Shown piece after piece: positions 1-64,000 of a DNA stretch of 64,000 nucleotides. The first letter of the stretch is position 1; each line of letters begins with the position of its first letter. The notes below the pieces were generated by a model. That model was not told the origin of the DNA and ran no database searches. It saw only the letters and a program-made list of their open reading frames with translations. The stretch comes from Fidelibacterota bacterium (lineage in GTDB: Bacteria; Fidelibacterota; UBA8477; JABMPR01), in the NCBI GenBank assembly GCA_021734255.1, contig JAIPJM010000009.1, forward strand, positions 1-64,000. The letters are read 5' to 3'. Made by a program: the position numbers and the translations under genes.

Positions 1-649
1 GAAGCTTCTCCGAACTCACAGGATCATCATTACCCACACCAGGGAGATCCTTATCTCCATAACGATCGTCATCGTCTTCATTCACTCTGTCGATCTCTTT
101 GAACAAGGCTTTTACATCCCGCTGTAATCTGGCTTTGAACTTTGACGTGGCCTTACCCCACACAAAACTATACTTGTTGGCGTTGGCCTCGATCTTGGTC
201 CCATCCAGAAAGTAGTCTTCCAGATCAATGATCCCTTCACTGAACAACAACTCTACTACAGATGCAAAAACATCCTCAATCGTCCCCTTCAACCGTGTGG
301 AGCGATGTCGGTTGATGGTCCTGAAATCAGGACAGTTACCGCCTGACAACCAGCGAAACGGTATCTGCTCTATGAGAGCCTTGGCAATCTGGCGAGATGA
401 GTAGATCTTCTGGGTGTAGGCATAAATTAAAACCTTCAGCATCATCTTCGGATGATAGCTGGGTGCTCCACCACCAGGATATGTGTTGAGAACACTATCC
501 AGCTCCATCATGTCTATGACTTTACTGATCAGGCGGACCAGGTGGTTCGCTGGAATCCATTCATCAAGACTTGAGGGAAAGAGTTGGGACTGGTGTTGCT
601 CGTAGGCTTTGAAACTGACTAGGGATGTAATGTCTTCTTCATATACAAC
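1..649 (-). mobile_element. IS1182/IS5-like transposase, truncated by window edge (C-terminus outside)
   Basis: Manual minus-strand translation gives ...SFKAYEQHQSQLFPSSLDEWIPANHLVRLISKVIDMMELDSVLNTYPGGGAPSYHPKMMLKVLIYAYTQKIYSSRQIAKAL..FRWLSGGNCPDFRTINRHR, typical of IS1182-type transposase N-termini. No in-frame ATG before the MMELD position; exact start uncertain. Confidence 0.8.
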
Positions 650-707
650 TATAGTATTAACAGTAATATATGCAAGCGCTTTCTGTTAATAATGGCATAG
701 ATTTAAC

Positions 708-744
708 AAAAAAAGAGGCCACCCTTTTGGGACAGCCTCTTTTT
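708..744. terminator. Bidirectional intrinsic terminator
   Basis: AAAAAGAGGC-(CACCCTTTTGGGACA)-GCCTCTTTTT between the transposase and the Spy-like gene. Confidence 0.75.
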
Positions 745-783
745 CATTGAGAGTCTGTACTCTCGGGTCAACTCTTAAGCTTG

Positions 784-1254
784 TTACCAGCGACGGCCAC
801 CCTGCCCAAACCTCTTCGACCCTGCTTTATTTCCGCCTCTCTGGCTACGATTGGGACCACGATCCTCTCGCGGGCCAAACTGACGTTCATCAAATAGGAC
901 CTGTTGTTCCGGAGTCAGAATCGCTCGGATCGATTCCCGATGCCCTGCCGTCAGGTTCTCAATGGCAGTCTTGTAATCCTGAATCATTGTCTGGAGTTCT
1001 GTGATCCGTTCCGAATCTGGATTCTCCATCTGGTTTACCTGTCTCAGCTCACGTTCCAGGTCACGGAGATTCTGCCGGATCTCCTGCATGGCTGGCTGCA
1101 TGGTCTCACGCATCTGGGTGATCTGCTGCATCTGCTCCGTTGTCAGGTTCAGGTTTTCATCCCATGTCATGAGCCTACTCCTGTTTCGGCCTTGCGCAAA
1201 TACAAGAGTCGCACTTAAAAGCAGTAGAACAGTTATTCTCGTTTTCATGATCAT
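784..1254 (-). CDS. Spy/CpxP-like (LTxxQ) periplasmic protein
   Basis: Signal peptide, NLTTEQMQQITQMRETMQPAMQEI and LTPEQQVLFDE motifs. Confidence 0.6.
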   Translation of the reverse strand: MIMKTRITVLLLLSATLVFAQGRNRSRLMTWDENLNLTTEQMQQITQMRETMQPAMQEIRQNLRDLERELRQVNQMENPDSERITELQTMIQDYKTAIENLTAGHRESIRAILTPEQQVLFDERQFGPREDRGPNRSQRGGNKAGSKRFGQGGRRW

Positions 1255-1261
1255 TTCCTTT

Positions 1262-2455
1262 CTAATTATAAATATTAAGACTAATGTTGTAATTCATACC
1301 GTCGTAGTTGTAGAGTAGGTCATTGGATTTATTTGAAATATACCCTACATTGAATAATACTTCGATGCTTGAAATCCAAACCAGTCGATCGAGGTTCCAG
1401 ATTCTGACCCACTCAAAATTGACACTATTCCTCGTATCTGACCTATCAAACCCCAGACTTACGAGTTCATTATCGAGCACCACATAATCCATAACTGTGA
1501 AATCAAATTCATATACCGGTACATTCACAAAAGATCTCTTGCTGTGGGTATGTGAGACCGTAAAACGGTTATTTGGATTTAATCTAAAGATGAGCCTCTC
1601 TGCAATTAATTGGCCGTTCCAGCGATATCGATCAATAAATGGATTATCGATTCCATCTTGAAGCGCCAGAGCATCTTGCCGTTCGTTTAGGAGAAACTGA
1701 GTGCCAGACCAGAGAGTGAATCCGATTCGATTCCCAAGAGACTGACCAATTCTCAGATCAATACTATTCAAATAATTGGGTTCGATCTTCTCTAGTTCAG
1801 TCACGACAACACGCCTCTCATATGATGTAATCGTCGACTGTGGCCAAAACTCCTGTAGCGAAATTACATTTTGGATATTGATGGAAGTTCTGGTTGGAAA
1901 CGAATGATTGTATGCCAACTGAAACTCATGTTCTGTATAGGATGCTTCCTGCACCTCTTCGAATGATCTTGAGCGTAGGTCATAGGTCAGTGAGAGTAAT
2001 TGGCCAGGTTCAAAATAGTGCTTCCACTTGCCATGGACGCCAAATCCACTGCTATTATAGTAGCTGTACATTTCATCATAGATATTCAGATATCCAAATG
2101 CACTTGCAAAAATCTGATTATTGGGAATGGGAGTATATTTTAAGGCTAAACCAAACTCAGCTTCTCTTGTGGAATATTCAGATTGTGGAATAACCCTCGT
2201 CTGATTTACATTTATATACATTCTAGCATACTCCGACAATAGAGCATTGACATCCAATGCAGTCCCATAATAGGATGCGTTTGGCACAAGTCTGCTACCG
2301 ATCATATAATCAGAATTCCCAGCGGAGTTTTTGAAATCAATAAAATATTCGAACGCATGGACTTGAAGTGAAAGGACCACAAACAACATCAGCGCCAGGA
2401 GTCTTCCGGTGCTTCTATTTTTATGTTGGTTTTTCATATGTCCATCCAAATTCAA
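1262..2455 (-). CDS. Putative outer-membrane beta-barrel protein
   Basis: 397 aa ORF, N-terminal signal, alternating aromatic/polar strands; no named family recognised. Confidence 0.5.
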   Translation of the reverse strand: MNLDGHMKNQHKNRSTGRLLALMLFVVLSLQVHAFEYFIDFKNSAGNSDYMIGSRLVPNASYYGTALDVNALLSEYARMYINVNQTRVIPQSEYSTREAEFGLALKYTPIPNNQIFASAFGYLNIYDEMYSYYNSSGFGVHGKWKHYFEPGQLLSLTYDLRSRSFEEVQEASYTEHEFQLAYNHSFPTRTSINIQNVISLQEFWPQSTITSYERRVVVTELEKIEPNYLNSIDLRIGQSLGNRIGFTLWSGTQFLLNERQDALALQDGIDNPFIDRYRWNGQLIAERLIFRLNPNNRFTVSHTHSKRSFVNVPVYEFDFTVMDYVVLDNELVSLGFDRSDTRNSVNFEWVRIWNLDRLVWISSIEVLFNVGYISNKSNDLLYNYDGMNYNISLNIYN

Positions 2456-2463
2456 TCAAATAC

Positions 2464-2500
2464 TCAAGAAGAGAGGAGGGTAGCCCCCCTCTCTTCTTGA
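2464..2500. terminator. Intrinsic terminator
   Basis: TCAAGAAGAGAGG-(AGGGTAGCCCC)-CCTCTCTTCTTGA, 13-bp perfect arms. Confidence 0.75.
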
Positions 2501-2507
2501 AATTGAA

Positions 2508-2915
2508 TTATCGATTCTTTGGTCCAATCATGAGTTTTGTGGACTGTGTCGTTTCCGGAACTACGCACTCGCCGGTTCCATCGCCAGGACCTGTTTGATT
2601 GCGAGCTTGGGTACCAGATTTCATTCCACCATTTTTGTATCCCGAACCATCCCCTGGACCTGAACCATTATTACGCTTGGCTTTGAATCCTGCTCCTGAT
2701 CCGTCCTGTGGTCTTTCATAGTCCCCATCAAATTTGTTGGGGATTCCATCGCCATCAGCATCTGGTGCTAGGTCATTAAAGCCATCACCATTTTCATCGA
2801 TAAAATCGCCAGGGCCATTGCCCCAGGATCTACTCTGTGCATATAGTGGTGTATCAAGAGAGAAGACAGTTAGTGCTGCAATCATCATCAGTGCGGTTAA
2901 AAGTTGCTTTTTCAT
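2508..2915 (-). CDS. Small secreted Asp/Gly-rich (type-3-repeat-like, putative Ca-binding) protein
   Basis: Signal peptide then DENGDGFNDLAPDADGDGIPNKFDGD and GPGDGSG/GPGDGTG repeats; RBS AAGGAGG upstream. Confidence 0.55.
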   Translation of the reverse strand: MKKQLLTALMMIAALTVFSLDTPLYAQSRSWGNGPGDFIDENGDGFNDLAPDADGDGIPNKFDGDYERPQDGSGAGFKAKRNNGSGPGDGSGYKNGGMKSGTQARNQTGPGDGTGECVVPETTQSTKLMIGPKNR

Positions 2916-2966
2916 TTTGTACCTCCTTGGGCTTGATTTATTTTTTATAAAGCTATCTGATCTAGT

Positions 2967-2982
2967 CCAAGTCCTGTGCCAA
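2967..2982 (-). promoter_or_regulatory. Candidate sigma54 (-24/-12) promoter for the 2508..2915 gene
   Basis: Minus strand reads TTGGCACAGGACTTGGA versus consensus TTGGCACGNNNNTTGCA; GG-24 intact, spacing correct, -12 GC is GG. Confidence 0.5.
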
Positions 2983-3069
2983 TGAAATCAGGCACTATAA
3001 AATAGCCACATAATATATTGATATTATTAGCTTAATGAATGTCTGTTGTTATAAATACACTTAGAATAG

Positions 3070-3109
3070 ATTCGACATTATTCGGGAATTATCGACATAA
3101 TTGTCGAAT
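3070..3109. promoter_or_regulatory. Palindromic upstream activator-like sites
   Basis: TCGACA-TAAT-TGTCGA perfect palindrome (3092..3107) plus a TCGACA-TTAT-TCGGGA degenerate copy (3072..3087), centres 20 bp apart. Confidence 0.5.
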
Positions 3110-3127
3110 TTATCCATTCAAGATGAT

Positions 3128-4462
3128 TTACTTTAGCTGGTATTTCTGCAATTTATAGCGGAGAACCCGTTCGCTTACACCCAGTTGTCGTGCGCATTCA
3201 CTCTGGTTCCCTTTGCTTGATTCCAATGTTTCCAGGATGAGGGTTGCTTCCAGATCCTTTACAGAATCCTTTAGTTTGCCAGTTGTACCTATTGTCATTT
3301 TAGCATCTCTCGTGGATAGGTCATCCGGTGTGATCTCGTTTCCAGTACAGAGAAGAACCGCTCGCTCCACTATATTCCCTAGCTCCCTGACATTGCCGGG
3401 GAAATGATACTGAATCAACTTTTTTATGGCTGCATTAGATACACTAAGATCGTTTCTGTTTTCTCTCAGTGTGTATTTTTTGAGGAAGTGGTGCATAAGG
3501 GTCTCTATATCAGTCGGACGCTCACGGAGGGGGGGCAGGTGGAGGTTGATCACGTTCAACCGGTAGAAAAGATCCTCCCGGAATTCTCCTATTTCTACAG
3601 CATGAGTGAGATCGACGTTGGTTGCCGCAATAATACGGACATCAGAAGTCTTGACCACATTCTCACCGATTCTTTGAAATTCACCACTTTGTAAAAAACG
3701 TAGGAGTTTTGTTTGCATATCAATGGGGAGGTCTCCGATTTCATCGAGAAAGAGTGTCCCTTTGTCAGCCTCTTCAAATCTACCTATTCTAGCTGCGGTG
3801 GCGCCAGTGAACGAACCTTTTTCGTGGCCAAATAGCTCACTTTCGATCAATTGGCTGGGAAGGGCAGAACAGTTGACGGCGACCATATTCATTTCAGATC
3901 TATCTGAGTGCTTGTGGATAAAGTCAGCCATAACCTCTTTTCCTACACCGGTCTCTCCGGTAATCAGAACGGTTGCCTTGCTAGTTGCAACTCGCTTTGC
4001 CTGCTTCAAAAGGTCCAGCATCTTTTGGTCGTTTGCGATAAATTCATCAAGGTCGAGTTCATCCTGGCCAGCATGACTTTCATCTGTATGGTGTCTGCCC
4101 TGGAGGTGCTGATCAATAGCTTTAAGTATGGATTCCAATTGCTCCAGATCCACTGGCTTGGTTAAAAAATCCCAAGCGCCTGCCTTCATTGAGTTAACAG
4201 CATTCTCCACGGTTCCAAAGGCGGTGATGAGGATCAGCACTGTTTCTGGATGTCTAGCCTTTACTTCTCTGAGTAGATCTTCACCACTCATATATGGCAT
4301 CTTATAGTCTGATAGCACAATATCCACGGGATTACTATACATGAATGCCAGCGCAGTCTGAGCGGAGTCCGCTGTCATCACTTCGTAGCCAATTTTTTTC
4401 AGGAATCCAGCTAAAGATTCACGTTGGGATTTTTCGTCATCTACAACTAGTATCCGTCTCAT
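3128..4462 (-). CDS. Sigma54-dependent NtrC-family response regulator
   Basis: REC domain, ITGETGVGKEV Walker A, ELFGHEKGSFTGA (GAFTGA-like), C-terminal Fis-type HTH. Confidence 0.95.
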   Translation of the reverse strand: MRRILVVDDEKSQRESLAGFLKKIGYEVMTADSAQTALAFMYSNPVDIVLSDYKMPYMSGEDLLREVKARHPETVLILITAFGTVENAVNSMKAGAWDFLTKPVDLEQLESILKAIDQHLQGRHHTDESHAGQDELDLDEFIANDQKMLDLLKQAKRVATSKATVLITGETGVGKEVMADFIHKHSDRSEMNMVAVNCSALPSQLIESELFGHEKGSFTGATAARIGRFEEADKGTLFLDEIGDLPIDMQTKLLRFLQSGEFQRIGENVVKTSDVRIIAATNVDLTHAVEIGEFREDLFYRLNVINLHLPPLRERPTDIETLMHHFLKKYTLRENRNDLSVSNAAIKKLIQYHFPGNVRELGNIVERAVLLCTGNEITPDDLSTRDAKMTIGTTGKLKDSVKDLEATLILETLESSKGNQSECARQLGVSERVLRYKLQKYQLK

Positions 4463-5784
4463 AATGAATGCTCAAAAATAATGCGAAAGGTGCTCCCTTT
4501 CCCAAGTTCACTGTCCACTTCAACAGTTCCACCGTGGTCTGCGATAATCTTATGCGTAATGGCTAGTCCAATTCCGGTTCCGGTACTTTTTGTTGAATAA
4601 TATAGATCAAAGATCCGCTGCAGGTCACGTTTATCGATCCCAGCCCCTGTATCTGATACATTTATTTCTATACCTGCACCAGACCTTGCAGCGCCAAGGT
4701 GAATCTGATCTCCCTGATCACATGCATCCAGTGCATTTCTGATGATGTTTGATAGTGCTTGCTGCAGATATTCAATATCTGCTTTCACCTGAATATTTGG
4801 ACTAGCAATAGTAAATTCAATTTGCCGCTCTTCAGCCAGAGATTGGTAAAGCTTGTGGATCTTGCTGAATACAGTGCCCAGGTTCACAGTCGTCAATTTG
4901 AGAGGGGTCGGGCGTGTATATTCCAGAAAATCATTCAGTGACCGGTTAATTTTTTCTATTTCGGACGACATTGTTTCAGTCAATCCACGAAATTCTTCAC
5001 CTTCATCCCCTGTGTGAAATTCACGCGTTAATCGCTGTGCAACAATCCCGATGGCATTTAATGGATTTCTGATTTCATGGGCTACCCCTGCTGCCAATTC
5101 ACCCATTGCCACTTGCTTTTCATTCATGCGATTAATCTTCTCCAGGCGATAGACTTCCTGCTCTATTCTCCCTTTTTCTCGTTTTAGAACTGCGGCATTC
5201 TGTCGAGCAAGCAGGAACATCATTCCGACCAGGGCCAGAACCGTCAACAATCCCATGCGCAGAAATATTCGAGAGATCATCTGCGCACGTAAGCTCATAA
5301 AAGCACTGGCATCAAATCCAATTCTCACCTCACCAATGCTCATCTCATAAAATATGGGACGGACAACTTCGAGAAGGTGGGTCTCCCCTTTTTTCAATTC
5401 ATATAGAATGTCATCAAGTGCTTTTCTATCCCAGCTATCATCAATAACCAGATTGTCTTTTGAGACGTAGAAGGGATCTTGATCTGCGTCAACAGAGATC
5501 TGGATATATTTAAGTCCGCGAACACGTAAGAGGTTCGAAAGCCCCATCTCGATCGACGTGTCAAAATCCGACGTTTCGTCTGTCAATGCTGCCTGAGAGC
5601 TAGCGCTTTGGGCAATGATACCAGTTGTCATAACAGCTTGATCCTGAACTAACTGAAGAAGATCCTGATACCGGGAGCGATACTCAAAAACACTTGAGAT
5701 CAGTAATAAGGCCATTATGATCACATAGATGGCCAGGTACCAGGGTTTCTCTTGAATAGCTTTTTTCAACATGCGTCCGATCAC
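4459..5784 (-). CDS. Membrane sensor histidine kinase
   Basis: Two TM segments, ELAAGVAHEIRNPLNAI H-box, DTGAGI/GTGIGLAI ATPase motifs; overlaps the regulator gene by 4 bp. Confidence 0.95.
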   Translation of the reverse strand: MIGRMLKKAIQEKPWYLAIYVIIMALLLISSVFEYRSRYQDLLQLVQDQAVMTTGIIAQSASSQAALTDETSDFDTSIEMGLSNLLRVRGLKYIQISVDADQDPFYVSKDNLVIDDSWDRKALDDILYELKKGETHLLEVVRPIFYEMSIGEVRIGFDASAFMSLRAQMISRIFLRMGLLTVLALVGMMFLLARQNAAVLKREKGRIEQEVYRLEKINRMNEKQVAMGELAAGVAHEIRNPLNAIGIVAQRLTREFHTGDEGEEFRGLTETMSSEIEKINRSLNDFLEYTRPTPLKLTTVNLGTVFSKIHKLYQSLAEERQIEFTIASPNIQVKADIEYLQQALSNIIRNALDACDQGDQIHLGAARSGAGIEINVSDTGAGIDKRDLQRIFDLYYSTKSTGTGIGLAITHKIIADHGGTVEVDSELGKGSTFRIIFEHSL

Positions 5785-5818
5785 CTCAAAATAAGTTATT
5801 CCACTTCCCCGAAAAGAA

Positions 5819-5851
5819 AAGCCCCGTCACCTTTTGGAAGGGACAGGGCTT
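5819..5851. terminator. Intrinsic terminator at end of atp operon
   Basis: AAGCCCcGTC ... GACaGGGCTT inverted repeat. Confidence 0.65.
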
Positions 5852-5880
5852 AATAGTTGAAATTGACCTGCTACTTACGA

Positions 5881-6285
5881 CTACTTCTTAGCGATCCGCA
5901 TGCGGTTCATCGATCGTTCCAGTGCCTTGAGAGCCTCTTCCTCATCTGCCAACTCATCGTGCTTCTTCTGCAGTTCAGCTTTGGCTCGGTCGAATGCTTC
6001 CTGGGCTCTCTGGAGGTCGATATCATCTTTTTGCTCGGCAGTCTCAACCAGTAATTGCACACCTTCCTTGGTGATCTCTGCAAATCCCTGAGTACAGGCG
6101 TAGGAGTTCTCAACAGATCCCTTTACTACTTTGATCTCCCCGATGGCAATTGCCATAATGGCGTTCGTATGCCGGGCTAATACACCAAATGACCCATCGA
6201 CTCCAGGCGCACGGACATAGTCCACCAGGCCTTCATCAATGACCTTGGTAGGTGTAATGATCTCCAGATGGAATTGTGCTGCCAT
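5881..6285 (-). CDS. atpC: ATP synthase F1 epsilon subunit
   Basis: FHLEIITPTKVIDEGLVDYVRAPGVDGSFGVLARHTNA; operon position. Confidence 0.95.
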   Translation of the reverse strand: MAAQFHLEIITPTKVIDEGLVDYVRAPGVDGSFGVLARHTNAIMAIAIGEIKVVKGSVENSYACTQGFAEITKEGVQLLVETAEQKDDIDLQRAQEAFDRAKAELQKKHDELADEEEALKALERSMNRMRIAKK

Positions 6286-6291
6286 GCTTAC

Positions 6292-8554
<2,263 letters not shown>

Positions 8555-8566
8555 ATGCGTCCTGTA

Positions 8567-10102
8567 TTAAGCAGCAAATCCTTTACTGAAATCACTGACG
8601 GCCTTGTTCAATGCAGCATCGATCTCGTCAGTCAACTTGCCTTCATCCAGGATCTTTTTCAAGAGCTCCGGTTGAGTTGCTTCCATGAAATTCAGGAGTT
8701 CTTCCTCATATCGTTTGACCTCTGTGGCTGGAATCTCATCTAGAAATCCATTTGAGGCAGCATAGAAGATAGCGATCTGCTGTTCAACTGCCATGGGGGC
8801 GAATTGATTTTGTTTCAATACCTCATACAGCACCTTCCCGCGCTTCAGCTGATTCTGAGTTGATGCGTCAAGATCGGAACCGAACTGGGCAAATGCAGCC
8901 AACTCACGATATTGCGCCAGATTAAGCCGCATACCGCCTGCCACCTTCTTCATGGCTGAGATCTGTGCATTGCCACCGACGCGTGAAACAGAGATACCGA
9001 CATTCAATGCAGGACGCTGCCCGCTATTGAAAAGATCCGTTTCCAGGAAGATCTGTCCATCAGTAATGGAGATCACATTGGTTGGGATATAGGCAGATAC
9101 ATCGCCCATTTGTGTTTCAATGATCGGCAGGGCTGTGAGCGAACCGCCACCCAGGTCCTTGCTCAATTTTGATGCTCTTTCCAGTAAGCGGCTATGGAGA
9201 TAGAAAACATCACCGGGGTATGCTTCACGGCCAGGTGGTCTTCTCAGGAGCAGGGACATCTGCCGATAAGCCACGGCATGTTTTGAAAGATCATCATATA
9301 TGATCAATGCATGTTTTCCATTGTCCCGGAAATATTCTCCCATGGAAGCACCTGTGTAGGGTGCCAGAAACTGCAAGGGTGCCGGGTCGGAGGCATTCGC
9401 AGCAACAACTGTGGTGTATTCCATTGCTCCCTGAGCTTCAAGCTCTGCAACCACTCGGGCCACTGTTGATGCTTTTTGGCCAATAGCGACATAGATACAG
9501 TAAACAGGTTCATCCGGTGTTGTCGGGTCATGGGTAGACTTCTGATTCACAATTGTATCAAGTGCGACTGCGGTCTTTCCTGTCTGGCGATCGCCAATGA
9601 TCAATTCACGCTGGCCACGACCGATAGGGATCATACTGTCGATGGCTTTGATACCCGTCTGCAGTGGCTGATTCACTGGACTTCTCGCCAGCACACCAAG
9701 GGCCTTCCGCTCTACGGGGAACATCTTCTCAGACTTGATCTCACCCTTCCCGTCCATGGGGGCACCGATCGGGCTGAGTACACGGCCTATCGCCGCTTCG
9801 CCCACACCAACAGATACAACCTTACCTGTACGTTTGGCTTGATCACCCTCTTTCACGAACCTGGTATCGCCAAAGAGCACCATACCCACTTCATCTTCCT
9901 CGAGGTTCATAGCCATACCAACGACACCGTTGGGAAGCTCTATAAGCTCAGAGGCCATGACATTTTCGAGACCACTGACACGGGCAATACCATCACCGAC
10001 CATGATGACCTCTCCGATCTCAGTCACATCAATGCTAAGATGGAGTTTACCCAGTTCTTCTTTGAGTAGTTTCGTAATTTCGTCTGTTCGAATATCTGTC
10101 AT
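8567..10102 (-). CDS. atpA: ATP synthase F1 alpha subunit
   Basis: [15 protein letters not shown] Walker [42 protein letters not shown]. Confidence 0.99.
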
Positions 10103-10116
10103 ATTCCTGTATTCCT

Positions 10117-10653
10117 TTAGGATTGGACCAGTGAATTTCTGATCCGGACAAGTTTACTGGACAGGGAGCCATCCAGGATCGTATTGCCCACGCGTAATGT
10201 TAAGCCACCAAGAATATCCTTATCTACCGATGCGGTAAAGTCGGCTTTCCTGGATGTTACTGATTTTATTACATTCTGAATCTGTTCCTCGACAGTATCA
10301 GGAAGTGTCCCAGTTGATACAACATGCACCTTCACCTGGTTACTTCTTTGATAATACGCCGGCTCAAGGCTCTTCACGATCTCACCGAGAAGTTTCAGAT
10401 CTCGTTCTTCACCGAGCTGGGCAATAAATACCTGACAAATGGGATGGAGATCTGCATAAACAGCCCCCAACACCTTGATCTTATCCTCGGGAACAATTTT
10501 TGTCGACGCGAGAAAAGCTTTGAGTTCAGGTTCATGCCGATAGCTGGCAAAGAAGTCCAACATGGATCGATAGACCGGTTCGAGTGCATTCTGGTTATCA
10601 CCCAGTTTTAAAAGCAGATTGGCATACTGACGACTTTTCAGAGATGAACGCAT
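10117..10653 (-). CDS. atpH: ATP synthase F1 delta subunit
   Basis: C-terminal [32 protein letters not shown]; operon position. Confidence 0.95.
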
Positions 10654-11147
10654 TAATTCTTCCCGTATTCCTTCAGTGCATCGTCGATCAATCGCTCGTT
10701 ATCGTCTGGTGTGATCGACCTGGAGATGATCTTTTCTGCAGCAATCATGGAGATATCCACGATCTGGCTACGTATATCCGAGAGCGCTTTATCCTTTTCA
10801 GTTGCAATCTGAGATTCAGCCTGTTTCAGGAGTGCTTTGGATTTTTCCTGAGCTTCATTCAGGATATCCGCTTTCATTCTCTCGGCTGTTTCCTTCCCTG
10901 AAGCAACGATCTGCTGTGCTTCCTGGCGGGCTTTCGCAACCATTTCCTCGTATTCACCAGCTACCTTGTCAGCTTCCAGTCTGGCAGCTTCGGCTTCGTC
11001 CAGGGATTCCCGAATGAAGTTCTCCCGATTCTCCAGGGCTTTGATCATGGGCTTCCAGGCTTTGGTACCCAGAACCACCAAGACGATGGCGAAGGTGAGC
11101 CAGGTCCATATCATCAAGCCAGTGTCAAAGCTTAAGAGGTTTTCCAT
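10653..11147 (-). CDS. atpF: ATP synthase Fo subunit b
   Basis: Single N-terminal TM, long charged coiled coil; operon position. Confidence 0.95.
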   Translation of the reverse strand: MENLLSFDTGLMIWTWLTFAIVLVVLGTKAWKPMIKALENRENFIRESLDEAEAARLEADKVAGEYEEMVAKARQEAQQIVASGKETAERMKADILNEAQEKSKALLKQAESQIATEKDKALSDIRSQIVDISMIAAEKIISRSITPDDNERLIDDALKEYGKN

Positions 11148-11177
11148 AATTCCTCCGAAGGGGTGTGTTCAGCCTTC

Positions 11178-11396
11178 TTATTTCAGAGCGATGAGTAGGG
11201 CTACAACCTCACCAATAATTGCAACACCTTCGAGCAGGAAGAGGGGCAGGTTTACAGCGCCGGTGATACTTGCCGCAGCTTCTGGCTGACGGGCGATCCC
11301 TGCAGCAGCAGCGGCTGCCAGTTTTCCAATTCCAAGTCCGGCTCCGATCACGATCATACCTGCACCAATTGCGGCTCCTAGATAAGCAAATTCCAT
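11178..11396 (-). CDS. atpE: ATP synthase Fo subunit c
   Basis: GAGLGIGKLAAAAAAGIARQPEAAASI, LFLLEGVAIIGEVVALLIALK. Confidence 0.97.
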   Translation of the reverse strand: MEFAYLGAAIGAGMIVIGAGLGIGKLAAAAAAGIARQPEAAASITGAVNLPLFLLEGVAIIGEVVALLIALK

Positions 11397-11541
11397 TTTA
11401 GAACTCCTTTATAATTTGTGTGGTTTCAGTACTCGTCGATCAGTGGCACTCGCATGTCTTTTTCCCTTGAACGGAGCAAGTCCTACCTGGTCAACTGTAC
11501 TGAATGGTTTATATGTTTTGTTAGTAGTAGTCAAATCTTTA

Positions 11542-12360
11542 TTAATGGTCAGCGTGTATGGCTTGTCCTATAAATACGGAAGAGAGCAAGGTGAAGACAT
11601 AAGCCTGCACGATACTTACGATGATCTCGAGAAAGGTGATACCGACATTTAAAGCGACTGAAGCAACCCCTACATAAGCATTATGGAGGAGAAAGATGGG
11701 TGCAAATATTGCCAGCATGGCAATATGTCCAGCTGTCATATTCGCTGCCAATCGCATGGTCAATGCGAAGGGTCTAACAAACATACTCAAAATCTCGATG
11801 GGGATGAGAATGATGTAAACAGCCTTTGGCAGTCCTCCAGGGACCAGATTCTTCCAATGCTTGAAGAACCCATGCTCGATAATTCCGGCGACAATGATCA
11901 TGAAAAATGTGACGAGGGCCAATGATGCAGTCACGTTAATGTTACCTGTAGCTGTCGTGCCACCATGACCATGATTGATGTAATTAAATAATGGGATCAA
12001 GCCCAGAAAGTTCATCGTCAGGATCAAAAAGAAGAATGACATGACCAATGGACCCCACTTGAGCACATGCTTCTTCCCCACTGTTGGAATAAGGATTCCA
12101 GTTCGAACAAAATCAACGACGTATTCGAAGGCGTTGGTAAATCCTGATGGAATCGGTCGCTCTTCCTTGCGATATTTTCTGGTCGCATATAGCGCAACAC
12201 TCATAAGAAGCCCGGCGGCAATCCAGATCATAATGACATGCTTTGTAATGGATAGATCGATACCAAACAATTCAAAATGGATCATCACATCGCTATTAGC
12301 GACATGTTCAATAATTTTATCCCCGATATTGTTGCTGGTTCCGTGGCCGGCTTCAGCCAT
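11542..12360 (-). CDS. atpB: ATP synthase Fo subunit a
   Basis: PFALTMRLAANMTAGHI motif; start placed at MAEAGHG (12360), forming TAATG with the upstream gene rather than the longer ORF start at 12435. Confidence 0.95.
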   Translation of the reverse strand: MAEAGHGTSNNIGDKIIEHVANSDVMIHFELFGIDLSITKHVIMIWIAAGLLMSVALYATRKYRKEERPIPSGFTNAFEYVVDFVRTGILIPTVGKKHVLKWGPLVMSFFFLILTMNFLGLIPLFNYINHGHGGTTATGNINVTASLALVTFFMIIVAGIIEHGFFKHWKNLVPGGLPKAVYIILIPIEILSMFVRPFALTMRLAANMTAGHIAMLAIFAPIFLLHNAYVGVASVALNVGITFLEIIVSIVQAYVFTLLSSVFIGQAIHADH

Positions 12361-12752
12361 TAAGATTTCTCCCCATTTTCTTGCGCTTGTCTCGTCATAA
12401 AAAGCGGCCAATAATAAGCTTCGACCCCATGCCACGCAAGGAAGTTTATAAGCAAGATTACAATAAATGTCACCTTATGTAAAGTCCCAGAATTCAATAA
12501 GATAGCCGCCCATAAACCAAGCAAAATGACCTTCAAAAAGAAGCCGATAATATTGATTTTCTGTAGCTGAATAGCTCCCTGAGTCTTCTGCCTCTCAACC
12601 CAATACAATAATCCCGTACTGATCAGCACCGGAACCAAAGCTGCGGCTAAAACAGAACTCACCCTCTCTGAGCTGCCTGTAAAGACAAAGGCTGCCACGA
12701 CCAGACCGTTCAAACCCACTGCTGAAAAAAGGATTATCTGCCAGGGTTTCAT
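12360..12752 (-). CDS. Small 4-TM protein, AtpI-like position in atp operon
   Basis: Hydrophobic 130 aa protein between the AtpZ-like gene and atpB. Confidence 0.6.
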   Translation of the reverse strand: MKPWQIILFSAVGLNGLVVAAFVFTGSSERVSSVLAAALVPVLISTGLLYWVERQKTQGAIQLQKINIIGFFLKVILLGLWAAILLNSGTLHKVTFIVILLINFLAWHGVEAYYWPLFMTRQAQENGEKS

Positions 12753-12952
12753 TCTTCATCCTTATTCATGTAGAGGCGTTTATATAACTCGTACATACCA
12801 ATAAATGCACCCAACAGTGCACCTATCAGAAGTCCGTATTGGGGCCAGTCAAACTTATGGTCAAGATAATAACCAAGGGCACCCAGACCGAGCACACTAC
12901 CGGTCATGGTAGAGGCCGCAGCCATATATTTGCCCTGTGTCCTAGATGACAT
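12749..12952 (-). CDS. AtpZ/AtpI-family protein
   Basis: 67 aa, two TM, GLGALGYYLDHKFDWPQYGLLIGALLGAFIGMYELYKRL. Confidence 0.75.
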   Translation of the reverse strand: MSSRTQGKYMAAASTMTGSVLGLGALGYYLDHKFDWPQYGLLIGALLGAFIGMYELYKRLYMNKDEE

Positions 12953-12957
12953 GGGAT

Positions 12958-13338
12958 CTAGCTATCAAGCTCGGGAATGCTAGAGTCAACCGCTTCTTTT
13001 GCAGCTTCAGGCTTCATTGAGCTACGCCCCTGAAAAACGGCGCCATCTTCAATGATCAATCGAGTAGCGATGACATCACCCTTGAGTCGCCCTTTTTTAC
13101 CAACGGCAACCTTACCTTTCACTTCAACATTACCACCGACGATACCGCCGATGATGGCATACTCACCTTTGATACCACCTTTGACGATACCTGTCTCTGA
13201 GACGGTTACAAAACCCGATGCATTGACGCTGCCGTCAACTGTACCGTTGATATGCGCACTTCCATTGATGGTCATATTGCCTGATACGTGACTCCCGCGT
13301 CCAACAATAGTTTCTATCCGGTGTATTTTATTAGCCAT
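12958..13338 (-). CDS. Bactofilin
   Basis: IETIVGRGSHVSGNMTINGSAHINGTVDGSV ... GVVGGNVEVKG repeats (DUF583). Confidence 0.93.
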   Translation of the reverse strand: MANKIHRIETIVGRGSHVSGNMTINGSAHINGTVDGSVNASGFVTVSETGIVKGGIKGEYAIIGGIVGGNVEVKGKVAVGKKGRLKGDVIATRLIIEDGAVFQGRSSMKPEAAKEAVDSSIPELDS

Positions 13339-14140
13339 TTTCCTCTTCCTGTTCTACAGGTGTAAAATTGTCTTCTGTCAATTCCGTAATGAAGGTCGCT
13401 GGGTCCAGGGGAACCCCGTTATGCCAGATCTCGAAATGTAGGTGCGCACCACCCGAGATACCCGTATTCCCCATAACAGCAATGGGCTCAGCACGATCGA
13501 CGACCTGTCTTTGAGTGACCAGGTTCTGCTCATTGTGGCCGTAAACGGTTAGATATCCATTTCCATGATCGATGATGATCATATTGCCATAACGATAGGT
13601 CCAATTTGAAAAGATTACATACCCGCGACCAGCGGCCTTAACAACCCGATCCTGAATGGAGGAGAGATCGATTCCCAGGTGGTCCTGACTGAATAAGCCC
13701 GCCCGGACGATAAAGCCTCGATTGACGAAGCCCTTGATCGGTAAATAGGTCGGCAGATCATCTAGCAGACCCATTGTTTCAAAAGGAGAAAGTTCGCCAC
13801 CTCCATTTGCCATATCTACACTGTCGGTCATCTCCCCAGAAAGATCATAATGGGTACCGAGCGTGCTCTCTAAAAATTGATTGATCTCCTCAATTCGCTT
13901 TGCATTCTGCAGCAAAACGGCCACCTCCTGACGTTCACTGAGCAGGAAGTCGTTCTCCGAGACAATCTTATTGTAGTTGATCGCCTTGGGCAGAAAGTAA
14001 ATGCTGAACAGCACCAGGCCCACAACCAGAAGGAGCGCCATCACTTTCAACAGGTTCAGGGTGCGAGCTGTGATGGACATTGACCGCCCTGAAGCTTCAT
14101 TATCAGGCAGGATCAATAGCGTATATTTTTCATGTTTCAT
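13331..14140 (-). CDS. M23 family peptidoglycan metallopeptidase
   Basis: HLGIDLS ... YGNMIIIDHGNGYLTVYGHNEQN ... GISGGAHLHFEIWHNGVPLDP. Confidence 0.93.
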   Translation of the reverse strand: MKHEKYTLLILPDNEASGRSMSITARTLNLLKVMALLLVVGLVLFSIYFLPKAINYNKIVSENDFLLSERQEVAVLLQNAKRIEEINQFLESTLGTHYDLSGEMTDSVDMANGGGELSPFETMGLLDDLPTYLPIKGFVNRGFIVRAGLFSQDHLGIDLSSIQDRVVKAAGRGYVIFSNWTYRYGNMIIIDHGNGYLTVYGHNEQNLVTQRQVVDRAEPIAVMGNTGISGGAHLHFEIWHNGVPLDPATFITELTEDNFTPVEQEEENG

Positions 14141-14170
14141 CAGTATCTACTTTTCTATGATTTGTTACTG

Positions 14171-15079
14171 TCAATCATCCAGCTTTTCCAACAGTTCAAT
14201 GATGCGTTCCAGATCCTCGTCTCCAAAGTATTGTACTTCAATCACGCCTTTTTTCCGGCCGGGTTTGATTTGTACCCGCGTGCCCAGGCGTGCCATCAAC
14301 AGCTCTTCGCTCTTGCGCACGTAAATAGATTTGGTTTGCTTTTTGGATGGCTTCTTTGCCGACTGCTTTTTCTCGCTTTTCAACTTGCGTATGTAATTCT
14401 CAGTTTCCCGAACACTCAAATTCTGGCGGCGAACGACCTTGAACACATTGATGATCTCTTTTTCTGAATCCAGGCCGAGAAAAGCTCGGGCATGTCCTGC
14501 GGAAAGGACCAGGTTTTTTACCGCCAGCTTAATCTCTGCTGGAAGCTTGAGTAACCGCAGGGAATTCGTGATCGCAACGCGACTCTTACCTATATTTCCG
14601 GCGATCTTCTCATGGGAGAGTTTGTACTTTTCCGCCAGCAAAGCATATGCTTCGGCTTCTTCTAATGGATTCAGATTGTCGCGTTGGAGATTCTCGATCA
14701 GGGCCATCTCCATCATATCCACATCGGAATCGACTTCTAAAATGTGAACGGGAATGCTCTCAAGCTTAAGTTCCTGACAGGCACGCAATCTTCTCTCGCC
14801 GGCGATCAACTCATATTTACCGTCTATTTCCCGCACTGTCACGGGCTGGATCAGCCCCTTCGAGTTGATGGAATTTTTCAGGTCTTCAAAAGCTTGAAGC
14901 GCTTTTTCTGAATTAAAATCTTTTCGAGGTTGAAATGGATTTGGTTCGATCTCGTTCGGATCCAGCGAGATGACGGCACTCACATCATCAGAGGAAGCGC
15001 CAAGAGAATCAAGGATGGCGTCCAGGCCGCGTCCCAATCGTTTTGGTTTTTCAGGCATTTTGCAGCACCTCTTCCACAA
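14171..15079 (-). CDS. parB: Chromosome partitioning protein ParB
   Basis: [44 protein letters not shown]. Confidence 0.95.
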
Positions 15080-15812
15080 GGCTCATATAGTTGGCGGCAC
15101 CGACGGAATTGGCATCGTAAAGCATGATCGGTTTTCCATGACTGGGAGATTCACTCAACCTGACATTCCGATAAATATAAGTTTTATAAACTGTGTCCTT
15201 GAAATAGGTTTTTACTTCACTCACAACCTGCTTGCTCAGGTTTAAGCGGCTGTCATACATGGTCATGAGCACGCCTTCAATGACCAGCGCCTTATTAATG
15301 GTCTTTTGAACGCGCCTGACTGTATTCAATAGTTGGCCCAGTCCTTCCAGGGCGTAGTATTCGCATTGAATGGGAATGAGGATGGAATGTGAAGCTGTCA
15401 GCGCATTTATCGTGAGCAAGCCCAATGACGGTGGACAGTCCATGATGATAAAATCGTACTTGTCTTCCACCAGAGCCAGGGCTTCCTTTAATATTCGTTC
15501 ACGGGCCATGGCGGAAACCAGTTCCACTTCAGCGCCAACGAGTGAGGGGCTGGAAGGGACCACCTCGAGAAAAGGAAGTTCAGATTTCTGAAGGACATCC
15601 TCAATTGTAGCCTGTCCAAGCATGACCTGGTAGATACTATTCCCGTCGACCCGAACAGGACTTCCCAGACCGGCAGTTGCATTTGCCTGGGGATCCAGAT
15701 CCACCAAAAGACATTTTTTCTCTGCCACTGCCAGACCAGCGGCCAGGTTTACAGATGTCGTTGTTTTACCAACGCCCCCTTTTTGATTTACAATGGCGAT
15801 TATTTTTGCCAT
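15051..15812 (-). CDS. parA: Chromosome partitioning ATPase ParA/Soj
   Basis: [20 protein letters not shown] deviant Walker A. Confidence 0.97.
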
Positions 15813-16298
15813 AAGCTATTGTTTTTTAATAACCTTTCAGCATTTAATTCAGGCTGTGAATATAGTTGCGTTTGCTACGAAAAACAACGTTAGCTTCATC
15901 GCCGTCTTGCTTGGTTTATCCCTATCTCCGACACTCACCTTGATCGCCCGCCAGGTCGTCCCCAAGATCATGATCAGACTGACATGGAGTAACGGGATCA
16001 TTAGACCTGAATTGAACATGCAGGAAATTAGCTACTGCTATTGGTGATGCTATTCATTTGTTCTTTTCTCAGGCAGGAATTGCCTTGTCAATCCTGAGAA
16101 AGATGTCCAATTAAACTCATCCTGATGATCGATGAATGAACGATTTATGAGCTAGCGAAATGCACCGGATTTGCAGGCGCTAATTGATATGAATGCGCAG
16201 AACCCTTTACTTGCTTGCGTTTTGCAAGGATTAATTAGTGCTCTCAATATTTGCCAAGAGTATTACATATTATTTGTTATTAATACCCTCATTCAATG

Positions 16299-16314
16299 TG
16301 GCACAAATATAGCA
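16299..16314 (+). promoter_or_regulatory. Candidate sigma54-like promoter upstream of merR/sulfur operon
   Basis: TGGCAC-AAATA-TAGCA; GG and GC cores with 12-bp register. Confidence 0.35.
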
Positions 16315-16341
16315 AACCTAGATTTTGGAGTATAGGTTTGC
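16312..16341. promoter_or_regulatory. Perfect 9-bp inverted repeat, candidate operator or RNA hairpin
   Basis: GCAAACCTA-(GATTTTGGAGTA)-TAGGTTTGC immediately before ATG at 16343. Confidence 0.6.
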
Positions 16342-16342
16342 G

Positions 16343-16807
16343 ATGAATAGTCAGAACATACAAAACCGCCTGAATGACAAGACAAGACCGATGTTTACCA
16401 TTGGTGTTACCGCTGATCTTATCGGTGTCTCTGTTCATACCTTAAGAATGTATGAGAATGAAGGACTCATTCTTCCAAGCCGGACCCAATCTCAGAGGAG
16501 ATTGTATTCCCATTCAGATATCGAACGTCTACAGTGTATTCGAGCCATGATCGAAGAACGCGGATTCAATCTGGCTGGCATTAAAGGCATGATATCCATG
16601 GCTCCCTGTTGGGAGATCAAAGGATGCAGTAAAGCAGATCAGCAGATCTGTGACGCCTATCATCATGCCCTGGAACCTTGTTGGGTTGTAAAAACAAAGG
16701 GTGGTGAATGCGTAGACACTGATTGCACTGATTGTCCCGTTTATACAGAAGTTACCACATGTCATAATATGAAAACGTATTTAAAAGAACATTGGAAGCA
16801 CGCATGA
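16343..16807 (+). CDS. MerR-family regulator with Cys-rich (two-CW-like) C-terminal domain
   Basis: TIGVTADLIGVSVHTLRMYENEGLILPSRTQSQRRLYSHSDIERL HTH; C-terminal PCWEIKGC..C..PCWVV..C..C..C..C. ORF track uses TTG 16325; ATG 16343 preferred. Confidence 0.88.
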   Translation: MNSQNIQNRLNDKTRPMFTIGVTADLIGVSVHTLRMYENEGLILPSRTQSQRRLYSHSDIERLQCIRAMIEERGFNLAGIKGMISMAPCWEIKGCSKADQQICDAYHHALEPCWVVKTKGGECVDTDCTDCPVYTEVTTCHNMKTYLKEHWKHA

Positions 16808-19047
16808 GTCATACAATGAATCGTCGTGAGTTTATCAAGATAGCGGGTGTGGGAGCCAGCAGCCTGGCCTTCGCCACCCCCTTGTTTGATTTCTCAAAAG
16901 GTGAAGTGCTTGCCCCGGATACCCATCCAGGGATGTATTCGAAGCGAACACCTACATACTGTGAGATCTGCTTTTGGAAATGCGCTGGGTGGGTGCATAC
17001 CAACGAAGCAGGCAATATCTGGAAGATTACTGGTCATGAGGATGACCCCCATTCAAACGGACGTCTCTGCCCCAGAGGTACTGGCGGTGTTGGTATGTAC
17101 AATGATGAAGATCGACTAAAAACACCCCTGATCCGGACAGGGAAACGGGGGAGCCAGACCTTCAGAGAAGCCAGTTGGGATGAAGCGTTCGAGTACATCG
17201 CTGATGGATTGAAGAAGATCGCTGAAGAACATGGTCCCGAATGCGTGGCTCTCTTTACCCATGGATCAGGCGGTACATATTTCGGTGATATGCTAAAAGC
17301 TTACGGATCGAATAATATTGCAGCCCCCTCCTATGCTCAGTGTCGTGGACCCCGCGAAGTTGGATTTATTTCAACATACGGAGAAGGTGTCCAGTCTCCA
17401 GAAAGAGTTGACATCCGGGATACCAGATGCCTGGTTTTGATCGGATCGCACTTTGGTGAAAACATGCATAATGGCCCTGTGCAGGAGATCTCACAGGCCA
17501 CAGGAAAAGGCGCTTCAATCATCACCGTGGACCCAAGATTCTCAACGGTGGCCAGTAAATCAAAATTTTGGTTGCCGATCAAGCCGGCCACTGACCTGGC
17601 ACTGCTGCTGGCATGGATGCATGTGATCATATACGAAGGTTTATACGATAAAGAATATGTGGAAAAGTATACCTACGGATTTGAAGACCTGAAAGCCCAT
17701 GTGGCAGGTATGACCCCTGAGTGGGCCTACGGTATCACAACGATCAAGCCTGAGCAGATCAGGGCAACGGCACGTGAAATGGCGAATGCCAGCCCACGGG
17801 TGATCATTCATCCCGGCCGCCACGTTACTTGGTATGGTGATGACACCCAGCGCCTAAGGGCAGTAGCAATACTGAATGCTATTCTGGGTTCCTGGGGTCG
17901 ACGTGGTGGATATTATTATCCAGAAAAAGTGTCATTCAAAAGCTATCCACATCCTCCCTTTCCAAAACCGAAACGTACCTGGAAAGACGCCTACCCGGGT
18001 CAATACAAGCTTGCCGGATTGGCGCTGGCATCAGGTATCTGTGATGCCACAGTTCCAACGACTGAGCGGGATTGCTCATTCAAGGGCTGGATCGTGAATG
18101 GAACCAATCTCATCCATACCTTGCCAAACCAGGAAAACACATTGAAGGCAATCGATGCTCTGGACCTCATGGTTGTCATCGATACCATGCCTATGGAGAT
18201 CACAGGCTACGCCGACGTGATCCTACCTGAATGCACCTATCTGGAACGCTATGACAGTATCCGTGTCAGTCCACATCGGGAACCGACGATTGCCCTGCGA
18301 ATGCCGGCTGCTGAGCCGAAGTACAATACAAAACCAGCCTGGTGGATGGCGAAAGGCATTGCTGAAAAGCTAGGCCTGGGTCACTACCTACCCTGGAAGA
18401 ATATTGAAGAAAAGCTGGACTGGGAATTGAAGCAGGTCGGAACATCACTGCAAGAGATGAAGCGCATCGGTGTGAAGAAATTCGAGCGTGAATATGATGA
18501 TCTCTATCCCATGGAAGACCTTGCAGACTTTGAGTTCAATACGAACACAGGTAAGATCGAGCTCTACTCAACAGCCATGGAAGATGAAGGGTATGACCCC
18601 TTACCCAAGTACACGCATCACGAAGAACCACCGTATGGCTACTATCGTCTCAACTATGGTAGAGCACCCATGCACACCTTTAGTAGAACCGCCAACAATC
18701 CCAATCTGACAGACCTGATGGATGAGAATAGCGTATGGGTCAATCCAAAGGTTGCCAAGGGGTGGGACTTGAAGAACGATCAATATGTCTGGTTAGAAAA
18801 CCAGGATGGTGTCATCACCAAAACACCCATTAAAGTGAGAGTCACAGAGCGGATCCGCTTTGATAGTGTATTTGTGGTCCATGGCTTTGGTCACACCAAT
18901 CGTCACCTCTCCCGGGCGAACGGTCGCGGTGCCAGTGATGCTGATCTTATCACTCGCGTCCATACCGATCCTGTCATGGGTGGTACAGGTATGCGAGGGA
19001 ATTTCGTCACCTTCCGCTTTGAAGCTGGAGAGGAGGTGTCATCATGA
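16804..19047 (+). CDS. Tat-exported molybdopterin oxidoreductase (PsrA/PhsA-like catalytic subunit)
   Basis: RREFIKIAGVGASSLAF Tat signal; YCEICFWKC FeS site, GRLCPRG, AQCRGPR, C-terminal molydop-binding domain; ATGA overlap with merR. Confidence 0.93.
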   Translation: MSHTMNRREFIKIAGVGASSLAFATPLFDFSKGEVLAPDTHPGMYSKRTPTYCEICFWKCAGWVHTNEAGNIWKITGHEDDPHSNGRLCPRGTGGVGMYNDEDRLKTPLIRTGKRGSQTFREASWDEAFEYIADGLKKIAEEHGPECVALFTHGSGGTYFGDMLKAYGSNNIAAPSYAQCRGPREVGFISTYGEGVQSPERVDIRDTRCLVLIGSHFGENMHNGPVQEISQATGKGASIITVDPRFSTVASKSKFWLPIKPATDLALLLAWMHVIIYEGLYDKEYVEKYTYGFEDLKAHVAGMTPEWAYGITTIKPEQIRATAREMANASPRVIIHPGRHVTWYGDDTQRLRAVAILNAILGSWGRRGGYYYPEKVSFKSYPHPPFPKPKRTWKDAYPGQYKLAGLALASGICDATVPTTERDCSFKGWIVNGTNLIHTLPNQENTLKAIDALDLMVVIDTMPMEITGYADVILPECTYLERYDSIRVSPHREPTIALRMPAAEPKYNTKPAWWMAKGIAEKLGLGHYLPWKNIEEKLDWELKQVGTSLQEMKRIGVKKFEREYDDLYPMEDLADFEFNTNTGKIELYSTAMEDEGYDPLPKYTHHEEPPYGYYRLNYGRAPMHTFSRTANNPNLTDLMDENSVWVNPKVAKGWDLKNDQYVWLENQDGVITKTPIKVRVTERIRFDSVFVVHGFGHTNRHLSRANGRGASDADLITRVHTDPVMGGTGMRGNFVTFRFEAGEEVSS

Positions 19048-19577
19048 GATACGGCATGGCTGTGGACACTCTAAAGTGTGTCGGCTGTAGTGACTGTGTC
19101 GTTGCCTGCCAAACTGAGAATGACGTACCTATCGGATACTGCAGGGATTGGATCGTGGAAAAGACCTTTGGAAGTTATCCCGAACTGCAGCTCGAGATCC
19201 GCTCAGAAAGATGTAATCATTGCGCAAATGCACCCTGTGTTCGTACCTGCCCTACGGAAGCCAGTCACTACGGCCCCGGTGGTGTTGTACTGGTAGAGGA
19301 GAATGAATGTATTGGCTGTAAGGCCTGCATCACATCCTGCCCTTATGATGCACGTTTCGTCCATCCCGAAGGATATGTAGACAAGTGTACTTTCTGTATA
19401 CACCGTGTCGAAAAAGGTCAGAACCCAGCCTGCGTGTCTGTTTGTCCTACCCACGCGATGATCTTTGGTGACATGGACGACCCAAACAGTGAACTATCGA
19501 AAGCAATGGCGACCAGAAAATGGAAAGCACTGATTCCTGAAGCTGGCACTGATCCAAAAGTATTCTACTTGTTATAG
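19044..19577 (+). CDS. 4Fe-4S ferredoxin subunit of Mo-oxidoreductase (PsrB/PhsB-like)
   Basis: CVGCSDCVVACQ, CNHCANAPCVRTCP, CIGCKACITSCPYDAR, CTFCIHRVEKGQNPACVSVCP. Confidence 0.95.
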   Translation: MRYGMAVDTLKCVGCSDCVVACQTENDVPIGYCRDWIVEKTFGSYPELQLEIRSERCNHCANAPCVRTCPTEASHYGPGGVVLVEENECIGCKACITSCPYDARFVHPEGYVDKCTFCIHRVEKGQNPACVSVCPTHAMIFGDMDDPNSELSKAMATRKWKALIPEAGTDPKVFYLL

Positions 19578-19585
19578 AGGCTATC

Positions 19586-20527
19586 ATGATTGAAGAAATA
19601 ATTACTAGTGGACGAATGAATCCGGAGATCGATCCCGTGCTCCATGTTTGGGGCTGGGAGATCCCTTTTTACCTGTTTCTGGGTGGGATAGCGGCCGGAT
19701 TACTGATCTTTTCTGCCTACTTCTCCTTGAGGGGTCGTGAGGATGAACTACCAACGGCGGTTAAATGGATGCCGCTCGGTGTCCCCGTTGTTATTAGTGT
19801 CGGATTGATCGCCTTACTTCTGGATCTATCCCACGTCTGGTATTTCTGGCAGTTATTCACCAATATACGCTGGGAATCACCCATGTCATGGGGTGCCTGG
19901 ACGTTGACCGTCATTACCCCCCTTTCCATCGCCTGGATAGCCATCTGGATCGAGGATATATTTCCAAATTGGGACTGGAAGTTTGAAGAAGTAAAAACAG
20001 TCATCAAATGGTTGAAAGAACAGAAGCGGGTTCTCGCTCAGGTGCTGATCCTGCTATCCATAATCCTGGGCATGTACACAGGTATCCTGCTATCAGCTTT
20101 CAATGCCAGGCCATTCTGGAATACCAGTATACTGGGACCGCTCTTCCTGGCGTCAGGACTATCAGCAAGTGCGGCACTCATCGTATTTTTCTCAAAATCA
20201 GAGGTCGAGAAACGGTTATTCACACGAATCGATATTATTCTCATCGGGATCGAACTATTTCTGATCGTTCATCTCTTCATGGGTCATCTCGCTGGAACGC
20301 AGGTTCACATTCAAGCAGCCGAAATGTTCCTGGGTGGGCCTTATACGGTGGTTTTCTGGATCTTTGTGGTCGGGATGGGACTTGTTCTTCCCGTCGTTCT
20401 CGAACTCCTGGAGCTCAAACATAAATTCATTCCAGCTATCGTACCAGTTGTGCTCATCGTTGGCGGTAATCTCATGCTGCGCTTTATCGTTGTCAGTGCC
20501 GGCCAGGCCAGTCGCTGGTTGTATTAA
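19586..20527 (+). CDS. NrfD/PsrC-like membrane quinone-interacting subunit
   Basis: Multi-TM, WGWEIPFYLFLGGIAAGL; operon position. Confidence 0.9.
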   Translation: MIEEIITSGRMNPEIDPVLHVWGWEIPFYLFLGGIAAGLLIFSAYFSLRGREDELPTAVKWMPLGVPVVISVGLIALLLDLSHVWYFWQLFTNIRWESPMSWGAWTLTVITPLSIAWIAIWIEDIFPNWDWKFEEVKTVIKWLKEQKRVLAQVLILLSIILGMYTGILLSAFNARPFWNTSILGPLFLASGLSASAALIVFFSKSEVEKRLFTRIDIILIGIELFLIVHLFMGHLAGTQVHIQAAEMFLGGPYTVVFWIFVVGMGLVLPVVLELLELKHKFIPAIVPVVLIVGGNLMLRFIVVSAGQASRWLY

Positions 20528-20560
20528 ATATTAATGACGTTTGAATAAAGGTTAATTGAA

Positions 20561-21070
20561 ATGAAAACAAAGTACATGAATCCTTACCTGGCAGGGGTCC
20601 TCCTTGGCCTGGTTCTTCTCATGGCTTTCTTCTTCTCAGGACGCGGCCTGGGTGCAAGTGGAGCCATGAAAAGCGTAATGGTGACGGCAGTGGATGTCGT
20701 TGCACCCGAACATACCGCGAATTCAGATTTTTACGGCAAGTACGTAGGGGAAGGTAAATCACCTATGAAAGCCTGGTTAGTTTTTGAGGTCCTGGGTGTG
20801 CTGGTCGGTGGTTTTCTTTCCGGTGCCCTTTCTGGTCGCTTGAACTGGAAGATCGAACACTTCCCGGGTATCAGTTCCAACAGGCGACTCGTCTTCGCTG
20901 CACTCGGTGGCATCCTGTTTGGGTTTGGAGCCCAGCTGGGACGTGGTTGTACCAGTGGATCGGCATTAACCGGTATGGCTGTGCTTTCAGTCGGTGGATT
21001 TGTCACGATGGCGGCAATTTTTGGAACCGCCTTCGCACTGGCCTACTTCTTTAGAAAAAATTGGATATAG
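20561..21070 (+). CDS. YeeE/YedE-family sulfur transporter, half 1
   Basis: FGFGAQLGRGCTSGSALTGMAVLSVGGFVTM. Confidence 0.9.
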   Translation: MKTKYMNPYLAGVLLGLVLLMAFFFSGRGLGASGAMKSVMVTAVDVVAPEHTANSDFYGKYVGEGKSPMKAWLVFEVLGVLVGGFLSGALSGRLNWKIEHFPGISSNRRLVFAALGGILFGFGAQLGRGCTSGSALTGMAVLSVGGFVTMAAIFGTAFALAYFFRKNWI

Positions 21071-21076
21071 GAGGCG

Positions 21077-21670
21077 ATGATGGGACCTTTAGTACCTCAA
21101 GAGATCATCGGCGCGAATTGGAATTTGTTCATTGCATTCGCTATTGGAGTCGGTTTTGGTTTTGTCCTCGAGCAGGCAGGATTTAGTTCGAGTAGAAAGT
21201 TGGCCGGCATGTTTTACGGTTATGATACCGTTGTATTAAAAGTGTTTTTTACAGGCGCCATCACTGCCATGCTGGGTCTGTTATTTTTCAGCCTATTCGG
21301 CTGGATCGACCTGAACCTGGTCTATGTGAACCCGACCTTCCTTGGCAGTGCCATCGTCGGTGGGATTATCATGGGCGCTGGATTCATCATGGGCGGATTC
21401 TGCCCCGGCACGAGTGTCTGTGCAGCAGCGATTGGAAAAGTTGATGCCATGGTCTTCATTGGCGGAATTTTTCTCGGCGTATTCTTTTTCGCGGAAGGGT
21501 ACCCCCTGCTGAAGGATTTCTACATGTCAGGCTCCTATGGACCATTAAAATTGCATGAGGTTCTAGGTATCTCAAGTGGCGTGCTTGTATTACTAGTTAT
21601 CATTGCCGCACTGGGGATGTTCAAATTGGGTGAAATGGCTGAGAAGAAGTGGCCCAGAGAGGAGTATTGA
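21077..21670 (+). CDS. YeeE/YedE-family sulfur transporter, half 2
   Basis: GFVLEQAGFSSSRKLAGMFYGYD, MGAGFIMGGFCPGTSVCAAAIGK. Confidence 0.9.
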   Translation: MMGPLVPQEIIGANWNLFIAFAIGVGFGFVLEQAGFSSSRKLAGMFYGYDTVVLKVFFTGAITAMLGLLFFSLFGWIDLNLVYVNPTFLGSAIVGGIIMGAGFIMGGFCPGTSVCAAAIGKVDAMVFIGGIFLGVFFFAEGYPLLKDFYMSGSYGPLKLHEVLGISSGVLVLLVIIAALGMFKLGEMAEKKWPREEY

Positions 21671-22296
21671 TCATGACTATTAGAAATATTGTTTTCCTCG
21701 GTATGGTCTTCCTTGGTGTTGTCATTGCCATGGTTCCTGAGAATACAACCAAGCCGTACAAATTGACTGCAGAAGAGATGGTGATAGAGGTTCAAAGCGC
21801 TGCTGAGATGGTAAGTGCTGATAATGTTGCACACTGGTTGATCTCCAAAGACCCCAGTCTTCAGCTCATCGATGTTCGCTCACCTGATGAATTTCAGAAA
21901 TACCACCTGGAAAATGCGATCAATATTCCCCTTTCAGTCATCCTGGAAGATGAGTATCGCGATATCGTGGACCAGGGTGTGAAGATGAATGTCCTCTATT
22001 CTAATGGCACACTTGATTCGCACAAAGGGTGGATGATCCTTAGACAGCTGGGATTTGAGAATAATTATGTCCTTCAGGGTGGCTTGAATTACTGGTTTGA
22101 TACTATCATGAATCCGCAGGCTCCCTCTGTATATTCTGCTGATGAAGAATTTGCAAAATATGATTTCAGAAAAGCAGCGAGTGGTGCGCTGGGCGGTGGT
22201 GGTGCTGTAACATTGACTGCCCCTGCTAAAACCAAGGCGAAAAAGCCACCAATCATTCGGAAAAAGAAGAAAAAAGCCCCTGAAGGTGGTTGCTAA
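21649..22296 (+). CDS. Membrane-anchored rhodanese-like protein, Cys-less active loop, C-terminal -GGC
   Basis: LIDVRSPDEFQKYHLENAINIPL; active-site loop VLYSNG; tail KKPPIIRKKKKKAPEGGC-stop. Real start may be the ATG at MTIRN (21673). Confidence 0.85.
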   Translation: MAQRGVLIMTIRNIVFLGMVFLGVVIAMVPENTTKPYKLTAEEMVIEVQSAAEMVSADNVAHWLISKDPSLQLIDVRSPDEFQKYHLENAINIPLSVILEDEYRDIVDQGVKMNVLYSNGTLDSHKGWMILRQLGFENNYVLQGGLNYWFDTIMNPQAPSVYSADEEFAKYDFRKAASGALGGGGAVTLTAPAKTKAKKPPIIRKKKKKAPEGGC

Positions 22297-22328
22297 TAAA
22301 GAAATTGTCGCGAGACATAGAACGGGGA

Positions 22329-22392
22329 GGTAAACCCACGTTTACCATTTACGACCTGGGGGGCTGCGAACAAGCAGCCCCTCGCCATTTTT
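22329..22392 (+). terminator. Tandem hairpins ending the sulfur operon
   Basis: GGTAAAC-CCAC-GTTTACC (22329..22346) then GGGGCTGC-GAACAA-GCAGCCCC (22360..22381) followed by a T-run. Confidence 0.7.
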
Positions 22393-22408
22393 TGAAGAAG
22401 GGATCATT

Positions 22409-23329
22409 TTGTTGAACGAAAAACGAGTCCACATGATAGTTCCCATACTACAGGCCCTACTGGTGACCTTCCTCTGGTCAACATCTTTCATTATCATTAA
22501 GTGGGGATTGAATGAGATCCACCCCATCACGTTCGCTGGCCTCCGGTATTTTATTGCATTCCTCTGCTTCATCCCCTTCTACCTCAAACCGAAGTATCTG
22601 AACGAGGTTAAATCTCTGAGCGGAAGGCAATGGAGGAATCTTTTCATACTCGGTGTGGTTTTTTACACACTCACGCAAGGCACCCAATTCCTCGGACTGT
22701 CTTTACTTCCAGCTGTGACGGTTAGTCTAATGCTAAATTTTACACCCCTGGTGGTTGCCCTGGTTGGTATCCCCCTCCTGAATGAGAAACCGGATCTCAC
22801 CCAGTGGATCGGCGCCCTTATCTTTATTTCAGGGGTACTCTTCTATTTCTTTCCTGTAAGTTTTGAAGGGAGTAGAGGCCTGGGACTGCTTGTCATGACA
22901 TTCGGCGTGTTCGCCAATGCGGCCTCCGCTATCTTTGGTCGGGGTATGAACAGAACGAAGCAGATCAGCGTTCTGACGATCACATTCATCAGTATGGGAG
23001 TTGGATCCCTTTTGCTTTTGGTGATCGGGCTGGGGCTGGAAGGAATACCGGAGATCAGTATGAAAAATTGGCTATTCCTACTCTGGCTAGCCGGCATAAA
23101 CACCGCCTTTGCCTTCACTCTCTGGAATCATACCCTGCGGTCACTATCAGCAGTGGAATCCAGCATCATCAATGGAACCATGCTGATCCAGATCGCCGTG
23201 TTGGCCTGGATCTTTCTTGGAGAAAGCATCACACTTCACGAGGGAATTGGAATGTTTATTGCCGCTATCGGTGCTATACTGGTCCAGACCAGGAGAAAAG
23301 CTGTGATGAAAAGAAATACGGATGTGTAA
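22409..23329 (+). CDS. EamA/DMT-superfamily transporter
   Basis: Ten-TM pattern, two EamA repeats (WSTSFIIIKWGL, AFTLWNHTLRSLSAVESSIINGTMLIQIAVLAWIFLGE). Confidence 0.9.
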   Translation: MLNEKRVHMIVPILQALLVTFLWSTSFIIIKWGLNEIHPITFAGLRYFIAFLCFIPFYLKPKYLNEVKSLSGRQWRNLFILGVVFYTLTQGTQFLGLSLLPAVTVSLMLNFTPLVVALVGIPLLNEKPDLTQWIGALIFISGVLFYFFPVSFEGSRGLGLLVMTFGVFANAASAIFGRGMNRTKQISVLTITFISMGVGSLLLLVIGLGLEGIPEISMKNWLFLLWLAGINTAFAFTLWNHTLRSLSAVESSIINGTMLIQIAVLAWIFLGESITLHEGIGMFIAAIGAILVQTRRKAVMKRNTDV

Positions 23330-23399
23330 TAATCTATTGAACTCTTTATGCACAGCCTTAATATTGGTTTTATAGGATCACTGGGAGAAGTATTCGAGC

Positions 23400-23762
23400 A
23401 TGCATGAAATGTCAATTGCCATAAATATCGTCAGCATTGCCCGCAAGGAAGCTGAGAAGGAAAGTGCCCCTTCCATCTCCATGATCGAATTGGAGGTAGG
23501 GAAACTGGCCGGTGTCATGGTCGATTCATTACAATTCTGCTATGAAGCCGCCTGTAAAGGAACTCTGGCTGAAGGATCTGAGCTTCAGATAATTGAATTG
23601 GAAGGTCAGGCAAAATGTATGCAGTGCGGGAATGTGTTCACAATAGATAGCTTCATGGCGATCTGTCCAAAATGTGACACCTATGAGATCGAGATCATCC
23701 AGGGCAAAGAATTAAGACTAAAAGCTATTTCAATAAACGAGGAAGGATCCAGTCATGTGTGA
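23400..23762 (+). CDS. hypA: Hydrogenase nickel insertion protein HypA
   Basis: MHEMSIA start, CMQCGN...CPKCDT zinc site. Confidence 0.95.
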   Translation: MHEMSIAINIVSIARKEAEKESAPSISMIELEVGKLAGVMVDSLQFCYEAACKGTLAEGSELQIIELEGQAKCMQCGNVFTIDSFMAICPKCDTYEIEIIQGKELRLKAISINEEGSSHV

Positions 23763-24558
23763 CACCTGTGGTTGCGGATCAAACAGTACAACATTTACAA
23801 AGCATGGCGAAAAGGAACACCACCATGGTGATGGGCACCATCATGACCATGACCATGATCACGGGCACAATCACGATCATTCGCACGAACATGATCATAG
23901 CACCCATACACATGGTCGCACCATTGAAGTCGAGCAAGATGTTCTGGGTGAGAATAATTTGTTGGCCCAGAGAAATCGTGGGTATTTCGAGGCTAAAAAT
24001 ATTTTCGCACTTAACCTGGTAAGTTCACCGGGATCAGGAAAAACCACCCTCTTGGAAAAGACTCTGGTGGAACTGCAGGATGTTCCCAGCGCGGTCATTG
24101 AAGGTGACCAACAAACCATGAATGATGCTGATAGAGTTGCGGCGACCGGTGTCCCCGTCTTGCAGATCAATACAGGGAACGGCTGCCATCTGGACGCCAA
24201 TATGATTCATACAGCTTATGGTGAGTTAGAGCTGAAGAATGATTCCGTTCTTTTCATTGAGAATGTCGGCAATCTGGTTTGTCCAGCACTCTTCGATCTG
24301 GGAGAGAATAAGCGTGTGGTCATCATCAGTGTGACTGAGGGTGAGGATAAACCTGCCAAATATCCAACCATGTTCGATGCCGCTGATATTTGTATCATTA
24401 ATAAGATCGACCTCCTTCCATATGTGGAATTCGATGTGGCCCGTTGCAAGGAGCACGCACTGAAGGTGAATCACCAGCTGGAGTTTTTTGAACTCTCTGC
24501 TACTACTGGTGAAGGGATGGATACCTGGCTGAGCTGGCTGAGAGACAATTTGAAGTGA
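23755..24558 (+). CDS. hypB: Hydrogenase nickel incorporation GTPase HypB
   Basis: CDTCGCG N-terminus, His-rich stretch, SSPGSGKTTLLEKT P-loop. Confidence 0.97.
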   Translation: MCDTCGCGSNSTTFTKHGEKEHHHGDGHHHDHDHDHGHNHDHSHEHDHSTHTHGRTIEVEQDVLGENNLLAQRNRGYFEAKNIFALNLVSSPGSGKTTLLEKTLVELQDVPSAVIEGDQQTMNDADRVAATGVPVLQINTGNGCHLDANMIHTAYGELELKNDSVLFIENVGNLVCPALFDLGENKRVVIISVTEGEDKPAKYPTMFDAADICIINKIDLLPYVEFDVARCKEHALKVNHQLEFFELSATTGEGMDTWLSWLRDNLK

Positions 24559-24591
24559 GAGTGACCCAAATGCTTTTACTACTATTAACCT

Positions 24592-24756
24592 GTAATCCCG
24601 AAGTGTCACCCTGCCTGCCAAGTCGAAGTTGAAAAGCGTAGACTGGAGCTTGTCGAAGGACAAGGGATTACTCCTAGGTGAGTGATTAATTCGTCGGTAA
24701 CTCGAGATTGCCACGTCGTCCTACCCTGCGCGTTGGACTCCTTGCAAAGACGCAAT
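24592..24756. repeat. Interspersed-repeat-like mosaic between hypB and hypF
   Basis: GTAATCCC...GGGATTAC inverted arms around GAGCTTGTCGAAGGA, then GAGATTGCCACGTCG...CTTGCAAAGACGCAAT. Confidence 0.5.
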
Positions 24757-24776
24757 TATGAAGGTGTTTTAACAGT

Positions 24777-27050
24777 TTGAGTGATAGCCATAACCAAGTT
24801 CGGCGACGTTTCACCATCAATGGCATTGTTCAAGGGGTGGGATTTCGGCCGTTCATTTACAATCTTGCGCGTGAGATTGGATTAACAGGAACCGTTGCCA
24901 ACACGTCTGTTGGTGTCCTTATCGAGATCCAGGGTGAGTCGAAGCAGATCCAGGCATTTTCAAGCCGCACTGAAGCAGAAGCCCCGCCACTTTCAACCAT
25001 TACCTCGATCAAAGAAGAGCCGATACCTGCTACCGAGGAGAATGATTTTATCATTATCTCCTCTGAGGGTGCGAGTGAGGTGGCAACTCTTATCTCCCCT
25101 GATGTAGCGCTATGTGAAGACTGCCGAAATGAATTATTTGACCCTTCCAACCGGCGCTATGGTTACCCCTTCATCAATTGTACGAATTGCGGCCCCCGTT
25201 ATACCATCATTGAGAATATTCCCTACGACCGACCGTATACATCCATGAAACATTTCCCCTTGTGTGTAGACTGCCAGGAAGAATATGACAATCCTGCCGA
25301 TCGGAGGTTTCATGCGCAACCAAACGCCTGTCCCGTTTGTGGTCCCCATGTATGGCTAAGTGATGACAAGGGTCATGCGCTTGATTCAAAGGACTCTGTC
25401 AAGCTGGCCATCGACCTGCTGTCTGGCGGTAAAATACTGGCTATCAAAGGCTTGGGGGGATTCCACCTGGCGGTCGATGCAAAAAATGATGCCGCTGTAG
25501 CACGCCTACGTCAAGCCAAGGGAAGAGATGAAAAGCCCTTTGCGCTGATGGTGAGAGATCTGGACAAAGCAATTCGATATTGTGAGTTGGATGAGAAAGA
25601 GGTCCAGACTCTGGATTCTATCCAGGCTCCCATTCTGCTTGCCGGGCAAAAGAAAGGGACCGATCTGGCAGTCAATATCGCCCCTGGTTCTGACCGGCTG
25701 GGTATCATGCTTCCCTACACACCACTCCATCACATGCTAATGAGTCATTCTCTGGATGTACTGGTCATGACCAGTGCAAACTTTAGTGAAGAACCTATCT
25801 GCATCGACAATGATGAAGCGGTGGAACGATTGTCTGGAATGGTTGATAATTTTCTTTTTCATGATCGGGATATCTATTTGAGAAGTGATGATTCTGTCGT
25901 CATCAAGATGGACGATACGATTCGACCGATACGGCGAAGTCGAGGCTACGCCCCCCGACCTGTATTCCTGAAGGATGAGGGTCCGTCAATCCTGGCTGTA
26001 GGTGCTGAGCTGAAAAATACGGTGGCACTCTCCAAGGACGAAAAAGTATTCCTGAGTCAGCATATTGGAGACCTTGAGAACCTGGAGGCATTTGAGTTCT
26101 TCAAAATGACCATCGAACATATCCAGAGGATCTTCGAGATAGAGCCGGAACTGATCGTCCACGATCTGCACCCAGAATACCTTTCCACAAAATGGGCCAA
26201 GGAACAGACCTTGTCCTTGCTCGGTGTCCAACATCACCATGCTCACCTGGCTTCTGCCATGGCAGAAAATGACCTTAATGAACCAGTAATAGGGATCATC
26301 ATGGATGGGACTGGGTTTGGGACGGATGGTACGATCTGGGGTGGCGAATTCCTGGTCGGGGATTATGCTGGTTTTTCCAGAGCCGCATGCATAGAACCTA
26401 TGGTATTACCGGGCGGGGAAGCAGCTATCAAGGCTCCCTGGCGTACGAGCTTGAGTTATCTGTACCACACATATGGCGAGACGCTTCCTGACATTCCCAT
26501 GCTGGAGGGAAAAGATATTTCTCCAATACTGCAAATGATCGATAAAAGGATCAACTCACCCTTCACCAGCAGTTGTGGACGTCTCTTCGATGCAGTGGCG
26601 GCGCTTTCCGGTGGAAGGCGGGAAATTCGATACGAGGCCCAGGCAGCCATCGAATTCATGCAAGCAGCAAACAATGAATTAGGCAAAGATCGAACTGCTT
26701 TTGATATCACCCAACCCGAGAATCATTACATCATCTCTGTAGGGCATATTATGCAGGAACTCGTTTCAAGGATTGACTCCGGGTACTCATTAGCATCGCT
26801 TAGTCAGTGGTTTCATCATAGCCTTATCACCACTTTTGTAAAGATGACCAACCGACTGAGCCAGAATTCAGGTATCAACAGCGTTGTTCTTAGCGGTGGG
26901 GTATTTCAAAATATGCTACTGTTTGAAGGCTTGGTCAATGCTTTGACTAAACATAATTTTGTGGTATATACTCACAAACAAGTCCCAACGAATGATGGTG
27001 GAATAGCACTGGGGCAGGTGGCTGTGGGGCGAAACTTTTTAGAGAACTGA
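24777..27050 (+). CDS. hypF: Carbamoyltransferase HypF
   Basis: Acylphosphatase N-terminus NGIVQGVGFRPFIYNLA, CxxCx18CxxC zinc fingers, SRGYAPRP, QHHHAHLASAMAE; TTG start. Confidence 0.97.
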   Translation: MSDSHNQVRRRFTINGIVQGVGFRPFIYNLAREIGLTGTVANTSVGVLIEIQGESKQIQAFSSRTEAEAPPLSTITSIKEEPIPATEENDFIIISSEGASEVATLISPDVALCEDCRNELFDPSNRRYGYPFINCTNCGPRYTIIENIPYDRPYTSMKHFPLCVDCQEEYDNPADRRFHAQPNACPVCGPHVWLSDDKGHALDSKDSVKLAIDLLSGGKILAIKGLGGFHLAVDAKNDAAVARLRQAKGRDEKPFALMVRDLDKAIRYCELDEKEVQTLDSIQAPILLAGQKKGTDLAVNIAPGSDRLGIMLPYTPLHHMLMSHSLDVLVMTSANFSEEPICIDNDEAVERLSGMVDNFLFHDRDIYLRSDDSVVIKMDDTIRPIRRSRGYAPRPVFLKDEGPSILAVGAELKNTVALSKDEKVFLSQHIGDLENLEAFEFFKMTIEHIQRIFEIEPELIVHDLHPEYLSTKWAKEQTLSLLGVQHHHAHLASAMAENDLNEPVIGIIMDGTGFGTDGTIWGGEFLVGDYAGFSRAACIEPMVLPGGEAAIKAPWRTSLSYLYHTYGETLPDIPMLEGKDISPILQMIDKRINSPFTSSCGRLFDAVAALSGGRREIRYEAQAAIEFMQAANNELGKDRTAFDITQPENHYIISVGHIMQELVSRIDSGYSLASLSQWFHHSLITTFVKMTNRLSQNSGINSVVLSGGVFQNMLLFEGLVNALTKHNFVVYTHKQVPTNDGGIALGQVAVGRNFLEN

Positions 27051-27515
27051 GTTGTTGAGTTTCTGAGTTTGTGGGCTTAAAATGAAGCAACCCCCAAACA
27101 ATAGCAGGATTTTAAATGGCTACTTTGAAGAAATTTGAAGATGTTCACGCTTGGCAAAAAACACGCGTAATGGTGAAAGAGATATATACTCTTTCAAGTC
27201 TTAGTGCTTTTTCAAAAGATTATGGATTGAAGGATCAAATAAGAAGATGCGGTGTATCAATAATGGCCAATATTGCTGAGGGCTATGGCAGAAAATCAAG
27301 GAAGGAATTTGCCTACTTTCTAAACATTGCTCATGGTTCTGCAGCCGAGTTGCAATCACATTTATATATTGCGCTCGATTTGGGCTATATTGATAAGGAT
27401 AGTTTTGATCATCTATATGCAGAAACTGAAGAAATTTCAAAGATGATATTGGGTCTCCAAAACTATCTCAGGAAATTGGTAAGATCATGAAACTCAAGAA
27501 CTCATAAACTCAGGA
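27046..27515. mobile_element. Putative small cassette: four-helix-bundle gene flanked by inverted TGAGTTNN arrays
   Basis: Left CTGAGTTGTTGAGTTTCTGAGTTTG (27046..); right strand-reversed CTGAGTTTATGAGTTCTTGAGTTTC (..27512); three 8-bp units in each. Confidence 0.45.
27116..27490 (+). CDS. Four-helix bundle protein (23S rRNA IVS-encoded / S23-like family)
   Basis: FEDVHAWQKTRVMVKEIY, LKDQIRRCGVSIMANIAEGYGRKSRKEFAYFLNIAHGSAAELQSHLYIALDLGYI. Confidence 0.93.
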   Translation: MATLKKFEDVHAWQKTRVMVKEIYTLSSLSAFSKDYGLKDQIRRCGVSIMANIAEGYGRKSRKEFAYFLNIAHGSAAELQSHLYIALDLGYIDKDSFDHLYAETEEISKMILGLQNYLRKLVRS

Positions 27516-27524
27516 TAAATAATT

Positions 27525-27797
27525 ATGTGTCTAGCAGTACCCGGAAAATTATTGGAAGTATTTGATGAGAATGGTCTCAAAATGGGAAACATAGATTTTG
27601 CTGGATCAGTAAGCAAAGCCTGTTTGGAGTATGTACCTGAGATCGAAGTTGGGCAGTACACCATCGTTCATGCCGGTTTTGCGCTTTCGGTACTGAATGA
27701 GAAAGAGGCACAGGAAACGTTTGATGCCTGGGATGAGGTCATTGATGCTGCCAATAAAGATGGGATTGGCTTGGAAAAACTGGAGCGTCCTGATTGA
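27525..27797 (+). CDS. hypC: Hydrogenase assembly chaperone HypC
   Basis: [13 protein letters not shown]-terminus. Confidence 0.96.
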
Positions 27798-28888
27798 AGT
27801 ATCTTGATGAGTTCCGTGATCCAAAAATAGCCAAAAAGATCCTGGATGAGATCCACCAGGTAACCACTCAACCGTGGGTCATCATGGAGATCTGTGGTGG
27901 CCAGACCCACTCTATCATCCGCAATGGGATCGATCAGGTCCTACCCAAAGAAATTGAACTTGTCCACGGTCCCGGATGCCCTGTTTGCGTAACCCCGCTG
28001 GAGATCATTGATAAAGCCATTGAGATCGCCGGACGTCCAAATGTCATATTTACCAGTTTCGGGGATATGCTCCGTGTTCCCGGTAGTAAAAAGGATCTAT
28101 TCATGGTCCGCTCTGAGGGCGGAGATGTGCGTACAGTTTTTTCACCGCTTGAAAGTTTGAAGATCGCCAGGGAGAATCCGGATAAGGAAGTTGTCTTTTT
28201 CGCCGTCGGATTCGAAACAACGGCTCCAGGCAATGCCATGGCAGTTGCTCAGGCAGCAAAGGAAGGCTTAAGCAATTTCAGCGAGTTGGTCAGCCATGTG
28301 CTGGTTCCGCCTGCCATGGAAGCACTCCTTTCGAGCTCTACCAACCGGGTCCAGGGGTATCTGGCAGCTGGCCATGTCTGTACGGTCATGGGCTGGGAAG
28401 AATACACACCTATTGCTAAAAAGTATGAGGTGCCCATTGTGATCACTGGCTTTGAGCCTCTGGATGTGCTGGATGGCATTCTCCATACGGTGAAACAATT
28501 GGAAGCTGGCACTTTTGAGGTTGAGAACAGGTATGCCCGGATTGTGGAAGAAGGTGGGAACAAACCTGCTCAGGTTTTGATCCAGGATGTCTTTGAAGTT
28601 GCAGATAGAAAATGGAGAGGAATTGGTGAAATTCCAGTCAGTGGTTTTCGAATTACTGAAAAGTATCGGCAATATGATGCTGAACTAAAATTTGATGTCG
28701 GTGAGATCAAAACCGATGAGCCAGAAGAATGCATCAGTGGTGTTATTCTCCAAGGGTTAAAAAAACCTCACGACTGCCCAGCATTCGGCAAAACCTGCAC
28801 GCCACAGAACCCGCTGGGAGCGACCATGGTATCAAGTGAAGGTGCCTGCGCAGCCTACTACAAATACCAACGAATTAAGGCCGATTGA
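27794..28888 (+). CDS. hypD: Hydrogenase formation protein HypD
   Basis: [43 protein letters not shown]; 4-bp overlap with hypC. Confidence 0.97.
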
Positions 28889-29946
28889 GAGCCCCTATGG
28901 ATTTCCCTGAATCTCTATCCTGCCCGGTGCCGATTCTCAGCCATGACACTGTCCAATTAGCTCATGGAGCAGGCGGTAAACTATCGAACGAGATGATCGA
29001 TAAGATCTTTCTCCCCCGCTTCACCAATACGACCCTGGAAAAGATGGAAGATCAGGCCATTCTGGAGAATCCAGGCGGGAGGATTGCCTTTAGCACTGAC
29101 ACCTTCGTGGTTGACCCCATTTTCTTTCCCGGTGGTGATATTGGCGACCTGGCCATCAATGGAACGGTGAATGATGTCGCCATGAGCGGGGCTCAGCCAC
29201 TTTATCTTAGTGCTGGATTTATCCTGGAGGAAGGTCTCCCCTTTGAGACGCTGCATCGGATCGTTCTATCCATGGAGAAGGCAGCCAATATTGCCGGTAT
29301 CCAGATCGTTGCTGGAGATACAAAAGTGGTCAATCGCGGGAGTTGTGATAAACTTTTTATTAATACAACTGGCTTCGGTTTCGTCCCAGATGGCATCAAT
29401 ATTTCAGCCTCAAATTTAAAGGCTGGCGATAAGATCATTCTCTCAGGAACCCTGGCTGATCACGGAATGGCAGTGATGACCAGTCGTGAGGGCCTATCTT
29501 TCCAGTCAACTGTCAAAAGCGATACAGCTGGCCTGAATCACATGGTAAATGATATGCTTGCGGTAAGCCATGATATTCATGCCCTGCGGGATCCTACTCG
29601 TGGTGGTCTGGCAACCACTTTGAATGAATTTGCAGCAACATCCAATGTGGGTATCCAATTGGAAGATGGCAAGATTCCGGTAAAAGATGATGTAAGAGGC
29701 GCCTGCGAGTTGCTGGGGATCGATCCACTTTACGTTGCCAACGAAGGCAAACTGGTCGCGGTCGTTCCGCCAGAAATTGCGGATACCATGTTGGCGGCAA
29801 TGCAGAATAATCCCCTGGGCGCAAATGCCGTGATCATCGGTGAAGTTACTGATAATCACCCCGGAGTTGTTGCCCTGCGAATGGGTCTGGGAGGTAATCG
29901 TATAGTGGATATGACTGTTGGGGAACAACTCCCTCGTATTTGCTAA
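28885..29946 (+). CDS. hypE: Hydrogenase expression/formation protein HypE
   Basis: [28 protein letters not shown]-terminal PRIC. Confidence 0.97.
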
Positions 29947-29951
29947 ACCTT

Positions 29952-32042
29952 CTAATCCATTAACATTTGGTGCAAATAGGTAAATTCGATACCTGACCTG
30001 AAGGCATACTGTTTCAGATTCGATCCGGCAGCATGTCCACCTTCTATATTTTCCCAATACATGACAGGATGCCCCTGCTCGATCATTCGTGCCGTCATCT
30101 TTCTGGCATGAGCGGGATGGACCCGGTCATCTTTTGTTGAAGTGACAAAAAGCGGCTTAGGGTAATTGACATCGGGTGATAGCAAATGATAGGGTGAATG
30201 TGCTTTAAGATAGGCACCCTCAAGTGGGTCATCCGGATCGCCGTACTCACCCATCCAGCTGGCTCCCGCCAGCAGTTTGTGATAGCGCAGCATATCCAGT
30301 AGCGGAACCTGGCTGACCACAGCATGATAGAGATCTGGACGCATGGTGAAGGCAACTCCAACTAACAGGCCGCCCCCACTACCGCCCATGATGCCCAATT
30401 TTGGTGGACTCGTGATGCCACGATCGATCAGATCTTCAGAGACGGCAAAAAAGTCTTCATAGGATTTATGGCGATTGGTCTTCAGGGCTGCCTGATGCCA
30501 GGCAGGACCATATTCGCCACCTCCGCGAATATTGGCAAGAGCAAAGACACCACCTTTTTCCATCCACAGTTTACCCATTTTTCCCCAGTATTCTGATTTC
30601 TCAGAAACTTCAAACCCACCATACCCATAAAGCAGTGTGGGGTTGTTACCATCCAGTTCCATACCCTTTGGAGCAACCAGGAAGTAGGGAACACGGGTGC
30701 CATCTTTACTGATGGCGAATTTCTGGGTCAACTCCAGATCATCACTTTTGAATCGAGCCGGTAATTGCTGAAGGACGACAGCCTCACTGGTGGCATCCGC
30801 CAGATAACCCAAGGTTGTGGGTGTGATCAGGTCTTCATGGGTATAAAAGAAATCGGGATGCAGTGATCCTGCACTTTTGATGGTAAGCGTACCATTTTCA
30901 GGAAGAGCTAATTTCTCGAGTTTCCACCCGTCCAGATGTGGCGATACACGGAGGACATGATCAACCACATCTCCCTGAACAGTGATGAGTACATGGGTAG
31001 AAGTAAAATTGATGGCTAGAATAGCACTTTTTGAACCGGGTGTAAGTACTGCTGATTTATGTGTGCCATCCAGATCGACTGCTACCAGTGATCCTTTCGC
31101 TATATCATCCCAATTTGATCGGAGAAGTATGAAGATCCGGTCCTGCCAGATCCCCTGAAAATCTGCATCGGTAGGGATGTTCAATTTCTTTGCCTCAAAC
31201 GCGTCATTCACCAGGAGAATGTCATGGGTCCAGAAATCCACTGAGCGGCTGATAAGCGAGTAGTTTTTATCATGATTAAATTGGGTCCAGCCCCAGATTG
31301 CAACATAGTCCGGGGGTACGGAGGCGATTGACTCTTTATTGTTAAAGTCTTCCCCCCGCTTCCAGATACGGATCGTTGAGGGATACCCACTTTCGGTCAT
31401 GGTACCAGTCCCAAAATCAGTTGAGAGGAAGACAGTATTCTCATCGATCCAACTCACCGTTTGTTTTGCTTCCTCAGTATTGAATCCATCCTGAACAAAG
31501 GATTTCGTTCTTACATCAAATTCCCGCACCACGACTGCGTCTTTACCCCCGCGTGACAACTCGATGAGGAAGCGGTCATAAGTAGGTGGCAGACCGGTGG
31601 CACCCTTATAGACCCAATTCTCCCCTTCTTCTGCTGATAGCTTATCAAAATCGATCAGCACATCCCATTGTGGTTGGTTCTCAAGATATGCTTGCGTTGG
31701 GGAGCGGCGCCAGAGTCCTCGAATATTGGTCTCATCCCGCCAGAAGTTATAAATGTAGTCGCCTCTAATGGTCCCGGACAGGATGCGATCAGTGGCTTCG
31801 TAAATGGCCAGGGCTTCGCTGGTGAACTGCTCAAAGCGGGGATCAGCCTCAATCAACTTCATGGTGGCATCGCTCTGTTCCCAGGCCCATTTCAAGGCTT
31901 TCTCCCCTTCCACTTCCTCCAGCCAGAGGTATGGGTCAATCCCGTTTTGGGTGTTGTGCGTTTCAGCATTCTGCGTTTGCGGGACACATGAAAACATTGC
32001 TGAAACAAAAATGATATAAATAAAAGGCAACAGATATTTCAT
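29952..32042 (-). CDS. Prolyl oligopeptidase (S9A) family lipoprotein
   Basis: PYLWLEEVEGEKALKW, GGSGGGLLVG nucleophile elbow, SFCVPQ lipobox-like start. Confidence 0.93.
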   Translation of the reverse strand: MKYLLPFIYIIFVSAMFSCVPQTQNAETHNTQNGIDPYLWLEEVEGEKALKWAWEQSDATMKLIEADPRFEQFTSEALAIYEATDRILSGTIRGDYIYNFWRDETNIRGLWRRSPTQAYLENQPQWDVLIDFDKLSAEEGENWVYKGATGLPPTYDRFLIELSRGGKDAVVVREFDVRTKSFVQDGFNTEEAKQTVSWIDENTVFLSTDFGTGTMTESGYPSTIRIWKRGEDFNNKESIASVPPDYVAIWGWTQFNHDKNYSLISRSVDFWTHDILLVNDAFEAKKLNIPTDADFQGIWQDRIFILLRSNWDDIAKGSLVAVDLDGTHKSAVLTPGSKSAILAINFTSTHVLITVQGDVVDHVLRVSPHLDGWKLEKLALPENGTLTIKSAGSLHPDFFYTHEDLITPTTLGYLADATSEAVVLQQLPARFKSDDLELTQKFAISKDGTRVPYFLVAPKGMELDGNNPTLLYGYGGFEVSEKSEYWGKMGKLWMEKGGVFALANIRGGGEYGPAWHQAALKTNRHKSYEDFFAVSEDLIDRGITSPPKLGIMGGSGGGLLVGVAFTMRPDLYHAVVSQVPLLDMLRYHKLLAGASWMGEYGDPDDPLEGAYLKAHSPYHLLSPDVNYPKPLFVTSTKDDRVHPAHARKMTARMIEQGHPVMYWENIEGGHAAGSNLKQYAFRSGIEFTYLHQMLMD

Positions 32043-32052
32043 GAGCTTCCCT

Positions 32053-32382
32053 TTATGCGCAGTTCACGCATTTCTCTGATTCCGGCAGCATCATCAACCG
32101 TCCGACTGGAATGGGCTCGTTGCAGGATCTGCACTTGCCATAGTCCTCACGCTCGACTCGTTTCAGCGATGATTCAAGTTTTTGAAGTTTCGCCTGGGTC
32201 TTTTGCAGCAGATGTTCATTCACACTCTTGTTATTAAGTGCTTCCATCCGGGAGAGTCGACCAATGGCAGCATCGGGTGCAATGGGTTGGGTCAGCTCTT
32301 CCAACTCTTCGATGAGTTGACTTGCATCAGCTATCTCATCCTGGATACGTGCTTTGATCTGTGATTTATCTGAAGCTTTCAT
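32053..32382 (-). CDS. DksA/TraR-family zinc-finger protein
   Basis: YGKCRSCNEPIPVGRLMMLPESEKCVNCA. Confidence 0.9.
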   Translation of the reverse strand: MKASDKSQIKARIQDEIADASQLIEELEELTQPIAPDAAIGRLSRMEALNNKSVNEHLLQKTQAKLQKLESSLKRVEREDYGKCRSCNEPIPVGRLMMLPESEKCVNCA

Positions 32383-32435
32383 AAATATTTGACCAAATTA
32401 AGATTTAAATTCAAAATACAAAAATGTATCGAAAG

Positions 32436-32470
32436 ATAAAGAGACAGCGAAAATCGCTGCCTCTTTGAAT
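32436..32470. terminator. Intrinsic terminator
   Basis: AAAGAGaCAGCG-AAAAT-CGCTGcCTCTTTG downstream of fadN. Confidence 0.7.
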
Positions 32471-32561
32471 TGCACCTTGAGGAGGAAAACGTGTCACGCC
32501 GTAGCGCCATGCATAGGCGGACGGATAACCTTTAGGTGCAGGTGATTGTCGTTTCAATACC

Positions 32562-34910
32562 CTAGTTTCTTAAGGGTTTTCCTTTTTTCCACATGAATTC
32601 TATGCGGTCACGGGTCTTTGGTTCCGTAGCCAAAGACACAAAGGCTTCTCTTTCAATATCCAGGATGTACTGCTCATCGAGAGGGGTCATGATGCCACCC
32701 TTCTCGCCACCTGTCAGTACATAGGATAACTTGTCTGCTATGAATGCATCATGCTCAGAGATCTTCCCGGTCTTCAGGAAGCCCTTCACTGTGCTCTTCA
32801 CCGCCAGACGGCCACCCTTGCCCGGTAGAAAGATATCTTTTCTCATTTCTGGTGCTACATAACCCTCAGCCATTGCCAGCACCTCCTGCTTGGCCGCAGC
32901 GACTCGATGATCACCATTAACGATGATCTTGTCGTCCTTGGTCAGATAACCAATGGCGACCGCCTCCTTGGCAGACATGGATACCTTGGCAAAGCCAATA
33001 GCCTCAAAGCATTTCTGGGCCACCGGAAACGCACCAGCACGACCTTTGGACAGGCGGTCCTGCATTTTCATGATCATGCGCAGATTTCCGCCTGCCCCGG
33101 GGATCAAGCCAACACCAACCTCAACCAAGCCCGTATATAACTCGGCTGCTGCAACGATCCGGTCACAGGCACCGATGGTTTCATACCCACCACCCAAGGC
33201 CAATGAATGCGGTGCGGCAACAACCGGAAATGGAGCAAAACGCAGCTTCTGCAGGGTGTCCTGCATGGATCTACTCATGTTCTCCAAACTGTCCCAGTCC
33301 TTGTCATCAATGGCTTTCAGCATGAGAGCCAGGTTAGCACCAGCACTAAAATGCGTGGCTTCTGAGGCAATGACCAGACCCTTATATTTGTTCTCACTCA
33401 CCCAGTCAACAGCCTGATCGAACATACTGATGATGGAACCATCAATTGGATTGAATGTGGGTTGTAGAACAGAATGCATGGTGACGGCTGCCACACCATC
33501 CCCCAGGTCAATGAGCGAAGCGGACCAGTCCTTTTTGATCAGTCCACCTGTTTTCTTGATCACCTCAAAATCAACAGCTAATTCATGAGTCGGAATGGGC
33601 TGCATTTTCTCGGTTGCTGGATCATAAAAGGTTTTCACCATCCCATCAAACCCATAGAAGGAATCGACGCCATTCTCCAGCATCTTGGCAACCCACTGAG
33701 GGATCTTTCTTCCGTCTTTTTTCATACGATCAACGGTTTCAGCAACACCCAGCGCATCCCAGATCTCGAAGGGACCCATTTCCCAGCCAAAGCCCCATTT
33801 CATGGAGTTGTCAATATTGACCACGTCATCAGCGATCTCAGGCAGTCGGTTGGCTGAATAGATGAGGATGCCAGCATGAAGGTCCCAGAGAAACTTCCCG
33901 GCCACATCGTCGATCTTGAGCAGGCTTCTTAATTTGCCAGGTAGATAGGTTTCGTTCTTGGAAACACGGACCGCATCGAATCTCTTCTTGACTGCAGGAC
34001 CATACTCCAGCGTATCAAGATCCAGGGCCAGGATCGTCTTTTTATCCACTTTGTGGTAGAAACCCTGACCAGCTTTTTGACCCAGCCAGCCATTCTCCAA
34101 CATCTTGGTGAGATAATCCGGGATCTTGAACATATCGCGCTCTTCATCGTCCTCACCTTTGTCATAAGCATTCTCTGCCACATGGACCAGCGTATCCAAC
34201 CCGACTACATCAGCAGTTCTGAAGGTGGCAGATTTCATATGACCGATCATGGTACCTGTGAGGAGATCAACATCCGGGATACTCAGGCCTTTTTCTCTGG
34301 CCAGTTTGAGAGTCAGCATCATCCCATAAACACCGATGCGATTCGCTACAAAGTTGGCTGTATCCTTCGCCCAGACCACACCCTTTCCGAGCACATCCTC
34401 CAGGAAAACTGCCATATCCTGCATGGCCTGTTTGTCGGTATCATCATTGCCAACCAGCTCCACCAGTTTCATGTAACGGGGGGGGTTGAAGAAATGTGTA
34501 ATGAAAAATCGTTTCTTCACTTCCTCAGGCATGACTGATGCCATATCAGCCAATGACAACCCAGAGGTATTACTGGTCAGAATAGCTGTTTTGCTCATTT
34601 TTGGAATGATCTTCTCAAACAGACCATGTTTCCAGTCCAAGCGCTCTGCGATCACCTCGACCACCCAGTCTACCTCGCCGATCCTGGCCAGATGATCATC
34701 ATAGTTGCAGGCTTCGATCATCCCCAGCGTCTTCGGATTGTACACCGGACTGGGTTTTAGCTTTTTCATCCCCTCCAAGCCCTTTTCAGCCAGCTCCTGA
34801 TCCATATCGAAGAGGAGGCTGGGAATGCCTGCGTTCGAAAGATGGGTTGCGATCTGTGCACCCATGACTCCGGCACCCAGAACTGCCACCTTTTCTATTT
34901 TAAAAGCCAT
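32562..34910 (-). CDS. fadN: 3-hydroxyacyl-CoA dehydrogenase / enoyl-CoA hydratase (FadN-type)
   Basis: VAVLGAGVMGAQIATHLSNAG Rossmann, hydratase-like ALGGGYETIGACDRIVAA. Confidence 0.93.
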   Translation of the reverse strand: MAFKIEKVAVLGAGVMGAQIATHLSNAGIPSLLFDMDQELAEKGLEGMKKLKPSPVYNPKTLGMIEACNYDDHLARIGEVDWVVEVIAERLDWKHGLFEKIIPKMSKTAILTSNTSGLSLADMASVMPEEVKKRFFITHFFNPPRYMKLVELVGNDDTDKQAMQDMAVFLEDVLGKGVVWAKDTANFVANRIGVYGMMLTLKLAREKGLSIPDVDLLTGTMIGHMKSATFRTADVVGLDTLVHVAENAYDKGEDDEERDMFKIPDYLTKMLENGWLGQKAGQGFYHKVDKKTILALDLDTLEYGPAVKKRFDAVRVSKNETYLPGKLRSLLKIDDVAGKFLWDLHAGILIYSANRLPEIADDVVNIDNSMKWGFGWEMGPFEIWDALGVAETVDRMKKDGRKIPQWVAKMLENGVDSFYGFDGMVKTFYDPATEKMQPIPTHELAVDFEVIKKTGGLIKKDWSASLIDLGDGVAAVTMHSVLQPTFNPIDGSIISMFDQAVDWVSENKYKGLVIASEATHFSAGANLALMLKAIDDKDWDSLENMSRSMQDTLQKLRFAPFPVVAAPHSLALGGGYETIGACDRIVAAAELYTGLVEVGVGLIPGAGGNLRMIMKMQDRLSKGRAGAFPVAQKCFEAIGFAKVSMSAKEAVAIGYLTKDDKIIVNGDHRVAAAKQEVLAMAEGYVAPEMRKDIFLPGKGGRLAVKSTVKGFLKTGKISEHDAFIADKLSYVLTGGEKGGIMTPLDEQYILDIEREAFVSLATEPKTRDRIEFMWKKGKPLRN

Positions 34911-34912
34911 GC

Positions 34913-36049
34913 TTAACTCCTCTCAATAATGGTCGCAATCCCTTGCCCTGTCCCGATACACATGGTGGCCAGACCGAGCTTCGTGTCATTCTGTTCCATG
35001 ACATTCAATAGCGTGGTCACGATGCGGGCACCAGAGCAACCCAGCGGATGACCAAGCGCAATGGCACCCCCGTTCAGATTGATCTTATCAACCGGGAAGT
35101 TACCCTTACGAATGACGTAGAGTGACTGAGCCGCAAAGGCTTCATTCAATTCTATGGTATCGATCTGGTCCAAGGTCAATCCTGCATTTTTAAGTGCTTT
35201 CTCAGTCGCAGGAAGCGGACCGGCTCCCATACGGGTTGGTTCCACTCCAGCTACCGCTCTTGAGATGATCTTCGCCCTGACCTTTAGACCCAATTCCTCT
35301 GCTTTGGTATTGCTCATAACCAAAACGGCAGAAGCACCCACGCTTATGGGGCTGGAAGTGGCTGCTGTGATGGTCCCCTCTTCTTCGAATGCTGGTGAGA
35401 GTGATTTGATCTTCTCAACATCTGGCTCTCTGGGTCCCTCATCCTTCTCTACTTTTACACCGTCTATCTCAATGGGAACGATCTCATTGTCAAACTTGCC
35501 TGCTGCCTGGGCAGCCAATGCTTTCTTGTGAGACTGGATGGCGAACGCATCCTGATCTTCCCGGCTGATCTCCAGCTCCTGGGCCAGATTTTCAGCTGTC
35601 TCACCCATGCCCATGTAATAGTCCATCTCGAATAATTCTGGACTGAAATCTGGGTTGTATCCACCCATGGGCACACCGAACATATCCTCAACACCGGCAG
35701 CAATACCGATCTCCTTATCCCCTGCCAGAATGGACGTGCTGAGCTGATGCAGGGCATCCATGGATGAGCCGCAGAAACGGTTGATGGTGCTTCCCGTGGT
35801 TGTCACCGGGAAATCCGCAAGCAGAGCGACACCTCTCCCCATGAGCATACCCTGGTTGCCTTCGGGAAATGCACAGCCAAGGACGACATCTTCCACCAAT
35901 TCAGGTTTTAAGCCAGGATTCCTGTCAACCAATGCTTTTACGACCTGTGCAGCAATGGCATCAGGACGCATACCGATCATTTCGCCATTTTTTAAACCGA
36001 TGGGACTGCGAACGGCATCGACTATGACACTATATCTTTCACTCATCAT
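34913..36049 (-). CDS. fadA: Acetyl-CoA acyltransferase (thiolase)
   Basis: NRFCGSSMDALHQ, NLNGGAIALGHPLGCSGARI, MCIGTGQG. Confidence 0.96.
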   Translation of the reverse strand: MMSERYSVIVDAVRSPIGLKNGEMIGMRPDAIAAQVVKALVDRNPGLKPELVEDVVLGCAFPEGNQGMLMGRGVALLADFPVTTTGSTINRFCGSSMDALHQLSTSILAGDKEIGIAAGVEDMFGVPMGGYNPDFSPELFEMDYYMGMGETAENLAQELEISREDQDAFAIQSHKKALAAQAAGKFDNEIVPIEIDGVKVEKDEGPREPDVEKIKSLSPAFEEEGTITAATSSPISVGASAVLVMSNTKAEELGLKVRAKIISRAVAGVEPTRMGAGPLPATEKALKNAGLTLDQIDTIELNEAFAAQSLYVIRKGNFPVDKINLNGGAIALGHPLGCSGARIVTTLLNVMEQNDTKLGLATMCIGTGQGIATIIERS

Positions 36050-36070
36050 TAAATCTCCTAAACCTTACGC

Positions 36071-37843
36071 TTAATCGTTGAGCGGGTACTCGCCCCGCTT
36101 CAGCAAGAGTTGAAAAATTACTTTCTGTTCCTCGATCACATCTGCATGATAGTCAAGGGCAAGTACGGCCTCATCCAACTTGAGCAGTTTTGAGCTCCTC
36201 TCATCTACACCCAGGATATGTCTGAGGATCTTTTTGGACCTGGAAATGATCAATTCCAAATTCCGCAGAATTGAAACCCTGGTGACCGAAAGTGCGGCAT
36301 CGCGTCTGGGATGGTTTTCATCCAGCTGCAGGTATCTTCTGAGAACACTGAAAATGATCTGCTGGGCGATCACCATATCTGCGAACGCCTCGATCTCGAA
36401 TTGGGTATTCCGGAAATCCTGTCCATGTTTAAGGATCAGCTCATGCAAAGTCTTAAGCACTATGCCGCGACCCAGTTCTACAGCCTTGATCTCTGCATTC
36501 AATGGATGATCATCAGGGACCTCAACTACTGGCATCCATGCATCACCCAGTTCCTGGATCTGCTCCCGCATGGGAAGCTCTTCCAGAATGGCTTTCTTCA
36601 TGGCAATTCCAGATATGATCATCTTATTGATCTCGTTGGTTCCCTCGAAGATTCGATTCACTCGCTCATCCCGGAGCAATCGTGCAAAGGGATATTCTTC
36701 AGAGACACCGTATCCGCCAAGTACCTGCAAGCCATCATCAGCTGTGATCCACAGCGCCTCTGATGAATAGATCTTATTCGTACTATTCTCAATGGCATGA
36801 TCCTCGATAACGGAATAAAGATGGTTGTAGTACTCTGGATCATCTTCGGGAAATTTCTCAACTGCTAGATCGATGGACCCGGTTGATTGGTAGGTGATAG
36901 TATCTGCTTCATAACAGCGGATCACCATATCTGCGAACTTGCGCTGCATCATTCCGAAGGCAGTCAGGGGCTGCGCAAACTGATGCCGTTCTTTGGCATA
37001 ATCCAGGGCCGTCTTGATGGCGCGCTTCGCACCACCCATGGTGACAGCACCCAATTTGAGTCGGCCGATATAGAGTACATTGAAGGCAACTGCTGCACCC
37101 TTGCCAACCTCACTGATCACATTTTCCACTGGCACTTTGCAGTCTTTCAACACATAGGTAGTCGTTGACGACCCCTTGATGCCCAGCTTATGCTCTTCCG
37201 GACCTCTTTCCCAGCCAGTGGTATCCTGATCCAGAATGAATGCAGTGAGCTTCTCGCCATCGACCTTGGCGAAGACGATACCCACATCTGCCCAACTTCC
37301 GTTGGTGATAAATTGTTTGACGCCATTGAGAATGTAGTGAGTTCCCTCATCATTCAACTTGGCACTTGCTGTACCATTAAGGGCATCGGATCCTGCGCCA
37401 GGTTCTGTCAAGGCATAGGAACTCATCCACTCGCCGGTCATCATTTTCGGAATATATTTTTCCCTCTGCTCATCTGTTCCGTACCAGAGGATGGGCAACA
37501 GACCTATCCCAGTGTGGTCGGTTGCAGTGACCAATAATGAGGAGCTATCACTTTTTCCCATGGCCTCCAGGGCTAAAGCTGCTGCTGTCTTATCCAGACC
37601 AATACCACCGTATTTCTCTGGGACATCCATTCCCAGGATCCCCATCTCCCCCATTTGTGTTAAGAGTTCACGGGTGAGGTCTTCATTCAGCTTCTCTATT
37701 TCTTCTGCCTGGGGAGAAATAACTTCCCTTGCAAAATCACTGATAGCCTCGAAAAATTCTTTTTGATCATCACTCCATTTTTCCCGTGTGAATATCTCAT
37801 CCACGCCAAAGGGTGTGGTTAAAAATGCGCCACCCTTATTCAT
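36071..37843 (-). CDS. fadE: Acyl-CoA dehydrogenase
   Basis: YALTEPGAGSDA, QVLGGYGVSEEYPFARLLRDERVNRIFEGTNEIN. Confidence 0.95.
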   Translation of the reverse strand: MNKGGAFLTTPFGVDEIFTREKWSDDQKEFFEAISDFAREVISPQAEEIEKLNEDLTRELLTQMGEMGILGMDVPEKYGGIGLDKTAAALALEAMGKSDSSSLLVTATDHTGIGLLPILWYGTDEQREKYIPKMMTGEWMSSYALTEPGAGSDALNGTASAKLNDEGTHYILNGVKQFITNGSWADVGIVFAKVDGEKLTAFILDQDTTGWERGPEEHKLGIKGSSTTTYVLKDCKVPVENVISEVGKGAAVAFNVLYIGRLKLGAVTMGGAKRAIKTALDYAKERHQFAQPLTAFGMMQRKFADMVIRCYEADTITYQSTGSIDLAVEKFPEDDPEYYNHLYSVIEDHAIENSTNKIYSSEALWITADDGLQVLGGYGVSEEYPFARLLRDERVNRIFEGTNEINKMIISGIAMKKAILEELPMREQIQELGDAWMPVVEVPDDHPLNAEIKAVELGRGIVLKTLHELILKHGQDFRNTQFEIEAFADMVIAQQIIFSVLRRYLQLDENHPRRDAALSVTRVSILRNLELIISRSKKILRHILGVDERSSKLLKLDEAVLALDYHADVIEEQKVIFQLLLKRGEYPLND

Positions 37844-37880
37844 ATTCGTCTCCTTATGTTGGAACTGATTTTCATGCGTA

Positions 37881-38480
37881 TTAATTTTTTACTGCAATCT
37901 CATTTAGAACGAATTCCATGTTCATATCCACATATTCTTCCAGTGAGAAATCTTCTGGTTGAAAAAGGACAAACCAGATCATACCATGGAGTGAGTTCAT
38001 GATCGTCAGGGCGATCAGACGTGCATTTACCTGCTTGAATTCACCATAATTGATGCCCCTCTGGATCAGTGTTTCCAGCTCAGATAATATCCGGTGATAT
38101 AATTGACTCGCCAATTCACGCGTTTCTCTGTCTCGATTGGCAAAAGACCAGATCTCCGGCTCGACAAGAAACCAATTAGGATTCCGCTTGAAAATCTTGG
38201 TTGTAAATCGTGCAACACGTTTGAGCAACTCTGCTGATGGTCGTCCCCTCATGTCTCCTGATCTGTCAATGGCAGAAAACTGATCCATCCAGTGTTCAAC
38301 AAGGGCCACAAAAAGGTCGCGCTTCCCCTGAAAATGGTGGTAGATAGCCCCCTTGCTTAGCCCGATCTCATCAACAATATCATCCATTCTGGTCTCAGAA
38401 TAGCCTTTACGCACAAAAACTGTGAGCGCAGCTTCCAGGATTTCAATCTTGCGTTCCGAGCGTGGTCTTCTCTCTGTCAT
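37881..38480 (-). CDS. TetR-family regulator (likely fatty-acid catabolism)
   Basis: EAALTVFVRKGYSETRMDDIVDEIGLSKGAIYHHFQGKRDLF HTH. Confidence 0.95.
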   Translation of the reverse strand: MTERRPRSERKIEILEAALTVFVRKGYSETRMDDIVDEIGLSKGAIYHHFQGKRDLFVALVEHWMDQFSAIDRSGDMRGRPSAELLKRVARFTTKIFKRNPNWFLVEPEIWSFANRDRETRELASQLYHRILSELETLIQRGINYGEFKQVNARLIALTIMNSLHGMIWFVLFQPEDFSLEEYVDMNMEFVLNEIAVKN

Positions 38481-38503
38481 CCCATCGCCTTTTATTTGTT
38501 TTA

Positions 38504-38531
38504 ATTACATACCGACTGGTCGGTATGTAAT
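38504..38531. promoter_or_regulatory. TetR operator palindrome
   Basis: ATTACATACCGAC-TG-GTCGGTATGTAAT, 13-bp perfect arms 23 bp upstream of tetR start. Confidence 0.8.
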
Positions 38532-38684
38532 ATATTTCAGGATAAACATGAATCAAGAAATGCTTTTATTCCGGGGACAAAAGAAACTACAGGCCCTTTA
38601 ATTTTTGGGCTGAAATTATACTTTACTTTTTTATCTTATGCTGATTAGCAAGTAATGTTTTAACGGAAGCGGAGGACTAACCGA

Positions 38685-39686
38685 ATGAAGATATTTCTAA
38701 AGGTATTCTTGTGCATATCTGTCAGTATGGTAATACTACAATGCGGAGGTAAAAAAGCAGCTGAAGATCTGAGCTACTACCAAGGTGTACTGGATAAAGC
38801 GAAACCCATGTTCGCCGTCATCCCAGCACAAATGCCTGGTTCTGAGAATGATACAGATGGTATTATTAAACTCGGGGAGAAACTATATCACGAAACTGCG
38901 CTCTCAAACACGAAAGAGATGTCATGCAACACTTGCCACAACCTCACACAGGCTGGGGTGGACAATCTCCCAACGTCCAAGGGAACAAATGGTATCCCTG
39001 GCACCCGGAACTCCCCAACGGTTTTCAATGCCGGATTTCATTTCGCTCAATTCTGGGATGGGCGGGCAGCGGACCTAAAAGAACAAGCCGGTGGTCCTAT
39101 TCTCAATCCAGCTGAGATGTCCCACTCGGATACGGCAACTGCTGTTGCCAGGATCAAAGCCATTGATGCATATACCCCGCTCTTTATTGCAGCATTTGGT
39201 GAGGGTTCTATTAATTATGAGAGCATGACAGAAGCATTGGCTGCATTTGAGCGGACCCTCATCACCAGAGATCGCTTTGATGATTTCTTACATGGGGATC
39301 TGACCGCTCTGACCAAAACCGAAGTTGAAGGCCTTGCTCTTTTTATGGAAAAAGCCTGTACAACCTGTCACCTGGGTTCCATGCTGGGTGCAAACATATT
39401 CCAGAAGAGTGGTTTGTTGAAGCCCTATAAGAATCTTGAGGATAAAGGACGCTTCGAGGTAACTGGCAACGAACAGGATAAATATATTTTCAAGGTTCCC
39501 TCCTTGCGCAATGTAGCATTAACTGGACCTTATTTTCACGATGGTGGTGTAGAAAGCCTGGAGGAAACTATCATCATGATGGGTGAGATGCAGTTAATGC
39601 AAGAAATCTCTCCAGAGCAAGCAACAAAGATCGCCGCATTCCTGGCATCAATGAATGGAAAGCAGTTTGATAAGGAGTCCATCTGA
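38685..39686 (+). CDS. Di-haem cytochrome c peroxidase-like protein
   Basis: Two CxxCH motifs (CNTCH, CTTCH), ALSNTKEMSCNTCHNL, FKVPSLRNVALTGPYFHDG. Confidence 0.95.
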   Translation: MKIFLKVFLCISVSMVILQCGGKKAAEDLSYYQGVLDKAKPMFAVIPAQMPGSENDTDGIIKLGEKLYHETALSNTKEMSCNTCHNLTQAGVDNLPTSKGTNGIPGTRNSPTVFNAGFHFAQFWDGRAADLKEQAGGPILNPAEMSHSDTATAVARIKAIDAYTPLFIAAFGEGSINYESMTEALAAFERTLITRDRFDDFLHGDLTALTKTEVEGLALFMEKACTTCHLGSMLGANIFQKSGLLKPYKNLEDKGRFEVTGNEQDKYIFKVPSLRNVALTGPYFHDGGVESLEETIIMMGEMQLMQEISPEQATKIAAFLASMNGKQFDKESI

Positions 39687-39713
39687 TCAACTAATTTCTT
39701 GATACTGAATGAA

Positions 39714-39750
39714 ACTAAAAAGGTGAGTCGTTTTCCTCACCTTTTTAGTT
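39714..39750. terminator. Bidirectional terminator
   Basis: AACTAAAAGGTGAG-TCGTTTTC-CTCACCTTTTTAGTT between convergent genes. Confidence 0.8.
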
Positions 39751-40188
39751 TCCGACAAAATATTCCAGAATGTTTCGACTCAATTCGCCACCAGCCAAGC
39801 CGGTCCCCAAGGTGAAAACTGCCAGAAGCAACGCCAGAGATGGAAAGACCCATCCAGAGAGGGCCCATTCCTTTCTCTCCAAAACAGCGAATACACGGGC
39901 TACTGCAAAGATGATAACAAGCCAGACCAGGATGTTTCCCATGTCAGTATGTCTATCCAGAGATTCAGCAATAGCGGCTGCCAGCGCTTCATTTGAACGG
40001 ACTGCTATCTCTGCAAGATTGCCACTGAAGGCAGATGGTAAGGCGGCAAGTGCAGCCATGATCTGCAGGATGAAGGCAGTTTTGTGCAGATCTACTTGAT
40101 TTCTGACAGCAGCGTAGGCATCAAATGCAGAAGCCACCATCACTAAAGCGATCGGAAAATGTACAAAAAACGGATGCAGTTCTGCCAT
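39745..40188 (-). CDS. DUF2231-like membrane protein
   Basis: LHPFFVHFPIALVMVASAFDAYAA, four TM. Confidence 0.75.
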   Translation of the reverse strand: MAELHPFFVHFPIALVMVASAFDAYAAVRNQVDLHKTAFILQIMAALAALPSAFSGNLAEIAVRSNEALAAAIAESLDRHTDMGNILVWLVIIFAVARVFAVLERKEWALSGWVFPSLALLLAVFTLGTGLAGGELSRNILEYFVGN

Positions 40189-40202
40189 GAATATGCTCCT
40201 GT

Positions 40203-41459
40203 CTAATTCCCCAGTATGCTTGGTATGGATCGATCCAGGACCTGGTGGATCTCTTTTGAGCTTAGATCCTGAACAAAGGTCAGTAATCGATACTTTTCAT
40301 CAATAGAAAAATTGGGGGTCAGTTTCAAGCTGTGAGATAAGGTCTGTTCCACGCCAAGTGATGACATGAGGCTGGAAGCCATATCCCGCATGGCCTGATT
40401 ATGATTTACCTCTCCATTTGTACCGACATAATAGATACTGTCTTCAGTTAATACCGTCCAGCACATCAATGCACCCGGTAATATGCTGAAATTTTGAATG
40501 GCTATGTCAAGGAACAGGCTGTCGGATGATATGTCCAGACCAGTATAACTCAAATGCACATTGCTTCCCTCTAACATCCCCTGTTCCAAAACATTGGATA
40601 ATGTTGAGTAGCTTGCGAAATCACTTTCATGCACACCATCTATGAAAAGTCTGGGTGCTTCAAAGGAGCTACCATAATACACACGTCTGTCTTCCACTTC
40701 TCCCGGATTGTAAAGGTTCATGGGGTCATTGGGGTCTGTCCAGAACACATGGTAGCGAATGGCAGCAAAATTGTCCGGGTAGTCCTCATAGAGTTGATCC
40801 AGATTTTCATTTGCAGTGGGGCAGTTGACACAACCAGCATTGGTGAAAAGTTCAGCCAGCACTCGCTTCCTGATAATGGTCTCCATATTGAATGCTAGCG
40901 TCGCGATCTGTGTTCCACTGGAACCCAGAAATACGAAATTTATAGTTTCTGTTCCTGGATACTGGCCGGTAACGACAAGCGAAGTTCTGTATTTTTCATA
41001 TCTGAAGTGGATAAATGAAAGAGAATCATGTCCGGATGTAACAACACTATCGATCCGCTTAAAATCATCTAGTTCTAGATAATGACTCAGTGAAATTCTA
41101 TGTTCCTCACCCATATATAGCTGCAGATATTCAGCATCTGTAACTACCACTCGAAAGTAGGCATATCCACTAGCCTCTGAATCCTCAGTTGTGTATGAGA
41201 GTGAGAGTTGTGATTCTCCAACTGTTCCTGCAATAAGTTGAACATCCCCTGTTGGTGTCAATTCAGCCACAACGATACCTGGATCTGAATTTCCTGATAT
41301 GACCAAACCAGCCCACTCCAGATCAAGCGTCGTGGTGTCACCTAGGACAAGGTTGACGGTTTGAAAAGTAGTCTCAGCCGGGATGTTTACCTTTGTGGGT
41401 TGCCACCCGCAGGACAGGAGCAGCATAAAGACCGGTATCAGGGCTAAAAGTTTTCTCAT
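40203..41459 (-). CDS. Omp28-related lipoprotein with thioredoxin-like CxxC
   Basis: Lipobox MRKLLALIPVFMLLLSCG; LAELFTNAGCVNCPTANENLDQL. Start corrected to 41459 (ATGA overlap). Confidence 0.8.
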   Translation of the reverse strand: MRKLLALIPVFMLLLSCGWQPTKVNIPAETTFQTVNLVLGDTTTLDLEWAGLVISGNSDPGIVVAELTPTGDVQLIAGTVGESQLSLSYTTEDSEASGYAYFRVVVTDAEYLQLYMGEEHRISLSHYLELDDFKRIDSVVTSGHDSLSFIHFRYEKYRTSLVVTGQYPGTETINFVFLGSSGTQIATLAFNMETIIRKRVLAELFTNAGCVNCPTANENLDQLYEDYPDNFAAIRYHVFWTDPNDPMNLYNPGEVEDRRVYYGSSFEAPRLFIDGVHESDFASYSTLSNVLEQGMLEGSNVHLSYTGLDISSDSLFLDIAIQNFSILPGALMCWTVLTEDSIYYVGTNGEVNHNQAMRDMASSLMSSLGVEQTLSHSLKLTPNFSIDEKYRLLTFVQDLSSKEIHQVLDRSIPSILGN

Positions 41460-43165
41460 ATCCGCCACTCCATGGTCAATCGGAAGCCCGCGAAGGGGTT
41501 CAGGATACGACAAACACCCCCTGTACAGCGTACACCCCCCTTTTCTTTCCCATAAGAACCTCTTATCCACAGACCGTCCAGGGGTTTGACTGATATTTCA
41601 CCACTCACCCAGTGCTGCATATCATTGACCCCTGCAATCAGGTTTGGGTCATCACTCGTATCCCATACCAGTGCTAAGGAGTAATTTCTTTTTATATCTG
41701 CGCTGGCAATAAAATGATAACTACTGTAACTGTGACCTGCTTGTGTCTGGCCATCATAGGTCATCCCATACACTTTTGTTTGCTGTATCTCAACTACACT
41801 TGAAAGAACAAGATCACTATTGGCAACCCAGGATAGGTAGGCAGGCACCAGGGTGTAGTGATCACTGATCTCTGCACTGTTCGCCCCACTAAGCACCGAT
41901 CGAGTGAAAGCCACAAGCATGCGCTGAGACAAGCGATCCCCAGTATACTCCAATTCAGCGAAATATTCTTGCCAGGGATTTTGGCTCTCATCCGTGGAGG
42001 GTAAATATCCAGCATCCATACTCATATATCGGTTGTCCCTGGATTGTGAGATATGGCTTGCATTAAGCACCACCCCCCAGGAATACCCGAAATACTTCCG
42101 CAGTTCTAGTGTCCAGCCTAACTCATCGCCATAGTCTACCGGATGGGTCACATTGGCCAGGAGACTTATGTCATGCTGACGTACACCAGTAGGACCCATC
42201 TGCCAGGGAAGGGCCTTTTGCCCCAGAAGCAGTGGATTCCGTTTATCTGCGATCAATTCTGGTCCATTCAGGTATCGACGGTAATCGAACATAAGCGTTC
42301 CCCATTCGGGAAACCAGTTGACCTGCAGATTGAAGGCCTGGCCCTGCCGCTCATATTCAACATCCCGATTGGTGAGGATCACGCCATAGGTGGTCTGTTC
42401 AAATTCCTGATCAAGAAAAGGTTCATCGAAAGCTTTCCAACTCCGGTTATACTCAAGAAAAATATCCCACCTATCGCCATAGACCGTCTGTCCCCATCCA
42501 GCTTGCAGGGTATGTTGAGTCTGTTTGAGCGTGTCTCTGTAGATCGACCCCGTGTTAGTGTCCATAGTATATCGTGCATAATCAGAGTTCATCTGACTGC
42601 CAATGAAGTAGGGATTAGCCGACAAGCTTCCAGACTCACTGTTTATCGTCGCCTGCACGCCTGCCAGTGTGTAATCAGCTTCACCGTCTGGTTCACGCAA
42701 TTCCGAGCTGGGTGAGTAAAAACGGTAATTATTGTTGATCCCGGCAATAAAGTCAAGCTCATGCTCATCTAGAATGCTGCTGTGAAATCTGAATCCCAGG
42801 ACCTGGTTGTCAAAATCGATGACTTGATCTTTGTAAAGATTGAGGGCTAATCCGCGACCAAACACGGCCGAAAGATTTCCGGTCTCCACTCTCCACGTAT
42901 CAGCTGAATACCGGAGAAGGACATTCTCGACTCCCGTGAATTCGTAGCCATATTCTGGAGGTGCGCTGTATTCAAGGTTCAGATCAAAATACCACGGTCC
43001 TGACTGCACAGATGTAGAAAAGAAATTCTCGATGTAGTCGTAGTCCAGACCAAGCTGTTGGCCCTTGCCATAATTGGTCTGTATTCCGTAGTTCCAGGAC
43101 AGGTTTTTAGCCAGCGTGAGTGTCGGCAATAATAGTATTAGGGTTATGAAACGTCTGGGGACCAA
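41456..43165 (-). CDS. Putative outer-membrane beta-barrel protein (DUF6029-like)
   Basis: Signal peptide, NLSWNYGIQTNYGKGQQLGLDYDYIENFF, VFGRGLALNLYKD. Confidence 0.6.
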   Translation of the reverse strand: MVPRRFITLILLLPTLTLAKNLSWNYGIQTNYGKGQQLGLDYDYIENFFSTSVQSGPWYFDLNLEYSAPPEYGYEFTGVENVLLRYSADTWRVETGNLSAVFGRGLALNLYKDQVIDFDNQVLGFRFHSSILDEHELDFIAGINNNYRFYSPSSELREPDGEADYTLAGVQATINSESGSLSANPYFIGSQMNSDYARYTMDTNTGSIYRDTLKQTQHTLQAGWGQTVYGDRWDIFLEYNRSWKAFDEPFLDQEFEQTTYGVILTNRDVEYERQGQAFNLQVNWFPEWGTLMFDYRRYLNGPELIADKRNPLLLGQKALPWQMGPTGVRQHDISLLANVTHPVDYGDELGWTLELRKYFGYSWGVVLNASHISQSRDNRYMSMDAGYLPSTDESQNPWQEYFAELEYTGDRLSQRMLVAFTRSVLSGANSAEISDHYTLVPAYLSWVANSDLVLSSVVEIQQTKVYGMTYDGQTQAGHSYSSYHFIASADIKRNYSLALVWDTSDDPNLIAGVNDMQHWVSGEISVKPLDGLWIRGSYGKEKGGVRCTGGVCRILNPFAGFRLTMEWRI

Positions 43166-43170
43166 TTGAA

Positions 43171-43665
43171 TTAGCCCGAGGTCTGCTGCTCTTTGATGGC
43201 TTTCTTTATCTCGTCTTCCATCGTGACCTCATCACCAGGGATATATCCCGTGTGTTCCCAAATAATTGAGCCCTCGGCATCCACCAGGATTGAGAAAGGC
43301 ATGGCATTGGTACTGAAATTCTTATAAAAAGTCTGTTCCGTATCCAGAAGGATGAGATACTGCAGTTTCTGTGACCTTACCAGGGATTTGACCCGGCCTA
43401 CAGTCCTGGAATCGTCAATAGCCACACCGATAACCTGAACCCCTTGCTTTTGATAGCTTTGATCGATGCGGTTCAGATGTTTCATCTCTTTCCTGCAAGG
43501 GACGCAGTAGGTCGCCCAAAAGTTGATGAGCGTGATCTTTCCCTGGGTTAATTCCTGAGTGCTTTGGCTGGTATTCTTCAGATCCTTTAATTTCAGATCT
43601 GGGAGTGTGTTACCTGCACCGAATGCGAGCGTCAGGAATAGGAGGAGAGACACAATTTGTTTCAT
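43171..43665 (-). CDS. TlpA-like thioredoxin-fold protein
   Basis: ITLINFWATYCVPCRKEMKHL. Confidence 0.93.
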   Translation of the reverse strand: MKQIVSLLLFLTLAFGAGNTLPDLKLKDLKNTSQSTQELTQGKITLINFWATYCVPCRKEMKHLNRIDQSYQKQGVQVIGVAIDDSRTVGRVKSLVRSQKLQYLILLDTEQTFYKNFSTNAMPFSILVDAEGSIIWEHTGYIPGDEVTMEDEIKKAIKEQQTSG

Positions 43666-44363
43666 TTTACGATGACCACCTTTTGCGTATGCAGGTTGCC
43701 ACCATCGGAAACCGTAAGCAGATAGTTACCTGAGTGAAGGTCGCTCACATTCCAGCTGAAATGATTCATACCAGGAGACAGCGAGTATTTTCTTTCCAGG
43801 ATGGACCGACCTGTCAGGGATACCAACTTAACGAGGTAATCACCGGTCTCATTGATCTGTAGATTGACATTGACCTGAGCATTCACCGGATTTGGATAGA
43901 TATTGGATATTTGAAAATTTTTCGGGACATTGAAGCCTTTATCAATACTCGTCGTGAGATATTCCATTCGTACATATGCAGAATCGATCTCCATACTGGA
44001 GGAGTCAACAACGAAGATCATCCATGATCCTTCACCCAGTTCACCTTGTGATCTGATTTCCAGACTAATCGCAGCTGTGTCACCAGGTGCCAGGATATGT
44101 GTATAAGAGGGTGCGAACTGAAGGGGGATACAGGCTGGTCCAACGCAGTAGTAGATCAACCATGAATCTGGTTTTGACAATTCTACCGGTGTCACACTGA
44201 TATTTTGCTCTGAGCTGGTAAAGCTGACAACCTCTCCATGAAGCTCCACGTAGGACGAATCACCTGTGTAGACTGTATCAAATTGCGTGTACTCAAAATC
44301 ATTGGTTTGTGCTGCGAGCAGCATTGGCATGAGCAGCAGAAATATGTACCTAATTCTCTTCAT
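43662..44363 (-). CDS. Secreted protein with T9SS type A C-terminal sorting domain
   Basis: NIYPNPVNAQVNVNLQI...YLVKLVSLTGRSILE...GNYLLTVSDGGNLHTQKVVIVK. Confidence 0.88.
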   Translation of the reverse strand: MKRIRYIFLLLMPMLLAAQTNDFEYTQFDTVYTGDSSYVELHGEVVSFTSSEQNISVTPVELSKPDSWLIYYCVGPACIPLQFAPSYTHILAPGDTAAISLEIRSQGELGEGSWMIFVVDSSSMEIDSAYVRMEYLTTSIDKGFNVPKNFQISNIYPNPVNAQVNVNLQINETGDYLVKLVSLTGRSILERKYSLSPGMNHFSWNVSDLHSGNYLLTVSDGGNLHTQKVVIVK

Positions 44364-44568
44364 GATCCTCAGTATTTCTCTTTTCTGCCTTATCCTTTGC
44401 CGGCCACATAAAAACCAGACCGATCAATGCCCCATACGCCGTGCTGATATAGGGACTTGAGGTAATGGCGCAAGTACCTGATTTACAGCCGATGAAAAAA
44501 TAATATGAAAAACCCAGTATGGCGCCTACAGCCACTCCTGATAATATTTTTATTTTCTTCTTATCCAT
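44350..44568 (-). CDS. DUF6132-like small membrane protein
   Basis: ILGFSYYFFIGCKSGTCAITSSPYISTAYGALIGL. Confidence 0.75.
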   Translation of the reverse strand: MDKKKIKILSGVAVGAILGFSYYFFIGCKSGTCAITSSPYISTAYGALIGLVFMWPAKDKAEKRNTEDHEEN

Positions 44569-44587
44569 ACGTACTTTCTATGCTCCA

Positions 44588-44974
44588 CTAACCTTCAATA
44601 CCACGAGCCAGATAACAGGCATCGTAGCCTGCCAATCGCAAGATACTGGCGCCCTGCTTAGATCGCTTCCCGTTGGGACAGACCAATACCAGGGTCTTAT
44701 CCTTGTGTGGTGCCAGGTCCACACTTCGCTTTTCAAGTAGAAAAAGTGGTATCTGGATCACATCTTCCCAAAGACTATCACTCTCTCTGATCTCATCTTT
44801 ATTTCTCACATCGATAATAAGGATATCAGATGTATCCATCAACCTCTGATCCAGTTCTGATCGACTTATAGAGGGTGTGGTATATTCATCTTTGTAAATA
44901 CCTTCGAAGGCCAGGTATACAGTTCCAATCACTCCCAGAAGGATCAGAGAATATGCTATCAGACGATAGATCAT
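44588..44974 (-). CDS. Membrane-anchored rhodanese (Cys active loop)
   Basis: ILIIDVRNKDEIRESD, LVLVCPNGKRSKQGASILRLAGY. Confidence 0.9.
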   Translation of the reverse strand: MIYRLIAYSLILLGVIGTVYLAFEGIYKDEYTTPSISRSELDQRLMDTSDILIIDVRNKDEIRESDSLWEDVIQIPLFLLEKRSVDLAPHKDKTLVLVCPNGKRSKQGASILRLAGYDACYLARGIEG

Positions 44975-45393
44975 TCAGGTTCATGCACCTCAATATTCAC
45001 ACTGATATCAACCGCTTTACTCAGCATGGCACTCACTGTGCAATACCTGTCCTTTGAAAGCGACACTGCCTTCTCCAGCTTGGCCATCGGGAGATCTGTT
45101 CCATAAAAATGATAGGTCATATCAATCTTCGTAAAAACCTTTGGATGATCCTCGGCTCGCTCAAAGTCTATGCCGATCTGAAAGTCGTCTACGGCCACCC
45201 GCATTTTTTTCAATATGGACACAACATCCATTGCTGTACATCCACCCAGGCCAAATAACACAAGTTCAGTTGGCTTACTGGCTGCACCAGCACCGCCAAA
45301 TTGTTCCTCACCGTCCATCATGGTCCAGTGATTTGTTTTTCCCCTGGCTGCAAAAGTTGCACCCTGTACCTGTTTAATTTTTATATCTGCCAT
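44971..45393 (-). CDS. OsmC-family protein
   Basis: GGCTAMDVVSILKKMR, RYCTVSAMLSKAV. Confidence 0.93.
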   Translation of the reverse strand: MADIKIKQVQGATFAARGKTNHWTMMDGEEQFGGAGAASKPTELVLFGLGGCTAMDVVSILKKMRVAVDDFQIGIDFERAEDHPKVFTKIDMTYHFYGTDLPMAKLEKAVSLSKDRYCTVSAMLSKAVDISVNIEVHEPE

Positions 45394-45467
45394 TTCATTC
45401 CCCTACTATAACCGGTTCTTTTCCGGACTGATTATATGATTTAAGGTTTCTAATTCAATATGAAAGA

Positions 45468-45665
45468 TCAATCGACCAGAAGTTTATTCATCCGTTCAAC
45501 GATCTGATCGATATTCTCAATACTTTTTTCATGGGCCTGTTGCTCCAGTGTACCCCAGACTGCCTCGCCGCATGCAAGACACACAATTCCCTCAACTTTC
45601 AAGGGTCCCACAAGTTTCGGATATTTCTGGACCAGGTCTTCGATCAACATGTCTTTTGAGATCAT
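45468..45665 (-). CDS. DUF1858 domain protein
   Basis: DMLIEDLVQKYPKLVGPLKVEGIVCLACGEAVWGTLEQQA. Confidence 0.88.
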   Translation of the reverse strand: MISKDMLIEDLVQKYPKLVGPLKVEGIVCLACGEAVWGTLEQQAHEKSIENIDQIVERMNKLLVD

Positions 45666-45748
45666 TCTTACTTCTCCTAGTTTCGAGCGATCACTCTCGC
45701 TCTAAGGCCGACATTCCTTTGAGTACAACCAGTCTCAAAAGTGACAAA

Positions 45749-45774
45749 AAAAGGGAGCTAGATAGCTCCCTTTT
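45749..45774. terminator. Intrinsic terminator downstream of groES
   Basis: AAAAGGGAGCTA-GA-TAGCTCCCTTTT, 12-bp perfect arms. Confidence 0.8.
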
Positions 45775-45797
45775 GTAATCCGGACTGTGGATGAAAA

Positions 45798-46067
45798 CTA
45801 GCTGAGTTTGGCCAGGATATCTCCACGATTCAGGATCAGGTAATCGGTACCCTCATAGGAGAGTTCATCGCCGGCATATTTTCCATAAAGGATAACATCG
45901 CCTTCCTTTACCAATTCCTGCAATTCTTCATCATTTCCTACAGCTGCGATAGTTCCGCGGCGGGGCTTTTCTTTCGCAGTATCTGGGATAATGATACCTG
46001 ATGCAGTTGTCTCTTCTTCACCTGCGGGCACGACCAATACGCGATCATCTAAAGGTTGAATTTTCAT
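45798..46067 (-). CDS. groES: Co-chaperonin GroES
   Basis: IQPLDDRVLVVPAGEEETTASGIIIPDTAKEKPRRGTIAAVG; GDVILYGKYAGDEL. Confidence 0.97.
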   Translation of the reverse strand: MKIQPLDDRVLVVPAGEEETTASGIIIPDTAKEKPRRGTIAAVGNDEELQELVKEGDVILYGKYAGDELSYEGTDYLILNRGDILAKLS

Positions 46068-46079
46068 TTTAGTATGCTC

Positions 46080-46334
46080 CTATATACCTAAAAGTCTATT
46101 GATCTTGTTCCTGTCAAAACCGACAACCGGTCGATTGTTGATCCAGAGTTGGGGGACCCCCTGCTGACCTGTTTTCCTGACCATATCCTGGGCAGCTTTC
46201 TGGTTCCTGCTGACATCAATTTCCTTGAAATTGATCCCCTTTTCTCTCAAATATCTTTTTGCCGTGGTGCAATGTGAGCACGTCGGCGTAGTAAACATAA
46301 TAACTTTTTTTTGTTGTGCTGCAACTGTTGCCAT
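46080..46334 (-). CDS. Glutaredoxin-like protein
   Basis: VIMFTTPTCSHCTTAKRYLREKGINFKEIDVS, GVPQLWINNRPVVGFD. Confidence 0.92.
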   Translation of the reverse strand: MATVAAQQKKVIMFTTPTCSHCTTAKRYLREKGINFKEIDVSRNQKAAQDMVRKTGQQGVPQLWINNRPVVGFDRNKINRLLGI

Positions 46335-46339
46335 GATCT

Positions 46340-46591
46340 TTACGCATCTTTCTTAAAATTATCCAGGTTCAATACCTTGAAGAGGCGTTTGGAAACATCA
46401 GCGGGTACATCACACTCATCTTCAACGACTCGGTACAGTTTTACCGAGCGCTGCATGGTATCATAATACACTTTACACTCAGGACATTCTTCCATGAAGG
46501 AACCGACTTCCTGACATAATTCAGAACCGAGGTCAGCACCAAAGTCCTGACAGATCTTTTTCTGTAATTCTACATCATGTTTCGGTTTCAT
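46340..46591 (-). CDS. Putative zinc-finger-type anti-sigma factor
   Basis: ICQDFGADLGSELCQEVGSFMEECPECKVYYDTM; start at 46591 overlaps sigma stop (ATGA). Confidence 0.65.
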   Translation of the reverse strand: MKPKHDVELQKKICQDFGADLGSELCQEVGSFMEECPECKVYYDTMQRSVKLYRVVEDECDVPADVSKRLFKVLNLDNFKKDA

Positions 46592-47181
46592 TTGACCAAC
46601 CAACCTTCTCGTTTCAGAATGGTATTCATACTATCCCTGAGAAACAATCGAGCCCGCATGAGCCTCACCTTTACGTTGCTCTCTGAGAGATCCAGCATCT
46701 CAGCTGTCTTGGCGGTTGATAATCCCTCAAGGTCCCTCAGGACAAAGACCGACCTGTATTTTTCATCCAGATCATCAAGCGCTTCTTTCAGCGCGATCTT
46801 GAACTCTTCATCAGACACTTTGGTCTCGATGTAGTTCGGCCAATCAGATATATCCATTCCATGCAGGCTTTCAAAATCAGGCTCCTGAATCGAGTGGGAT
46901 ACCCTCATCCTGGACTGTTTCCGCAACTTTCCGAGAGCAGTATTCACACCAATACGGTAAAGCCAGGTATAAAAACTGGATTTACCCTTGAATGTCTGGA
47001 TCTTCTGCAAGGCTGTCATGAACGTTTCCTGAAGCATATCTTCAGCATCTTCATTGTTCCTTAACATGCGCAGACCCAGGTTATAGATCCTCGCGGAGTA
47101 CATATTCACAAGCTGGGCTTGTGCTTTCTGATCTCCGTCCCGGGCGGCTTGAATAAGCTCCGGCGTCTCTTCACTTGTCAA
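46588..47181 (-). CDS. ECF RNA polymerase sigma factor (RpoE-like)
   Basis: NNEDAEDMLQETFMTALQKIQTF region 2; LDEKYRSVFVLRDLEGLSTAKTAEMLDLSESNVKVRLMRAR region 4. Confidence 0.96.
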   Translation of the reverse strand: MTSEETPELIQAARDGDQKAQAQLVNMYSARIYNLGLRMLRNNEDAEDMLQETFMTALQKIQTFKGKSSFYTWLYRIGVNTALGKLRKQSRMRVSHSIQEPDFESLHGMDISDWPNYIETKVSDEEFKIALKEALDDLDEKYRSVFVLRDLEGLSTAKTAEMLDLSESNVKVRLMRARLFLRDSMNTILKREGWLVK

Positions 47182-47264
47182 TTCACGTATGATTGGATGC
47201 TTTCCTTCAGGTCTCGTTACACAACAATTTTACCCTATCATTTTCCAGGTGGAAATTGTTTGGT

Positions 47265-48329
47265 TTAAATCTCTTCCAATCGGTTCACCATTTCAGCGGC
47301 AACCAGCTTCTCATGAAGCTCCGATAAGTCTCCATTGGTGATCTCTTCCAGACGATATAAGGTTAGATTGATCCGATGGTCGGTTACTCTACCCTGCGGG
47401 TAGTTATAGGTTCTGATCTTGGCTGAGCGGTCCCCCGTTGATACCAGTGTCTTTCGCAGGGCAGCAACTTCGCTGTTCTGCTTATCGCGTTCCTCTGCCA
47501 ACAGGCGGGCACGCAGGACCTTCATGGCCTTATCTTTGTTCTTGTGCTGGGATGATTCATCTTGGCAGGAGACCACCAGCCCGGTAGGCAGGTGAGTGAT
47601 CCGAATTGCTGATTCGGTTTTATTCACATGCTGACCACCAGCTCCACTGGCCCGAAATGTATCGATCCTCAAATCACTTGTGTTGATCTCGATATCTACT
47701 TCTTCAGCCTCAGGGAGTACGGCAACTGTGGCCGCAGAGGTATGGATTCGACCACTTGACTCAGTCTGTGGAATTCGTTGAACGCGGTGAACACCACTTT
47801 CGAATTTTAATCTTCCGTAAGCTTCTTCACCATTGATCTGGATGATGGCCTCTTTTGTTCCACCGCTGCCGAGTTCATTCAACGTGATAATCTCATGTTT
47901 CCAAGCGTTGTTCTCTGCATAACGCAGATACATGCGCATCAGGTCTGATGCGAAAAGGGCAGCTTCATCCCCTCCGGTGCCGGCTCTGATCTCAAGAATG
48001 GCGGCGCCTTGATCAGCTGGATCCTTGGGAATGAGGAGAACCTTGAGTTCTTCCTCCAGCTTCACCTGGTCGTCTTTAAGCCCATCCAGCTCTTCTTTAA
48101 CGATCTCCTTCAACTCATCATCATCGCCCATGAGGATCGCTTCATCCTCTTCGATGTTCTCAAGGAGAGAGCTGTAGCGGTCAAAAACCTCCAGTACATT
48201 TGAAAGATCACGGTGTTCACGAGCGATCTTGGCATAACGACGATTGTTCGTCATGATCTCAGGATCGGAGAGCTGACCCTCCAGGATCTTGAATTTTTCT
48301 TCGAGGGCTGGTCTTTTGTCCAGAAGCAT
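47265..48329 (-). CDS. prfA: Peptide chain release factor 1
   Basis: [41 protein letters not shown] motif. Confidence 0.97.
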
Positions 48330-49321
48330 TAATCAATTGCCTCTGCTACATAGGTCTGACCCTGGTAATCCTCTAATTTGTCGCCGAAGGCTGATTTAAG
48401 TGATTCGATCGCCACCGTTAGCTGATCATCATCAGGCTCGCTTGTGGTGATATTCTGAAGCCAGATCCCTGGTGCAGCTAATGCCCGCACCCATTTGATG
48501 TGACGATATTTTGAGGACAACTTCAAGACCTCGTAGGAGACACCTGCAACCAGTGGTATGAGCGGAAGATGGGTCAGTAATCTGATCTGCAGGGTCATTT
48601 CACCGACAAATAATTTCACCACACTGTCGATAATGGCGAACAGCAGGATGGAGGACAGCAGCACAATGAATATGAAACTGGTCCCACATCTTGGATGCTG
48701 CGTTTGAAATGGTCGAGCAGATTCAAGATCCAGAGTTTTCCCTGCTTCAAATGTATAGACGGTCTTATGCTCAGCCCCGTGGTACTGGAAGAGTCGTTTC
48801 ACGTCTTTCATCAAGGAGATCGCCCAGAGATAGCTAAGGAAAAGCGCTATCCGGATCATGCCCGAGACTATATTGAAAGTGAAGGCGGTTTCAGAAAGAT
48901 TTAGCAGATTGCCGGTCACGAAGATCGGTGTGACAAAGAACAATCCCAACCCGATCCCGAAAGCCAGCAGGGTACCGAGGAAACCAAGAATTCTGTCTTT
49001 CAGACCCATTTCTGCCGGCGTCTCCTCCTCGAAGGCGATCTCAGCCGACTCATTCAGGGTTTTCACACCCATCTTCATGGATTCGAATAGCGCGATCATT
49101 CCACGTATGATGGGTTTCTTGAAGATAGCCCGCTTTTCCACCAGCGAGATGAATTCTTCTCTGCGGGTAATGATCTCACCTTTGGGGTTTCTAACCGCAA
49201 TGGCATAAGCACCAGGCACTCTCATCATCACACCTTCGATTAACGCCTGTCCCCCAACAAGGATCGACTGCTGCGCAGCGAGAAATGCCTGAAACATGAT
49301 TCTAAATGGACGTTTCAGCAT
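48329..49321 (-). CDS. DUF1385 membrane protein
   Basis: [52 protein letters not shown]. Confidence 0.93.
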
Positions 49322-49342
49322 TATGGTACCAGTTTCTGGTAT

Positions 49343-49555
49343 CTATTTAGCTGCTTTGGTCGTGCTATATTTTTTATTGAACTTATCGATACGACCGGCT
49401 GTATCCAGTAGTTTCTGTTTTCCAGTAAAATATGGGTGGCACTCGTTGCATATTTCAATATGCAGTTCGCCGACTGTGGTGTAGGTCTCAAAAGTGTTCC
49501 CACAGGCACAGACAACCTTATTCAACTCATATTTAGGATGGATTCCTGATTTCAT
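49343..49555 (-). CDS. rpmE: 50S ribosomal protein L31
   Basis: [57 protein letters not shown]. Confidence 0.97.
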
Positions 49556-49574
49556 TTTATACTAACTCCCTTTG

Positions 49575-50762
49575 TTATTTCAACTTTGCGACAGCTTTTG
49601 CCAGCCTGTCTAGCCCCTCTTTGATCGCGTCCATGGATGTAGCATAGGACATGCGAACATGTTCTCCGGCACCAAAAGCGGAGCCGGGAACGACGGTAAT
49701 ATGGGCTTCATCAATTAAATATTTTGTCAGATCCATGTCATTCTTGATGGAATATTCTCCAGCTGACTTTCCGAAGAGACCTGAGATCTTTGGAAATACA
49801 TAGAAGGCACCTTCAGGCTTCAGACAGGTGATGCCCGGCATATCATTTAAGGCTTTTACCATATAATTCCTTCTTTCCACGAATTGACGCTTCCACTCCT
49901 CCAGAAAAGTAGGCTCGGTCTGCAGTGCATGCTCAGAGGCATACTGGGCGATGGAATTTGGATTGCTGGTTGCCTGGCCCTGAAGTTTACCCATAGCCTT
50001 TGCCAGCTCAGGTGTAGAGGCGGTATATCCAATTCTCCAACCCGTCATGGCGAAAGCTTTTGACATACTCTGGACAGTTATGGTACGCTCGTATCCCCCG
50101 TCAAGTCCGGCAAGGCAGATATGCTCACCATCATAGACCAGCGCTTCATAGCATTCGTCAGAGATGATCCACAGATCGTGTTCATTGGCGACATCGACTA
50201 CCGCCTGCAAGCTTTCTCGGTTCAGGACAGCACCACTTGGGTTTGAAGGTGTGTTGATGATCATTCCCTTGGTCTTGGATGTAACGCCAGCCAGCAGCTG
50301 TTCCCGGGTCAGTTGAAAATCATCTTCTGCTTTTGTCTCGATGAAAACAGGTGTTGCATCACTCAACTTCACTAATTCTGGATAGGTAACCCAGTAGGGT
50401 GTCAGGATGATGACCTCATCACCCTCCTCAAACAATGCCATCATGATATTAAAGAGAGAATGCTTGGCACCATTGGAAACAACGATCTGACCTGCTTCGT
50501 AGTCAAGACCATTATCCTTTTTCAACTTATCAGCAATTGCCTGTTTTAGTGTTGGTGTACCTGATGCGGGTGTGTAGCGAGTTTTCCCTGCCTCCAATGC
50601 AGAATTTGCTGCTTTAACAATATGCTCCGGTGTGTCGAAATCAGGTTCGCCAGCACCAAATGAAATAATGTCTACCCCCTGTGCTCTTAATTGAGCAGCA
50701 GCTTCCATCACAGCCATCGTAGCTGAAGGCTGTAAGGCATTGATTCTTTTTGTAAAACTCAT
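49575..50762 (-). CDS. Pyridoxal-phosphate aspartate aminotransferase family
   Basis: ISFGAGEPDFDTPEHI, NTPSNPSGAV, QSMSKAFAMTGWRIGY. Confidence 0.95.
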   Translation of the reverse strand: MSFTKRINALQPSATMAVMEAAAQLRAQGVDIISFGAGEPDFDTPEHIVKAANSALEAGKTRYTPASGTPTLKQAIADKLKKDNGLDYEAGQIVVSNGAKHSLFNIMMALFEEGDEVIILTPYWVTYPELVKLSDATPVFIETKAEDDFQLTREQLLAGVTSKTKGMIINTPSNPSGAVLNRESLQAVVDVANEHDLWIISDECYEALVYDGEHICLAGLDGGYERTITVQSMSKAFAMTGWRIGYTASTPELAKAMGKLQGQATSNPNSIAQYASEHALQTEPTFLEEWKRQFVERRNYMVKALNDMPGITCLKPEGAFYVFPKISGLFGKSAGEYSIKNDMDLTKYLIDEAHITVVPGSAFGAGEHVRMSYATSMDAIKEGLDRLAKAVAKLK

Positions 50763-50943
50763 CTTCTAACATCTCTCCTAAAAAAGCCGCGCAATATATC
50801 CGTGCACCCCTGCTCTTAGCAAGCGAAAGGTGTTACGGAAGGTCATCTATTAAACGCAGGAAAGTGGCGCGGACTCCCCCCGTTTCTCCCAAGTGAAATG
50901 TAGGGATTAAATTTGGATTAGGACAGAACTAATATAGGCTGGA

Positions 50944-52197
50944 TCAGGAATTCATGGAGCGCAGGAATTCCTTATTGGTGTCCGTTCTCTGCATCCTTTC
51001 AAGGAGAAATTCCATCGCTTCTACCGGTGTCATTTCATTCAATAGCTTACGTAGTATCCAGGTCCTGGACAATTCAGCTTTAGTCAGGAGTAATTCTTCC
51101 TTCCTGGTGCTGGAGCGAATGATATCAATAGCCGGATAAATGCGGCGATCACTGAGGCGACGATCAAGAACCAGTTCCATGTTACCCGTACCCTTGAATT
51201 CCTCAAAGATGACATCATCCATTCTGGATCCCGTCTCGATCAAAGCCGTGGCCATGATGGTCAGACTACCACCATGTTCCACATTTCGAGCGGCCCCGAA
51301 AAAGCGCTTGGGACGATGCAGGGCGTTGGAATCGATACCACCTGACAGGATCTTACCGCTGTGAGGAATGACAGCATTGTGAGCTCTGGCCAAACGCGTG
51401 AGACTATCGAGTAGAATGACCACGTCTTTACCGAACTCCACCAGACACTTGGCCTTATTGAGAACCATGTCTGCCACCTGAACGTGTCGTTCTGGTGGTT
51501 CGTCAAATGTTGAAGCGATCACTTCGGCATCGACCATGCGGCGCATGTCAGTCACTTCCTCAGGACGTTCGTCGATCAGTAGGACCATGAGGATGACTTC
51601 TGGATGATTGCTCAGAATCGAATTGGCAATATCCTGCAAAATGATCGTTTTCCCTGTTTTAGGTTGGGCAGTTATGAGACCTCTCTGGCCCTTTCCTATT
51701 GGGCTTATGAGATCCATGACCCGCATGGAATATGATTTGGCACCTTTTTCCAGGGTGAGTTTACTGTCTGCATAGAGGGGAATGAGATTGTCGAACTGAG
51801 GGACGATCCTGCCTTCTTCTGGATCCTGGTAATTGATTGCTTCCACTTTAATGAGTGCGAAGTATCGTTCATTGTCCTTAGGTGGACGAACCTGTCCCCA
51901 GACGATCTGTCCAGTTCGTAGATTGAATCGTTTTATCTGCGACGGGGAGACATAGATATCATGGGGTCCCGCCAGATAATTATTGTCGGCATCGCGGAGA
52001 AATCCATATCCATCGGGAAGGATCTCCAGAACACCGGTGGAAAACATCATCCCGGCGCTTTCCGTCTGTGCTTCCAAGATGGCTTCAGTAAGATCCAACT
52101 TCTTCTGGTTCGAGACTGCAGGGACTGCCAGTTCTTGTGCAATGTCTGCCAATTCTTTTAGCTTCATGTCCTGAAGCTGGCTAATGCTATAACTCAT
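50944..52197 (-). CDS. rho: Transcription termination factor Rho
   Basis: [14 protein letters not shown]-like RNA-binding domain, [41 protein letters not shown]. Confidence 0.98.
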
Positions 52198-52253
52198 TGA
52201 TTAAACCTGTTCTTCTGTGATTAGTATTAATTTTATCTGGTTGTGAAAAAATT

Positions 52254-52317
52254 CTTTTTCCGGGAGATTAAAATCGTGAGGCTGGTTAAGGGACTCACAA
52301 TAAGAATTTAATCCCGC
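52254..52317 (-). terminator. Imperfect long hairpin with T-run between folC and rho
   Basis: CGGGAgaTTAAAatcGTGAG ... CTCACaataagaaTTTAATCCCG; minus strand continues GAAAAAGAATTTTTTC. Confidence 0.5.
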
Positions 52318-52361
52318 TGTATACCATGTCAATTAAAATTGCATCAATAATTGAGATTGTG

Positions 52362-53624
52362 TTATGTGTCAATCCGGAAGTGTTCGAAGAGGGATTCAGC
52401 TAAATAGTGGCTTCCAAAAAAGCAGATCGCCTGTTCAGGGGTTTGCTTCATCCGGGATGCAAACTCAAGTGTGGCAAGTGGATCATTATGAATGAGATCT
52501 GGATCAACCCCCTGGTCTCGCATGGCTTGCCTGCCCAGGGCAGAGTAACCTTTGAACTCGGTATACAGGACCTGCCCCGTCCACCCCTGGAGTATCTGTA
52601 ACATCCCATCTATATTTTTGCGCTGATTAAATGCGGCGATCAGGATCGCATCCTGCATCCCTGCATGCCGCAATGAGTCCAGCAGCGCTGTCAGACCCTC
52701 AACATTATGTGCCACATCATACAACACGACTGGATCCACACTTAAAGGCTGCATCCGGCCTAACCAATGCATATCATTCAATCCTTGTTGGATGATCTCT
52801 TCATTCAATTCCAGACCCAGGGTATCCAGGGAGGCCAGGACATTGCAGAAATTATCGACCTGGTGCAAACCATGGAATGGGAGTTCGACATTCACCTGTT
52901 TATTACTGCAAATCAGGTCTACCTGTTGTGTCAAGCCAACTGGCGTGATCGATTGAATAGAGCTGACGGAGGGGACATAGGTCATCTCAGCCTTTCTTTG
53001 CTCACAGACCTCTTGCATCAATTTTACGACACTTCCCTCATTCTTTCCCAGGACCAGCGGTTTGTGAGCCTTGATGATCCCGGCCTTTTCCATGGCGATC
53101 TTTGCCAGGCTGTCACCCAGAATATTCTCATGATCCATTGAAATTGAGGTGATCACACTCAGTTTGGGTTCCACAATATTTGTGGCATCCAGGCGTCCTC
53201 CAAGACCGGTCTCAAATATGGCCAGATCGACGTCCTGTTCATGAAAATAGGTCATTCCCAGCATGGTCAGCACCTCGAAAAAGGTTATGCCCAGGTCTTC
53301 AATATCCGGCTTCCAGGTCTCGACCTTTTCAATAATAAAACGGTCTGGGACCAACTGGTTACCAATTCGAATGCGTTCATTGGGCTTGATCAGATGGGGG
53401 GATGTAAACAGTCCCGTTTTGTGTCCATATGCATTTAAAATAGCTGCTAACATGGCTGCTGTTGAGCCCTTCCCGTTCGTCCCTGCAATGTGGATAATGG
53501 GGTAGTGCCTATGGGGAGTTCCAATTCTCTCTGCGAATGCTTCCACCCTGGCCAGTTCAAGTTTCACGCCGGGAACGGTGAGACCAAAAATGTAGTCAAA
53601 TATTTTCTGACTTTCACCTGTCAT
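52362..53624 (-). CDS. folC: Folylpolyglutamate/dihydrofolate synthase
   Basis: IHIAGTNGKGSTAAMLAAIL, FETGLGGRLDATNIV. Confidence 0.95.
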   Translation of the reverse strand: MTGESQKIFDYIFGLTVPGVKLELARVEAFAERIGTPHRHYPIIHIAGTNGKGSTAAMLAAILNAYGHKTGLFTSPHLIKPNERIRIGNQLVPDRFIIEKVETWKPDIEDLGITFFEVLTMLGMTYFHEQDVDLAIFETGLGGRLDATNIVEPKLSVITSISMDHENILGDSLAKIAMEKAGIIKAHKPLVLGKNEGSVVKLMQEVCEQRKAEMTYVPSVSSIQSITPVGLTQQVDLICSNKQVNVELPFHGLHQVDNFCNVLASLDTLGLELNEEIIQQGLNDMHWLGRMQPLSVDPVVLYDVAHNVEGLTALLDSLRHAGMQDAILIAAFNQRKNIDGMLQILQGWTGQVLYTEFKGYSALGRQAMRDQGVDPDLIHNDPLATLEFASRMKQTPEQAICFFGSHYLAESLFEHFRIDT

Positions 53625-53651
53625 GCTGTGATCCTGTTTATTAATGCGAGC

Positions 53652-54494
53652 TTATTTCAGATGCTTGTAGGATTCCAGAACTTCCAGCTCGACTTTGAAT
53701 AAATTCTCCAGAGAGCGACCGAGAAACCTGGAGGCAGTTTCTTCAAATTTTTGGGGAAAGTCGGAGACATAGAAGCGGTGTTTCCCCGGATCACTTCCCT
53801 GGTCATTGAGCAGGCCCAGCTTTTCCAGTACATCCCTGACAACCTGAGCTGTTTCCTCGCCTGAGTCCACCAACTTGACATCATTTCCTATGACACGTTG
53901 AATGGCGGGTTTCAGATAGGGATAGTGAGTACAACCGAGAATGAGTGAATCAGGTTTATTGCGTGCGAAAACCTTCAGGTATTCTTCAAGGACCTCTGTG
54001 ACCACACCATCGTGGGGCCAATCTTCCTCTACCAGGGGCACCAGAAGTGGGCAGGCTTGTTCCCTAACATTCATCATGGGATCGATCGCTTTTATGGCTG
54101 AGCTATATGCTCCTGAGCGGATGGTCGAAGCAGTGCCAATGACACCGACCTGTTTATTATGTGAAACTGCAACAGCGGCCATTGATCCAGGTTCGATTAC
54201 CCCCACAACCGGGATATCCAGGTTTTCCTGAAGCGATCTCAATGCTACTGAAGAGGCAGTATTACAGGCCACCACCACCATTTTGACTTGTTGATCCAGA
54301 AGAAATGATGATATCTGGTGGGAAAATCTGATGACGGTCTCATTGGATTTAGATCCGTAAGGGACGCGGGCTGTATCGCCGAAATAGACCAGATGTTCAT
54401 GAGGCAGAAGATCGATGAGAGCTCTGACGACAGAGATTCCACCCAAACCGGAATCAAAAATACCGATGGCTTGTTCAGAATTGAGAGCGGTCAT
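53652..54494 (-). CDS. murI: Glutamate racemase
   Basis: IGIFDSGLGGISVVRAL, YFGDTARVPYGSKS, VVACNTASSVAL, LILGCTHYPYL. Confidence 0.97.
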   Translation of the reverse strand: MTALNSEQAIGIFDSGLGGISVVRALIDLLPHEHLVYFGDTARVPYGSKSNETVIRFSHQISSFLLDQQVKMVVVACNTASSVALRSLQENLDIPVVGVIEPGSMAAVAVSHNKQVGVIGTASTIRSGAYSSAIKAIDPMMNVREQACPLLVPLVEEDWPHDGVVTEVLEEYLKVFARNKPDSLILGCTHYPYLKPAIQRVIGNDVKLVDSGEETAQVVRDVLEKLGLLNDQGSDPGKHRFYVSDFPQKFEETASRFLGRSLENLFKVELEVLESYKHLK

Positions 54495-56023
54495 GGTGAG
54501 AGTAGCTTCTCATGTCTGGTCTTGTATTTCATCAAGGCATTAAATATCGCTTCTGCTGCCCTTTGTCTATAGGCTGCCTGTTTTAATCGTTTCGCATCAT
54601 TTTTATTCGAAATAAAGCCCAATTCGATGAGTACGTTAGGCATAGTTGCACCAATAAGCACGATAAACCCGGCCTGTTTTACCCCGCGATTCTGGCCGAC
54701 GAGTTTTTTGTCAAATTCGCTCTGCACCAGGTCAGCCAGGGTTTCACTCTGCTGCATGAAAGAACTTTGAGCCATCGTTGCAACGATGACCTGTTCGGCA
54801 CTGAGTTCACTATAATGGTCAGTGGCTTTTTCAAGTTGGATAACTGAGTTTTCCATTTCTGCCACTGCAATGGCTGCGTCGATCTTTCCCGGTTTCAGGA
54901 GGTAGGTCTCAAAACCGGATGCCCGCTTGTTCTTGTTCGCATTGACATGGATACTCAGGAAGACCTTGCCTTCGGCTTCGTTGGCGATCTTGGTCCGTTC
55001 CCACAGAGGGACGAATACATCCTTATCTCTGGTGTACACAACCTCAATATCTGTACGCTGCTCGATCAGCCGACCCAGCCGCTTGACCACATCAAGAACG
55101 ATATCTTTTTCCTTCGCCCCATTGCCCCTGGCTCCAGGATCATGCCCCCCGTGTCCAGCATCAAGGACCACCTTGTTTAGCTTCCATTTGGCACGCTCCT
55201 GATCCAGAAAATGAGTCTGATCGATCACATAAGGTCTCCTGATGGTGATCAGGATCTCAGGAGGAGAATCACGATGGAGGACATCATGCCCTTCGACCTC
55301 ACCTCTGAGACGAAAAGTTAGTTGGGTCGTACCGTCCAACTGATCAGCTGAGACCGACCGGACAGAGCCACCTTGTGGTATCACAGTCTGTTCCAGTGTT
55401 TTTTTATCGACCTTGGCAGAGGGCAAGGTAACATACAACCACTCCCCCCGGTTGATCCAGGCCTTCACTGATTTGGCATCATAGCGGTTCGCCGTTCTGA
55501 TCCTGATGACCGTTCCATTCTGTCTTTCTTCGATCTGCGATGAGACGATCTCGTAAGGAGAGAACTCTGGTAATTCTTCAGCCTGCTGCTCAATGAGGTC
55601 TTCTGTGTCCTCTCCAGTCAGCATGGTCACAGCGGAGACCAGGCCAACCTTTTGCAGTAGATCAACAAAATCCTTCATGGGCAAGTAGATCTCACCATCG
55701 AATACAACCACCGGTCTGGACATCTGGAAGGTCTTATCCTCAACCATGATATAGCGATTATAGGCCGTAACTTTCACCTTCAAATTGTCCAGGCGGAAAA
55801 CGTATTTTCGGACCGTTGGGTTGACGAAAGGTGTTGTTTTATAGGCGTTCAGCAGGTCTGTAACTGAAATGTATTGGTTTTGATTGATAACGTAAATGGG
55901 GATGGCAGGAACGTAGTGATCGTTGGACGCTTTCTGGAGGATCACCTCTGTCCGCCGAGCGAACAGAGTGCTCGCCACTAGTAGCAGCAAAAGGAGAATA
56001 AGCGTATGTCGAATTCTGGTCAT
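54491..56023 (-). CDS. N-acetylmuramoyl-L-alanine amidase
   Basis: VVLDAGHGGHDPGARG, FLSIHVNANKN, LIELGFISNKNDAKRL; AMIN-like N-terminal region. Confidence 0.95.
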   Translation of the reverse strand: MTRIRHTLILLLLLLVASTLFARRTEVILQKASNDHYVPAIPIYVINQNQYISVTDLLNAYKTTPFVNPTVRKYVFRLDNLKVKVTAYNRYIMVEDKTFQMSRPVVVFDGEIYLPMKDFVDLLQKVGLVSAVTMLTGEDTEDLIEQQAEELPEFSPYEIVSSQIEERQNGTVIRIRTANRYDAKSVKAWINRGEWLYVTLPSAKVDKKTLEQTVIPQGGSVRSVSADQLDGTTQLTFRLRGEVEGHDVLHRDSPPEILITIRRPYVIDQTHFLDQERAKWKLNKVVLDAGHGGHDPGARGNGAKEKDIVLDVVKRLGRLIEQRTDIEVVYTRDKDVFVPLWERTKIANEAEGKVFLSIHVNANKNKRASGFETYLLKPGKIDAAIAVAEMENSVIQLEKATDHYSELSAEQVIVATMAQSSFMQQSETLADLVQSEFDKKLVGQNRGVKQAGFIVLIGATMPNVLIELGFISNKNDAKRLKQAAYRQRAAEAIFNALMKYKTRHEKLLSP

Positions 56024-56052
56024 AATTAGCGTTGAAATTAGTTGCTGTGCTT

Positions 56053-57678
56053 TTACAACACAATGGACAACTGAAATCCGAAGGCGGGTGGTATTGAGGT
56101 AAAAGTTTCTTGAAATTTTTGAGTCTGAGCGACCCTAAATTCAATGATACTACTACGGAAAGGCTCACACCTGACAAGTAAGTACCATCTTTGACCATCA
56201 CCATAGGCAGAGAAAAAACTATAACTTTCTATCAGACCGGTCTCATAGGTCGTAAGATTGAGGCGGGAGTCCGGGACGAGATACCTCGAATACCCCAAAT
56301 TGATTCGGTAACTTCTGACTGGTGACCACTGTAACCTCTGTTGAAGAAGCGCAGATCGCTGGTGGCCCGACTGTGCCACTTTAATGTTTGCTCTATACCG
56401 CAAGCTCTGGTGCAACTGGTGTGAGTAAGACAATGACAGTTTATTCACTTTCCAATCTATTCTGGAACCACTCCACAGATCATCCGGATACATGGGGTAG
56501 CGCTTTTTACTGGATAGTTGCACCTGTAATTTCCGCTCCCTGGCTTTCAGTATTGCCATCAGAGAAAATTGTTGGATATGTTGCAGATCAACCAGCGAGT
56601 TGATGTAGGACGGTAAACCGCCATCCAAGGAGAAATGAAGGCGAAGAAACTTTCTGGGGTTCGTCTGGATTCTTAAGGCGTATGCTGTCTCTCCGGATCC
56701 ATTCTGACTGATCAATCGCAGCGGGGCTGAAGTTCCTCGATCATTTTCTTCATAATGACGTAGCTGTATGCTCACCCTCAGCAGCTCCATTCGCACGGCC
56801 CAATCTGCGACGAGTCGCTTATAACCCGCCCCCAGCACAATGAATAACTGGATCTTCTGATTATCATGCTCCCACTGATATCCCAGCTCCATTTCCATGC
56901 CTTTTGTAATCTTTGATCCAACATAATAGAAGGTACCCTGGTCGTAATAAAGCATGAGCAAACCAAACTCCCGGTGTAGCTTTGTGGCATATGATTTTGA
57001 AACAGGATGAATCCCCGTAAGGTCTTCGGCAAATCCAGACTCACGCCAGCGTCCTAGCAACTGCCTGCCTGACCCATAAGCAACAATGTCCATTCCATCC
57101 CTTTGCCAGCTTGCGGCTATACCCTGCAAATAGCCATTTTCCCGGGTGGAATAATGTGCCGTAGCTCTGGGTCTCAACCTTGTAGTTAAACTGCCAGGTA
57201 GAATGCTTAACCTGGAATACCCCGGGCTGAACAGCATCCCGCTTCCAGCCCTGACAACAAAGTTCCCCAGTAATACCTGATCTATGCCTTGAAGACGATC
57301 TGTAGCAACTGAGAAAGCAGCATGGTCATTACTCCTCTTTTCTCCAGGGTCCTGCTCAAGGACAAAAGTCACATCCAGGAAGTCGCTTTTTACCCACCCT
57401 TTATTCATCATACGCCAGCCCTGAAGCGAGGGTGAATATTGGATGCGTTGCCGCAAAACTGCCTTGCCCAGGGAAAACTGCCATGGTGACTGCGCACCGG
57501 ACAAGGAATCAGCATATGCTATATCCAAGTCAGTCGGTATTTGGTGCAATTGGTTGATCAATTCAGTCTCATATCTCAACTCATCTGGTTCACCCAGTTC
57601 TTCGACGACGGATTCTTGGTCCTGCTGAGCGCTAAGGAGCGTACACAAGCAGAAAAGTAGATTAAGTCTGGTGATCAC
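56053..57678 (-). CDS. Large putative OM protein (HHH-associated barrel-like)
   Basis: Signal peptide after GTG start overlapping the upstream stop (GTGA); NFVVRAGSGMLFSPGYSRL resembles Bacteroidetes-type FGQGL proteins. Confidence 0.5.
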   Translation of the reverse strand: MITRLNLLFCLCTLLSAQQDQESVVEELGEPDELRYETELINQLHQIPTDLDIAYADSLSGAQSPWQFSLGKAVLRQRIQYSPSLQGWRMMNKGWVKSDFLDVTFVLEQDPGEKRSNDHAAFSVATDRLQGIDQVLLGNFVVRAGSGMLFSPGYSRLSILPGSLTTRLRPRATAHYSTRENGYLQGIAASWQRDGMDIVAYGSGRQLLGRWRESGFAEDLTGIHPVSKSYATKLHREFGLLMLYYDQGTFYYVGSKITKGMEMELGYQWEHDNQKIQLFIVLGAGYKRLVADWAVRMELLRVSIQLRHYEENDRGTSAPLRLISQNGSGETAYALRIQTNPRKFLRLHFSLDGGLPSYINSLVDLQHIQQFSLMAILKARERKLQVQLSSKKRYPMYPDDLWSGSRIDWKVNKLSLSYSHQLHQSLRYRANIKVAQSGHQRSALLQQRLQWSPVRSYRINLGYSRYLVPDSRLNLTTYETGLIESYSFFSAYGDGQRWYLLVRCEPFRSSIIEFRVAQTQKFQETFTSIPPAFGFQLSIVL

Positions 57679-58490
57679 AGAGCGATCTCCAGGCCCAGGC
57701 CATGGGAGGCCGGCAGAATGGGATGATGCACATAAAAATAATATATGTCGAACGGCTCCCGACTGAACTTCCAGCCCATGGAAAGCTTCTGACTTTTGTC
57801 CCTGAATCCACCGGCGACCTGCAAGTGAGGATATAGATCCAGGCTTAACCCAAAACAAAACTCCGGTGGGAGCGCCTCCTCCTTCTCAAGACCCAATATG
57901 AGTTCTGTCTTAGCTGTGGTATATGACAATCCAGTTTGAAACCGTTGAGCAACGCGGAAGGCTTTTTTGACCTGAATAAGATGAAACATAGTGGAGCCAA
58001 ACGTGATATCATCGGAAACACGATACATGATACTTGGCGAGAGTGAGATGGTCCTTCGAGTGGTCAGTGTTTTAACGCCCAACTGCAGATAGTTAAAACT
58101 TATCCCAGCAGATAACTTCTCCTCAAGCTCTAATGCCATCCCCAGGGTGAGTTGTAGTTCCTGATAGAACTCATCTCCCAAAAAGTTCAAACTGGCAGCG
58201 AGGGGAATGTTTTTCACCTGCATCGTGGAACGAAGTGAACCAGCGTGGATATTTAAACTCTGGTATGGAATGAAATAATTAAATTGTATACCAGTGTTGT
58301 CTGCAACACTCAGGAGCGCCGGATTTATCATCACTCGTGTCAGGGATGGCGCACCAACCACAGTGACATTGCCAGAAGCGCTAGGCCAGCCCGCTTCCAT
58401 AAGCTCATATCCAGCCTTGAGAGAGACGGGTAAAATACTAAACTTGACAAACAGCATACACAAAAACAGTGCATGAATTAGTTTCAACAT
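57675..58490 (-). CDS. PorV/PorQ-like outer membrane protein
   Basis: GAPSLTRVMINPALLSVADNTGIQFNYF; beta-barrel pattern. Confidence 0.5.
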   Translation of the reverse strand: MLKLIHALFLCMLFVKFSILPVSLKAGYELMEAGWPSASGNVTVVGAPSLTRVMINPALLSVADNTGIQFNYFIPYQSLNIHAGSLRSTMQVKNIPLAASLNFLGDEFYQELQLTLGMALELEEKLSAGISFNYLQLGVKTLTTRRTISLSPSIMYRVSDDITFGSTMFHLIQVKKAFRVAQRFQTGLSYTTAKTELILGLEKEEALPPEFCFGLSLDLYPHLQVAGGFRDKSQKLSMGWKFSREPFDIYYFYVHHPILPASHGLGLEIAL

Positions 58491-58591
58491 AATTCGATCC
58501 GATTGTTAACTTTGATTGATGTTTTAAAAGTGTGATCTAGTTTAAAAGTAAAACTTATTCAGAGCAATAACTAAAATAGTAGGAAGTGCAT

Positions 58592-58843
58592 ATGTCACAA
58601 ATGTTCAGTCGCGAATTAAAAGATCTAATGATCGATAAGATCAAAGCATATACCCAAACTGAACTGGACCATGAGCTGGGAAATTTTGAAGCCGAATTTC
58701 TTATCGACTTCATTACGGAAACCTTTGGTCCGCTATACTATAATCAGGCTATTCAGGATGTCCAGGTGCACCTGTCCGCCGCTCTCGATTCCATGGGTGA
58801 AAGAATGGTGGAGTTGGAGAAACCGATACCTTTCCAGGTCTAG
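58592..58843 (+). CDS. DUF2164-like small protein
   Basis: FSRELKDLMIDKIKAYTQTELDHELGNFEAEFLIDFITETFGPLYYNQAIQDV. Confidence 0.85.
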   Translation: MSQMFSRELKDLMIDKIKAYTQTELDHELGNFEAEFLIDFITETFGPLYYNQAIQDVQVHLSAALDSMGERMVELEKPIPFQV

Positions 58844-60603
58844 CGGTATACCAGAGAAAGAAAGATCTTGGGGAGCAGATAATCGCGATCACCATCGACG
58901 ACGGAGATCACCCGCCCATCTAAATCCAGAAATAAGTGATTCCCCAACAGATGTCTGACTCCAAAAAGCGGACCCTCACCTTTCCAGTGGTCATCATCTC
59001 TCTTGGTGGATGCATAGCTTGTCGTACGACTATGGTTAAGGTAACCAATCCAACCAACCCACCCCCTATATGCAAAAGCAAGCTTCATTGACAGTTCGGT
59101 CTGTTGACGTTCACTGGATACCTGCTGAATGAATTTACTCCAGTCCAGCTGGCCTTCATCCTCCCACCTGGAGCTGAACCTGGTTGTTAGTGACCATCGA
59201 GTCAGGAATCGATACCTGACCTGTTTTGATAAGTCCAGAGAGCGGTGGACAAAGCTTCGGGATGGCTGATCCATCTCAATAAAGAGATCATCATAGTCAT
59301 AGTCGAAGTAATTGCTCCTGATGCGTGCTTTTGCACGACCATCCCAGGTATTGCGTCTCCAATCGAACTCTGACCAGAGCACCAGATTACGATTCCAGTA
59401 ATTTTCAGCACTCCGGGTGTTAAAAAGATAGATCAAATGAAAAAGGCTCAGTTTCGTACCGATTTCAAAGCGGATGAATGGGTTGGGTTGATAGGTCCCG
59501 CTGATCTCTGTCCTGAAGCGCCATTCGTCCCTGTCATCATTATTATTGGTGTCCGGTGTATCGTACTCCAGTCGAGACAAGGTGTTTCGCCAGGTTACAG
59601 TGTCCACCACACCACTGGAGTGGAATATGATATCCTCCCTGAGTTGGTAGAGTACCTGTGAATAGTCCACGAAGTATTTGTTCTGGCTGTTCTCTATCTT
59701 GAATGCCGCAACAGATGAAAACTTTTCGCCGTCAATTTGTAGTCCGGTCTCGTTGGAGAGCACCAGACGTGTTCTCTCTTCGTCTGTCAGAGTCGAGGCT
59801 TGATTTCTATCGATCCGTTCACGCTTGATCTCCGTGGACTGATCCCCCCAGTTCAGATCGTGGGTCAGCCTGAAATTGCGGTTCAGGTCATAAGCAAAAT
59901 GATTATTCCAGATCAAGTTGTTGTTGTATCGGGCCTGGGAACTGGCCAGAGAATCAGTAAAGAATTCCTGTTGACGGTCCTCCATCCGGATCGATGTCCG
60001 ATAGGAGGTGATACCTCCAAAACGGATCAGGTACTCACCCATGGCTTGAATGTTGTGGTTGTGGTGTTCCTCAAGTTCATCCACATCTACGGCCAGATTC
60101 AGCGAGATGGACTGGGTGTCCCCTCGCCAACGTTTTCGACCCTGCAAACTGGTGGTCCAGCCCCTATCCTCAAGACCAAAGCGATTCTCTGATCGACCAC
60201 CAAGGTACAAGAACAGGTTTTCTGAAAAGCGGTAACCTCCGAGCAGAGCCCAGTTAGTGATGGAGGAACGTAGACCCGTCCGATGGTCCTGGTATTGATT
60301 GCTTTCAAGTCTGATCGAACTGTTCTGACTCTCGAATGGAAACAGATCCGACTTCAATTGATGTTCAATGGAATATTGTTCATCATCATTCGGGCTGGAC
60401 TCATAGGAAAATACTTTATATCTGAGAATATCGTGTACGACTAAAGTACTGGGGCCGATCCGAAAGGTCTGATCCACATTTAGATCATTATTTGTGGAGA
60501 GGTTGTCCTGTTGGAGTTTAAATGCCAGTGAATCCTGACTATAAAGGGGGATGAAGCTAAACAGACCAAAAAGAGCAGTGATAACTGTCTTAAGGCATCT
60601 CAT
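58840..60603 (-). CDS. Putative outer-membrane beta-barrel protein
   Basis: Signal peptide, repetitive amphipathic strands; convergent 4-bp overlap with DUF2164. Confidence 0.5.
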   Translation of the reverse strand: MRCLKTVITALFGLFSFIPLYSQDSLAFKLQQDNLSTNNDLNVDQTFRIGPSTLVVHDILRYKVFSYESSPNDDEQYSIEHQLKSDLFPFESQNSSIRLESNQYQDHRTGLRSSITNWALLGGYRFSENLFLYLGGRSENRFGLEDRGWTTSLQGRKRWRGDTQSISLNLAVDVDELEEHHNHNIQAMGEYLIRFGGITSYRTSIRMEDRQQEFFTDSLASSQARYNNNLIWNNHFAYDLNRNFRLTHDLNWGDQSTEIKRERIDRNQASTLTDEERTRLVLSNETGLQIDGEKFSSVAAFKIENSQNKYFVDYSQVLYQLREDIIFHSSGVVDTVTWRNTLSRLEYDTPDTNNNDDRDEWRFRTEISGTYQPNPFIRFEIGTKLSLFHLIYLFNTRSAENYWNRNLVLWSEFDWRRNTWDGRAKARIRSNYFDYDYDDLFIEMDQPSRSFVHRSLDLSKQVRYRFLTRWSLTTRFSSRWEDEGQLDWSKFIQQVSSERQQTELSMKLAFAYRGWVGWIGYLNHSRTTSYASTKRDDDHWKGEGPLFGVRHLLGNHLFLDLDGRVISVVDGDRDYLLPKIFLSLVYR

Positions 60604-60937
60604 CTTTTTTCTTTGAGTCTATGACAACATGAAAGACCTTTTCACCCGGTTTTGCCATCCTGAATTTCTCACGTGCAATTCGCTCAAGGTATTCAGGGTC
60701 ATTCAGCAGTCTGTCACGCTCGCTTTCCAATTCAGCTTTTTCGATCTCAAGCCGATTGATGTGCGCCTCCATCTCCTCAATCTCTTTTTTGAGTTTAATG
60801 AGGGTATATAGTCCTTCATCCCTGAACACAAATAGCTGGACCAATATGACCAGAATAATAGCCGCAGATATCCAGGCAATCTTATTGCCGAATCTATCGT
60901 TGGATCGTCTTGCTGCTGGTTTTCTTCTTTTAGCCAT
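60590..60937 (-). CDS. FtsB/DivIC septum formation initiator
   Basis: Single TM, coiled coil, RDRLLNDPEYLERIAREKFRMAKPGEKVF. Confidence 0.92.
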   Translation of the reverse strand: MAKRRKPAARRSNDRFGNKIAWISAAIILVILVQLFVFRDEGLYTLIKLKKEIEEMEAHINRLEIEKAELESERDRLLNDPEYLERIAREKFRMAKPGEKVFHVVIDSKKKDEMP

Positions 60938-60976
60938 ACTGATAATTATTTCAAATTCATTGCTGAAAAATCAAGT

Positions 60977-61010
60977 GCCCTGTAAAAAATTGCAGCTCTC
61001 CTACAGGGCA
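60977..61010. terminator. Intrinsic terminator between eno and ftsB
   Basis: TGCCCTGTA ... TACAGGGCA inverted repeat. Confidence 0.6.
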
Positions 61011-61021
61011 CAAAGATGTAT

Positions 61022-62323
<1,302 letters not shown>

Positions 62324-62491
62324 TCATTTGTTAGAATTCTGTATGTAAACTTTATTGTAGATCCACTCATCATCAGCCAACAATGTAAATGAAAAGGTGG
62401 GGTGGTGAAAGCTGATCATCCACAATTTTTTTGCCCCTTTTGAGTATCGTTTTCTTATAGATATGTCTGCTCTGAAATTCTATTATAGGGC

Positions 62492-63484
62492 ATGCTGAAT
62501 ACGCGAATTGAACGGTTGATGCTGGGGATGCTGGGAATCGTCTTGATAGGGACGGCAGGTTTTGTCATCCTTGAAGGTGTGAACTGGTTCGATGCCCTCT
62601 ATATGACCACCATTACATTGGCTACGGTTGGATTTAACGAGGTTTGGGAATTGTCTGCATTGGGACGTATATGGACAATTGTCATCATGTTCTCCGGGAT
62701 CGGTATTTTTTTCCTCATTGTAGGGCATATCGCACAGAGAACCGTTGATCTACAACATTACAGGAGATTTCGAATGGCAAGTCAGGTAAAAAGAATCAAT
62801 GAACACTTTATCCTCTGCGGCTATGGTCGGATGGGCCAGGCCATCGCAAAGGAACTGGTTGCTGCCGGCAAAAAATTCGTTGTCATAGAGAAAGATACAG
62901 AAAAGGTAGGCAATCTCATGGTGGCCGACATGGTTTACATTGAGGGTGACGCAACGGATGATGAGGTCCTGATCAAAGCTGGAATTGAGAGAGCCACCAC
63001 CCTCATCGGAGTATTGAAGGACGACCAGGATAATTTATTCCTCACCCTATCCGCCAGAAGCATGAAAAAGGAACTATTCATACTTACGCGTGCCACAAGC
63101 CTCTCTTCAATTCCCAAGATGAAACAAGCGGGTGCCGACATGGTGATGAATCCCTATGAAACAGCAGGCATCAAATTGGCAAGAATGGCCATGTCTCCTG
63201 GAATTGTTGAATACATCGAATTGATCATGCGGAGAGGCAATCTGGATCTTGCCCTGGAGACCTACACCATAAAACATGATTCTCGCGCTGAGAATAGGAG
63301 CATCGCTGAACTTGAAGTGCGCAAGAACTATAATATTATCATCACGGCTGTAGAACAGGTTGGGGGTATTTCTGATTTCAATCCAGACCCGAATTATAAA
63401 TTCAAAGCTGGTGACAAGCTTATCGCTCTGGGAAATATGGAGAACCTGCTCCAATTCGAAGAGATCTGTGAGGCAGTTATTTAA
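62492..63484 (+). CDS. Ion channel with RCK/TrkA-N and TrkA-C domains
   Basis: ALYMTTITLATVGFNEVWELS pore, HFILCGYGRMGQAIAKEL Rossmann. Confidence 0.93.
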   Translation: MLNTRIERLMLGMLGIVLIGTAGFVILEGVNWFDALYMTTITLATVGFNEVWELSALGRIWTIVIMFSGIGIFFLIVGHIAQRTVDLQHYRRFRMASQVKRINEHFILCGYGRMGQAIAKELVAAGKKFVVIEKDTEKVGNLMVADMVYIEGDATDDEVLIKAGIERATTLIGVLKDDQDNLFLTLSARSMKKELFILTRATSLSSIPKMKQAGADMVMNPYETAGIKLARMAMSPGIVEYIELIMRRGNLDLALETYTIKHDSRAENRSIAELEVRKNYNIIITAVEQVGGISDFNPDPNYKFKAGDKLIALGNMENLLQFEEICEAVI

Positions 63485-64000
63485 TGAGAAGATTGCTCTT
63501 CTTAACAATCACTCTCCTGTTCATCGGCGGAATACTGAGTTGCTCATCTGAAGAGTCAACTGCGGCAAATGATCCGGAATTGGTTGCCAGCATCAACGGT
63601 GAAGGGATCAGCAAAACCAGTTTTGAAAGAGCCTACCTCCCCGTGCTATTATACGGTGATAAATTTGACAGCCCTGAGTCCCGGCTTGAAGTCCTGAATC
63701 TCCTGATCGGCGCCCGAATACTTGCCACTGAAGCAAGAGCGGCTGAGCTGGATTCCAGCGAATACGTGAAAAAAGAGACGGGACGGGCAACCAGGACAGC
63801 CCTGGCCAGGAAGATCTATCATGAGCGCGTAAAATATCAAGTTGATAAGCCCGATGAAGATGAGCTGATCCAGGGCTTTGCCCGGAGCCGAACCTCACTC
63901 TTCGTGCGTCACCTCTACGCCCAAACCAGAGCCGAAATAGAATCGTATGCAGCGCTGATCGAATCCGGGGCCGAATCCTTCTATACCATTGCTCAACAGA
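63484..64000 (+). CDS. SurA/PPIase-like lipoprotein, truncated by window edge
   Basis: MRRLLFLTITLLFIGGILSCSSEES lipobox; VASINGEGISKTSFERAYLPVL; frame open to 64000. Confidence 0.75.
   Translation, partial: MRRLLFLTITLLFIGGILSCSSEESTAANDPELVASINGEGISKTSFERAYLPVLLYGDKFDSPESRLEVLNLLIGARILATEARAAELDSSEYVKKETGRATRTALARKIYHERVKYQVDKPDEDELIQGFARSRTSLFVRHLYAQTRAEIESYAALIESGAESFYTIAQQ

Follow-up and report, generated by a model that had tools for sequence, protein, structure and literature searches.

What does a rhodanese contribute to an operon when the cysteine expected in its active-site loop is absent and the single cysteine of the protein stands at the very end of the chain? This question is raised by a gene located in a 64,000-nucleotide stretch of DNA from a Fidelibacterota bacterium, referred to as the window. 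A sequence-only reading had proposed a periplasmic carrier of sulfane sulfur, in which the rhodanese domain serves as a scaffold and a mobile tail hands sulfur between an exported molybdenum enzyme and a YeeE/YedE pair.

The gene, its product and its operon

The open reading frame at 21649-22296 is confirmed as genuine, but its start had been placed too far upstream. Indeed, the GTG at 21649, giving a translation of 215 amino acids, falls within the upstream YeeE gene (ending at 21670), and the ATG at 21673, which follows GAGAGGAG by about 8 nt, is therefore preferred as the likely start of an arm rhodanese of 207 amino acids plus stop (21673..22296, forward strand). The gene is found in a single copy in the 2.87-Mb source genome, and its named relatives assign it to Candidatus Neomarinimicrobiota. 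Pfam detects a single domain in its product, Rhodanese (PF00581, 7.6e-14), and Foldseek matches it to solved rhodanese-fold structures (5e-07). In an AlphaFold2 model built with 22 homologs as input, the rhodanese domain (residues 41-170) has a pLDDT of about 87-95. It is preceded by a predicted membrane helix at residues 3-19, in agreement with the N-terminal anchor suggested earlier, and followed by a tail with a pLDDT <50 from about residue 176 (176-201 and 203-207).

Catalytic sulfurtransferases possess a nucleophilic cysteine in their active loop. In the window protein, this loop reads VLYSNG and, by alignment with ordinary rhodaneses, carries Ser110 (22000..22002, +) at the position of their catalytic cysteine, as the sequence-only reading had recognized. 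Because the nucleophile is gone, the fold would no longer be catalytic. The sole cysteine is, as also noted then, the last residue, Cys207, which closes the tail KKKKKAPEGGC; the codons of Gly205-Gly206-Cys207 (22285..22293, +) encode a GGC end that is invariant in alignments A1 and A2. The predicted disordered arm (residues 177-207; 22201..22293, +) would form a flexible, usually basic and glycine-ended extension of about 30 residues.

Upstream of the arm gene are encoded a PsrA/PhsA-type molybdopterin enzyme with a Tat-like RREFIK signal (16792..19047, +; NCBIfam PhsA thiosulfate reductase, 1.6e-140, under the equivalog cut-off), a PsrB-type 4Fe-4S subunit (19044..19577, +; Pfam Fer4_11, 4e-24; NCBIfam DsrO/NrfC/TtrB relatives), a PsrC/NrfD-type membrane subunit (19586..20527, +; Pfam NrfD, 3.8e-48) and both halves of a split YeeE/TsuA transporter. 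Among Neomarinimicrobiota loci whose flanks are long enough, nearly all show the order psrA-psrB-psrC-yeeE1-yeeE2-rhodanese, which also occurs in Bacteroidales and Flavobacteriia. No substrate is assigned to the molybdenum enzyme of the window, since Psr, Phs and Sre are inseparable by sequence (PMC8359478). The psrABC genes of Marinimicrobia were already known from a study in which no rhodanese is mentioned (PMC5688066). The operon is preceded by a gene for a MerR-family regulator with a Cys-rich C-terminal half (16325..16807, +), an arrangement conserved in most Neomarinimicrobiota and in several Bacteroidota. The cysteines of this regulator follow the pattern CWEIKGC...CDAYHH...CWVVK...CVDTDCTDCP...C, and its synteny with the psr genes suggests a possible role in sensing sulfur or redox state. 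Downstream of the arm gene, the window contains the hydrogenase-maturation genes hypA, hypB, hypF, hypC, hypD and hypE (23400-29946), with a small ORF (27116-27490) between hypF and hypC resembling a four-helix-bundle S23 protein.

Conservation of the terminal cysteine and a candidate selenocysteine form

Relatives were retained at E<=1e-12 from 149-245 genomes of the phylum, 396 Bacteroidota genomes and one Gemmatimonadota plasmid, that of Gemmatirosa being the one informative match of the plasmid search. The resulting 110 distinct members span three phyla and include one ordinary rhodanese (L170) and one broken frame (L166); they are related by descent, so that Fisher values computed from their counts are not those of independent trials. 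The first 21 homologs, sharing 35-86% identity with the window protein, all end in GGC and none has a loop cysteine, and serine occupies the catalytic position in the 22 sequences of alignment A2, whereas ordinary rhodaneses have cysteine. In the whole set, 107 of the 110 members have cysteine in the final position (100) or in the one before it (7). The endings are GGC (73), EGC (18), MGC (4), GSC (2), GGC followed by one residue (7, as GGCS, GGCG, GGCA or GGCT), and DGC, RGC and FQC (one each), and the arm cysteine is encoded by TGT in 67 cases and by TGC in 42. The three non-conforming members are L170, L166 and L177, the latter a UGA-ending fusion. At the loop position stand S (63), A (22), G (21), C (2), D (1) and a gap (1), a cysteine being present in or beside the catalytic position in only 4/110.

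The terminal cysteine thus lies far beyond chance. A profile deprived of the tail, stopping at residue 175, again gave 107/110, which rules out a bias introduced by tail-containing profiles. Nor is such an ending a common trait of the rhodaneses that these genomes encode: a terminal or penultimate cysteine occurs in 1/53 proteins of the comparison set, this one being a tandem copy of the arm family, and none of the 52 ordinary rhodaneses from the same searches has a terminal cysteine, the loop cysteine being kept. That the 3' end results from a sequencing error or a frameshift, as raised by the sequence-only reading against its own proposal, is excluded by the conservation of the arm in independent genomes. 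The same reading had looked to orthologs with a loop cysteine and no terminal one as evidence against it; a single match has these features, L170, an ordinary rhodanese of 103 amino acids with no YeeE nearby.

Across the family, the constant part of the tail is the Gly-Cys end, whereas the lysine stretch is usual but not universal, the tail being RPRERTAVVQGGC in L018 and KKVKVEVEEGGC in L065. Flavobacteriia possess two tandem arm proteins with a common KKKKKAPEGGC-type tail, and the domain of the second one is 26-29% identical to that of the window protein; the tail is thus more conserved than the domain. Tandem arm genes occur, for instance, in the cultured Flavivirga rizhaonensis. Two Bacteroidota members, L077 and L080, combine a loop cysteine (LYCEDN/LYCENN) with a terminal EGC and are possible intermediates between a catalytic rhodanese and an arm carrier. 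Tandem arm rhodaneses are also carried by two near-identical 7-kb contigs (L175, L176) of a genome listed as 5% contaminated (G080), and these contigs are possibly foreign or strain variants.

In three Neomarinimicrobiota genomes of the window genus (G045, G065 and G094; loci L200-L202), and at genes distinct from that of the window, selenocysteine (Sec) apparently replaces the arm cysteine. The YeeE2-rhodanese fusions encoded there end in KKASGGG or KKATGGG, followed by TGA, GGC, TGA or TAG, and TAG. The GGG-UGA-GGC stands at the same place as the GGC plus one residue of Cys-type fusion relatives, and would be read as -GGG-Sec-Gly. This candidate Sec ending, with the stop and a SECIS-like hairpin, lies at about 5079-5123 (-) in L200, 6824-6868 (+) in L201 and 2668-2712 (+) in L202. 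The hairpin comprises 9 pairs after the UGA, with 96% of cells paired and 3 compensated pairs, a level reached by 18 of 500 shuffles with n=3 sequences. Its apical loop, GGU/GUU, lies about 18 nt 3' of the UGA, and slid controls were clearly worse, with the limited power of three sequences. Screening against Rfam for a SECIS family returned only chance matches below gathering scores. All three genomes encode a tRNA-Sec, and SelB exceeds its cut-off in G045 and G065, but not in G094, which is 63% complete. A premature stop causing loss of the cysteine was judged unlikely, as the three sequences retain the UGA with its compensated hairpin, the next Gly codon and the tandem stops. According to a 2026 review, Sec forms of the rhodanese and YeeE families are known (PMC13188914). 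An exchange of cysteine for Sec exactly at the arm residue would provide independent evidence that this residue is the reactive group. With the catalytic cysteine lost family-wide, a tail disordered in the model and its cysteine conserved or apparently swapped for Sec, the earlier idea of a rhodanese scaffold bearing a mobile tail is strongly supported.

The YeeE channel, the sulfur enzymes and the proposed carrier

The constant neighbour of the arm rhodanese is the split YeeE pair, which adjoins it in 105/110 members, so that the link to this pair made by the sequence-only reading is very strong. Among the five members without adjacent YeeE, contig ends truncate three, L170 falls outside the family and one belongs to genome G450. 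About a third of the set (36/110) are fusion proteins in which the rhodanese follows YeeE2, a membrane segment separating the two halves, and the tail terminates YeeE fusions too. In the window, the neighbouring pair matches Sulf_transp (PF04143) in two complementary halves (9.8e-22 and 3.1e-11), YeeE2 (21077..21670, +) being the N-terminal half and YeeE1 (20561..21070, +) the C-terminal one. Each half contains an invariant pore cysteine, Cys109 of YeeE2 (101/101) and Cys130 of YeeE1 (100/100). Phmmer searches of the PDB with single YeeE halves gave no match, whereas profiles did match and, aligned with solved TsuA (6leo/8j4c), they place Cys109 on Cys91, Cys130 on Cys293 and Ser37 of YeeE2 on Cys22. 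This third cysteine of TsuA is replaced by Ser37 in the window and by Gly in L200. Cys91 and Cys293 of TsuA are reported as indispensable, and the short PmpA/PmpB halves retain just their equivalents (PMC11582611). Loss of the first TsuA cysteine suggests, without proving it, that the arm provides the thiol missing in YeeE.

In the fusions, the membrane segment between the two parts is bordered by basic residues on its inner side, which would place the rhodanese and its arm on the periplasmic side according to the positive-inside rule, a location consistent with the gene context.

The enzymes accompanying this pair are more variable. Genes for psr are linked in 58 members, whereas roughly every second member keeps YeeE without any psr close by. 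An octaheme cytochrome of the tetrathionate-reductase family (TIGR04315, 1e-167 to 1e-173) with a cytochrome b is found with 27 members; the L200 locus is such an octaheme operon, including a multiheme/cytochrome b561 fusion and an adjoining ArsR-type regulator. The MGC-ending group and Gemmatirosa include a secreted two-domain rhodanese with an intact catalytic YCHIGQQ, and in Flavobacteriia additional rhodaneses with a catalytic cysteine are encoded downstream. Psr as sole partner is excluded, since the arm is kept in octaheme-linked and rhodanese-linked loci without psr. The proposed link to an exported molybdenum enzyme thus holds for the window genome and about half of the family, and a position between this enzyme and YeeE is a special case, as the enzyme is one of several interchangeable partners. 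In G450, psrABC is directly followed by two arm rhodaneses (locus L124) with tails ending in ...KKVKVEVEEGGC and few lysines, and no YeeE match was found in that genome. Unless YeeE was missed in an incomplete assembly, it is therefore not the only possible partner, and a direct exchange between molybdenum enzyme and arm is possible.

The window-type protein is probably a dead rhodanese with a SoxY-like terminal thiol or selenol arm, through which periplasmic enzymes and YeeE would exchange sulfane sulfur. The rhodanese fold would serve as a docking scaffold of a membrane-anchored, periplasm-facing sulfur (chalcogen) carrier, the reactive thiol having been relocated to the end of a flexible arm. 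A periplasmic enzyme would load this thiol as a persulfide or thiosulfonate, presumably the Psr/Phs-type molybdenum enzyme here, and the octaheme tetrathionate-reductase-type cytochrome or the secreted two-domain rhodanese in relatives. Swinging towards the opening of the split YeeE1/YeeE2 channel, the loaded arm would then exchange sulfur with the two conserved pore cysteines, or the transfer could proceed in the opposite direction. Thiosulfate or polysulfide, being anionic, may be drawn to the basic tail. More tentatively, these proteins could represent a new class of transporter-tethered chalcogen arms, whose terminal thiol, or selenol in some Neomarinimicrobiota, would enter the channel mouth, complete a Cys22-less YeeE and couple varied sulfur-respiratory enzymes to sulfur transport through the membrane.

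A conserved terminal thiol or selenol would also fit a disulfide relay or metal binding. In a redox relay, which we regard as unlikely, the arm Cys or Sec would exchange electrons or disulfides, like the C-terminal arm of mammalian thioredoxin reductase, and reduce S-S bonds of tetrathionate, thiosulfate or YeeE adducts without carrying sulfur. The candidate -GGG-Sec-Gly ending and the octaheme tetrathionate-reductase-family partner are in line with such a role, Sec being typical of redox thiols (PMC13188914). However, 61 of 74 standalone members have a single cysteine in their last 190 residues, hence no resolving partner within the protein, and the scaffold is a sulfurtransferase fold surrounded by genes that include sulfur transporters and a sulfurtransferase. 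An arm gathering polysulfide sulfur for PsrA alone, with YeeE devoted to a separate import, would recall the periplasmic rhodanese Sud of Wolinella, which passes polysulfide sulfur to Psr (PMC2754497), and it agrees with the 58 psr-linked members and with G450. This possibility is given a lower probability still, as YeeE is kept where psr is lacking and none of the 110 members is fused to a Psr subunit, compared with 36 fused to YeeE2.

That the tail binds Cu, Hg or As species, either to transport them or to confer resistance, appears highly improbable. Although metal binding has been suggested for the C-terminal Sec/Cys tails of other prokaryotic selenoproteins, UXX-star and SaoC (PMC13188914), one cysteine among Lys/Arg residues is ill suited to hold a soft metal, the cargo of the YeeE family is thiosulfate or sulfane sulfur and the three recurring neighbour modules are all sulfur enzymes. 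A slightly smaller chance is left to a structural or sorting function outside sulfur chemistry, in which the Gly-Cys end would direct processing or anchoring, or tether the protein by a disulfide. Its strictly terminal placement after a variable sequence would suit such a function, but in several relatives one more residue follows the cysteine, three genomes apparently have Sec in its place, a membrane helix is already present and the YeeE fusions also end in the tail.

The carrier reading bears on how periplasmic sulfane sulfur crosses the inner membrane in sulfur respiration and oxidation, as it designates a partner tied genetically, and often covalently, to the YeeE channel. A widespread protein annotated as a rhodanese would be reassigned from enzyme to carrier, with a probable selenoprotein form marking its reactive residue naturally. 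The arm gene also provides a genomic marker common to the Psr, octaheme-cytochrome and rhodanese modules, both in cultured Bacteroidota and in marine Neomarinimicrobiota that are uncultured.

Comparison with known systems

No description of the arm family was found in the literature and, as subscription journals were thinly covered, its novelty is provisional. The nearest parallel for the arm is SoxY, a periplasmic protein whose sulfur-carrying cysteine stands on a Gly-rich C-terminal swinging arm, GGCGG (PMC6067878); for P. pantotrophus, a ...GGCG end of the wild type can be deduced from a C151E primer. The arm family possesses a comparable C-terminal Gly-Cys arm, predicted to be disordered, with an invariant GGC in alignment A2 and GGCG or GGCS variants elsewhere. 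A hand-over of sulfur from SoxY to the YeeE-type SoxT has been discussed as a proposal (PMC11582611). Unlike SoxY, the arm family is built on the unrelated rhodanese fold, the only one detected by Pfam, and no SoxZ was present among the operon genes scanned. Moreover, its members are membrane-anchored or YeeE-fused, their tail is usually Lys-rich with the cysteine mostly at the very last position, and they are linked to Psr, an octaheme cytochrome or a rhodanese, not to SoxXAB.

Other YeeE-family channels, TsuA-TsuB (YeeE-YeeD) and SoxT, also have a dedicated thiol partner carrying sulfur. TsuB is a cytoplasmic TusA-like protein, whereas the partner here would be an exported, often channel-fused dead rhodanese, and the window channel is split as in PmpA/PmpB and keeps two of the three cysteines of TsuA.

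Mammalian thioredoxin reductase has a flexible C-terminal Gly-Cys-Sec-Gly (GCUG) arm, in which Sec precedes the final Gly. It is a flavoenzyme transferring electrons through a paired Cys-Sec, and the arm family, whose candidate Sec form shares the flexible arm with Sec before a final Gly, is not homologous to it. The Sec motifs listed for selenoprotein rhodaneses and YeeE proteins (UxxS, UxxG, CxU, UxxxxU and GUxSG) are of the internal type, and a C-terminal GGG-Sec-Gly on a YeeE-rhodanese fusion is absent from this listing (PMC13188914).

Sud of W. succinogenes is likewise a periplasmic single-rhodanese protein working with polysulfide reductase; the window sequence matches its structure (1qxn) and has psrABC upstream, as do 58 relatives. 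Sud acts through the single cysteine of its rhodanese domain, whereas the window protein has a serine there and carries Cys207 on the disordered tail, and the arm family adds a membrane anchor and the YeeE pair. The arm family thus resembles both SoxY and Sud in action and belongs to neither.

What the first reader, a model, noticed from the sequence alone, without database searches (positions are those of the whole stretch)
27046..27515. Four-helix-bundle gene inside the hyp operon, flanked by inverted arrays of TGAGTTNN
Sequence: left flank (C)TGAGTTGT-TGAGTTTC-TGAGTTTG and, on the opposite strand, right flank (C)TGAGTTTA-TGAGTTCT-TGAGTTTC. Each holds three units in the same 8-bp register, so the two ends form imperfect inverted termini. 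The hypF stop (27048..27050) falls in the left array and the four-helix-bundle stop (27488..27490) abuts the right. Knowledge: this family (TIGR02436/S23-like) occurs in 23S rRNA intervening sequences and is related to the Avd accessory of diversity-generating retroelements; no mobility function is established for stand-alone copies. Inference: a ~470-bp mobile or domesticated cassette that recognises its own termini.
Basis: partly seen in the sequence, partly recalled or inferred. Interest (0 to 1): 0.72.

Follow-up and report, generated by a model that had tools for sequence, protein, structure and literature searches.

The report
Tiny gene cassette bounded by repeat arrays
A 470-base cassette carrying one small gene sits between two hydrogenase-maturation genes; the same kind of cassette, each copy bounded by its own mirrored run of 7-9-letter repeats, has moved into gene clusters across many bacterial phyla without any recognisable cut-and-paste enzyme, so it looks like an unrecognised class of mobile DNA.

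Summary
Three TGAGTTNN units lie on each side of a PF05635/TIGR02436 four-helix-bundle gene (IVP), inverted (0 expected by chance). The arrays are general to stand-alone IVP genes, but the unit is copy-specific: TGAGTTNN here, AAAGTCA, CCAGTCT, GTTTGGAA, CAAGGATA elsewhere. Of 118 non-redundant IVP genes from many phyla, 64% have inverted 7-, 8- or 9-bp arrays, against 0.5% of matched control placements. Arrays are absent from six true DGR Avd genes and from 38 Y1-transposase genes of the same genomes. The cassettes move: 98.6% identical copies at two loci of one genome; element-only homology ending at the arrays; occupied, empty and decayed hypF-hypC junctions within one genus; distinct cassettes at the same operon junction; one insertion with an 11-bp target duplication. 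They sit in sense orientation (57 of 59), often just after an upstream stop codon. Left and right units match within an element and change together as the protein diverges. I propose a recombinase-less mobile element whose basic, probably pentameric protein binds its own arrays, with chemistry supplied in trans. The held literature does not describe it.

The parts
24777..27050 (+). hypF, upstream host gene; its TGA stop (27048-27050) is the start of the first unit of the left array
   Evidence: ORF; hypF orthologues flank the element in L022, L027, L040, L108
27047..27071 (+). left terminal array, three TGAGTTNN units, 8-bp period
27072..27115 (+). leader between left array and ORF, with AGGA Shine-Dalgarno-like site at 27106-27109
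   Evidence: sequence
27116..27490 (+). four-helix-bundle protein gene (PF05635/TIGR02436, IVP/S23p family), 124 aa, pI about 8.9
   Evidence: AlphaFold2 mean pLDDT 97; best Foldseek hit 2gsc, TM 0.86
27489..27513 (-). right terminal array, three TGAGTTNN units read on the bottom strand
27512..27515 (+). AGGA ribosome-binding-like site of hypC, retained directly beside the right array
   Evidence: sequence; the same AGGA is present at most empty and occupied junctions of relatives
27525..27797 (+). hypC, downstream host gene

Best explanation
The interval from about 27047 to 27513 is one copy of a compact mobile element with two parts: an IVP-type four-helix-bundle gene, and on each side a terminal inverted array of 3 to about 15 short units (7, 8 or 9 bp), the unit being specific to that element. 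It inserts at junctions between co-transcribed genes, in sense, usually right after the upstream stop codon, so both host genes stay intact and the cassette is expressed by read-through. Inferred mechanism: the basic, pentameric protein binds its own arrays as repeated sites, one unit per protomer being a possibility, and so marks or bridges the two ends. The cutting and joining is done by an enzyme supplied in trans, not yet identified. Shown: architecture, specificity to this gene family, element-specific matched ends, movement, sense-orientation bias, turnover and decay. Inferred: protein-array binding, pentamer stoichiometry, read-through expression, trans-acting enzyme.
For: Arrays in 75 of 118 non-redundant IVP genes against 11 of 2338 control placements and 59 of 2337 swapped-flank pairs; 8 of 13 extra IVP loci scored 24 or more; 7 of 8 plasmid copies, the eighth weaker, and 5 virus-contig loci. 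Periods almost only 7, 8 or 9. Not at true Avd genes nor at Y1_Tnp genes, which carry REP-type hairpins. Units match left to right within an element (0.76) but not between elements with proteins below 50% identity (0.23-0.26); at 60% or more and different loci they match again (0.67, n=5). Movement: L025/L105, same genome, ORF region 98.6% identical, unrelated flanks, homology ending at the arrays; L010/L015 and L051/L053; occupied, empty and remnant hyp junctions; imuB-dnaE2 junction with different IVP elements in different species; extra insertion in G009 against an empty site in three species about 90% identical, with ATGATCCCYCT on both sides. Sense orientation 107 of 109 (57 of 59 non-redundant). 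Left array within 10 nt of the upstream stop in 35 of 64. Strand polarity G>C in 72 of 77 left arms, p 3e-16; shared GT core above nearly all permutations. Fold match to the pentameric 2gsc and to Avd.
Against: No recombinase is encoded and no partner gene is constantly adjacent. A scan for target-site duplications over all elements found no excess; only one clear case exists. About a third of IVP genes lack detectable arrays (decayed, domesticated or below threshold). Binding of protein to array is untested. The shared GT core is weak. Co-inheritance of unit and protein at different loci rests on five pairs. Most data come from draft metagenome assemblies.
Confidence: 0.6

Rival explanations
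1. The arrays act in RNA, as in 23S rRNA intervening sequences: the two arms pair in the transcript, an RNase III-type enzyme trims the cassette out of the polycistronic mRNA, and this makes insertion harmless. The protein binds or protects the excised RNA; movement, if any, goes through that RNA.
For: Sense orientation and operon location. The element RNA folds better than all 100 shuffles (z -3.35) and the arms pair in the centroid. The Coxiella IVS has a 28-bp terminal stem and is cut by RNase III (PMC4990558). The Avd relative is part of a DGR reverse-transcriptase-RNA complex, 8ub7.
Against: Arm mismatches show no excess of G-U-compatible changes (69 against 81, p 0.37), whereas selection on a sense-RNA stem should favour them. 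Arm order is not mirrored beyond unit identity. Reverse transcriptase genes are absent from most IVP-rich genomes, including a single-contig genome with 16 copies.
Confidence: 0.27
2. The arrays are passive by-products: slippage repeats that grow in intergenic DNA, as with cyanobacterial or Beggiatoa heptamer repeats, and merely happen to surround this gene.
For: Heptamer arrays without a named gene partner are abundant in some genomes (PMC4679880). Unit counts vary between orthologues: at the hyp locus 6 left units in G007, 3 in G014.
Against: Gene specificity, inverted matching of units within an element, strand polarity, and homology of transposed copies ending at the arrays.
Confidence: 0.06
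3. Mobilisation in trans by Y1 (RAYT/IS200-type) transposases, which occur at some of the same junctions.
For: Y1_Tnp in 42 of 60 relatives; Y1_Tnp-like genes and IVP elements alternate or neighbour each other at the imuB-dnaE2 junction.
Against: Y1_Tnp genes have REP hairpins, not arrays. IVP elements occur in genomes where no Y1_Tnp was found (G049, G052, G054). Y1 enzymes recognise hairpins and do not duplicate targets (own knowledge), against the one 11-bp duplication.
Confidence: 0.05
4. An ordinary operon gene serving hydrogenase maturation, inherited vertically.
For: Located in hypABF-hypCDE, in sense; orthologous in five species.
Against: Nine congeners have a hypF-hypC junction without it, two have remnants. 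The same family sits in cysD-cysN, imuB-dnaE2, sufA-sufB, fad and cas operons.
Confidence: 0.02

Closest known systems
23S rRNA intervening sequences encoding S23p (Leptospira, Coxiella)
   Same: Same protein family; about 0.43 kb; inverted terminal repeats able to form a stem; long suspected of mobility (PMC4990558).
   Different: Here the host is a protein operon, not 23S rRNA; ends are arrays of element-specific 7-9-bp units; copies are many per genome and movement is visible.
DGR accessory protein Avd (bAvd, PF22296)
   Same: Same four-helix-bundle fold and distant homology: 20.8 bits to PF22296, PHROG Avd 29 bits, Foldseek to 4dwl and 8ub7.
   Different: No adjacent reverse transcriptase, template or variable repeat here; true Avd genes lack arrays.
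RAYT / REP (Y1_Tnp) elements
   Same: Small single-gene units in intergenic places of the same genomes, bounded by inverted sequences.
   Different: They encode a tyrosine transposase and have REP-type hairpins instead of tandem arrays.
Foldback transposons of eukaryotes (FB, Galileo; own knowledge)
   Same: Terminal inverted repeats built from variable numbers of short tandem repeats.
   Different: Eukaryotic, kilobase-scale, mobilised by a P-type transposase; unrelated protein.
TAACTGA and other heptamer direct repeats (Beggiatoaceae, cyanobacteria; PMC4679880)
   Same: Intergenic tandem heptamers.
   Different: One shared unit across a genome, nearly always direct, mostly upstream of genes; not paired around one gene family.

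Membership tests
PF05635/TIGR02436 four-helix-bundle (IVP, S23p) protein | score over curated cut-offs | tested here: met
   133.3 bits (cut-off 33.8) and 131.7 bits (cut-off 24)
PF05635/TIGR02436 four-helix-bundle (IVP, S23p) protein | four-helix-bundle fold like 2gsc | tested here: met
   pLDDT 97; TM 0.86 to 2gsc
PF05635/TIGR02436 four-helix-bundle (IVP, S23p) protein | homopentamer ring | not testable with these tools
   known for XCC0516 (Lin 2006, cited in PMC4990558)
23S rRNA intervening sequence | lies inside a 23S rRNA gene | tested here: not met
   between hypF and hypC; no Rfam match
23S rRNA intervening sequence | terminal inverted repeats forming a stem | tested here: met
   24-nt arms, 83% complementary; pair in the predicted RNA
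23S rRNA intervening sequence | excised by RNase III | not testable with these tools
   needs RNA work in a strain
Diversity-generating retroelement (Avd) | reverse transcriptase and template/variable repeats adjacent | tested here: not met
   neighbours are hyp genes; the only RT match of the genome is on contig C14
Classical transposon / insertion sequence | encodes a transposase or recombinase | tested here: not met
   single ORF, PF05635 (with weak bAvd) only
Classical transposon / insertion sequence | inverted termini at the limits of mobile homology | tested here: met
   L010/L015, L025/L105, L051/L053 homology ends at arrays
Classical transposon / insertion sequence | target-site duplication | tested here: inconclusive
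   one 11-bp case; no excess over all elements
REP/RAYT element | Y1_Tnp gene and REP hairpins | tested here: not met
   no Y1_Tnp in the cassette; arrays are tandem units

The most novel reading that the evidence does not exclude
A bacterial class of mobile element that encodes no recombinase and only a non-enzymatic four-helix-bundle ring protein. The ring reads an element-specific tandem repeat, one unit per protomer, at both ends; protein and repeat unit co-evolve so that each lineage has a private recognition code. 23S rRNA intervening sequences and the DGR Avd would be offshoots of it.
Probability: 0.35. Interest if true: 0.93.

Novelty: categorically new. Interest (0 to 1): 0.82.

Why it matters
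PF05635 genes are common in many bacterial phyla and have had no established function since they were seen in 23S rRNA intervening sequences. Treating each as an array-bounded mobile cassette makes the old question of what they do testable: does the ring bind its own repeat, and what moves it? If true, it adds a class of mobile element without its own recombinase, a natural library of protein-repeat recognition pairs, and a possible origin for Avd. It would also warn against reading operon neighbours such as these as functional partners: one such gene sits inside a type I-D cas operon, and a large survey lists 23S rRNA IVP among new CRISPR adaptation-module associations (PMC10910872).

Tried and rejected
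Same TGAGTTNN unit at other copies of the genome: rejected, unit is copy-specific. Sense-RNA stem selection by wobble-compatible mismatches: no signal. Strict mirror order of units in the two arms: not supported; the shuffle test is biased towards the observed arms and still gave only 3 of 67 at p 0.05 or less. General target-site duplication: no excess. Reverse transcriptase or Y1 transposase as a required genome partner: not supported. Copies in 23S rRNA among the fetched loci: none found by motif search. Known RNA family: none. Anti-phage defence family: none. Joined flanks of L025 and L105 were prepared but not searched, because their host genes (polysaccharide type) seemed too variable to give empty sites.

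Full report
What is in the window. The hyp cluster reads hypA (23400), hypB (23755), hypF (24777-27050), the small gene (27116-27490), hypC (27525), hypD (27794), hypE (28885). The small gene is a PF05635/TIGR02436 protein and is bounded by three TGAGTTNN units on each side, inverted. The pattern is absent from 100 shuffles of the window and practically absent from the rest of the genome.

Other copies in this genome. The genome has four more PF05635-type matches. L006 has inverted arrays of AAAGTCA-type heptamers, L007 of CCAGTCT-type heptamers, L008 a weaker pair. The fifth, L009, is the Avd of a diversity-generating retroelement: a 110-nt repeat, read here as its variable-region sequence, lies on both sides and there are no arrays. 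So the array design recurs but the unit differs from copy to copy.

The wider family. PF05635 is in 46 of 60 relatives over its cut-off, up to 16 copies per genome. The window's genus belongs to Candidatus Neomarinimicrobiota, judged from named records matching relatives (L039, L040). Relatives were also taken from GTDB contigs of Bacteroidota, Nitrospira, Planctomycetes, Chloroflexi, candidate phyla and others, from cyanobacterial and Riemerella plasmids and from virus contigs. With a uniform test (local inverted alignment of 250-bp flanks plus 7-9-bp periodicity), 75 of 118 genes sharing under 75% identity have arrays, against 11 of 2338 placements elsewhere in the same loci, and 59 of 2337 when left and right flanks of different elements are paired (Fisher p about 1e-99). 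Periods are 7 (48 elements), 8 (26) or 9 (3), with a median of 4.7 and 4.6 units per arm.

Controls. Six true Avd genes scored 13-18, the level of chance. Thirty-eight Y1_Tnp genes of the same genomes have classical REP-type palindromes but no 7-9-bp arrays.

Properties of the arrays. In gene sense the left arm is G-rich and C-poor in 72 elements and the reverse in 5 (p 3e-16). Units share a weak core: RRGTT for period 8 and GTnnnAA for period 7 (1 and 0 of 200 permutations reach the observed information). Left and right units of one element resemble each other (0.76) far more than units of different elements (0.23-0.26 below 50% protein identity); at 60% or more protein identity and different loci they resemble each other again (0.67, only five pairs). 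Thus the unit travels with the protein lineage, and both arms change in concert. Orthologous-locus copies L016 and L019 (flanks 94% and 87%) show both arms changed from AGTAGxx to AGTAGAAA.

Movement. (a) L025 and L105 lie at two loci of one genome; the element is 92% identical over 559 bp, its ORF region 98.6% (347 of 352), and homology stops at the arrays. (b) L010/L015 and L051/L053 share only the element. (c) The hypF-hypC junction is occupied in G000, G002, G007, G008 and G014, empty (51-70 nt) in nine congeners, and carries degraded remnants in G005 and G017. (d) At the imuB-dnaE2 junction, sixteen congeners show two kinds of IVP gene, Y1_Tnp-like genes, combinations of these, or an empty site. 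(e) In G009 an extra element interrupts a site that is uninterrupted in G004, G010 and G014 (about 90% identity); ATGATCCCCCT precedes and ATGATCCCTCT follows it, which I read as an 11-bp target duplication that preserves the upstream stop and the dnaE2 start. A search for such duplications in all elements found no excess, so this is a single case. (f) The element is inverted in place between L034 and L115.

Where it sits. When both neighbours point the same way the element does too: 107 of 109, or 57 of 59 among non-redundant array-bearing elements. The left array begins within 10 nt of the upstream stop codon in 35 of 64, and the right array ends within 30 nt of the downstream start in 35 of 62. 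Operon gaps are short, so part of this closeness is expected for any harmless insertion. Examples: cysD-cysN in Neomarinimicrobiota and in Aliifodinibius, sufA-sufB in Polaribacter and probably Riemerella, fad genes in Aquimarina, cas6-cas4 of a type I-D operon in Pseudanabaena (gene names partly my reading of the sequences).

The protein. AlphaFold2 gives a confident four-helix bundle (mean pLDDT 97). Closest solved structures are 2gsc and 2rld, then Avd 4dwl and the DGR reverse-transcriptase complex 8ub7. XCC0516 (2gsc) is a homopentameric ring (Lin 2006, cited in PMC4990558). Family pI is about 9. Invariant residues are Q41, S48, N52, E55, E78. No catalytic domain was found.

Mechanism. The data point to ends that are recognised as a matched pair and an orientation tied to transcription. 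The most economical reading is that the ring protein binds repeated units at its own ends, with strand exchange done by something in trans. The period of 7-9 is not the 10.5 of the DNA helix, which may suggest wrapping of single-stranded nucleic acid round a ring; this is conjecture. The RNA-processing rival (IVS-like excision) remains open: the predicted RNA pairs its ends, but arm mismatches show no preference for G-U-compatible changes.

Novelty. In the held library, no paper has TIGR02436, one has PF05635, and none joins 'intervening sequence protein' with tandem repeats. Most subscription papers and bioRxiv preprints are not held. By the tests run it is not an IVS (wrong location), not a DGR, not a RAYT and not a transposon with its own recombinase. 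I therefore rate it categorically new, with the reservation that IVS elements are probable kin and that the label rests on the unresolved mechanism.

Noticed in passing
L009 / L265 (own genome G000:C19:78292-78609): DGR with bAvd gene and a 110-nt repeat (read as variable-region sequence) on both sides, at a contig end.
   Followed up: partly
L034 (G047) and L115 (G036): The IVP element is inverted in place between two related genomes with 95%/87% identical flanks, presumably by recombination between its inverted arrays.
   Followed up: partly
L174 (G001:C252), between hypC and hypD: A VapBC-like toxin-antitoxin pair appears to be inserted between hypC and hypD in a congener.
   Followed up: no
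L180, Pseudanabaena galeata plasmid pPg_01 46268-46627: An array-bounded IVP element sits between cas6 and cas4 of a type I-D CRISPR operon; such insertions could explain reported CRISPR association of IVP proteins.
   Followed up: partly
L244-L259, imuB-dnaE2 junction: Insertion hotspot for several unrelated small elements (two IVP kinds, Y1_Tnp-like genes). In one lineage the IVP gene has lost its arrays and runs from imuB into dnaE2 with almost no spacing, as if domesticated.
   Followed up: partly
L156 (G004): A second kind of IVP element lies beside a remnant resembling the AAAGTCGAA array of the element found at that locus in congeners, so elements may target or replace older ones.
   Followed up: no
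L300 against L298 (virus contigs): The IVP element appears tandemly duplicated in L300 and single in L298 at 99.6% identity; an assembly effect is possible.
   Followed up: no
window 27047-27071 and 27489-27513 (family-wide unit counts): The modal number of units per arm across the family is 4-5, close to the pentamer number, but detection limits make this only suggestive; the window copy has 3.
   Followed up: partly
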